DNA from: Bifidobacterium breve | Lineage (GTDB): Bacteria > Actinomycetota > Acidimicrobiia > Acidimicrobiales > Ilumatobacteraceae | Assembly: GCA_945886445.1 (NCBI GenBank) | Contig: CAMCZG010000017.1 | Location: forward strand, 1 to 33,983 | Direction: 5' to 3' | Length of the DNA: 33,983 bases | Shown: in pieces, positions 1 through 33,983 of the stretch | Layout of the letters: each line of letters begins with the position of its first letter | How positions within the stretch are numbered: the first letter of the stretch is position 1 | Notes under the pieces: model-generated | The model's input: only the letters and a program-made list of their open reading frames with translations | What the model was told of the DNA's origin: nothing | Databases searched by the model: none | Position numbers and translations under genes: made by a program

Positions 1-33
1 AGAACCCTTGGGTTTGGCAGGATGGGGATGTGA
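1..33 (+). CDS. possible 3' end of an upstream gene (partial)
   Basis: Reading from base 1 gives ten codons (ending G-R-M-G-M) and a TGA at 31-33. That TGA overlaps the GTG start of the next gene at 30-32 in a GTGA arrangement, a common translational-coupling layout and one repeated elsewhere in this window. The rest of the gene lies outside, so no function can be given. The open frame is too short to be convincing and could be chance. Confidence 0.3.
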   Translation, partial: RTLGFGRMGM

Positions 34-566
34 GCGAGCAAATTGACACCAGCACAGGTTGGGTATCACCCGACGTCTTAAACGACATCCGCGATCGCGT
101 GCCTTTGGTATACGTCGATGCAGTGCCCGTGCGTGTTGATGAAGAAGGCCGTGTCACGCACGTGGGCATGCTTTTGCGCCAAGCCGCCGACGGAACAATT
201 AGTCGAATGGTGGTCTCGGGGCGAGTGCTCTTGAATGAACGTATTCGCGAAGCGTTGCTGCGACACCTTGAAAAAGATCTAGGGCCATTGGCTTTTCCAC
301 GCATTCCGCCTGAACCTTCGCCATTCACCGTGGTGGAATATTTTCAAGATCCAAACATCAGCGGGTTCCACGACCCACGCCACCATGCAGTGAGTTTGGC
401 ATTCGTTGTGCCTGTTGCAGGTGAATGCAGCCCAACACAACGCGCACTCGACTTGGCTTGGTTTACCCCAGAAGAAGCAGTGAGCCAAGAAGTGCGTCGT
501 GAAATGACGGGCGGACACGACCGGCTCATTCGTTTAGCCCTTGCCTCTGTAGGCCAACTGCCTTAA
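30..566 (+). CDS. DUF4916 / NUDIX-like domain protein
   Basis: A 178-residue soluble protein resembling the actinobacterial DUF4916 family, which is related to NUDIX hydrolases. Visible features are the N-terminal stretch G-W-V-S-P-D, a beta-rich core (VPLVYVDAVPVRV, then GMLLRQAADG), and a C-terminal part with VSLAFVVPVAGEC and a LAWFTPEEA segment like the end of NUDIX folds. I do not see a complete NUDIX box (GX5EX7REUXEEXGU); only REALLRHLEKDLG, around residues 73-85, sits in its place, so hydrolase activity is doubtful. The start is GTG at 30. It stands before a convergent small gene. The family assignment is by recall of sequence character; the function is unknown. Confidence 0.6.
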   Translation: MSEQIDTSTGWVSPDVLNDIRDRVPLVYVDAVPVRVDEEGRVTHVGMLLRQAADGTISRMVVSGRVLLNERIREALLRHLEKDLGPLAFPRIPPEPSPFTVVEYFQDPNISGFHDPRHHAVSLAFVVPVAGECSPTQRALDLAWFTPEEAVSQEVRREMTGGHDRLIRLALASVGQLP

Positions 567-573
567 CGGGTAA

Positions 574-891
574 TTAGCCGCGCCGGCGCTTGCGCACAAT
601 GCGTTGCACACCAGGGCGATTGTGTGGTGCCGGAGAAATAACCGACGTATGTTCGTCGATGTCTATGGTGATGCCAGCAGAATCGATGTCGCCTGGCTCG
701 CCAGCAACTTCTTGCACTGCTGCTGGTTGCTCTTTTGGCTTGCGCCCAAGCACCTGGTCGAGGGCAAACATGCCACCAGCAAGAATTGCCCCGGCCATGC
801 CGTGCTGACGGCGCACTCGCTGAAGGTCGGATTGCAGGGGCTCAATAGGAGCGATGTCGTCAACTTCCCTTGGCTCGTTGCTCTCGCTCAT
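574..891 (-). CDS. small hypothetical protein
   Basis: A 105-residue protein I do not recognise. It begins MSESNEPREVDDIAPIEPL, then has a short apolar stretch (GMAGAILAGGMFALDQVLG, about residues 31-49) that could be a single membrane-associated helix, a linker rich in E, P and D, and a strongly basic end (IVRKRRRG). The ATG at 889-891 is preferred; an ATG 42 bases further upstream in frame would add a 14-residue tail of unusual composition. It is convergent with the DUF4916 gene and divergent from the glycosylase gene. No function is proposed. Confidence 0.55.
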   Translation of the reverse strand: MSESNEPREVDDIAPIEPLQSDLQRVRRQHGMAGAILAGGMFALDQVLGRKPKEQPAAVQEVAGEPGDIDSAGITIDIDEHTSVISPAPHNRPGVQRIVRKRRRG

Positions 892-949
892 TGTTGAATC
901 GTACTGCGAATGGTGAATTGCATGCCGTGTCAAGGTCTATTGTTCAGTT

Positions 950-1849
950 ATGCCAGATAAGAACGCCGTGCATCGTGCTGCTGCAGCATTACGCACCGCA
1001 CTGGTAGGCAAACAAATTGTTGGCTTTGAAGCAGAGAAGTTGAGCGGGCCAATGCCACGACTCGGTAGAACCGTTGAAGACGTAGTGTCACACGGTCGCC
1101 ATTTAGAAATCTGTTGGGATGATGACATTGTTTTGCACACCAACCTTGGCTGGCGTGGAAGTTGGGAGCTATACCGCCGCGGTGAAACATGGCGTAAGCC
1201 GCAGCGCATGGCGCGAGTTGTTGTAGAAACAATCGATTGGGTTGCCGTGTGCTTCAACGCGCGCGATGTGGAAACGTATCGCCCCGATAGTTTTATTCGC
1301 CATCCGAACTTTGGCCGCCTTGGCCCCGACTTGCACGATGCCAATGCAGACATCAACGAGTGCGTGCGACGGTTAATGACATACGAGAATCCAACAATCG
1401 CTATTGCCGATGTTCTACTCGATCAACATGTGGCAACGGGAATTGGCAATGTGTATCGCTGTGAAGTTTTGTGGTCTAGTGAAGTGCATCCACTTGCGCC
1501 AGTAGGTTTGTTGCCACAATCAACGTGTGTGGAAATTGTGCGCACCGCATCTGCGTTGTTGCAACAACAAAATACAGAGGCGCCATCAGATCTGTTTGCT
1601 TACGGCCGCAATGGTCAGCCGTGTAAACGTTGTGGGGGAGTCATTGCAGTGCAGTATCACGGCTCTCCTGAACGTCTTTTGTATTGGTGCCCAAGTTGTC
1701 AACTGGGTTGTGCGCCAGCGCCCGAACCCGACATCTCTGACCCCATTGCCAGGCTCACCGACCCCCACCCTGCGGGCTCGATGTACATCTCTGAAATGGT
1801 GCAGAACCAAGGGTTATTTAGCGATAACGGCAACCAAGCGGCGAGCTGA
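950..1849 (+). CDS. Fpg/Nei-family DNA glycosylase (Nei2-like), variant active site
   Basis: A 299-residue member of the formamidopyrimidine-DNA glycosylase / endonuclease VIII family, base-excision repair enzymes for oxidised bases. The layout matches actinobacterial Nei2: an N-terminal beta-sandwich; a segment HTNLGWRGSWELYRRGE (about 64-80); the helix-two-turn-helix DQHVATGIGNVYRCEVLW; and a C-terminal zinc finger with CKRC and CPSC pairs. Proline-2, the Schiff-base nucleophile, is present. The almost invariant Glu-3 is Asp (M-P-D), and the conserved Lys of the S-x-G-K-H-L motif is Arg-50 (S-H-G-R-H-L). The tail after the zinc finger is about 45 residues longer than usual. Both substitutions are conservative but sit at catalytic positions, so activity may be reduced or altered. 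The ATG at 950 places Pro second, which fixes the start. Confidence 0.88.
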   Translation: MPDKNAVHRAAAALRTALVGKQIVGFEAEKLSGPMPRLGRTVEDVVSHGRHLEICWDDDIVLHTNLGWRGSWELYRRGETWRKPQRMARVVVETIDWVAVCFNARDVETYRPDSFIRHPNFGRLGPDLHDANADINECVRRLMTYENPTIAIADVLLDQHVATGIGNVYRCEVLWSSEVHPLAPVGLLPQSTCVEIVRTASALLQQQNTEAPSDLFAYGRNGQPCKRCGGVIAVQYHGSPERLLYWCPSCQLGCAPAPEPDISDPIARLTDPHPAGSMYISEMVQNQGLFSDNGNQAAS

Positions 1850-1853
1850 AGGC

Positions 1854-2237
1854 CTACGCACGACCGAGAATTTTGTCGACTGCAATGATAATGACCACAC
1901 GGTCAACACGCTCTTTGGGCGGCTGGTAGCGCGCTGCATAGCCGGCAACGCCGTGAGCAACTGCAACTTCATCGGTAGCAACGCGCACGGTTCCTTCAAG
2001 TGAAAGCCAGCGGCCCTTGTCAACTTGAGACACAACTGCTCGGCCACCACGTTCAGCATTTTTTACTTTTTGAGAACCCGCAAAGGTAATGATGCGCACT
2101 TCATTGCACGATGCATCAAAACTAAAACCCACAGGAACAACATGTGGCGAGCCATCTTTGCGAAGCGTGGTGAGCGAAGCTAAATGACGCTCGGTTAAGA
2201 ACGCAAGTATTTCTGGAGTGATATTTTCTGGCGACAT
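1854..2237 (-). CDS. pyridoxamine 5'-phosphate oxidase-like (FMN/F420-binding split barrel) protein
   Basis: A 127-residue split-barrel protein of the PPOX class, the size of the actinobacterial F420/flavin-dependent reductases related to Rv1155. Visible motifs are LASLTTLRKDGSPHVVPVGF (about 19-38), typical of the first strands and cofactor site; the NAERGGRAVVSQVD segment; and a C-terminal YQPPKERVDRVVIII strand. The substrate is unknown; cofactor choice (FMN, F420 or heme) cannot be read from sequence alone. Its ATG overlaps the TAA of the upstream permease gene by one base (TAATG), so it is probably translationally coupled and the last gene of the ABC transporter operon. It ends four bases from the convergent glycosylase gene. 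Confidence 0.8.
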   Translation of the reverse strand: MSPENITPEILAFLTERHLASLTTLRKDGSPHVVPVGFSFDASCNEVRIITFAGSQKVKNAERGGRAVVSQVDKGRWLSLEGTVRVATDEVAVAHGVAGYAARYQPPKERVDRVVIIIAVDKILGRA

Positions 2238-4801
2238 TAGATGGCCGAAATTGCTTCGAGGACATCAAGCTTTGCGGCTCGACGTGCAGGGCCAATAGCA
2301 GCGATGATGCCAACAACAATAGAAGCAAGAAGAACCGCGACGATGGTGTTAATAGGAATGCTGATGCCAGTTACAAATGACTCGGGAAGCGCAATGGAAA
2401 CTGCAATACCTAGGGGAACACCTACAGTGATGCCGAGTGATGCGCCAAAGACGGAAACAATGATGGCTTCCCATCGCACAGAGCGCTTGAGATGTCGTTT
2501 GCTCATACCAACTGCACGCAAGAGTCCGAACTCGCGAGTGCGCTCGTAAACGGAAAGTGCCATGGTATTTGCGATACCCAAAACAGCAATGCCAATGGCG
2601 AAGACAAGCAAGCAGTACACGATGATAAGCAGTTGGTTGAGTTGGTCTTCCTGGCTCTTTTGGAATTCGGCTTGGTCTTGAACCTGGGCACTAGGAAACT
2701 CTTCGGCTACTATTTCAACCGCAATGCGGGCTTCTTCGATGTCCACCCCATCGGCAATTTTGGCACCAATGAAAAAGTCAACGGGTGGCGCGGTTGATGC
2801 CTGAGACAGAACATCAAGGCTGACCAACCAGTTGCCGGCAACAGCCGAGTCGTCATAAATGCCACCAACGGTGAGATTGCTGGAGGTTCCGTTTTGCCAC
2901 GTGATGGCAACGGAGCTTCCTACCGAGAGTGAGAGATCACGCGCAGGGTCGCGGTGAACGAGTATTTGACCCTTCGCTAGTGACGCATAACTTCCGGAAG
3001 TGAGCTTGACGTTCACGATGGAAAACATGTCTACATTGACGGCTCCAATTTGTTTAGATTCGCCATTCACTTGTGCGGTTGAAGCACGGAAGGGTGATAC
3101 TTTACCGAGTTCCGAAAGAGCGGCGAGTTTCTCGGCAAATACAGGTGGCAGACCCTGGAAGCCATCGCTCGTGACGTAGTAGTCGGCTGTAACAGAACCT
3201 TGCAAACGGTCTTTGAACGACTTCTGGACCGAGGCGGCAATGACAGCAACAGTACTGACCATTGCAAGACCGATCATGAGTGCTGAAGCTGTGGTTGCCG
3301 TGCGGCGTGGAGTGCGTTGAGCATTGCGACTAGCGAGCCGGCCAGCAACCGAACGTGTCATCGGCCGTAGGGGGAACGGCAAGATACGGCTAATTGCTGC
3401 ACTGGCCGGAGCGGCGAACGAGGTCGACAAACTTGCCACGCCCAAAAACAACAAGACGGCTCCGAGCCCGCTGGCACCAAGAATGCCGATGGCTCCGCCA
3501 GGCTGAATGAAAAGACCGAGACAGAGCAGCGTGATGCCAACGAGCAAAGTGACTACGCCCGCAACGAGGCGCTTGCTGTGCTGAAGCGCAGTGAAACCAA
3601 TTTCCGGGCGCATTGCTGCAACTGGTGGAATTTTACTGGCACGCAGGGCGGGCACCATAGCCGCAGTAACGGTGACGCCAATACCAACAACGAGCGCCAC
3701 AATAATTGTTCGCATAGAAATAGCGATGGTCGCCGGCGGGAATGCAGCACCCGTTGCGTTGAATAGCGCAGTAATTCCTTTTGATACGCCTATGCCACCC
3801 AAAATGCCAAAGCCAGTAGCGACGATGCCGATGATGAGTGCTTCACCCAAAATCATGAGTCGTATTTGCGACGAACTCGCGCCAATTGCGCGCAGCAATG
3901 CGAGTTCACGTAGCCGCTGGCTGATGATGATGGCAAAAGTATTGAAGATGAGAAAGGCGCTGACAAAAAGTGAAATGGCCGCAAACCCTAAAAGGAGTTT
4001 TCCAAAAATATCGATGATGTCATTAATTGCCCCAGCAATTTCTTTTGCTGATTGCTCACCGGGAATCACTTCGTACTTGTTCGTGAGCAGGGTGGCAATT
4101 TCTTTTTGAACCGTAGAGCGCGAAGCGCCTTTCTCAAGACCTACATAAATTGAATCGGCAAAACCTTTTGCTCCGAGAAATGCATCGGCTGTGACGGGGT
4201 CAAACGCGCAAATACTTGCACCGCCACCGCCTGAGGTTTTGCCAGTGCCAGTGAGCCCAACCAGCTTGAATTCCTGTTTCCCAGTAGGACCAACAAGGGT
4301 AACGGTGTCGCCCAGAACATAGCCTGCGCGCTTGGCTGAGACCCTGTCGATGGCAACTTCGTTGGGTCCCCGTGCTTCGCGCCCGGCAAGAATGGTGCGC
4401 CCATCTAAGCCATTTTGTCCTAACCAGGAAATACCAAAAGCAGGACCAGAAGTTTTCAGCGGCTTTCCATTGGGTTTAACAATGGTCGACTCGCGTTCGA
4501 TATTTAATTCAACTGAACTCACGCCAGGAACTGCGGCGATGCCAGAAACAAGTGCAGCGGGAACAGTGTCACGCTCAGCCCTAGCCTCATCACCAAAGGC
4601 AATAGGTGTGCGCACTTCTAGAGCAATGTCTCCGCGCAGTTCTTCAAAAAGACTGTTGATGGCAGTCTTCACACTGTCGGTGAGCATGAAGGCACCAGAA
4701 ACAAATGCAACTCCGCTCACAATGGCGAACACTGTGAGGATAATGCGGAACTTGCGGGCAACAACGCCACGCATAGTGAGGCGTATGACGGGTGAAGACA
4801 C
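2237..4801 (-). CDS. FtsX-like ABC transporter permease
   Basis: An 854-residue membrane protein with the MacB/LolC/FtsX architecture used for lipoprotein, peptide or drug export. The N-terminus has one membrane helix (about 18-38), then a large extracytoplasmic domain. A first FtsX unit follows, with hallmark LRELALLRAIGASSSQIRLM near residue 310; then a central membrane pair, a second external domain, and a C-terminal FtsX unit with TREFGLLRAVGMSKRHLKRSV. Two FtsX repeats in one chain and about 800-850 residues are usual for actinobacterial members. The start is GTG at 4799-4801, two bases after the stop of the ATPase gene, so the pair is an operon. The substrate is not deducible. Confidence 0.92.
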   Translation of the reverse strand: MSSPVIRLTMRGVVARKFRIILTVFAIVSGVAFVSGAFMLTDSVKTAINSLFEELRGDIALEVRTPIAFGDEARAERDTVPAALVSGIAAVPGVSSVELNIERESTIVKPNGKPLKTSGPAFGISWLGQNGLDGRTILAGREARGPNEVAIDRVSAKRAGYVLGDTVTLVGPTGKQEFKLVGLTGTGKTSGGGGASICAFDPVTADAFLGAKGFADSIYVGLEKGASRSTVQKEIATLLTNKYEVIPGEQSAKEIAGAINDIIDIFGKLLLGFAAISLFVSAFLIFNTFAIIISQRLRELALLRAIGASSSQIRLMILGEALIIGIVATGFGILGGIGVSKGITALFNATGAAFPPATIAISMRTIIVALVVGIGVTVTAAMVPALRASKIPPVAAMRPEIGFTALQHSKRLVAGVVTLLVGITLLCLGLFIQPGGAIGILGASGLGAVLLFLGVASLSTSFAAPASAAISRILPFPLRPMTRSVAGRLASRNAQRTPRRTATTASALMIGLAMVSTVAVIAASVQKSFKDRLQGSVTADYYVTSDGFQGLPPVFAEKLAALSELGKVSPFRASTAQVNGESKQIGAVNVDMFSIVNVKLTSGSYASLAKGQILVHRDPARDLSLSVGSSVAITWQNGTSSNLTVGGIYDDSAVAGNWLVSLDVLSQASTAPPVDFFIGAKIADGVDIEEARIAVEIVAEEFPSAQVQDQAEFQKSQEDQLNQLLIIVYCLLVFAIGIAVLGIANTMALSVYERTREFGLLRAVGMSKRHLKRSVRWEAIIVSVFGASLGITVGVPLGIAVSIALPESFVTGISIPINTIVAVLLASIVVGIIAAIGPARRAAKLDVLEAISAI

Positions 4802-4803
4802 TG

Positions 4804-5550
4804 TTATGACCCGAGTTTTTTCATGCGGTCAAGAACTTGCTCACTTGTTGGTGAGGTCACTTCATCAACTACTTTTCCGTCGGCAAGAAAAACTACGCGG
4901 TCGGCATACGCAGCAGCTACAGGGTCGTGGGTGACCATCACTATGGTTTGCCCAAGGTCGTTCACTGCGTGACGCATGAAGGAGAGAATCTCTGCACCGG
5001 AACGACTGTCGAGGTTGCCAGTTGGTTCATCGGCAAAAATAATTTTGGGACGACTAGCAAGTGCACGTGCAACGGCCACACGTTGCTGCTGTCCGCCAGA
5101 CAGTTCGCTGGGGCGGTGTGTAAGGCGCGACTCCAATTTCACTGCGCTCACTACTTCATTGAGCCACGCTTCATCTATATCAACGCCGCCAAGGTCGAGT
5201 GGCAACGTGATGTTCTCTAGTGCGGTGAGCGTAGGGATGAGGTTGTACGCCTGGAAAATAAAGCCCACTTGTTCACGGCGCAAAACGGTGAGTTCGCGGT
5301 CGTTCAGACCCGACAGATCGGTGCCATCAATGAACACTTTGCCCAAGGTGAGGGTGTCGAGACCTGCAAGGCAATGCATGAGCGTGCTCTTGCCAGACCC
5401 GCTTGGCCCCATGATGGCGGTGAACTGGCCCTCAGCAAAATCGACCGTGACGTCGTCGAGGGCACGTACCTCGCTGTCGTCTTTTCCGTATATTTTGGAG
5501 GCATTGAGCGCAGCGGCTGCTGCAACGAGAGTGGGGGTGGTGGAAGTCAT
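4804..5550 (-). CDS. ABC transporter ATP-binding protein (LolD/MacB type)
   Basis: A 248-residue ATPase that powers the FtsX-like permease encoded directly downstream. It has Walker A GPSGSGKST, the signature LSGGQQQR, Walker B IIFADEPTGNLD and the switch His in MVTHDP. The TGNLDSRSG continuation after Walker B is the hallmark of the LolD/MacB/FtsE branch, matching an FtsX-type partner. The start ATG at 5548-5550 begins MTSTTPTLVAAAAALNASK, before the first strand. The gene faces away from the CMD pair, so promoters for both directions must lie in the 13 bases between starts or inside the coding ends. Confidence 0.93.
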   Translation of the reverse strand: MTSTTPTLVAAAAALNASKIYGKDDSEVRALDDVTVDFAEGQFTAIMGPSGSGKSTLMHCLAGLDTLTLGKVFIDGTDLSGLNDRELTVLRREQVGFIFQAYNLIPTLTALENITLPLDLGGVDIDEAWLNEVVSAVKLESRLTHRPSELSGGQQQRVAVARALASRPKIIFADEPTGNLDSRSGAEILSFMRHAVNDLGQTIVMVTHDPVAAAYADRVVFLADGKVVDEVTSPTSEQVLDRMKKLGS

Positions 5551-5563
5551 CTAGGCTTGTCTA

Positions 5564-5980
5564 GTGGCAAATAATGAAGGTCGCAACTCATGGGTTAATG
5601 GTGCGTGGAATGCATCCGATATTGCCAGCGCCCAAACACATTTGGCCCCTTTCATCGACGAATTGCGAGGACAAGCTGCCCACACATCGCCGGGTCGCAC
5701 TGCGAGCCTCATTGAACTGCAAGTTGCTCAATTGCTTGGTTTAGAGCGTGAAGAAAGCGCCTTGGGCGAGAAAATGAAGAGTTGGTATTCCTCGCCCGAA
5801 TTTTCAGACGGCGAAAAAGCTATTTTAGAAATCACAGAACAGTTCGTGCTCGACGTGCACAGCGTGACCGACGAGCAATTTGAGAAGATGAGAAAGTATT
5901 TTTCTACTCCCGATATTTTGGCAATGCTTTTTCATGTTGCTCTATGTGATGGCTTTGGCAAATTGGAAAAGGTTGCCTGA
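5564..5980 (+). CDS. carboxymuconolactone decarboxylase-like protein without the redox cysteines
   Basis: A 138-residue all-helical CMD/AhpD-fold protein. Its C-terminal half (F-S-D-G-E-K-A-I-L-E-I through DGFGKLEKVA) aligns by eye with the same part of the protein encoded next (LPQRSKLALAF through HGFSKLLIV), including the paired E/Q-F, A-L and G-F/S-K-L positions. Where CMD proteins carry CxxC, this one has L-L-G-L-E-R-E-E-S; its only cysteine lies near the C-terminus (VALCDGF). It is therefore probably not a thiol oxidoreductase itself and may be a structural or regulatory partner. The start is GTG at 5564, with no clear ribosome-binding site. Its TGA overlaps the next ATG by one base (TGATG), so the two products are probably made together, perhaps as a hetero-oligomer. 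Confidence 0.72.
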   Translation: MANNEGRNSWVNGAWNASDIASAQTHLAPFIDELRGQAAHTSPGRTASLIELQVAQLLGLEREESALGEKMKSWYSSPEFSDGEKAILEITEQFVLDVHSVTDEQFEKMRKYFSTPDILAMLFHVALCDGFGKLEKVA

Positions 5981-6495
5981 TGTCGAGTACACCACGTCTT
6001 GACCCCGTTGACCCAATGGCACGTTCAGTGTTCGGTTCTATTCTTGGGCACCAACCTCAACTCGCAAAAGCATTTTCAACGTTGTACGCAGAATTTTGGC
6101 AACGTGGTGAACTCGACCACGTAACGAAGGAAACAACACGGTTACGTAACGCCCGCATTACCGATTGCGGTTATTGACGCAATGTGCGCTTCACGGTCGT
6201 GAAGCAAGAAAATATGGTTGAGAGTGACGTTGAAAAAGTTGAAGATGGCTACAACGACACCGACTTGCCACAACGCTCAAAACTTGCCTTAGCTTTTGCC
6301 GATGCATTTCTCGGTGCACAAGGTGCTCCGGACACCAACGTGCAAGACGAAATGAAAAAAGAGTTCACTACAGAACAAATTGCCGAAATGGGAATTGGGC
6401 TGGCGCTCTTTCATGGCTTTAGCAAGTTGCTCATTGTCTCTGGCTGCGAGCCTGAAGAGATGGAACGCACAGTGCTGAGTGCGCCAGGCGCTTAA
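5980..6495 (+). CDS. CMD/AhpD-like selenoprotein with C-G-Y-U motif (in-frame TGA read as selenocysteine)
   Basis: One 171-residue CMD-family protein if the TGA at 6175-6177 is read as selenocysteine, residue 66. Before it the reading is TKETTRLRNARITDCGY; after it, RNVRFTVVKQ and a stop-free 105-codon CMD tail. Relatives have T-D-C-x-F/Y-C-R-N-V-R here, so TGA replaces exactly the second redox cysteine. In AhpD the CxxC second cysteine attacks peroxide and a glutamate lies 12 residues before the first cysteine; here Glu-51 lies 12 before Cys-63. A 7-bp hairpin with GGUC loop follows 17 nt after the TGA. Likely role: thiol/selenol peroxidase or disulfide reductase in the cytoplasm. Selenocysteine machinery (SelA/B/C/D) is not in this window. 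The alternative is a recent nonsense mutation of a Cys codon. AhpD-like selenoproteins are known from environmental sequence. Confidence 0.82.
6188..6205 (+). promoter_or_regulatory. candidate bacterial SECIS hairpin
   Basis: GCTTCAC (6188-6194) pairs perfectly with GTGAAGC (6199-6205) around the loop GGTC (6195-6198). The loop begins 17 nt after the in-frame TGA at 6175-6177, inside the accepted range for bacterial selenocysteine insertion elements (about 16-37 nt), and has G in both of its first positions. The tetraloop GGUC is the same as the SelB-contact loop of the E. coli fdhF element; the bulged U of that element is not seen here. The hairpin lies in coding sequence (R-F-T-V-V-K), as bacterial SECIS elements do. 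Confidence 0.75.
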
Positions 6496-6499
6496 ATAA

Positions 6500-7093
6500 C
6501 TACCAACCGTTGTAGTGCACAACCTCGGAAACTTCTTTGCGCGACACGGGGCCTTCGGGGCCATCGGGGTAGCCAAGAGGAATAGTGGTGCCAATGTACA
6601 TTTCGTCGGGAATGTTCAAGATGGTGCGAATTTGTTTTTCTACCATTCCGTGCAATGTGGTGAAGGCTGCACCTAAACCAAGTGCGCGTGCCGCAACTAT
6701 GAGGTTTTGACTTGCCGCATATACCGCTGAATACATGAACGGTTCACGTGGGTTGTCGGCTGGATAAATATTGCGACCACAAACAAAAATAATGCATGGG
6801 AAATTTCCCATGTTCGCCCCGAGGTTCTGTGCACCTTTCAAGGTGCGCCGGTCGGTGTTGTTGCCGGGGTCGGGAAACTTGGAAACACGTTCGGCAAATG
6901 GCAGGAAGAGCTCGCCGAGTTGTTTGCGCACCGCGGCATCGGTGACCACAATGAAGTCCCAGCCCTGTGTGTTATTTGGGCTACTGGCGCGGGTGGCTGC
7001 CCATAAAACTTTTTCAATGAGTTCACTTGGCACCGGGTCGGGCTTGAAAAATCGCATTGCACGAGCGGTGTTCATTGCATCAAAGACGTCCAT
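6500..7093 (-). CDS. nitroreductase family protein
   Basis: A 197-residue FMN-dependent NAD(P)H oxidoreductase of the nitroreductase fold. It starts MDVFDAMNTARAMRFFKPDPVP, the usual N-terminal R-x-x-R-x-F flavin-phosphate motif, followed by ATRASSPNNTQGWDFIVV, which contacts FMN. The late segment ALGLGAAFTTLHGM and PLGYPDGPEGPVSRK, near the C-terminus, are also typical of the family. The ATG at 7091-7093 is chosen because the frame upstream (35 further codons) has no family resemblance and would run into the divergent adenylyltransferase promoter. It ends four bases from the convergent selenoprotein gene. The physiological substrate cannot be told. Confidence 0.88.
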   Translation of the reverse strand: MDVFDAMNTARAMRFFKPDPVPSELIEKVLWAATRASSPNNTQGWDFIVVTDAAVRKQLGELFLPFAERVSKFPDPGNNTDRRTLKGAQNLGANMGNFPCIIFVCGRNIYPADNPREPFMYSAVYAASQNLIVAARALGLGAAFTTLHGMVEKQIRTILNIPDEMYIGTTIPLGYPDGPEGPVSRKEVSEVVHYNGW

Positions 7094-7123
7094 GTGCTCT
7101 ATCGTTTCAAGTGGAGCACACCT

Positions 7124-7633
7124 ATGACGTATCGGACCGACCAACCCCGGCAACATTTCCCAACAGGGCTCATTGTCGGTCGCTTTCACCCGCCACATTT
7201 AGGGCATTCATGGTTTATTAACGCTGCTGCAGAGCAGTGTGATGCGCTGGTCGTTTTTGTCAACACTCGTGCAGGTGAACTGGTGCCTGGCTCATTGCGT
7301 GCAAGTTGGCTTGCCGAATTGCACCCCAACGTCACTGTGGTCGAAGTTGCTCATGAACTCGACACCAACTGGAACGACAACGAACTGTGGACCAAATGGA
7401 TCGCACTTTTCCGCAGCAAATGGCCACATGCGGCGGGGCCACACGCTGTGTTTTCATCTGACTCTTATGTATCGGAACTAGCCCATCGTTTAGAAGCGCA
7501 AGCAGTAGTGGTCGATGAAGATCGCATCAATGTTCCTATTAGTGCCACCCAAATACGCGAAACACCCCAGCAGTATCTCCACTTCCTTGCGCCACAGGTG
7601 CGCGAGTGGGTGGAGAAAAACCTACTGGGGTGA
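7124..7633 (+). CDS. nicotinamide-nucleotide adenylyltransferase (NadM/NadR-type)
   Basis: A 169-residue nucleotidyltransferase that probably joins NMN and ATP to form NAD. The T/HxGH signature appears as GRFHPPHLGH (about 19-28) and the second family motif ISxTxxR as ISATQIRE (about 140). Length and the GRFxPxHxGH style fit NadM or the NMNAT domain of NadR rather than NadD; there is no attached ribosylnicotinamide kinase domain. The ATG at 7124 is chosen because GTGGAG at 7111-7116 provides a good ribosome-binding site seven bases upstream; the upstream in-frame ATG at 7094 would overlap the divergent nitroreductase start. It would supply pyridine nucleotide to the many NAD(P)-dependent enzymes here. 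Confidence 0.85.
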   Translation: MTYRTDQPRQHFPTGLIVGRFHPPHLGHSWFINAAAEQCDALVVFVNTRAGELVPGSLRASWLAELHPNVTVVEVAHELDTNWNDNELWTKWIALFRSKWPHAAGPHAVFSSDSYVSELAHRLEAQAVVVDEDRINVPISATQIRETPQQYLHFLAPQVREWVEKNLLG

Positions 7634-7642
7634 CTCGTTAAA

Positions 7643-8278
7643 TTACTTCTTAGGTTGTGGCAAAACGCGCAAGTAAGGCTTGACGGTTGTCCAGCCTTGT
7701 GGGAAAAGTGTCTTTGCTTCTTCGTCAGAAACCACAGCACCGATGATGACGTCGTCGCCATCTTTCCAGTTAGCAGGAGTTGCCACTTTGAACTGCGCAG
7801 TCAATTGCAAAGAATCGATGACGCGCAACACTTCATCGAAGTTGCGACCAGTTGAAGCTGGGTAAGTGATGGTGAGCTTCACTTTTTTGTCGGGTCCAAT
7901 AACAAACACCGAACGCACGGTCATGGTGTCACTTGCATTGGGGTGAATCATGTCGTACAGGTCGCTTACCTTGCGCTCTGGGTCGCCAATCATTGGGAAG
8001 TTCACAGGTGTTCCTTGTGTTTCGCCAATGTCGCCTTCCCACTTCAGGTGCGATTCAACATTGTCAACAGACAAGCCGATGACTTTCACATTGCGCTTGT
8101 CGAACTCTGGTTTGATTTTTGCTACGTAACCAAGTTCAGTGGTGCACACTGGAGTGAAGTCTTTCGGGTGGCTAAAAAGTACGCCCCACGAAGTGCCAAG
8201 CCATTCATGAAAGTTGATGGTGCCTTGTGTGGTTTCTGCGGTGAAGTCGGGGGCGATATCGCCAAGTCGAAGTGCCAT
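7643..8278 (-). CDS. peroxiredoxin, 1-Cys (Prx6) type
   Basis: A 211-residue peroxiredoxin reducing hydroperoxides. The active site is HPKDFTPVCTTE, with peroxidatic Cys-45 in the PxxxT/SxxC motif and the conserved Arg in MTVRSVFVIGPD. The long C-terminal domain (ATPANWKDGDDVII and later) is typical of the Prx6 branch. Cys-45 is the only cysteine in the protein, so an outside thiol or selenol must resolve the sulfenic acid; the selenoprotein about 1.2 kb away and the thioredoxin at 33.4 kb are candidates, by inference only. AAAGGAGAACACC before the ATG at 8276-8278 is a strong ribosome-binding site. An IscR-like palindrome lies 55-81 bases upstream of the start. Confidence 0.93.
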   Translation of the reverse strand: MALRLGDIAPDFTAETTQGTINFHEWLGTSWGVLFSHPKDFTPVCTTELGYVAKIKPEFDKRNVKVIGLSVDNVESHLKWEGDIGETQGTPVNFPMIGDPERKVSDLYDMIHPNASDTMTVRSVFVIGPDKKVKLTITYPASTGRNFDEVLRVIDSLQLTAQFKVATPANWKDGDDVIIGAVVSDEEAKTLFPQGWTTVKPYLRVLPQPKK

Positions 8279-8320
8279 GGTGTTCTCCTTTGAAGGTGAA
8301 TAGTTCAGAGCCCACGATAA

Positions 8321-8359
8321 CGGGATTTTCCATAATCCCGACTAAGTAGGTCGGGATTA
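8321..8359 (-). promoter_or_regulatory. peroxiredoxin promoter with IscR/Rrf2-like palindrome
   Basis: TAATCCCGAC (8333-8342) and GTCGGGATTA (8350-8359) form a perfect 10-bp inverted repeat with a 7-base spacer TAAGTAG. A third half-site, CGGGATT at 8321-8327, pairs with AATCCCG 8334-8340 as a second inverted repeat. On the minus strand TTAATC, 17 bases, then GATTAT make a weak -35/-10 pair, which places the main palindrome between them, where a repressor would block polymerase. The CGACT-n-AGTCG style spacing resembles Rrf2-family (IscR type) iron-sulfur regulator sites; the regulator itself is not in the window. Confidence 0.5.
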
Positions 8360-8411
8360 AGAAGAATATTTCCCTCCGGCAGGGCGTATGAAATACCACT
8401 TACCCCCTGCT

Positions 8412-9125
8412 TTATTGGGGCAAAGTTGTTGTGTTCACTACGGGGAGCGGGGCTGGAGCGAGATAGTCGCGCAGCGATGCAGGCCGCAACCCGAGTCGTT
8501 TGATTTCAGCAAGCACAACCTTCAGGCTTGATTCCAAGCTGTTCATGTAATGCAACAAAATAATGTCGCCCCGCCGAATGGAGCCCCCACCGGATCTCAC
8601 AATTTTTCCTTGGTCGGCTTCAACGTTCCACATCACAATTTTTTGGATGCCGCACTTCTTAGCCGCAGTCACTGTGTCGCTGTTGTGTGAACCACCGGGT
8701 GGCCGGAAAAAGAGAGGGAGCTTTTTGTAGTTGCCATGTACATGCTCATTTGCTCTACAGATTTCGCTTGTCTGTTCTTTAAGTGACAGCGAACTCATCA
8801 GTCGATGAGTTTCAGAATGATTTTCAAACGATGTTCCTGGTCGCTGAATGCGGTGGAGGGCCTTCCAATGTGTTTTCAAGGCTTCCGATAGAACAAAGTT
8901 TGCAACAGGAATCTTCCTCGAGAGCAGTAGTTCCACAACGCGGTCTGTGATCACTGAACCGTCATCGATGGTAATGAAAACCACTGGGTCTTTTGTCCGC
9001 ACGTGATCAACAAGGAAGGAACTATTTGAAGACTTTGCTTTGGCTGAAGGAACATTGATGATTGAGGGGAAGGCAATAAGTCCTGCAGTGAGTGCAAGAG
9101 TTGCAGAGAAACGACGACGAGCCAC
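8412..9125 (-). CDS. polysaccharide deacetylase (NodB homology), exported
   Basis: A 237-residue exported carbohydrate esterase family 4 protein. The N-terminus MARRRFSATLALTAGLIAF and a likely cleavage after PSAKA give a signal peptide. NodB motifs follow in order: ITIDDGS (Asp-54 and Asp-55), ENHSETH with His-103 and His-107 as zinc ligands, RPPGGSHN (about 141-148), WNVEADQG and the terminal LLHY. This is near the minimal family size. Probable substrate is an acetylated amino sugar in the cell wall or an extracellular polymer. The start is GTG at 9123-9125, chosen because it opens the signal peptide; no strong ribosome-binding site is visible. It diverges from the sigma-factor gene across about 216 bases. 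Confidence 0.88.
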   Translation of the reverse strand: MARRRFSATLALTAGLIAFPSIINVPSAKAKSSNSSFLVDHVRTKDPVVFITIDDGSVITDRVVELLLSRKIPVANFVLSEALKTHWKALHRIQRPGTSFENHSETHRLMSSLSLKEQTSEICRANEHVHGNYKKLPLFFRPPGGSHNSDTVTAAKKCGIQKIVMWNVEADQGKIVRSGGGSIRRGDIILLHYMNSLESSLKVVLAEIKRLGLRPASLRDYLAPAPLPVVNTTTLPQ

Positions 9126-9341
9126 TTCGGAAATATACAGCCGAGATCTTTCAAAGCCTTACGCAATAGGGAAAGTCATGGCACCCTTCACAAAGTTGGA
9201 ATACAGGACTACGTTCACAAGAAATTCCAGTGCCATGGGGGTGTGCATACGAATCTCCAGGAACTGCAAACGGTCAAACCAACTTGTCACCGTGCGGTTG
9301 TAGTTGCCGCTTTACAACAGCACAGCGCAATAGGGCTTCAT

Positions 9342-9971
9342 ATGTTGTACATCGACTGCGAGCGCGACGTCAGAAATGTAGTTCTGCGCCGCTTGGGGGC
9401 ACAAGTAGCAAGTGACGATGTAGTGCAAGAAACGTTCTTGCGAGCAAGTGTGCATATTGAACAGCTTCATGATGTTCACAAACTTGAGGCGTGGGTGCGC
9501 GCGATTGCCAAAAATGAGTCGTATAAGTATTTGCGTCAGCACCAACGGTCATTCATAGTGAGCGGTTCCTGCGATGCGTACCTGCCCGAGGCAGACTGCA
9601 AAGAGAACGAGTTGCAGTACGCATTGACGACGTCACGTAAAGGACTTAGTGGCCGTGATCAGCAGTTCCTGCATTTGTATCTAGATCAGGAACTCAATCG
9701 GGAAGAGCTGTCTGTACATTTCGATATTTCAATGAGCAATGTCTACAAACTCGGGCAGCGCATAGAAGTACGACTGGCACAGTCGTGCGCAGCGTTAGAG
9801 CTGGCAACCTCGCATCAATTTTCTTGTGAAGTTCTCTTTCAACTCATCAGAGAGTCGAAGGGGGAGTATTCTCCGCTCATACGTAAGCGAATTACGCATC
9901 ATGCACATGTGTGCACAAAGTGTGGCGGGGCAATAAAAAAGACCCCAGCCTCTCGACTGGGGTCTTTTTAA
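9342..9971 (+). CDS. ECF-like RNA polymerase sigma factor with C-terminal Hx3Cx2C motif
   Basis: A 209-residue sigma-70 family regulator. Region 2 is visible as ASDDVVQETFLRASVHI and LEAWVRAIAKNESYKYLR; region 4 as LSGRDQQFLHLYLDQELNREELSVHFDISMSNVYKLGQRIEVRL. After region 4 comes an extra 70-residue tail ending THHAHVCTKCGG, where His-187, Cys-191 and Cys-194 match the Hx3Cx2C zinc motif of ZAS anti-sigma domains. No separate anti-sigma gene follows, so the tail may do part of that job. ATG 9342 is preferred (AGGG upstream); the frame is open 33 codons further to an ATG at 9243. The last dozen codons are the left and right arms of a terminator. Confidence 0.75.
   Translation: MLYIDCERDVRNVVLRRLGAQVASDDVVQETFLRASVHIEQLHDVHKLEAWVRAIAKNESYKYLRQHQRSFIVSGSCDAYLPEADCKENELQYALTTSRKGLSGRDQQFLHLYLDQELNREELSVHFDISMSNVYKLGQRIEVRLAQSCAALELATSHQFSCEVLFQLIRESKGEYSPLIRKRITHHAHVCTKCGGAIKKTPASRLGSF
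9936..9969. terminator. bidirectional rho-independent terminator overlapping the sigma-factor stop
   Basis: AAAAAGACCCCAG (9936-9948) and CTGGGGTCTTTTT (9957-9969) form a perfect 13-bp stem around an 8-base loop. A-runs and T-runs on both sides make it work on either strand, between the convergent sigma-factor gene and livF-like gene. The sigma gene's codons for K-K-T-P-A-S-R-L-G-S-F lie inside it and its TAA begins at 9969. Confidence 0.9.
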
Positions 9972-9978
9972 AGTATTT

Positions 9979-10713
9979 CTAGTGGGCTTCGCCACCCAGG
10001 TAGCTGGCTTCCAACAACGACTGGTTGTCGCGAAGTTGCTGAGCAGAACCTTCCATGGTGAGTTCACCATGAGCAAGTACGTAGCCGCGGTCGGCAACTG
10101 CCAATGCCAAGCCAACGTGCTGTTCCACCATGAGTACGCCTGCGCCTGTGTCGTCGGCAATGCGACGCACGATGGGCAACATGCGCTCCACGATGATGGG
10201 AGCAAGACCAAGGCTCATTTCGTCAACCAAAAGCATCTTTGGTTCTGAAGCAAGCCCACGAGCCATTGCCAACATCTGTTGCTCGCCACCCGACAACAAC
10301 CCAGCGCGACGGCTGAGGAGTGGTCGTAGTGCTGGGAACATGTCGAGTGCGTTCTCTTGAGACTTGCTACGGGTCTCACGGTTACCCGTGAGACCGAGGC
10401 GCAGGTTCTCTTGCACGGTGAGGTCGAAGAACAAAGAGCGGTCTTCGGCCACGTGTGCAAGCCCACGGCGAGAAATTTTCTCGGGGCGATCACCAGTGGT
10501 GCTGCTGCCGAGAAGTTGAATGTCGCCTGCAATGGGTTTTAAGAGCCCGGAAATAGTGAGGAGGGTAGTGGTTTTACCCGCGCCGTTTGGCCCGAGTAGC
10601 GCCACCACTTCACCTGGATTCACGTGAATACTGAGGTCACGTACGACGGCAATACCGCCGTAGCCAGCATTCAAGTTCGTGATTTTGAGTAGTGATTCGC
10701 TCATGTTGTTCAC
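9979..10713 (-). CDS. livF: branched-chain amino acid-type ABC transporter ATPase LivF
   Basis: A 244-residue ATPase of the LivF branch, one of two ATPases of a hydrophobic amino acid-type importer. It has Walker [10 protein letters not shown], signature LSGGEQQM and Walker [13 protein letters not shown]; the E-M-S-L-G-L-A-P continuation and MVEQ(H) after it are characteristic of LivF. The GTG start at 10711-10713 overlaps the TGA of the livG-like gene (GTGA), so it is translationally coupled; an ATG three codons later (10704) is possible. It is the last gene of the transporter operon and ends just before a terminator. Confidence 0.93.
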
Positions 10714-11519
10714 CCTTCTCCACTTAGTGAGCGTGCTGCTGCAGCGCCACCTTCTGCTTGCATTTCACCTGCGGTCTCACCAAGGTAAGCACGCTTTACT
10801 TCTGGGTTGTTACGCACTTCTTCGGGCGTTCCTTCAGCAATGATTTTGCCGAAGTCGAGCACATAGATGTAGTCACACACGCTGAGCACCAAGCCCATGT
10901 CGTGGTCGATGAGGAAGATGCTGATGTCTTGCTTCAGAATTTCACGTAAGTGTTTTCCGAGTTGCTGACTTTCTACCGTGTCAAGACCAGCAGCAGGCTC
11001 ATCGAGTAACAACATGCTGGGCTTAGCTGCAAGCGCGCGAGCCACACTCACCAACTTGCGTTGGCCATGTGACAAGTCGAGTGTGAGCTTGTCGCGGTGC
11101 TCGCCCAGGCTCAACAAGTTGAGCGCCCATTCGGCTTGTTCCTCAATGCCAAGAACACGATTAGGCCTCACGATGTCGGCAAGAAACGACCACCATTTGG
11201 TCTCTTCCGCCATCACAATGAGGTTGTCCCACACCGTCAGGTCTTCGAACAATTCGAGCGACTGGAAGGTACGTACTAAACCAGACTTTGCCCGCTCATC
11301 AGGTGCAACGCCAGCAAGGTCTTTGCCATTGAACTCTGCGCGACCCGACGACACGTTGGTGAAGCCAGTAATGGCGTCGATAAATGTGGTCTTGCCTGCG
11401 CCGTTCGGACCAATGAGCCCGGTGAGCTTGCCTTTTTCGGCTTTGATATTGACATTGGAGTTTGCATGCAACCCGCCGTAGGAAACGGTGAGTTCGTTTG
11501 TTTCGAGTAGTGCACTCAT
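10710..11519 (-). CDS. livG: branched-chain amino acid-type ABC transporter ATPase LivG
   Basis: A 269-residue ATPase of the LivG branch. Walker A is GPNGAGKTT, the signature is the LivG-style LSHGQRKLV, Walker B is [11 protein letters not shown], and the switch histidine is in [14 protein letters not shown], a strongly LivG-like stretch. The C-terminal region [22 protein letters not shown], near the end, is also diagnostic; about 20 further residues rich in A, G and E follow. The ATG at 11517-11519 overlaps the permease TGA by four bases (ATGA). It pairs with LivF below the fused permease. Confidence 0.94.
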
Positions 11520-13828
11520 GCTGTCACCTCCTGGAGACTGTTGGTATCGGGTAGTGCGTTAGCAGCTTTTGCTGCTTTGACTTGGACAACGATGTTGCGC
11601 ACAAAGAGCACAATCAAGATGCCAAGAATAATCATCCATGTGCGGTTATAGGTGTCGGTTCGCCATGGGTTAATACCAATAGCACCCCAAATGCCACCAC
11701 CAATGAGGTATGGAGCGAGGCGACGTAGAACGACTCCCCATTCTTTTCCTCGAGCGGTGAGAAGCCATGAGCCAAAGTGGCGCATGAGCGGCTGGAAAAT
11801 AGATGCCTGACCAGCTGGGTGAATAATTGCCGTCAAGATCATTCCCATTCCACCAAAAATTGGAATGTATGAGTACAGGCCAGGTGAGTGGAAGTTGCCG
11901 AATGTGGCAACCATGCCACCGCCGGCAATCATGCCGCCGAGGATTGCCCCGTTGATTGAGGTAATTCCGCCGAGGTAGCAAAAGGCAAGCGCTGAAAGAC
12001 CAACGCCGTAGTCCCACATCGGGGCCGAAGTGGAGCCAGCCTGGAATGCCCCCGCGACACCAGCAACTCCAGCCATAGCTGAGGCAATACCAAATGCAAG
12101 GAACTTTGTTTTAGCAACGTTCACACCTGCAGACGCAGCTGCTCGTTCGTTCGCTCGAACAGCAAGGAATCGCCGTCCAGAACTACCGCGACGAAGGTTT
12201 GCCAAAATCACGCTAAGACCCGCAAGTACGATGAGGCAGAACAATGCGAATTTCGGATTATCTGTCAGCCCCTGTGATCCTGTGCTGCCAAATTTTATGC
12301 CAAAAAACGTTGGTGGTTGAATGATGTACGACGAGCCACCTTGCAGTGACGTGAGCTTCGGGTTGTCGAAGTAGAATGAATACAACGAAATTGATGCTGC
12401 AATGGTGACCACGGTGAGTTGTACACCACGAATTCGCAATGCTGGCACGGCAAGAATCAAACCTACAACTGTTGCCACAGCAACTCCGGCGACCATCGCA
12501 ACAGGCCATGGCAAATGGAGGCCTCCTACAGCAAATGGATTGGAATCGGATGGTCCGTAGTGCGACATGAGACGCGCTGTTAAAAAGGCTGCAATACCAG
12601 CCAAAGAAATTTGCACGAGTGATATTTGGCCCACGTAGCCCGAAAGCAGTACGAAACTCAAGCCAAACATTCCTGCAATCAAACTGGTGGTGAGTGCCAT
12701 TCCCCAACGCCCATTGAGACCAGCAAAGAGGAAGTCACCTGGGAATCCTGCAGAGAGTAGGAAACCCAATGGCACAAAGATGGCGACGTACTTGCCGATG
12801 CGCTTTGGATACGGGGCCAACGGCAGTCGCTTTTCTTCGATGTTCCCTCGAATAGGAAGTGACTTTCCTCTCAAGAAAAGGAGTGCCACGATCACGACGA
12901 GAGGAATGGAGTCGCGTGCTCCAGAATATAGCCACGCTGGGAACCACGACAGGCCAGAAACGTAAGTTCCCACAAAAGTTTGAAGGCTGCCGATGAGTAG
13001 ACCACCGAGTACGGCTAACGGAATGGACGACATACTGCCGATGAGCGCACCACCAAGAGCCGGAACAATGAGACCGGTGAATTTGCCCGTGCCGAGGGCA
13101 CCGGTAACGGTTCCCGTCAAGATTCCCACGAGGCCAGCAAGAAAAGCTGCAAGGAGCCAGTTGAATAGCGCGAGTCGGTCGGGGGAGTAACCCAAAAGAA
13201 CGGCACCTTTTTCGTTTCCAGCAGCTGCTCGAGTAGCTAGGCCAATACGCGAATATTTATAGATGAACCAGACAACTGCACCAGCAATGATAGAAACTCC
13301 CGCAAGCGCGAGAGCTTCTGCTGAAACACCTAAACCAAGACCGAGGAAGTTTTTCAGCAACTTATCTGGGAATAGCACTCCGTCGGGCTGTGGCTGGTTG
13401 GAGCCAAAGTGCTTTGATCCAACACCTAAGAGGTAGGTCATCACTCCAATTGCGCCAATAACTTTTCCCAAGGGAGCAGCATTACGTAATGGCTTAAACA
13501 CTAAGTAATGAATAGCTGCTCCGAGTATTAATGCAGTGAATAGTGAAAGCAATACCGCTATCCAAAAGTTAATGGGTTCACCATTGCTGAGAGAGAGTGT
13601 GACCGGTAAATTTAAAAATGATGTGGGAATCGGGTCGAGCCACGGAAACCGAAAGGTTCCTTCAGATCTTAAATATGAAAATTGAAATGCGACGTACATT
13701 GCAATCGCACCGTGCGCGAAGTTAATGACACCAGAGCCTTTGTAGGCAATCACAATACCGATAGCCATGAGGGCATAAAAGCCTCCGTAGCCGAGCCCCA
13801 TGATTGCGTAAGCAATACCTTCCTTCAT
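11516..13828 (-). CDS. fused LivH-LivM permease
   Basis: A 770-residue membrane protein joining both permease subunits of a branched-chain amino acid-type importer. The first half is LivH-like (MGLGYGGFYALMAIGIVIAYKGSGVINFAHG, near the start; later GTGKFTGLIVPALGGALIGSM). A linker IRGNIEEKRLPLAPYP separates it from a LivM-like half (GYVGQISLVQ; later LRRGSSGRRFLAVRANERAAASAGVN, and GVAGVAGAFQAG). LivH and LivM are separate genes in E. coli, but fusions are known in actinobacteria. The ATG at 13826-13828 is chosen because GGGGGA stands just upstream; an upstream in-frame extension would be encoded by a terminator. It overlaps livG by four bases. Confidence 0.92.
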   Translation of the reverse strand: MKEGIAYAIMGLGYGGFYALMAIGIVIAYKGSGVINFAHGAIAMYVAFQFSYLRSEGTFRFPWLDPIPTSFLNLPVTLSLSNGEPINFWIAVLLSLFTALILGAAIHYLVFKPLRNAAPLGKVIGAIGVMTYLLGVGSKHFGSNQPQPDGVLFPDKLLKNFLGLGLGVSAEALALAGVSIIAGAVVWFIYKYSRIGLATRAAAGNEKGAVLLGYSPDRLALFNWLLAAFLAGLVGILTGTVTGALGTGKFTGLIVPALGGALIGSMSSIPLAVLGGLLIGSLQTFVGTYVSGLSWFPAWLYSGARDSIPLVVIVALLFLRGKSLPIRGNIEEKRLPLAPYPKRIGKYVAIFVPLGFLLSAGFPGDFLFAGLNGRWGMALTTSLIAGMFGLSFVLLSGYVGQISLVQISLAGIAAFLTARLMSHYGPSDSNPFAVGGLHLPWPVAMVAGVAVATVVGLILAVPALRIRGVQLTVVTIAASISLYSFYFDNPKLTSLQGGSSYIIQPPTFFGIKFGSTGSQGLTDNPKFALFCLIVLAGLSVILANLRRGSSGRRFLAVRANERAAASAGVNVAKTKFLAFGIASAMAGVAGVAGAFQAGSTSAPMWDYGVGLSALAFCYLGGITSINGAILGGMIAGGGMVATFGNFHSPGLYSYIPIFGGMGMILTAIIHPAGQASIFQPLMRHFGSWLLTARGKEWGVVLRRLAPYLIGGGIWGAIGINPWRTDTYNRTWMIILGILIVLFVRNIVVQVKAAKAANALPDTNSLQEVTA

Positions 13829-13868
13829 GTTCCCCCATAATCTTTGTGTGATATTGATTTTTTTTATA

Positions 13869-13906
13869 AAAGAAAGGGGGCGACCCGAGGATCGCCCCCT
13901 TTCTTT
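13869..13906 (-). terminator. hairpin terminator or attenuator between the binding-protein gene and the permease
   Basis: AAAGAAAGGGGGCGA (13869-13883) pairs perfectly over 15 bp with 13892-13906, with the loop CCCGAGGA. In the minus-strand direction it follows the binding-protein stop (13953) and precedes the permease start (13828), with a T-rich run (TTTCTTTTAT) on its exit side. Partial termination here would give more binding protein than permease, a frequent pattern for ABC importers. Confidence 0.8.
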
Positions 13907-13952
13907 ATTATTCAAAGTCGCTCTACTTGAACAACATTATTGTAATTCTTTA

Positions 13953-15443
13953 TTACTTCACTTCAGATAAGCGCAGTTTGTCGCCTTTTCCAACCAAGCT
14001 CAGACCAGAGAAGCCCTGATGTGCCTTGTCGGCCTTCAAAGCGGTTCCGTCCCAAACACTTGCACTGACTTCAGTTGCGCATACTCCGATGTAAGGAGCA
14101 ATTGCTTTCGCACAGTTGCTGCTTTGGGCACCGAATTGACGATGACCATTGGTTCCTTTGATCTTTGACACCATGGTTTTGACGTTCAAAACGCCCTTTG
14201 CATCAACTGCTTCGTTCATCATTTGCCAAGCAAACATGATTCCGCTGAAACCAGCAGTTGAGAAGCCTGTGCCATTCAACTTGCGTTCTTTGGAATAGGT
14301 GAAAATCTTGGTTCCGTAAGTAAGAGCATCAACCTTGTATTCACCGGTGAGTGCGTCTGGATCGAGGATGCTCAAACCACCGAGGGTGATAGCACCTTTG
14401 ATCTTGTCACCAAGTTTTGCCATGGTGACGGTATCGATGCATGAACCAGACAAAACAAGGGGATAGCTGGCATTCGTCCAGCCATTCTTCAACAACTCTC
14501 CAACGAGGTCCCAGCAGAAGTTGCCTTGGTTCGAGTAGACCAAAGCATCCGGCGCAAATTTTGTGATTTGTGCTGCGTAGGAAGCTACGTCTGGAGCAAC
14601 TGTTGGCACCTTGATCGGTAAGTAGGTCAATGTAGGTATTGTCCCCTTCAACTTTGAAGTGGTCTCAACCGCAGCACCTGAAAGCGTTTTACCGGCAAGA
14701 ATATCGAGTGGCTTTGCTTCAAGGTCGTTGAAGCAGAAAATACCAGGAGCTGAGCCAGCCCAAGGAAGGGCAATTTTCTTAGCTTTCAATACTTGAGTTG
14801 CGTAGTAAATGAGGCCAAGGTGAACACCCAAGCAACCGCCACCGCTACCGATTGCATATACACCAGGAGTGATGAAGTCGCTCGGCATGATTGGTGTTCC
14901 CACCAATACGGGAATCTTGGCTGCTGCGTACTTAGCAATCACGGTGTCATCAAAAGACAATGATGAGAACACGAGTGCTGGCTTTGACTCAGCCAAAGTG
15001 TTAACGCAAGCAGATTGCTCTGTAGGAACCATAATATTAAATGCGCAAGGAATGAGCTTGATGGGAACGCCAGCTTTACCTGTTGCTGGGTTTGCTCCAA
15101 CGCCGCCTAGTTCCTTGTTGATGTAATCAACTGCAGCTTGCGCTGCAACGCGGTACTCAGGGAAGTTAACAACTGGACCTTCGGGGACAGCAAAACCAAT
15201 TTTGATCGCTTTTCCGGTGGCCTTCATTGGGTTGCTATTTCCGCATGCTATTGCACGTGCAAGGAAAGCTGCCCCTGCACCCATTTTCTTGTCAAGCTCT
15301 GGCTTGAGTGCAGTTGCACACTTTGTATTTGCTTTGATTTGTCCGCCACCAGCTTTCGCTGAAGCAGCTGTTGATCCGAATGCAAGTGCTGCTGAAACAG
15401 CAAGTGCAATGGGAACCAACATTTTCCTCTTTTGGTTCTTCAA
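13953..15443 (-). CDS. branched-chain amino acid-type ABC transporter substrate-binding protein
   Basis: A 496-residue exported periplasmic-binding-protein type 1 (Leu/Ile/Val-binding style) receptor. The N-terminus is a Sec signal peptide: basic MKNQKRK, hydrophobic core LVPIALAVSAALAFGS, likely cut after AASAKA. There is no lipobox cysteine, unlike most binding proteins of single-membrane bacteria. The mature part has AAQAAVDYINKELGGV, then KPALVFSSLSFDDTV and GTPIMPSDFITPGVYAIG, plus around ten cysteines that may form disulfides. The TTG start at 15441-15443 is chosen because GGGGGA lies three bases upstream, as before the permease start, and it supplies the basic n-region; ATG 15422 is the alternative. 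The ligand is unknown. Confidence 0.9.
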   Translation of the reverse strand: MKNQKRKMLVPIALAVSAALAFGSTAASAKAGGGQIKANTKCATALKPELDKKMGAGAAFLARAIACGNSNPMKATGKAIKIGFAVPEGPVVNFPEYRVAAQAAVDYINKELGGVGANPATGKAGVPIKLIPCAFNIMVPTEQSACVNTLAESKPALVFSSLSFDDTVIAKYAAAKIPVLVGTPIMPSDFITPGVYAIGSGGGCLGVHLGLIYYATQVLKAKKIALPWAGSAPGIFCFNDLEAKPLDILAGKTLSGAAVETTSKLKGTIPTLTYLPIKVPTVAPDVASYAAQITKFAPDALVYSNQGNFCWDLVGELLKNGWTNASYPLVLSGSCIDTVTMAKLGDKIKGAITLGGLSILDPDALTGEYKVDALTYGTKIFTYSKERKLNGTGFSTAGFSGIMFAWQMMNEAVDAKGVLNVKTMVSKIKGTNGHRQFGAQSSNCAKAIAPYIGVCATEVSASVWDGTALKADKAHQGFSGLSLVGKGDKLRLSEVK

Positions 15444-15480
15444 TATTCCCCCTATAGGTTGAGCCGATTGGCCCGATTGA

Positions 15481-15537
15481 TGTGACAACCGGCATGCCGG
15501 TGAACCAACTATAACCATTGTCACAGGGAAAAGTAAA
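15481..15537 (-). promoter_or_regulatory. promoter of the transporter operon with nested palindromes
   Basis: On the minus strand TTTACT (15532-15537), 18 bases, and TATAGT (15508-15513) make a good sigma-70 type promoter for the binding-protein gene. ACCGGCATGCCGGT (15488-15501) is a perfect 14-bp palindrome starting about where transcription should begin. TGTGACAA (15481-15488) and TTGTCACA (15518-15525) are a perfect 8-bp inverted repeat flanking the -10 and the palindrome. They look like operator sites for a repressor not encoded here. Confidence 0.55.
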
Positions 15538-15630
15538 CGCAGAACGTCAAGTGCTGACATTGAAATGAAATGTGACTGCGCCGGGTTGCGAAACGCAAAA
15601 ATTACCCCTCGGTACACAGGCCTTTTCAAC

Positions 15631-15670
15631 ACAAAACCCCCTCAAAAGCACGCTTTTGAGGGGGTTTTGT
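15631..15670. terminator. strong bidirectional terminator
   Basis: The arms 15631-15648 (ACAAAACCCCCTCAAAAG) and 15653-15670 form an 18-bp perfect stem with the four-base loop CACG, bordered by A- and T-runs. It isolates the MaoC-like gene (minus, ending 15706) from the transporter promoter just downstream on the same strand. Confidence 0.92.
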
Positions 15671-15705
15671 TTGTGGACTACAAGTAGCTCACGGAGAATA
15701 TTTTT

Positions 15706-16578
15706 TTAAGAGGCTGCTCCAACCATCGCTGTTCCTGTGACCATCAGTTCATCGCCGCGCTTCAGCCACACATTGCAGGTGCTCACGCCGTCTGTGGTGC
15801 TCAATACTTCGCCACCAGCTACCAGTACATCGTCGTCAAATACGGGGCGATGAAAGGCAACGGTGAGTCGTCGCACAGAGCCTGGGCTTGCAAATGAATG
15901 AATGGAGTTCACGATGTAACTCAAGTTGAGTGGACCTTGGTTAATGACTCGACCTTTCAAGCCCATTTCGGTAGTTGCTTCGCGGTCCCAGTGCACGCGA
16001 TACGGGTCGCGCAAAATTGCTGCCATTGTTTTCATACGTTGTGCGCTCACGCCATCAACATGAAACTCAGGGAAAGTTGCGAGTGGTTTTGCAGTTGCTT
16101 CATCTGCGGTTTTTGCTTGCAGGGCTTGCTTATATCCCCCACGACGAAAGCGCCACGAGTTGGTAATGCGTGCGGCGAGTGTGTTGCCATCGCGCAACTC
16201 AATTTGAAATTTCATTGCGTCGTAGCCAACACCATTTGCATCAACATGATTTTCCCAATGAATAATTGAGCCCTGCACGTCGTACTCAATGTCGATGCGT
16301 AAGTCACTGAAGTACTCCCAGTCGTAACCATCGAGGCCTACTGAACCGGGGCCTGCCGCCCCGCACACTTCAAACAGTTTCGCAATGTTCACGCCAGAGC
16401 CAAGGATGGGCACATGGAAGAGTGCAACAGGGTGCACAAGCTTGTCGGGAAGCTGTGCCGACGTGGTGCAATCGGTGAGTAAGAAGTTTTCCCAATGGGC
16501 AATGGTGTATTTGCCGCCGGGGAACTTAAAGCCCTTGGGGTTAGCGAGTGCTCCTGATGGGGTAGCTGAGTCGTTCAA
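15706..16578 (-). CDS. MaoC-like (hotdog-fold) hydratase/dehydratase
   Basis: A 290-residue double-hotdog protein of the MaoC dehydratase group, which add or remove water at enoyl-CoA double bonds in fatty acid, polyketide or steroid side-chain metabolism. The N-terminal half carries HPVALFHVPILGSGVN and a hotdog-like strand DLRIDIEYDV. The C-terminal half has RDPYRVHWDREATTEMG and later GRVINQGPLNLSYI, resembling the MaoC catalytic stretch (Asp, His, then I-x-x-G). The start is TTG at 16576-16578, supported by AGGAGG seven bases upstream (16586-16591). It diverges from the SDR gene. The substrate is unknown, and the usual I-A-H-G histidine appears as I-N-Q-G. Confidence 0.78.
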   Translation of the reverse strand: MNDSATPSGALANPKGFKFPGGKYTIAHWENFLLTDCTTSAQLPDKLVHPVALFHVPILGSGVNIAKLFEVCGAAGPGSVGLDGYDWEYFSDLRIDIEYDVQGSIIHWENHVDANGVGYDAMKFQIELRDGNTLAARITNSWRFRRGGYKQALQAKTADEATAKPLATFPEFHVDGVSAQRMKTMAAILRDPYRVHWDREATTEMGLKGRVINQGPLNLSYIVNSIHSFASPGSVRRLTVAFHRPVFDDDVLVAGGEVLSTTDGVSTCNVWLKRGDELMVTGTAMVGAAS

Positions 16579-16614
16579 TTCTTTTCCTCCTCTAGTGATG
16601 TGTCAAAGTTTGCC

Positions 16615-17427
16615 ATGTCTCAAAACCTTTCCCGTACTCAGACCCCACTCGACCCTGCAGATGCCAATGTCATGGATCTCTTTCGTCTCGATGGCACCGT
16701 TGCCGTAGTAACGGGTGCTGGCCGAGGAATTGGCCGCGGTATTGCACTTGGTCTGGCAGATGCCGGTGCCGACGTCATTATTACTGCTCGCCGCGAAAAT
16801 GAACTCGATGAAGTAGCGGCTCAAATTGCCAAGCGCGGACGCAAAGCAATCAAGGTGGTTGCCGACATCACTGCTGCAGAAACTATTCCTGCTCTCGTTG
16901 ATGCAGCAATGAGTACTTTTGGCCGCATTGACACATGGGTAAGTAACGCTGGTACGTCAGATCACCCCGGCAACTTCTCGTTCGATGAATTTCCTGAATG
17001 GCACTGGGACAACCAGCATGCTCTGAACTTGCGCCCACACTTTGTGGCATCGCGCGCATGTTCATCAATAATGAAGCCAGGCTCATGCCTCATTGGTATT
17101 TCTTCCATTGCTGCTTTGAAAGCTGCTGTGAACTTCAGCGCATACGGTTCAGCAAAAGCTGGTATGAACGCATTGTCGGTGACCATGGCAACAGAACTCG
17201 GACCAAAGGGAATTCGTTCCAACATCGTGTCTCCTGGAAACGTGCCAACTGAGTCGACCTTCAAAATTGGTGGCATCACCGAGGAAATGTTGCCTGCCAT
17301 CGCCGCACGCATTCCTATTGGCCGCTTGGGTACACCAACCGACTGTGCAGCTGCAGTTGTTTGGCTTGCTTCACCCGCGGGTTCGTGGGTAACGGGTCAG
17401 AACATCGTGGTATCGGGCGGGCAATAA
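16615..17427 (+). CDS. short-chain dehydrogenase/reductase
   Basis: A 270-residue classical SDR. The NAD(P) motif TGAGRGIG lies at about 33-40; NAG follows as VSNAG; the catalytic set is SS in IGISSIAALKA with Y-G-S-A-K further on (YxxxK). The C-terminal IRSNIVSPGNVPT and SGGQ are typical. Arg-Arg after the second strand (IITARREN) suggests NADP(H). Start is uncertain: ATG 16615 is used, GTG 16600 is upstream, and ATG 16672 would give the commonest SDR beginning (MDLFRLDGTVAVVTG). It is divergent from the MaoC-like gene, with which it may share a pathway. Confidence 0.87.
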   Translation: MSQNLSRTQTPLDPADANVMDLFRLDGTVAVVTGAGRGIGRGIALGLADAGADVIITARRENELDEVAAQIAKRGRKAIKVVADITAAETIPALVDAAMSTFGRIDTWVSNAGTSDHPGNFSFDEFPEWHWDNQHALNLRPHFVASRACSSIMKPGSCLIGISSIAALKAAVNFSAYGSAKAGMNALSVTMATELGPKGIRSNIVSPGNVPTESTFKIGGITEEMLPAIAARIPIGRLGTPTDCAAAVVWLASPAGSWVTGQNIVVSGGQ

Positions 17428-17445
17428 AGCCTATTTTCACTGCAA

Positions 17446-18765
17446 TTATTTTGCGGTGAAAGTTACTGGTAGGTGCCAGCACGTATGAAGTTCGCCGTAG
17501 CCGCGTGACTTCAACACGGGTTGTGCGCCTTTGGCGAGTTGCAAATTGCTTGTTGCGTCAAGAAGTGCGTGCGATGCGATGGTTGCAATATCGCGCGTGA
17601 TGGCATAGAGCGAACGCGGCCTACCCACGGGAAGTGCGGGGAACTTTGAAGGTGTGCCAAGTGCTGGCGTGATGCCTGCAGGTAAACCGTCGGCGCGGTA
17701 TTGGCCGCGTGGCTCACGCTGTACAAGGTCTTTGCGTCCAACAATAAATTGATCGGCATCGCGGAAAATAGTTTCGTCACGGTTCGCACCAGCAGCAGAG
17801 CAAATGACTAACGCACCTTCGGGAATGAGCAAACCAAAACGTTCTACTTCGCGCTTTGCGAATCGCTCACCACTCAACACGGGTGTGGAATGACGCAAGG
17901 TTTCAAAGTAGGCGTATTTCACTAAACGCCTGGTGTTGTTCACCATGTTGAGTTGGTCGGGGTGAGTGAGCAACAGGTACCACATGTTTGCAAGTGCGCC
18001 ATGAAGTGTTTCGTGATCGCCTTCAAGCAGTGTCGCCACAACATCGTGGGCATCAATTGCAGGGCCGTCTATTTCTAATGTGGCAAGCGCAGACAATACA
18101 TCGTCTTGTGGGTCGGCACGGCGTGCGGCAAGTAAAGGAGTGAAGTAGCTAACAAGTTGCAGCATTGCTTGTTTGCCAGCCTCTTGGTTGGCAACATTCC
18201 ACCGAGAACCACGTTGCATACGGAGATAGCGCTCAACAAACACAGGCAGGTCGGCATCGGGAATGCCCCATGTGCGGCCCAATAGTTGCAAAGGAAAGAG
18301 CGCGGCAAATTCGGTAGCGAGGTCGGCTGTTCCGCGCGTTGCGAACGCTTCAACTATTTCACGCGCAACAACAGGTGCATGTTTGTCGATACCAGCAGCT
18401 TGCGCAGTGAGAAAGGGAACATTGTTGCGCAGGTCGCGACCAAAAGTAGCAAGACCATAAAACCAGCGCTTTGAGCGAGTAGCAAAGTTTGCAGAATCTA
18501 CAAGTACTGAAGTGACGTCGTTGTAGTGCGTAATCCAAAACGCATTGCCCTGCCAGTCGCGAAACGATGGCCCGTAGTGGCGGAGGTTCGCGAGAAGTGT
18601 GTATGGGTCGTCAAGATAATCTTGCGTGCGCAACTGCCCAGGTTTGACGGGAGGCGGCGAGCCAACACGTTCACGTTGGTAGACCTCGTAACTGCGGTAA
18701 CCAGCTTCGTCATCACCGGCCGCTGCTTCATGCTCAACGGTAGGTGAACCATAATCAGCCGACAT
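17446..18765 (-). CDS. cytochrome P450-like protein lacking the heme-ligand cysteine
   Basis: A 439-residue P450-fold protein. It keeps recognisable P450 marks: the N-terminal NLRHYGPSFRDWQGNAFWITHY stretch, an I-helix with G249-D-H-E-T253, MWYLLLTHPDQ after it, the K-helix E288-T-L-R291 (ExxR), and the ANRDETIF segment before the heme loop. Where FxxGxxxCxG should be (residues 361-381) the protein reads P-A-G-I-T-P-A-L-G-T-P-S-K-F-P-A-L-P, with no cysteine. Its only cysteines are Cys-322 and Cys-429, both outside the loop. It is probably not a thiolate heme enzyme. It directly abuts the canonical P450 gene (TAA immediately followed by ATG), so it may be its partner. Confidence 0.75.
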   Translation of the reverse strand: MSADYGSPTVEHEAAAGDDEAGYRSYEVYQRERVGSPPPVKPGQLRTQDYLDDPYTLLANLRHYGPSFRDWQGNAFWITHYNDVTSVLVDSANFATRSKRWFYGLATFGRDLRNNVPFLTAQAAGIDKHAPVVAREIVEAFATRGTADLATEFAALFPLQLLGRTWGIPDADLPVFVERYLRMQRGSRWNVANQEAGKQAMLQLVSYFTPLLAARRADPQDDVLSALATLEIDGPAIDAHDVVATLLEGDHETLHGALANMWYLLLTHPDQLNMVNNTRRLVKYAYFETLRHSTPVLSGERFAKREVERFGLLIPEGALVICSAAGANRDETIFRDADQFIVGRKDLVQREPRGQYRADGLPAGITPALGTPSKFPALPVGRPRSLYAITRDIATIASHALLDATSNLQLAKGAQPVLKSRGYGELHTCWHLPVTFTAK

Positions 18766-20208
18766 TTATATCGCCTCAAATTCAAGCCAGAGTTCGTTAA
18801 TAGCACCTAGACCGATGGGGGCAAGTGAGACACCATCTATATCTTTGGCCATGCGATCGGTAGCAATACGCACGTTTTTAATGCGCTTCGACATGATGCT
18901 CGAGCCAATGCTTCCTTCTTGATGTGAGATCCATGCTCCGGGGCAGAGGTGTGGCCCCACGCCAAATGCCATGTGGTTGGTGCGTCCATCTTTGCTGTAG
19001 CCCGAGCGCAGAATTTTTTCGCTGTAGAGGTCGTTGCGCAAAACATCGAACTTTTCGGGGTCGGAAAAGATGCGCTCGTCGTGATTTGCTGAAAAGTCGA
19101 CCATGTGCATGAGCGAACCTGTTGGAACTTTGACACCCTGTAACTCAACATCAAAGGTGTTTTGCCTCGGCTGGCCACCAATAGATGACGAGTGCCGCAG
19201 GGTTTCGTGAAACGCAGCGTCCCACAACGGGTCGTTGTTCAGTACTGCTTCCATTTGGTCGGGATGCTGCAACAGCAGGTACCACATGTTCAAAATGGCA
19301 CCACGTGTGGTTTCGCCACCACCACCAACAATGAGTGCAATGTTCGAGGTGATTTCCTCGGTGGAAAGCACGTCGCCATCGACAATGGTTTTGCACAGTT
19401 CAGAAATGATGTCGGGTGCAACTTCGTTGCCTTCATCGTCGAGCAAAAAGTTCGGCTTCAAACGGCGTTCTTCAACAATGCTCTCTACAAAATCTTCAAG
19501 GTCTTGGCGAGCCATGAGGCCTTTTTGCTCGTAGTCACGGCCGCCAATGCCGCCCATCATGTATTTGTACCAGTAGTAAAACTTGTCGCGGGCTTCATCG
19601 GGGAAGCCGAGCACCTGGCACACCACGCGAATAGGGAACTCATTAGCAAATGCTTTGCCGAGCTCCATGGTGTACTTGCCGGTTGCTGGGTCGTATTCGG
19701 TCATTCCCGATTCGGGGTTGAACCATTCATCAATCATTTCGTTAGCAAGTTTGCAAATGGCGCCAATACGTTTAGTGAGAGCAGCACCAACCAAGTGACG
19801 GCCATAGAGGTTGCGGCGACGACTGTGCTCAATGCCGCTGAGTTCAAGTTGAGTATTACCAAGCACATGGTTTGAACTGCCCTTGGGAATGGTGTTGTAA
19901 CCAAGACCATCGAAATAGCAGGCAGCAATGTCGTTGTAGCGCGTGACGAAATAGCAGTTGTGTAATTTGTCGTGATACACGGGGTAGTGGTCGCGCAAGA
20001 TGCGGTAGTACGGGTAGGGGTTTCGTTGAAATTCGCGCGAGTCGAAGATGCGCGGGTCAAAAAGCGGAACGCCTTGCGCATCGCGGCCCATGTCGTATGC
20101 GGTTCCCAATGGCATGAGTGGAAACTCAAAGGTCTGAGTTGATGCAGTTTGGGCATCAACCTCGTATGTGGTGGCAATTGTTTTGTGGAGTTCTTCTATA
20201 AGTGACAT
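18766..20208 (-). CDS. cytochrome P450
   Basis: A 480-residue soluble bacterial P450 monooxygenase. The heme loop is intact, FGVGPHLCPG, with Cys-422 as axial ligand. The K-helix ExxR is E335-T-L-R338; the I-helix has GGGGETT (295-301) with Glu in the acid position; the C-helix EHSRRR gives a heme-propionate histidine and arginines. It needs a ferredoxin and reductase, neither found in this window. ATG 20206-20208 is chosen because AAAGGA lies six bases upstream; the in-frame extension upstream lacks a site. It is first in a two-gene unit with the cysteine-less P450-like gene and diverges from an SDR gene. Confidence 0.93.
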   Translation of the reverse strand: MSLIEELHKTIATTYEVDAQTASTQTFEFPLMPLGTAYDMGRDAQGVPLFDPRIFDSREFQRNPYPYYRILRDHYPVYHDKLHNCYFVTRYNDIAACYFDGLGYNTIPKGSSNHVLGNTQLELSGIEHSRRRNLYGRHLVGAALTKRIGAICKLANEMIDEWFNPESGMTEYDPATGKYTMELGKAFANEFPIRVVCQVLGFPDEARDKFYYWYKYMMGGIGGRDYEQKGLMARQDLEDFVESIVEERRLKPNFLLDDEGNEVAPDIISELCKTIVDGDVLSTEEITSNIALIVGGGGETTRGAILNMWYLLLQHPDQMEAVLNNDPLWDAAFHETLRHSSSIGGQPRQNTFDVELQGVKVPTGSLMHMVDFSANHDERIFSDPEKFDVLRNDLYSEKILRSGYSKDGRTNHMAFGVGPHLCPGAWISHQEGSIGSSIMSKRIKNVRIATDRMAKDIDGVSLAPIGLGAINELWLEFEAI

Positions 20209-20299
20209 GGAGAGTCCTTTAGTTTCGTGAACACATGGCCAAACCTCTTGGCGTATTGGAACTATAGGTCGGCTGAACAATGCTTCTTCTAGGCGGACT

Positions 20300-21169
20300 A
20301 TGGTCGGGCTTATGAACGCATCATTAAAAGGACGCCGGGCACTTGTGACCGGGGCAGCAGACGGACTCGGAAAAGCATTCGCACTGGCTTTGGCTCATGC
20401 TGGAGCCGATGTAGCGGTATGCGATATCAGTAGTTCGGTCAGTGCCGTTGCCGACGAATTGAAAACAATTGGCGTGAAGTCGTATAGCGCTGTTGCTGAC
20501 GTTGCTAATGAAAAGCAGATTAAAAAGTTTGTAGACGATGCTGCAATAGCGCTAGGTGGCCTCGACTTGGTCATTAGCAATGCGGGCGTTGTGCGCATAA
20601 CAGTGCCAACAAAAGATTCATGGGAAAAAACAGTTGACGACTTCGATGCAGTTGTTGGAGTGAACTATCGCGGCGTGTACCTCACTGGTCGTGCCGCAAT
20701 TCCGCATCTCATTAAACAAGGTGGCGACCTCATCAACATCACCACCGATCACATTCATAACTGTGGGTATCCGGTTATCACCCACGACCACACCGACGAC
20801 TGCAAATGGAAAGACATGCAGCGTTCACCAGTTGGCGGTAATGGCTTTGATGTTTATGACTCATCGAAGTGGGCTATTAAAGGTCTCACCAATACGTGGG
20901 CGCGCGGTCTTGCCGAGCATGGTGTACGCGTGAACTCATTTGGCATGGGCGCTACTGCTACTCCGATGTATCTAGGTTTTGTGGGCGACAAGCCAACTCC
21001 TGCTGGAACAATGATGCCTGGCGATGTAGCTGCAGTTGTTGTGGAACTCATTAATGAAGGTCCACAGGGGCGCACCGGAGACTGCATTCAAGTGTGGGCT
21101 GGTCACCCCACCTTTTTGCGGCCTGTTGGTCTTGAAGGGCTCCTCACTGCACGTGACCTCGGTAGGTAG
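20300..21169 (+). CDS. short-chain dehydrogenase/reductase with an insertion before the catalytic tyrosine
   Basis: A 289-residue SDR. TGAADGLG (17-24), Asp-42 (VCDIS, favouring NAD), SNAG (93-96) and Asn-122 are present, and the catalytic pair is Tyr-186 and Lys-190 (Y-D-S-S-K). The usual catalytic Ser is Thr (NITT, 148-149), and about 37 residues separate it from Tyr instead of about 13. The extra segment 150-180 is rich in His, Asp and Cys (DHIHNCG, THDHTDDC). ATG 20300 follows AGGCGG closely; ATG 20312 is a second option. The gene's TAG overlaps the next GTG start (TAGTG). Confidence 0.85.
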   Translation: MVGLMNASLKGRRALVTGAADGLGKAFALALAHAGADVAVCDISSSVSAVADELKTIGVKSYSAVADVANEKQIKKFVDDAAIALGGLDLVISNAGVVRITVPTKDSWEKTVDDFDAVVGVNYRGVYLTGRAAIPHLIKQGGDLINITTDHIHNCGYPVITHDHTDDCKWKDMQRSPVGGNGFDVYDSSKWAIKGLTNTWARGLAEHGVRVNSFGMGATATPMYLGFVGDKPTPAGTMMPGDVAAVVVELINEGPQGRTGDCIQVWAGHPTFLRPVGLEGLLTARDLGR

Positions 21170-21627
21170 TGGTGTCGCAGAAATCATTTCCACACGAAAA
21201 CCTTGAGATCATTAAAAGTGCGGCAACGAAGTTAAGTCCGTGGGCGCATCTGGCAACAGTAGGTAAAGACAATCGACCCGATGTGGTGCCTGTTCATCCG
21301 TGCTGGGAAGGCGATGTGTTGTGGGTGCTCGTTGGCAATACGTCGGTGAAGTCAAAAAACATTGCCCACAACAATCATGTGGCGTTTCATTGGCAGGTAA
21401 CGGAAAGCGGTGACGGTGTTGAGGTGTGGGGAACCGCCACTTTGCACTCCGACGTGGAAACGAAAAAGCATTTGTGGAATGGAGTGTTCGACTACGACCT
21501 CAATGCATTTGCGCCAGGTGGGCCAGAGAATTCGCCCGACACAGGGTTTATGCGCATTGAGCCATACCGGGCCGTTTACTTGCCGCAATATGGAATGGGT
21601 GGCCGCACAGAATGGCGCAAGGCATGA
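21169..21627 (+). CDS. pyridoxamine 5'-phosphate oxidase-family (split-barrel) protein
   Basis: A 152-residue split-barrel protein. The family's first strands are seen as WAHLATVGKDNRPDVVPVHPCWEGDVLWVLVG, and the mid strand as NNHVAFHWQVTESGDGVEVWGTA. The C-terminal YRAVYLPQYGMGGRTEWR is a typical end (R-x-x-W-R). It binds a flavin-type cofactor (FMN or F420). The GTG start at 21169 overlaps the stop of the SDR by one base, and its TGA overlaps the ATG of the following SDR (ATGA), so it is the middle gene of a coupled trio and probably acts on the same compound as those dehydrogenases. Confidence 0.82.
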   Translation: MVSQKSFPHENLEIIKSAATKLSPWAHLATVGKDNRPDVVPVHPCWEGDVLWVLVGNTSVKSKNIAHNNHVAFHWQVTESGDGVEVWGTATLHSDVETKKHLWNGVFDYDLNAFAPGGPENSPDTGFMRIEPYRAVYLPQYGMGGRTEWRKA

Positions 21628-22418
21628 CAAAACGACTTTCTCAACTCAACCGATCTGTTGCTGGTAAGGCGGTCATCGTTACTGGTGCTGCGAGCGGTAT
21701 GGGTCGTGCCACCGCGCACCTCTTTGCCGACGAAGGCGCACGTGTAGTTGTAGCCGATTTGGGTGAAGATCGCGTAGCGAAAGTAGTTGCGGAAATTGTT
21801 GCCGTGCACGGAAGCAAAAATGTTATTGGGGTAGCGGCCGATGTTACGTCTGATGCCGATCGGCGCCGCGTGGTTGATGCCTGCTTGTCTGAATTTGGCG
21901 TGATAGATGTTTTGGTGAACAACGCTGGAATTAGCGTGGGTTCGTCAGTCTTTGCTGATGACGATGAATTTTCGTTGGCATGGGATAACACATTGGCAGT
22001 GAATGTCAGTGCACAAGCACATTTCATTCGACTTGTGGTTCCGCATATGCGTAGCGCAGATATTGCTGGGCGCATCATCAACATTGCATCCACAGAGGCA
22101 ATAGTGGCAACACCGGGCTTGGCTGCATATACGGCAGCAAAACATGGAGTGGTAGGTCTCACCAAAAGTATGGCGACTCAACTCGGGCGTTATGGAATAA
22201 CAGTGAATGCAGTGTGCCCCGGCCCCATTAACACCAACATGACGGCAGACATACCGAGTGATGCGAAGGAAAAATACGCACACCGCAAGGTGCCATTAAA
22301 GCGCTACGGAGAACCAGAAGAAGTGGCACATATGACTTTGAATTTGGCTATGCCAGCTTCATCATTTGTGAATGGTGCTGTTGTGGTTGTTGACGGTGGC
22401 ATGACCATTCAGCATTAG
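21624..22418 (+). CDS. short-chain dehydrogenase/reductase
   Basis: A 264-residue classical SDR. TGAASGMG (about 20-27) and Asp-45 (VADLG) suggest NAD. NNAG is intact; the catalytic residues are Ser in NIASTEAIV and Y-T-A-A-K. The ending INTNMTADIPSDAKEKYAH, then VPLKRYGEPEEVA and VVDGGM are standard for FabG-like members. ATG 21624 overlaps the previous stop (ATGA); ATG 21612 in the same frame is four codons earlier and also possible. It is the last enzyme of the SDR-split barrel-SDR trio facing away from the P450 pair. Confidence 0.9.
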   Translation: MTKRLSQLNRSVAGKAVIVTGAASGMGRATAHLFADEGARVVVADLGEDRVAKVVAEIVAVHGSKNVIGVAADVTSDADRRRVVDACLSEFGVIDVLVNNAGISVGSSVFADDDEFSLAWDNTLAVNVSAQAHFIRLVVPHMRSADIAGRIINIASTEAIVATPGLAAYTAAKHGVVGLTKSMATQLGRYGITVNAVCPGPINTNMTADIPSDAKEKYAHRKVPLKRYGEPEEVAHMTLNLAMPASSFVNGAVVVVDGGMTIQH

Positions 22419-22420
22419 CT

Positions 22421-23323
22421 ATGAGGCGAATTGCTCCGTACTTACTCTCAGTATTGCTTGCAATGGCCCTGTTGTTGTCAACGGTGGCGGTATGGGCAAA
22501 TAAGCAGATAACCAACACGGAACATTTTGTTCAAACTGTTAGCCCGCTTGCAGGCGACCCTGTCGTGCAGCAGGAGGTGTCTGGGAAAATCACTCAAGCC
22601 ATCACTGCTGTTGCAGATATAGATGGACGTCTTGGCGCATATTTGCCCGGACAGCTTGATTTTTTGGCAGAAAAGTCAAACGCGGCCTTTCAAAAATTAG
22701 TAATGAGTCTGGTGGGAGAGTTAGTCGAAAGCGATGCGTTCCGCTCATTATGGAGTGGGGCAGCGCGTGTGGGGCACGTCGCCATCAAGCAGGTACTCAC
22801 AGGTGACGGTATGGCAAATACTGTTGTTGCTGGAGTATTGAGTTTGCAGTCCTTTATTCAGGCTGCCATCGATGCACTCGTGGCAAAAGGCGCAACATTT
22901 CTCAAAAATGTTTCATTCATTGGTAGCGACTATTCCATTGAAATCATCGACCCTGAGACACTGCAGAGCATTCGTGGGTGGGTAGATATTTTGCAAAAAA
23001 GTGCAACGCTGCTGCCGTTATTTACGCTGCTCCTCTCGGTTCTTACTGTTTGGGTTGCTCGTAACAAATGGCGTGGCGCACAGTTAGTGTCGATGGCGTG
23101 GCTACTGGGGGCGGCGTCGGTGGTTGCAGCAGTAAAAATCTGTGAAAATATCTATAAAGGCACTCTCAGCGCGGGAAATGAACTTCCGCTGCATGTGTAC
23201 CGCGCTCTGACCGACGGTTCGAATCAAGCAGGTATACAACTCGTATTTGTGACATTGTTTTTGCAGGTAGTTCTCACAGTGAGTTACATGGTGAAAAGGA
23301 AACAATATGAATCAACCGGATAA
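22421..23323 (+). CDS. integral membrane protein of unknown function
   Basis: A 300-residue protein with one N-terminal membrane helix (about 7-27), a roughly 165-residue extracytoplasmic helical domain, and three C-terminal membrane helices (about 195-214, 220-240 and 271-291). The stretch TVAVWANKQITNTEHFVQTVSPLAGDPVVQ, at residues 21-50, is a recognisable pattern of a widespread actinobacterial membrane-protein family of unknown role. It begins two bases after the SDR stop and overlaps the next gene by 17 bases. No enzyme motif is seen. Confidence 0.75.
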   Translation: MRRIAPYLLSVLLAMALLLSTVAVWANKQITNTEHFVQTVSPLAGDPVVQQEVSGKITQAITAVADIDGRLGAYLPGQLDFLAEKSNAAFQKLVMSLVGELVESDAFRSLWSGAARVGHVAIKQVLTGDGMANTVVAGVLSLQSFIQAAIDALVAKGATFLKNVSFIGSDYSIEIIDPETLQSIRGWVDILQKSATLLPLFTLLLSVLTVWVARNKWRGAQLVSMAWLLGAASVVAAVKICENIYKGTLSAGNELPLHVYRALTDGSNQAGIQLVFVTLFLQVVLTVSYMVKRKQYESTG

Positions 23324-23537
23324 AGAAGACCAGAAATCGAATATCAGTTTTCAGCAGGTGAGTTGGGGCTTCCTAGCAATTATTGCTGTACTTTTTGTTG
23401 TTCTTAACAGCGACAAGTCTGAAATGAATCTCATCTTTGCCAAGCCCAAGTTGCCACTCTTTGTGCTTGTCCTTGCGTCAATGCTCATTGGGTTCTTGCT
23501 GGCAAAGCTCACCGGGCGACGTAAAAAAGACGACTAA
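23307..23537 (+). CDS. LapA-domain (DUF1049) small membrane protein
   Basis: A 76-residue protein with two membrane helices (about 18-36 and 49-66) joined by LNSDKSEMNLIFAKPKLP, the layout of the LapA/DUF1049 family (F-x-x-x-N-x, then strand, then G-x-x-L-x-x-L). A basic tail RRKKDD follows. In proteobacteria LapA is linked to envelope assembly; in actinobacteria the role is unknown. AAAAGGA lies seven bases before ATG 23307, inside the end of the preceding membrane-protein gene, so the two are probably coexpressed. Confidence 0.8.
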   Translation: MNQPDKEDQKSNISFQQVSWGFLAIIAVLFVVLNSDKSEMNLIFAKPKLPLFVLVLASMLIGFLLAKLTGRRKKDD

Positions 23538-23541
23538 AGGT

Positions 23542-23727
23542 CTAGTGTCCGTGGCCACCTGAGCGGCTGGCTCCTGCTAACAGGCTTGAGCCCAATATGC
23601 CAAGCGGCAATGTTCCCCAGTAGGAAACGTGGGTACCGATATTGCCAAGGAAGAGCATGAGTAGCCAGGTCGTGGGGAAGGTGGCTACGAGAAAAACGAC
23701 GGTAAGCGCCAAAAATTTCTTGATCAT
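23542..23727 (-). CDS. small membrane protein, hypothetical
   Basis: A 61-residue protein I cannot name. It has an N-terminal hydrophobic helix (FLALTVVFLVATFPTTWLLM, about 5-24), a second apolar segment (GTLPLGILGSSLLAGA, about 38-53) and a Gly/His tail ending GGHGH, which could bind metal. The ribosome-binding site is weak. It is convergent with the LapA-like gene and divergent from the Rieske oxygenase, so it is a reasonable gene on spacing and composition but unproven. Confidence 0.5.
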   Translation of the reverse strand: MIKKFLALTVVFLVATFPTTWLLMLFLGNIGTHVSYWGTLPLGILGSSLLAGASRSGGHGH

Positions 23728-23792
23728 TTTTGTACTTTAGTCAAGGTTTCTGTGCCTCTCGGGACACTTGACGCATGCGTTACCCTGTCTAC

Positions 23793-25190
23793 ATGGAGCA
23801 ATCACTGCCAGACCCCAATGTTGCCTTCGGCGATCATCGTTGCCCGGGCCCCAGCTACCGCGATCTCGTGTTGCGCGACGAAACTGGTGTTCCGGCGCCG
23901 GTGCTGGAAAGTGAATACCGCTATCGCGGTAGTGAACCAATTGGATTTCATCGCTACACCTCTAAAGAATTTGCTGAATTGGAATTTGAAAAAGTTTTCA
24001 TGCGGACATGGCAATGGGCATGCCGTGAAGAGCACATTCCGAACGAAGGCGATTACCACGTTTACGACGTTGGGCAACGGTCCATCATTCTCGTGCGTGA
24101 CCCTCAAGGAAAAATTCGCGCATTCAATAACTTTTGCTTGCATCGCGGAACGCAACTGAAGCCGCCTGGCGACCAAGGCAATGCAAACAGGTTCACGTGC
24201 CCTTACCACGGATGGGCGTGGTCTACCTCGGGAAAAATTGCATCGCTGCCTTGTCGATGGGACTTCCCACATTTGTCTGACGACGACCTAGAGCTACCAG
24301 AAATTTTGGTCGATACTTGGGGCGGATTCGTATTCGTCAATTTTGACCCCACTGCTCAACCGCTAAATGAATACCTTGGCGTCGTGCCAAACCATTTTCA
24401 AGGTGCCTGGGATCTCTCGAAGCGCTACGTGGAACTGCATATTAAAAAGCGCTTGCCGTGCAACTGGAAAGCGGCGATGTGTGCATTCTTAGAGGCATAC
24501 CACGTGTACAAAACGCACCCACAAGGTTTGCGTGCAACAGGCGATGCCAATGCGCAATACGACGTGTTTGGCGAGCATGTTTCTCGCTTTATGCATACAT
24601 CGGGCACACAAAGCCCTCACGTAGCAGCGGAGCAGACGGAGCAAGAAATTTTAGACTTCCTTCTTGGTCGTCGCTTCGCAGGCCTAGAGGGACGTCCAAT
24701 TGTTCCGGAAGGCAAAACCGCGCGCGATGTGTATTACAAGATTTCTAACGAGCAATTAGCAAATAAATACGGAAGTGACTACTCGGAATTTAAAGTTGCA
24801 GACTCTATTGATTCCATTGAATATTTTGTATTTCCCAATGGATTCTTTTTCCCGGGTGCTCGCATTTGCATTAACTATCGCTTTCTTCCCAACCCAGATA
24901 ATCCAGACGAATGCACATTTGATTTACTCTTCCTGCGTTTGCCGGCTGTTGGGCAACCTGCACCTGCTCCTGCCAAACCATATTTCCTCGATATCAACGA
25001 TAGTTATACAACTGCCCCTGGAATGGACCCTGGTCTTGGCGGAGTATTCGACCAAGACACCGACAACATGATTTCACAAACGCGCGGTTTCAAGGGGAGT
25101 ATGCGCACGGCAGAAACGCTTGGGAACTACCAAGAAATTCGTGCTCGTCACTTGCATCAAACCATCGACGAGTACATGGCGCGGCCTTAA
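23793..25190 (+). CDS. Rieske ring-hydroxylating oxygenase, alpha subunit
   Basis: A 465-residue Rieske non-heme iron oxygenase. The [2Fe-2S] site is C115-L-H117 and C136-P-Y-H139 (CxH...CxxH). The mononuclear iron region is NWKAAMCAFLEAYHVYKTH, with Glu-234 as bridging acid and His-237 and His-242 as ligands; a third carboxylate is expected in FDQDTDNM near the C-terminus. Such enzymes add O2 to aromatic, steroid or amine substrates and need a separate reductase, which is not seen nearby; no beta subunit gene is present either. ATG 23793 (MEQSLPDP) is preferred over ATG 23775. A VOC gene follows after five bases. Confidence 0.92.
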   Translation: MEQSLPDPNVAFGDHRCPGPSYRDLVLRDETGVPAPVLESEYRYRGSEPIGFHRYTSKEFAELEFEKVFMRTWQWACREEHIPNEGDYHVYDVGQRSIILVRDPQGKIRAFNNFCLHRGTQLKPPGDQGNANRFTCPYHGWAWSTSGKIASLPCRWDFPHLSDDDLELPEILVDTWGGFVFVNFDPTAQPLNEYLGVVPNHFQGAWDLSKRYVELHIKKRLPCNWKAAMCAFLEAYHVYKTHPQGLRATGDANAQYDVFGEHVSRFMHTSGTQSPHVAAEQTEQEILDFLLGRRFAGLEGRPIVPEGKTARDVYYKISNEQLANKYGSDYSEFKVADSIDSIEYFVFPNGFFFPGARICINYRFLPNPDNPDECTFDLLFLRLPAVGQPAPAPAKPYFLDINDSYTTAPGMDPGLGGVFDQDTDNMISQTRGFKGSMRTAETLGNYQEIRARHLHQTIDEYMARP

Positions 25191-25195
25191 CGCAA

Positions 25196-25648
25196 ATGAC
25201 CGTGTTCCCTCGTTGGACACATATTGCTCTACCGGTACAAGACCTTGAGCGTTCGCTTGCGTGGTATCAGCGGTACACCCCACTGCGACTTTTAGATGAA
25301 CGCCACGAAGATGGCGCAGATGTTGCGTGGTTGTCGCACCCCGAAGCGGTAGAGCATCCATTTGTTTTGGTACTGGCAAGCTTGCCCGACCATCAAAAAG
25401 CGGCGCAACCACAACTCGGCCCATTTGGGCATCTAGGAATTCAGCTCGCAACGCGTGGCGAAGTAGACCTCGTTGCACAGCGGGCGCGCCTAGAGGGTTG
25501 TTTGGCTTGGGAAGCTGGAGATAACCCCTCACCCGTGGGCTATCTGTGCGCGGTGAGTGACCCCGATGGCAATGTGATTGAGTTCAGTTACGGGCAAGTG
25601 GTGTACGAAGTTGCTCACACAAAATGGGGAAACGGCTCCATTTCGTAG
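25196..25648 (+). CDS. VOC/glyoxalase superfamily protein
   Basis: A 150-residue protein of the vicinal oxygen chelate fold with two beta-alpha-beta-beta-beta units. Metal ligands are suggested by His-9 (WTHIALPVQDLERSLAWYQ), His-80 (FGHLGIQL) and the C-terminal Glu in DPDGNVIEFSYG, the usual pattern in glyoxalase and extradiol-dioxygenase relatives. It follows the Rieske oxygenase by five bases, so a ring-cleavage or epimerase/lyase role in the same pathway is possible; the family is too diverse to name a reaction. Confidence 0.85.
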   Translation: MTVFPRWTHIALPVQDLERSLAWYQRYTPLRLLDERHEDGADVAWLSHPEAVEHPFVLVLASLPDHQKAAQPQLGPFGHLGIQLATRGEVDLVAQRARLEGCLAWEAGDNPSPVGYLCAVSDPDGNVIEFSYGQVVYEVAHTKWGNGSIS

Positions 25649-25736
25649 AGCGTTACCCATTGTTGGCAAAGATGCTTTACTCTTTTCTTACCTACCGGCG
25701 ACATTATGGCGCAGGTACAACGTAAAGGCCAGACAA

Positions 25737-27155
25737 ATGACCCTCACCCCCCCGAACCCCCAGGATTCTCCGCATGAAGAACCGCGCTCACGCACATGGC
25801 GCGATATTCCGCCTGCTCCACCGCTGGGCTCGCCGTTGCCACCACCAACGCACTCGAGTGGTGCAGGGGCATACTCGCCCGAGGTGTCACAAAGATCGCG
25901 CAAAAAGTTGGTCAGTGCTATTGCAGGTGCGGTACTCATCGTGGCTGCTGTCGCTGTTCTGGCAGCACAAGGCGGAAATGATTCCACCGATGCAGAAAAA
26001 GCAACTACGACGACTAGCGAGACGAGTGAGAGTGCTTCAACTATTCCTGGCACCACAGTTGCCCCGGGCAACTCCTCACCTTCAGTGGGCGCTGCAGGTT
26101 CACCACAAGCAATTGCGCAAGCAGTCGGCCCAGCAGTTGTGCAAATAGACGACAAAGGCAGTATTGGTAGTGGGGTCATCTACAACAAGAGTGGCCTCAT
26201 TTTGACCGCGCATCACGTAGTGGCGAATTCTTCAACAGTCACTGTGGTTTTTGCCGATGGAACAAAAGTTGAAGGGCGAGTAGTGGGGCGTCAGCCTGCA
26301 CGCGACCTCGCCGTTGTGGCAGTGACTTCTGAAAAGGAATTAACCGCAGCACAATTAGCCGACACTGCGAACTTGGCCATTGGTCAACCAGTCGTTGCAC
26401 TTGGTAGCCCATTCGGATATCAAGCATCAGTTACATCCGGCATTATCAGTGGTCTCAACCGCCAACTGAAACTGACGAATCTCACACTTACTGGCCTTAT
26501 TCAAACAGATGCTGCTATTAACCCTGGCAACTCGGGTGGCCCACTCATTGATGCATCGAACAAGGTCATCGGAATTAACACTGCAATTGCCACCGCGTCT
26601 GGTGGAAGCAACGGTGTTGGTTTTGCTGTTCCAGTAAATGATGCAAAAGAGTTGCAGGAAAAAGTTGAGGCAGCAGGCGGGGCAAAAGCGCCCACAATTG
26701 AGGCCCCAGAACTCAGCTCTTCGGATATACCTGGTTTCGATTTCCAAATGCCCGACTCGTTGAATGATTTATTCGGCGATTTGTTTAAACAATTTAATGA
26801 TCCGGGGACCGATGGGGGAACGGGAAACAATGGCAGTGCACCCCAGAAGAACACGGGTTTTTTAGAGGTCAATCCAATGCCATCTGGTTGGTCGCAAGTG
26901 GGTGATTCCTCATTTTTAAATAACACCCCAACCGGTGAAGAAGGTGTGCACAGCATCACGCTCATTGGCCCCAGTGGACAAGTAAATGTTTCCGGCACAA
27001 AGGGTTCACGTAGCTCTCAAGTTGCCGAGCAGTACAAAGGAAATGGAATAGTGCGCAAGATTGGCGAAGACATCACAGTTGTTGTTGAAGGTTTTGGGGA
27101 TGTGTCGAGCAAAGACTTAAAGACCATTGCCGATGCCGTGAAAGAAAAGAAGTAA
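25737..27155 (+). CDS. membrane-anchored S1C (HtrA/DegP-like) serine protease
   Basis: A 472-residue trypsin-like protease. The N-terminus is cytoplasmic and proline-rich (PPAPPLGSPLPPP), followed by one membrane helix (about 58-77), a Thr/Ser-rich linker, then the catalytic domain with His-160 (LTAHHVV), Asp-190 (ARDLAVVAV) and Ser-266 (NPGNSGGPL). HtrA proteins end with a PDZ domain; here the approximately 130 C-terminal residues contain an acidic DIPGFDFQMPDSLNDLFGDL segment and an unrecognised beta domain (GFLEVNPMPSGWS onward). ATG 25737 follows AAAGG by eight bases; an open frame upstream is not family-like. It is four bases ahead of the MoxR gene. Confidence 0.9.
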   Translation: MTLTPPNPQDSPHEEPRSRTWRDIPPAPPLGSPLPPPTHSSGAGAYSPEVSQRSRKKLVSAIAGAVLIVAAVAVLAAQGGNDSTDAEKATTTTSETSESASTIPGTTVAPGNSSPSVGAAGSPQAIAQAVGPAVVQIDDKGSIGSGVIYNKSGLILTAHHVVANSSTVTVVFADGTKVEGRVVGRQPARDLAVVAVTSEKELTAAQLADTANLAIGQPVVALGSPFGYQASVTSGIISGLNRQLKLTNLTLTGLIQTDAAINPGNSGGPLIDASNKVIGINTAIATASGGSNGVGFAVPVNDAKELQEKVEAAGGAKAPTIEAPELSSSDIPGFDFQMPDSLNDLFGDLFKQFNDPGTDGGTGNNGSAPQKNTGFLEVNPMPSGWSQVGDSSFLNNTPTGEEGVHSITLIGPSGQVNVSGTKGSRSSQVAEQYKGNGIVRKIGEDITVVVEGFGDVSSKDLKTIADAVKEKK

Positions 27156-27159
27156 TCAC

Positions 27160-28113
27160 GTGAGCGATCAACTCAATGTATTAAAAAATGAATTGGCACA
27201 CCATGTAGTAGGCCAAGAGCGAGTCATTGAACGGCTCATCGTGTCGTTGCTTGCCAATGGGCATTGCCTCTTAGAAGGTGTTCCGGGTGTCGGGAAAACA
27301 ATGATGACTTCAACACTCGCGCAAATGGTGGGTGGAACCTTCTCGCGTATTCAGTTCACGCCAGACCTTTTGCCTTCTGACATTGTCGGAACACGTATTT
27401 ATCGTGCATCAAAAGAGTCATTTGATATTGAGCTCGGCCCTATTTTCGCCAACTTCGTTTTGGCCGATGAAATTAACCGCGCACCGGCAAAAGTGCAGTC
27501 GGCATTGCTGGAAGTAATGGCTGAGCGCCAAGTCACCATTGGTGGAGTCAGCACAAAACTTGCACTGCCGTTTATGGTTCTTGCAACACAGAACCCCATT
27601 GAGCAAGAAGGCGTGTACCTACTGCCCGAAGCGCAGCGCGACCGCTTCCTCATGCGTGTTCCGGTTGATTATCCAACTCTTGCAGAAGAGCATGAAATTG
27701 CACGTCGTAGTTCCACGCCATCTCGCACTCCACAACAAGTGCTGTCGATCGATGAATTGGTGTCGTTGCAACTACAAGCAAATGCGCTACCGGTTCCTGA
27801 CGCGGTGCAAGACTATGCAGTGCGTTTGGTTATGGCCACACGTAACCCCCGTGAATTTGGGTTCGACTCGCTCGATGGTTGGTTGTCTTTTGGTGCAAGT
27901 CCTCGTGCAACAATCGGCTTACTTGCTGCCGGTCGCGGCTTGGCCCTGATGCGCAAACGCAGTGTGGTGCAGGTGCAAGACATTTACGACATCGCCTATG
28001 ACGTACTCAACCACAGGCTTGTTTTGTCGTGGGATGCAGTGACTCGTGGAGCATCGGTAGATGAATTCATTGTTGCGCTGCTCGAGCGAGTGCTCGCACC
28101 TGTGGGTTGGTGA
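27160..28113 (+). CDS. MoxR-type AAA+ ATPase
   Basis: A 317-residue AAA+ chaperone-like ATPase. Walker A is GVPGVGKT (40-47), Walker B LADEINRAP (Asp-103, Glu-104), sensor 1 MVLATQNPIEQEG, and arginine fingers in QRDRFLMRV. MoxR proteins help assemble or activate a partner with a VWA domain. The start is GTG at 27160. It is directly followed by DUF58 and VWA genes, the normal MoxR neighbours, and preceded by a serine protease. Confidence 0.95.
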   Translation: MSDQLNVLKNELAHHVVGQERVIERLIVSLLANGHCLLEGVPGVGKTMMTSTLAQMVGGTFSRIQFTPDLLPSDIVGTRIYRASKESFDIELGPIFANFVLADEINRAPAKVQSALLEVMAERQVTIGGVSTKLALPFMVLATQNPIEQEGVYLLPEAQRDRFLMRVPVDYPTLAEEHEIARRSSTPSRTPQQVLSIDELVSLQLQANALPVPDAVQDYAVRLVMATRNPREFGFDSLDGWLSFGASPRATIGLLAAGRGLALMRKRSVVQVQDIYDIAYDVLNHRLVLSWDAVTRGASVDEFIVALLERVLAPVGW

Positions 28114-28114
28114 C

Positions 28115-28999
28115 ATGGCGCTTTCTGCTCCACCGCGATTACCGCCATCGCTACTTCCTGTCAGTAGAAGAATCTCGGGGCTTTTGCACGGTGACTATTC
28201 CGGGCTCTTGCACCGTGCGGGTTCAGAAATTGGTGACACGCGTAGGTATATGGAGGGCGATGATGTTCGTCGCATCGATTGGCCTGCGACTGCTCGTACC
28301 AATGAAACACAGGTGCACGACACTATTGCCGACCATGAGTTAGAAGCGTGGCTAGTGGTAGATACTTCAGCCAGCATGAAGTTTGGAACAGGAAAAATAA
28401 CAAAAGCACAGATGGCTAGTGATGTAGCAGGGGCCTTTGGCTATCTCATTTCGCATACGGGAAATCGGTTGGGTTGCATCACGACCGCACGCTCTGGCGA
28501 ATCGCTCATGCCACGTAGCGGCACGCATCAACTTGCGCAGGTGCTGGGAAGACTGGCAAAGAACAATGACGATGCTGGAAGCTTGACACAAGCGTTGGAA
28601 AAATGTTTGTCGGCAAGTACGCGCCGCGGTCTTGTAGTTGTGGTTTCCGACTTTTTCGACGAATCACCTTGGCAAAATGCGATGTCGCAACTTGCGCAAA
28701 AACATGATGTCATCGCAGTTGCAGTTTCCGATCGCCGTGAACATGAGTTCCAAGATGTTGGAATAGTTGAGTTTCGCGATGCTGAAACCGCTAAAACGCT
28801 TCGCGTTGACACCTCACAAAAGGAGTGGCGAAACAATTTCGCTACCTCTGCACAGCAGCGACATCAGAAAATCGCTAACGATGTTCGCCTGGCGCGCGCC
28901 GACGGATTGTCGCTGTGTGCCGATGAAGATTGGGTCGCACAGCTTGCAACTTTTCTGCGCACACGAAAGCGGCGCTTAGCAATGGGGCATCGTCGATGA
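28115..28999 (+). CDS. DUF58 domain protein
   Basis: A 294-residue DUF58 protein. The hallmark RRYMEGDDVRRIDWPATAR lies near residues 44-62. A following VWA-like region has DTSASMKFG (DxSxS) and VVVVSDFFDE. The first part has LLPVSRRISGLLHGDYSGL, another family hallmark. The partner function is probably with the MoxR ATPase. ATG 28115 starts one base after the MoxR stop, and the TGA overlaps the start of the VWA gene (ATGA), so the three are one operon. The role in stress or envelope assembly is inferred. Confidence 0.92.
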   Translation: MALSAPPRLPPSLLPVSRRISGLLHGDYSGLLHRAGSEIGDTRRYMEGDDVRRIDWPATARTNETQVHDTIADHELEAWLVVDTSASMKFGTGKITKAQMASDVAGAFGYLISHTGNRLGCITTARSGESLMPRSGTHQLAQVLGRLAKNNDDAGSLTQALEKCLSASTRRGLVVVVSDFFDESPWQNAMSQLAQKHDVIAVAVSDRREHEFQDVGIVEFRDAETAKTLRVDTSQKEWRNNFATSAQQRHQKIANDVRLARADGLSLCADEDWVAQLATFLRTRKRRLAMGHRR

Positions 29000-29955
29000 T
29001 TGCGCTCTATTTGCTTGAGCCATGGCGACTTTTGCTGCTCGTTATACCCGCAATACTTCTTGCGCTCATCTATCTGTCGGGAAAGAAACGATCTGAATCT
29101 GCAGTTTCATTCAGTGCGCTCGGCATGTTGGAGGGTTTGGTAGAAAAGCCTCGGAAGTGGAAGAGCGCTACGCCAGCAGTACTTGTGGTGTTGGCTCTAC
29201 TCTTTGGCGTGTTTGGGTTTGCCCGCCCTGCAACCAATGGAATTGATGCGGGCAGCAAGGCAGTGGTGGTACTAGTCATCGACGTGTCGTTGTCAATGAG
29301 CGCTACTGACGTAGAGCCATCGCGAATTGAAGTTGCAAAAGATGCGGCACTGCGCTTTGTTGCAAAAGCACCCAGCAACACACTCATTGGCGTTGTGGCA
29401 TTCGATAGCAATGCGCGGCAAATTATTGCTGCGACCGACAACAAAGCAGCCATTTCGCGAGTGGTAACCGCCCTTCAGCCCGGAACGGGTACAGCGATTG
29501 GTGAAGCCATTTATGCAGCTCTCGACACCATTTCGTCAGCCGTCGACCCAAGTGGCGATACGAAAAACGCCGGCACCATTATTTTGCTGTCAGATGGAAC
29601 CACAACAACGGGGCGCCCCGACACAGAAGCAGCCGCAGAGGCCCAATCACTCGGTGTGAAAATCAACACCATCGCATTTGGTACACAAGATGGAACGGTG
29701 ACAACTCCCGATGGACAAGTGGTACCTGTACCGCCCGACGAGCAAGCACTCAGCAATATTGCTGATATTGCTCGTGGTAAGTCATTTACTGCAGCGACCG
29801 CTAAAGACCTGCAGGCAATTTACGATTCGCTCAGCGAAGCCGTTGTGCGTAAAACAAATGTTCACGAACACGGCGATATTTTGACAATGCTGAGCTTGCT
29901 CGCGATGTTCGCTGCTTCTGTTTTGTCATTGCGATGGTTCCGCCGCATTATTTGA
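28996..29955 (+). CDS. VWA-domain membrane protein (BatA-like)
   Basis: A 319-residue protein with two N-terminal membrane helices (about 8-27 and 60-76), an extracellular von Willebrand factor A domain and a C-terminal helix (about 297-315). The metal-binding MIDAS is D96-V-S-L-S100, with GTGTAIGEAI and LLSDGTTTTG providing the later Thr and Asp. The starting ELLEPWRLLLL-type sequence (MIALYLLEPW) is common to BatA/BatB-type proteins. ATG 28996 overlaps the DUF58 stop by four bases. It is the likely client or anchor of the MoxR/DUF58 system. Confidence 0.93.
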   Translation: MIALYLLEPWRLLLLVIPAILLALIYLSGKKRSESAVSFSALGMLEGLVEKPRKWKSATPAVLVVLALLFGVFGFARPATNGIDAGSKAVVVLVIDVSLSMSATDVEPSRIEVAKDAALRFVAKAPSNTLIGVVAFDSNARQIIAATDNKAAISRVVTALQPGTGTAIGEAIYAALDTISSAVDPSGDTKNAGTIILLSDGTTTTGRPDTEAAAEAQSLGVKINTIAFGTQDGTVTTPDGQVVPVPPDEQALSNIADIARGKSFTAATAKDLQAIYDSLSEAVVRKTNVHEHGDILTMLSLLAMFAASVLSLRWFRRII

Positions 29956-29971
29956 GCACTAATCTTCAACG

Positions 29972-31120
29972 ATGAGCATCGCTGATTTCCTCAACAGTGT
30001 TGATATAGCTCATTTCAATTCACCAGAAGAATTTTGGGAACGGCTTCACGGCCTGCCAAATAAAGATACTGCAGTTATTGCAAGAGCTATTTTTGAAGAG
30101 CGCCAGTCTGGTCGGGTGGACCCGGTGCACTCGGCATTCTTTTTTGAATCGCTGGAAAATAGCCAGTTCTTCCACAACGTGGTTTCACCGTATCTCGACG
30201 CTCTATTGCACGAACTTGATGCAAATCAACTTCCACCAGGCGACATTTTGGAATTGGGAAGTGGTGCTGGCGTTGTCGCATGCTTTCTAGCGCAGAAGTA
30301 CCCAGAAAAAAAAGTTGTAGGAATCGACCTCCTTCCCGACGTAGTGGCAACGGCACAAAAACTCGCACAGCTGCTGGGGCTTTCCAATGTTGAATTCCAT
30401 CAGCAAGAAATTGCAGGTCTCCGGTTAGGGAAAACATTTGGCTGTGTTCTTTCGGTGGCTCTACGTGAAGAGATGTCGTCCGGACGGCAGGGTTCATTTG
30501 GCTATTTTTCTGCAATTGCCGAACTTCCGCATGCGCTCACCGCAACATCATCGCCATTATCGCATTGTGTTGCTCAGCACCTTGCTACCGATGGTTTGTA
30601 CGTATCGCTAGAGCGATGCCACGACGTTGCCTCTATTGCCTCGTGGGTAGGCGAAATGCAATCGGAAGGAATATCTCCCTCGCTCGAACACAGCAAGATG
30701 CTCATCTTTACTGGCGTACTTACTGGGGCTGAGAAGATGCCTCTTTTGTTGTCTTCTCGTACCGAAGTGCGTATTGATGCAGAGTTGTTACTGCAGTGGC
30801 GTATGAGCGGTGGTAACGAAATGCAAAGCGATGAACTTGCCGTGGAATCTCGCATCTATTCCCAACGGGCTTGGCGAGTGGTGAAGGCAACAGAATTTGA
30901 TATTCGTGATGAATTGGGCGATGCCGCTGTACGTGTTTATTTATTGGAGTGTGACCGCGAAGGGCTTGTGTATTTCACAACGAACCGTGGCGCTCGTGAA
31001 ATTATTTTTGAGACATCTTTTGGCGGCGCGCAAATACTGTCGAATAAGTATGAACACTTACTGGGTGAACTGACGTACAACCCCAGTGTTGTAGACGTGC
31101 GCAGTATTACTTCGTTGTAA
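29972..31120 (+). CDS. SAM-dependent methyltransferase-like protein
   Basis: A 382-residue protein with a class I methyltransferase core. Motif I is ILELGSGAGVVACFLA (about 90-105) and the acidic end of strand 2 is VVGIDLLPDVV (about 113-123). The first 90 residues are helical, and the last 130 (TEVRIDAELLLQW onward) are a beta-rich domain I do not recognise. The substrate is unknown. It begins 16 bases after the VWA gene and could be the operon's last member. Its last 14 bases overlap the convergent universal-stress gene, so transcripts would be complementary there. Confidence 0.78.
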   Translation: MSIADFLNSVDIAHFNSPEEFWERLHGLPNKDTAVIARAIFEERQSGRVDPVHSAFFFESLENSQFFHNVVSPYLDALLHELDANQLPPGDILELGSGAGVVACFLAQKYPEKKVVGIDLLPDVVATAQKLAQLLGLSNVEFHQQEIAGLRLGKTFGCVLSVALREEMSSGRQGSFGYFSAIAELPHALTATSSPLSHCVAQHLATDGLYVSLERCHDVASIASWVGEMQSEGISPSLEHSKMLIFTGVLTGAEKMPLLLSSRTEVRIDAELLLQWRMSGGNEMQSDELAVESRIYSQRAWRVVKATEFDIRDELGDAAVRVYLLECDREGLVYFTTNRGAREIIFETSFGGAQILSNKYEHLLGELTYNPSVVDVRSITSL

Positions 31121-31550
31121 CGCGGTTGTCTGGTGGAATGACCACCACGGGAACTGTTGCATGTCGCGTAACGAAATCGGCAACAGAACCCAGCAGAATG
31201 CCAGCAATGCCACTGTGTCCACGTGCACCAATAACCAACAAGTCAATATTCGGAATATTCAAAGTGTCGCGAGCATCGCCTTCAATGAGGTCGCGTTTCA
31301 ACATGACTTCATGCTCTTTGGCTAGGGGAACGAAACGCACAAATTCTGCTTCAAGCAGTTCAGTGGCAGCAGTGTCGTCAATAGTGAATGCCGTAGCAAG
31401 CTCTGTGCCATATACGTAGGGGTGCCACACGTGAACCAAAACAACAGTGTCACCTTGGCGGGAATGTTCAATTGCCCACTTCGCTGCAGCATGTGAGTTT
31501 TCGGAGCCGTCTATTCCTACTGCGATACGTTGTTTTGGGTGCTTCGACAT
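31107..31550 (-). CDS. universal stress protein (UspA family)
   Basis: A 147-residue single-domain Usp protein. Strand 1 is RIAVGIDGSENSHAAAKWAIE; the nucleotide-binding signature G-2X-G-9X-G-S is GARGHSGIAGILLGSVADFV (about 108-127), so it should bind ATP. The closing strand is PVVVIPP. It lies 49 bases downstream of prfC on the same strand and overlaps the 3' end of the methyltransferase gene. A stress-adaptation role is known for the family, but the specific role is unknown. Confidence 0.93.
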   Translation of the reverse strand: MSKHPKQRIAVGIDGSENSHAAAKWAIEHSRQGDTVVLVHVWHPYVYGTELATAFTIDDTAATELLEAEFVRFVPLAKEHEVMLKRDLIEGDARDTLNIPNIDLLVIGARGHSGIAGILLGSVADFVTRHATVPVVVIPPDNRVTTK

Positions 31551-31598
31551 AAGGCAAGGGTATGACGAACCCGTAAATGATGCGAGAGGAAAAAGTAC

Positions 31599-33212
31599 CT
31601 ATTTTGACGTGTCGGTATCGGCCAAAATAGGGGTCAGAGTGAGCTCTGGTTCGTCGGCTTCTAAGCGTTGCAAGCGATATTTGTTCTCAAAGAGGGCAAC
31701 AAGAGCATTGTCGCCTCGCCTTAAAATGCGAATGCCGCCAATGCGACGCAAGCGGTCGACGCTCTTCTCGTCGGTAATACGTATGGCCTGGTAAATAGCC
31801 GGGTTTACCTCAACGGGCGAATTAAATTCGCTGGCGAGTCGGTAAGCAAAAACTTCAATTTGCAGTGCTCCAACAGCAGCCAAAATGGGTTCAGAGTCGG
31901 CAAGGTCGGGGTCGCGCAACACTTGCACAACGCCCTCCTCATCGAGTTGCGCAAGACCTCGGCGGAATTGCTTCACACGACCACCATCGGTGGGGCGAGC
32001 AGTAGCAAAAACCTCTGGGGCAAACCGAGGAACGCCAGGGTAGGTAACAGGGCTACTGGCAAAAATAGTGTCGCCAATTTGTAAGCCAGCGGCGTTAATG
32101 AGACCAATGATGTCGCCAGGGTAGGCAACTTCAATTGTTTCGCGGTCGGCACCGAATGCTGTTGTTGCGTATTTCGTGCTCACGGGTTTTGTGGTGCGCG
32201 AACAGGTTGCGTCCATACCGCGCGTGAACTCGCCAGAGCAGACCCGAGCAAAAGCCAAACGGTCGCGGTGGTTAGGGTCCATGTTCGCTTGCACTTTGAA
32301 AACAAAAGCAGAAAAAGGTGTGGCAAGCGCGCGGTCATTTCCATCAATGTCGGTACGTGGCTTAGGCGCAGGTGCAATATCAATAACGGCATCAAGCAAC
32401 ATGCGTACACCGAAGTTGGTGAGTGCCGAGCCAACGAAAACAGGAGTTGATTCACCGGCAAGGAAAGACTCAACATCTACGTCTGCCTCAATAGCATCGA
32501 GCAACGAGCAGCTTTCCAGCGCAGTTGTCCATGCGGCACCTTCTTCTTCGGCAGCACGATCTACAGGAATAATTTCTTCAGGAGCTAATGAAGAACCACG
32601 GGCCGTGCGGGTAAAACGAATGTATTCACCAGTGCGTCTATCAATAACGCCGCGGAAGTCGCCAGGAATGCCCACGGGCCATGTTGCTGGAGTTGGGCGC
32701 AACCCAATTTGTTTTTCCACTTCGTCAAGAAGCTCGAATGGGTCTCGCCCGGGGCGGTCGAACTTATTGAAGAAAGTAATAACAGGCAAGTTGCGTGAGC
32801 GACACACTTGGAAAAGTTTCAGCGTTTGTGGCTCAATACCTTTAGCAGTATCGAGCACCATGATGACCGCGTCAACGGCAGCTAGTACGCGGTAAGTGTC
32901 TTCTGAGAAGTCTTTGTGCCCAGGCGTATCGAGCAAGTTGAACACGTGATCGCGATAGGGAAACTGCAAAACGGCTGACGAGATGGAAATGCCACGCTGC
33001 CGCTCAATATCCATCCAGTCAGAAGTAGATGCCTTACGGTCGCCGCGGTTATGAACAGCACCTGCTTCTTGCACGGCGCCCGCATACAACAGGAACTTCT
33101 CGGTGAGAGTGGTTTTACCGGCGTCGGGGTGGCTGATAATGGCAAAAGTACGCCGGCGGGTGGCTTCAAGGGCAATGTCGCCGGTGGCGATGTTGGGGGC
33201 AAGATTTTCCAT
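31599..33212 (-). CDS. prfC: peptide chain release factor 3
   Basis: A 537-residue translational GTPase that releases RF1/RF2 from the ribosome after termination. G1 is SHPDAGKTT, the switch region QRGISISSAVLQF, G3 DTPGHKDF and G4 FFNKFDRPG; the RF3-style insert GIPGDFRGVIDRRTGEYIRFTR distinguishes it from elongation factor G. Length is close to the E. coli protein (529). ATG 33210-33212 (MENLAPN) is preferred over an in-frame upstream ATG at 33239. The next gene, thioredoxin, diverges across 156 bases. Confidence 0.95.
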   Translation of the reverse strand: MENLAPNIATGDIALEATRRRTFAIISHPDAGKTTLTEKFLLYAGAVQEAGAVHNRGDRKASTSDWMDIERQRGISISSAVLQFPYRDHVFNLLDTPGHKDFSEDTYRVLAAVDAVIMVLDTAKGIEPQTLKLFQVCRSRNLPVITFFNKFDRPGRDPFELLDEVEKQIGLRPTPATWPVGIPGDFRGVIDRRTGEYIRFTRTARGSSLAPEEIIPVDRAAEEEGAAWTTALESCSLLDAIEADVDVESFLAGESTPVFVGSALTNFGVRMLLDAVIDIAPAPKPRTDIDGNDRALATPFSAFVFKVQANMDPNHRDRLAFARVCSGEFTRGMDATCSRTTKPVSTKYATTAFGADRETIEVAYPGDIIGLINAAGLQIGDTIFASSPVTYPGVPRFAPEVFATARPTDGGRVKQFRRGLAQLDEEGVVQVLRDPDLADSEPILAAVGALQIEVFAYRLASEFNSPVEVNPAIYQAIRITDEKSVDRLRRIGGIRILRRGDNALVALFENKYRLQRLEADEPELTLTPILADTDTSK

Positions 33213-33368
33213 AGCAAACGCCGCGAGGCAGTGGTTCAACCTACCGTCAACTCGCTACTTCCCTGACACCTCAGGAGGTATATACGGCTCGACATATTGC
33301 AGGAAATGCTGAAGAAGATCACCAAGTAATATGTAGAAAACCAACAACCCAAAGAAAAGCAGAGAGCC

Positions 33369-33737
33369 ATGGCCACCTTTAATCTCACAGCAGAAAAATT
33401 CGAAGAAACAGTGAGCGCCGACGGCATCACTTTTATTGACTTTTGGGCTGAATGGTGCGGGCCATGCAAGTCATTCGGGCCAATCTATGAAACAGCGTCA
33501 GATGCAAATACCGATATTCGCTTTGCAAAAGTAGATACCGAAGCCGAGCAAGACCTTGCTGGTGGTTTGCGCATCCAGTCAATTCCAACAATCATGGCGT
33601 TTCGTGATGGTGTATTGCTGTTTTCTCAGCCGGGCGCTTTACCAGCTGCATCGTTCGATGAACTCATTGCTGCAATTCGCGCAGTCGATATGGATGACGT
33701 GCGTCATCAAATCGCAGAGGGTGAAGCGACGGAGTAA
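33369..33737 (+). CDS. thioredoxin
   Basis: A 122-residue thioredoxin with the active site W29-C30-G-P-C33 in FIDFWAEWCGPCKSFGPIY, and the cis-proline in QSIPTIMAFRDG. The C-terminal 15 residues (DMDDVRHQIAEGEATE) extend past the usual end. It reduces disulfides in the cytoplasm and could recycle the peroxiredoxin or the Cys-Sec CMD protein found earlier in the window, by inference only. The start follows AGAGAG; the enoyl-CoA hydratase begins nine bases after its stop. Confidence 0.95.
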   Translation: MATFNLTAEKFEETVSADGITFIDFWAEWCGPCKSFGPIYETASDANTDIRFAKVDTEAEQDLAGGLRIQSIPTIMAFRDGVLLFSQPGALPAASFDELIAAIRAVDMDDVRHQIAEGEATE

Positions 33738-33746
33738 GGTCACCAG

Positions 33747-33983
33747 ATGAGCGAAATTGTGACCAAAGAATATTGCATTGTTGAAAAATCAGAGCATGTG
33801 CTCACCGTGCGTTTAAATAGGCCCGAGCGCCTGAACGCACTGCATTCACTTGCGCATTTAGAACTCGCAGAAGTTTTCGATGACTATGAGTCTGACGACA
33901 ACATGTGGGTCGCAATCATCACCGGCGAAGGTCGCGGCTTTTGCGCAGGTAACGACTTGCGGTATCAAGCTGAAGGTGGAGTG
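33747..33983 (+). CDS. enoyl-CoA hydratase/isomerase (crotonase family), N-terminal part
   Basis: The first 79 codons of a crotonase-fold protein running off the window. VLTVRLNRPERLNAL and AIITGEGRGFCAGNDL are the classic crotonase motifs, the second contributing to the CoA oxyanion hole. AAGGT lies seven bases before ATG 33747. The family hydrates or isomerises enoyl-CoA thioesters, which would fit a beta-oxidation-like role with the SDR and MaoC genes. Catalytic glutamates lie beyond the window, so the exact activity cannot be judged. Confidence 0.9.
   Translation, partial: MSEIVTKEYCIVEKSEHVLTVRLNRPERLNALHSLAHLELAEVFDDYESDDNMWVAIITGEGRGFCAGNDLRYQAEGGV

Follow-up and report, generated by a model that had tools for sequence, protein, structure and literature searches.

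CxxU selenoproteins of the AhpD-like and CMD-domain types were discovered in 2005 and rank with the most frequent selenoproteins of marine samples (PMC1088965, PMC2398784). The AhpD of Mycobacterium tuberculosis is reduced by lipoylated E2 together with dihydrolipoamide dehydrogenase (PMC8945050, PMC12028322) and in turn reduces AhpC (PMC12028322). Of the two AhpD domains of Sestrin, the N-terminal one has the catalytic Cys and the other is devoid of it; the CMD homodimer 2PRR is also reported to overlay on Sestrin (PMC4674687). It has been proposed for Sestrins that fusion came first and that one half diverged afterwards (PMC11429811).

The locus considered here lies in a window of 33,983 nucleotides (the whole stretch of DNA analysed) from a freshwater actinobacterium. 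It comprises a selenoprotein gene and, directly upstream, a gene for a related protein. Since CxxU AhpD/CMD selenoproteins have been known from 2005 on, the selenoprotein as such is of a kind already described. What is added is a widespread subfamily that is named by no NCBIfam model and that gene finders would split.

Codon 66 of the selenoprotein gene

On the forward strand, the frame opened by the ATG at 5980 runs to a TAA ending at 6495 and is interrupted once, by the TGA at 6175-6177. Reading this codon as Sec yields TDCGYURNVRF within a 171-residue protein of predicted CMD/AhpD fold, whose CGYU motif consists of Cys-63 to Sec-66. The standard code leaves a 65-codon piece and a 103-residue open reading frame at 6184-6495, which is the splitting by standard gene finders that the original prediction anticipated; the frame itself, with its single TGA and its C-G-Y-U, is confirmed.

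Glu-51, Cys-63, residue 66 and Arg-70 are all invariant in a 22-row alignment. The spacing that suggested an analogy with AhpD, Glu-51 being 12 residues N-terminal of Cys-63, is thus a property of the family. The full analogy does not stand, because the position of the AhpD catalytic histidine (His-137 in M. tuberculosis) is taken by Arg-70, in the Sec and Cys forms alike. An invariant Arg in place of His implies a proton relay unlike that of AhpD. The PF02627 score of the window selenoprotein, 22.6 bits, is marginally below the cut-off of 23, and some relatives score above it. The subfamily reaches no curated NCBIfam cut-off: those of NF041238, NF041047 and NF053654 are 110-310, while the window proteins, if they match, reach 17-22 bits. 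Compared with PDB sequences, the family profile retrieves solved AhpD/CMD proteins (PA0269 at E 6e-13), and the modelled Sec domain of a relative gives a fold match with Z 16.

A scan of GTDB genomes provided 80 homologous loci, which span Acidimicrobiia, Chloroflexota, Pseudomonadota (mostly Pseudomonadales) and Myxococcota, that is, four phyla, Actinomycetota among them. Codon 66 is TGA in 76 of them and TGC or TGT in 4, the Cys/TGA alternation proposed at the outset as a check, and the frame beyond the TGA is intact. On the tree, three changes are required to account for the Cys cases. Every congener with a full-length match retains both the TGA and the hairpin described below; none is a close strain with TGC or TGT and an unconserved hairpin, the pattern named beforehand as the mark of a broken gene. 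Two loci bear titles that look wrong: the genes of L045 (titled Acidobacteria) and L092 (titled Klebsiella pneumoniae) group with Ilumatobacteraceae-level relatives or uncultured Gammaproteobacteria.

The host genome (2.14 Mb, 93% complete) carries all four of the Sec genes that had been suggested for inspection. selA and selB are adjacent on contig 16, the tRNA-Sec gene (selC, anticodon UCA) is on contig 33 and selD on contig 28. Among relatives, SelA is found in 24 of 24 genomes with the TGA gene versus 146 of 199 overall (p 0.0003), and SelB in 23 of 24 versus 145 of 199 (p 0.003); uncorrected for kinship, these values are only a guide, as the 199 genomes are related. Desertimonas flava (L072, G018), which has a Cys version, still possesses selA and selB.

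A SECIS-type hairpin of the bacterial kind occupies 6188-6205 on the same strand as the gene. Its 7-bp stem (6188-6194/6199-6205) encloses a GGTC loop (6195-6198) that begins 17 nt past the TGA, a position identical, on re-measurement, to that first reported. Bacterial SECIS elements are recognised as hairpins downstream of the UGA with a G among the first two nucleotides of the loop; both the GGTC loop at +17 and covariation across homologues agree with such an assignment. The stem occurs in two registers. Register 1, seen in the window's lineage and in a second Sec-CMD gene of the same genome, takes up columns 14-20/25-31 from the TGA, with GGTC or a variant as the loop. All of its cells (100%) are paired and 8 are compensatory, a count that no shuffle equalled; both sides have changed at 3 of the 7 pairs (e.g. 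C-G to G-C, G-C to A-U). Register 2, found in Pseudomonadota and in a fused Acidimicrobiia clade, is a different 7-bp stem lying 7 nt further downstream, with 98.8% paired cells and 29 compensatory ones, again above every shuffle. Both pairing signals are lost when the pairing positions are slid against each other, and neither 7-bp stem is complete in any of the four Cys genes. A model of the register-1 hairpin run on the genome picks out two clear sites, the 5980-6495 gene and a gene on contig 85.

The evidence for the hairpin is comparative, because the number of pairs in the window sequence taken by itself is ordinary when set against synonymous recodings (p 0.24) and shuffling of dinucleotides yields no more than z -1.0; the folding energy is unusual among those recodings (p 0.007). 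Under synonymous shuffling of 77 TGA genes, the folding energy of the segment has a mean z of -0.7. It is weak as a general SECIS test since the protein sequence itself favours pairing, and it was replaced by pair counts in a fixed register. Scanning 5500-6800 against Rfam gave a single chance-level match and none above the gathering score.

Genetic code 4, with TGA as Trp, was considered and rejected: the codon alternates with Cys, never Trp, and TGA is a stop elsewhere, including in the neighbouring partner gene. That very stop (5978-5980) could be taken to favour a true stop at codon 66 as well, or else a nonsense mutation or sequencing error, any of which would leave a broken gene. Against this stand the recurrence of TGA at the same codon with an intact frame behind it, the conserved hairpin and the complete Sec machinery. 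The broken-gene reading is already refuted by these comparative data and its probability is close to nil. The alignments demonstrate Sec coding and the accompanying hairpin, and they confirm 5980-6495 as one gene for a putative CMD/AhpD-fold selenoprotein with Sec at the CxxC/U position.

The upstream partner gene

Comparative data and machinery thus bear out the selenoprotein reading of the original prediction, which had overlooked the gene immediately upstream. This partner gene (5564-5980, forward strand, GTG start) specifies 138 amino acids with a predicted CMD fold but without CxxC/U, and its TGA stop overlaps the selenoprotein ATG by one base. The partner protein has no Pfam match above cut-off. 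Profile comparison aligns it with the Sec protein over nearly the full length (99.5% probability, E 2.6e-22); despite this match, the Cys pair is absent. The predicted structure (pLDDT 87.9) has the PA0269/AhpD fold with a TM of about 0.70. At the level of sequence, these comparisons show the first gene to be a paralogue that would have kept the CMD fold and has lost the Cys pair. On its other side, its start diverges from that of an ABC transporter ATPase gene (4804-5550, reverse strand) 13 bases away, leaving little promoter room.

In 71 of the 79 testable loci (one of the 80 being cut by a contig end), the gene immediately preceding on the same strand encodes a homologue of the partner. The gap between the two genes ranges from -11 to +93 nt and is exactly -1 in 28 loci. 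In 7 loci the partner is fused C-terminally to the Sec domain, and a single testable locus, L089, has none. The partner is not specific to Sec because all four Cys versions are accompanied by it too. These versions (L064, L072, L081, L094) keep the partner gene and lack the 7-bp stem.

The second Sec-CMD selenoprotein of the same genome (G000, contig 85) has its own pseudo-CMD partner just upstream (L122:1158-1712 and 1661-2107, both on the reverse strand). It bears a CKTU motif and a SECIS stem of GTTTGGC/GCCAAAC. A 218-residue protein without a Pfam match is encoded downstream of this pair. For the CMD gene on contig 12, which has an ordinary CxxC, no partner lies within the 2.6 kb examined. 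Taken together, the contig-85 pair and the unpaired contig-12 gene make the pairing look like a rule of the Sec-CMD group and not of CMD proteins generally. The conserved pairing and the partner's homology, shown here by comparison of putative gene products, lead to a testable rule, namely that Sec-CMD enzymes of this kind are accompanied by a degenerate CMD partner. Pairing with a pseudo-enzyme appears undescribed: no mention of it was found in the pertinent parts of selenoprotein papers and reviews, among them PMC1088965, PMC2398784 and PMC13188914, and a prior description is still possible.

Fused relatives, neighbouring genes and a proposed mechanism

On the tree, the fused rows fall into one clade; rooting with paralogues was dropped, the branches being too long to trust. 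A natural fusion, that of Candidatus Microthrix UBA2517 (L091), was modelled from 33 sequences, with pLDDT 90.4 and pTM 0.89. An alignment of partners and fused protein in one MAFFT run was excluded from folding, because there the partners collapse onto the catalytic half. The best PDB match of the fusion model is human Sestrin2 (Z 23.4, rmsd 3.2, 263 residues aligned, covering both domains), well above single AhpD chains, whose Z is 16 at most. At the sequence level, none of the 7 fusions matches the Sestrin family (PF04636) at E<=10, and no such match was obtained among PDB sequences. The modelled likeness to Sestrin2 supports two CMD domains lying side by side; it would reflect a shared fold and is not proof of descent. 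Because homodimers pack in this manner, the pairing may be generic to any two CMD domains in AlphaFold.

Conserved next to the pair in the window's family are a nitroreductase-family gene (6500-7198) and a peroxiredoxin gene (7643-8278), both on the reverse strand; no E2/E3 genes adjoin the pair there. The nitroreductase, a neighbour conserved in close relatives, serves as context only. The peroxiredoxin, of the 1-Cys type with a Cys active site, is a neighbour in 10 Ilumatobacteraceae-level loci and might be a redox client. Lipoyl-E2/E3 genes adjoin the pair only in Chloroflexota. There, all nine loci (L053-L061) have the order lipoyl-E2 acyltransferase, dihydrolipoamide dehydrogenase, a 182-residue protein, partner, Sec-CMD; a Rieske oxygenase gene comes next in 8 of the 9. 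The product of the gene that separates dihydrolipoamide dehydrogenase from the partner, about 180 residues long (L060:2903-3451, and at the same place throughout L053-L061), is conserved and without a Pfam match.

The E2/E3 gene order in Chloroflexota, the known reduction of AhpD and the neighbours in the window's family speak for a peroxidase or peroxiredoxin reductase driven by lipoamide. We consider it quite probable that the two genes form a translationally coupled unit for a Sec peroxidase/reductase that draws on lipoamide and is joined by a pseudo-enzyme partner; here we infer the complex, the reductant and the substrate. The UGA would be decoded by SelB and tRNA-Sec at the downstream hairpin, giving a CxxU oxidoreductase of the AhpD/CMD fold. 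In this enzyme, Sec would be the attacking residue, acting on a hydroperoxide or on an oxidised protein partner (for example a peroxiredoxin), with Cys-63 resolving the selenenyl intermediate. The upstream gene product would most likely occupy the dimer position next to the catalytic subunit, as a pseudo-enzyme shaping or regulating the site. The probable electron source is lipoylated E2 with dihydrolipoamide dehydrogenase, which also serve M. tuberculosis AhpD. Judged separately, lipoamide as the reductant has about an even chance, and direct peroxide reduction by Sec-CMD slightly less. If complex and reductant hold true, environmental selenium use would be linked to lipoamide-driven peroxide defence.

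It is possible, and somewhat doubtful, that the selenoprotein is a disulfide reductase or adaptor for peroxiredoxin, as AhpD is for AhpC (PMC12028322), and not itself a peroxidase acting on peroxides. The nearby peroxiredoxin genes in 10 loci and the E2/E3 operon of Chloroflexota are compatible with such a role; however, the peroxiredoxin gene lies on the opposite strand, its linkage is unseen outside the family, and a CxxU with Sec in the attacking position would also suit direct peroxide attack. A homo-oligomeric selenoprotein of the CMD/AhpD type acting alone, with the upstream gene a co-transcribed paralogue doing a separate job, is unlikely. The solved AhpD/CMD relatives that were found are single-gene products and L089 manages without a partner, but the 71 adjacent and 7 fused cases, the second pair in the same genome and the confident two-domain fusion model all argue against it. 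Slightly less probable still is the view of the pair as Sestrin's selenium-dependent counterpart in bacteria, made up of a catalytic AhpD subunit and a pseudo-catalytic sensor or regulator and fused once. Under that reading the halves would have specialised before fusion, because the genes are mostly two and were fused once. Divergence of one half does occur in unfused pairs, unlike the order proposed in PMC11429811. Side by side, the unfused and fused forms are a natural bacterial example of the Sestrin route of PMC11429811, except that the active site was lost in still-separate genes.

Comparison with known systems

YciW and the YciW-related (seleno)proteins of NF053654 are AhpD-like and have weak profile similarity to both genes, the window proteins and partners scoring 17-24 bits against a cut-off of 310. 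PA0269-type AhpD (2ijc, 2o4d, 7xw1) is the closest solved relative of both proteins in sequence and fold; the pair differs from it, as PA0269-type AhpD itself has CxxC and a His at the AhpD position. In Sestrin2 the catalytic AhpD domain comes first and the AhpD domain after it lacks the Cys site (Sesn-A/Sesn-C); the fused model aligns over both. Its two-domain pseudo-dimer layout is encountered here in the fused relatives only, in a predicted model. Sestrin differs further in having no detectable sequence similarity, in using a single Cys and in its eukaryotic GATOR2 signalling.

With M. tuberculosis AhpD, the selenoprotein shares the spacing of Glu and Cys-x-x-(Cys/Sec), and the lipoyl-E2/E3 genes neighbour the pair in Chloroflexota. 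The full AhpD set (Glu-118, Cys-130, Cys-133, His-137) is not present: Glu-51, Cys-63 and Sec-66 have their counterparts there, whereas Arg-70 stands for His. Sec in place of the second Cys and a separate non-catalytic partner set the pair apart from that enzyme. The CxxU AhpD-like/CMD selenoproteins of the Sargasso Sea, GOS and Geobacter (GSU3128) share the fold, the CxxU and the bacterial SECIS; a pseudo-CMD partner gene, unmentioned in the pertinent sections of those accounts (PMC1088965, PMC2398784, PMC13188914), is present here.
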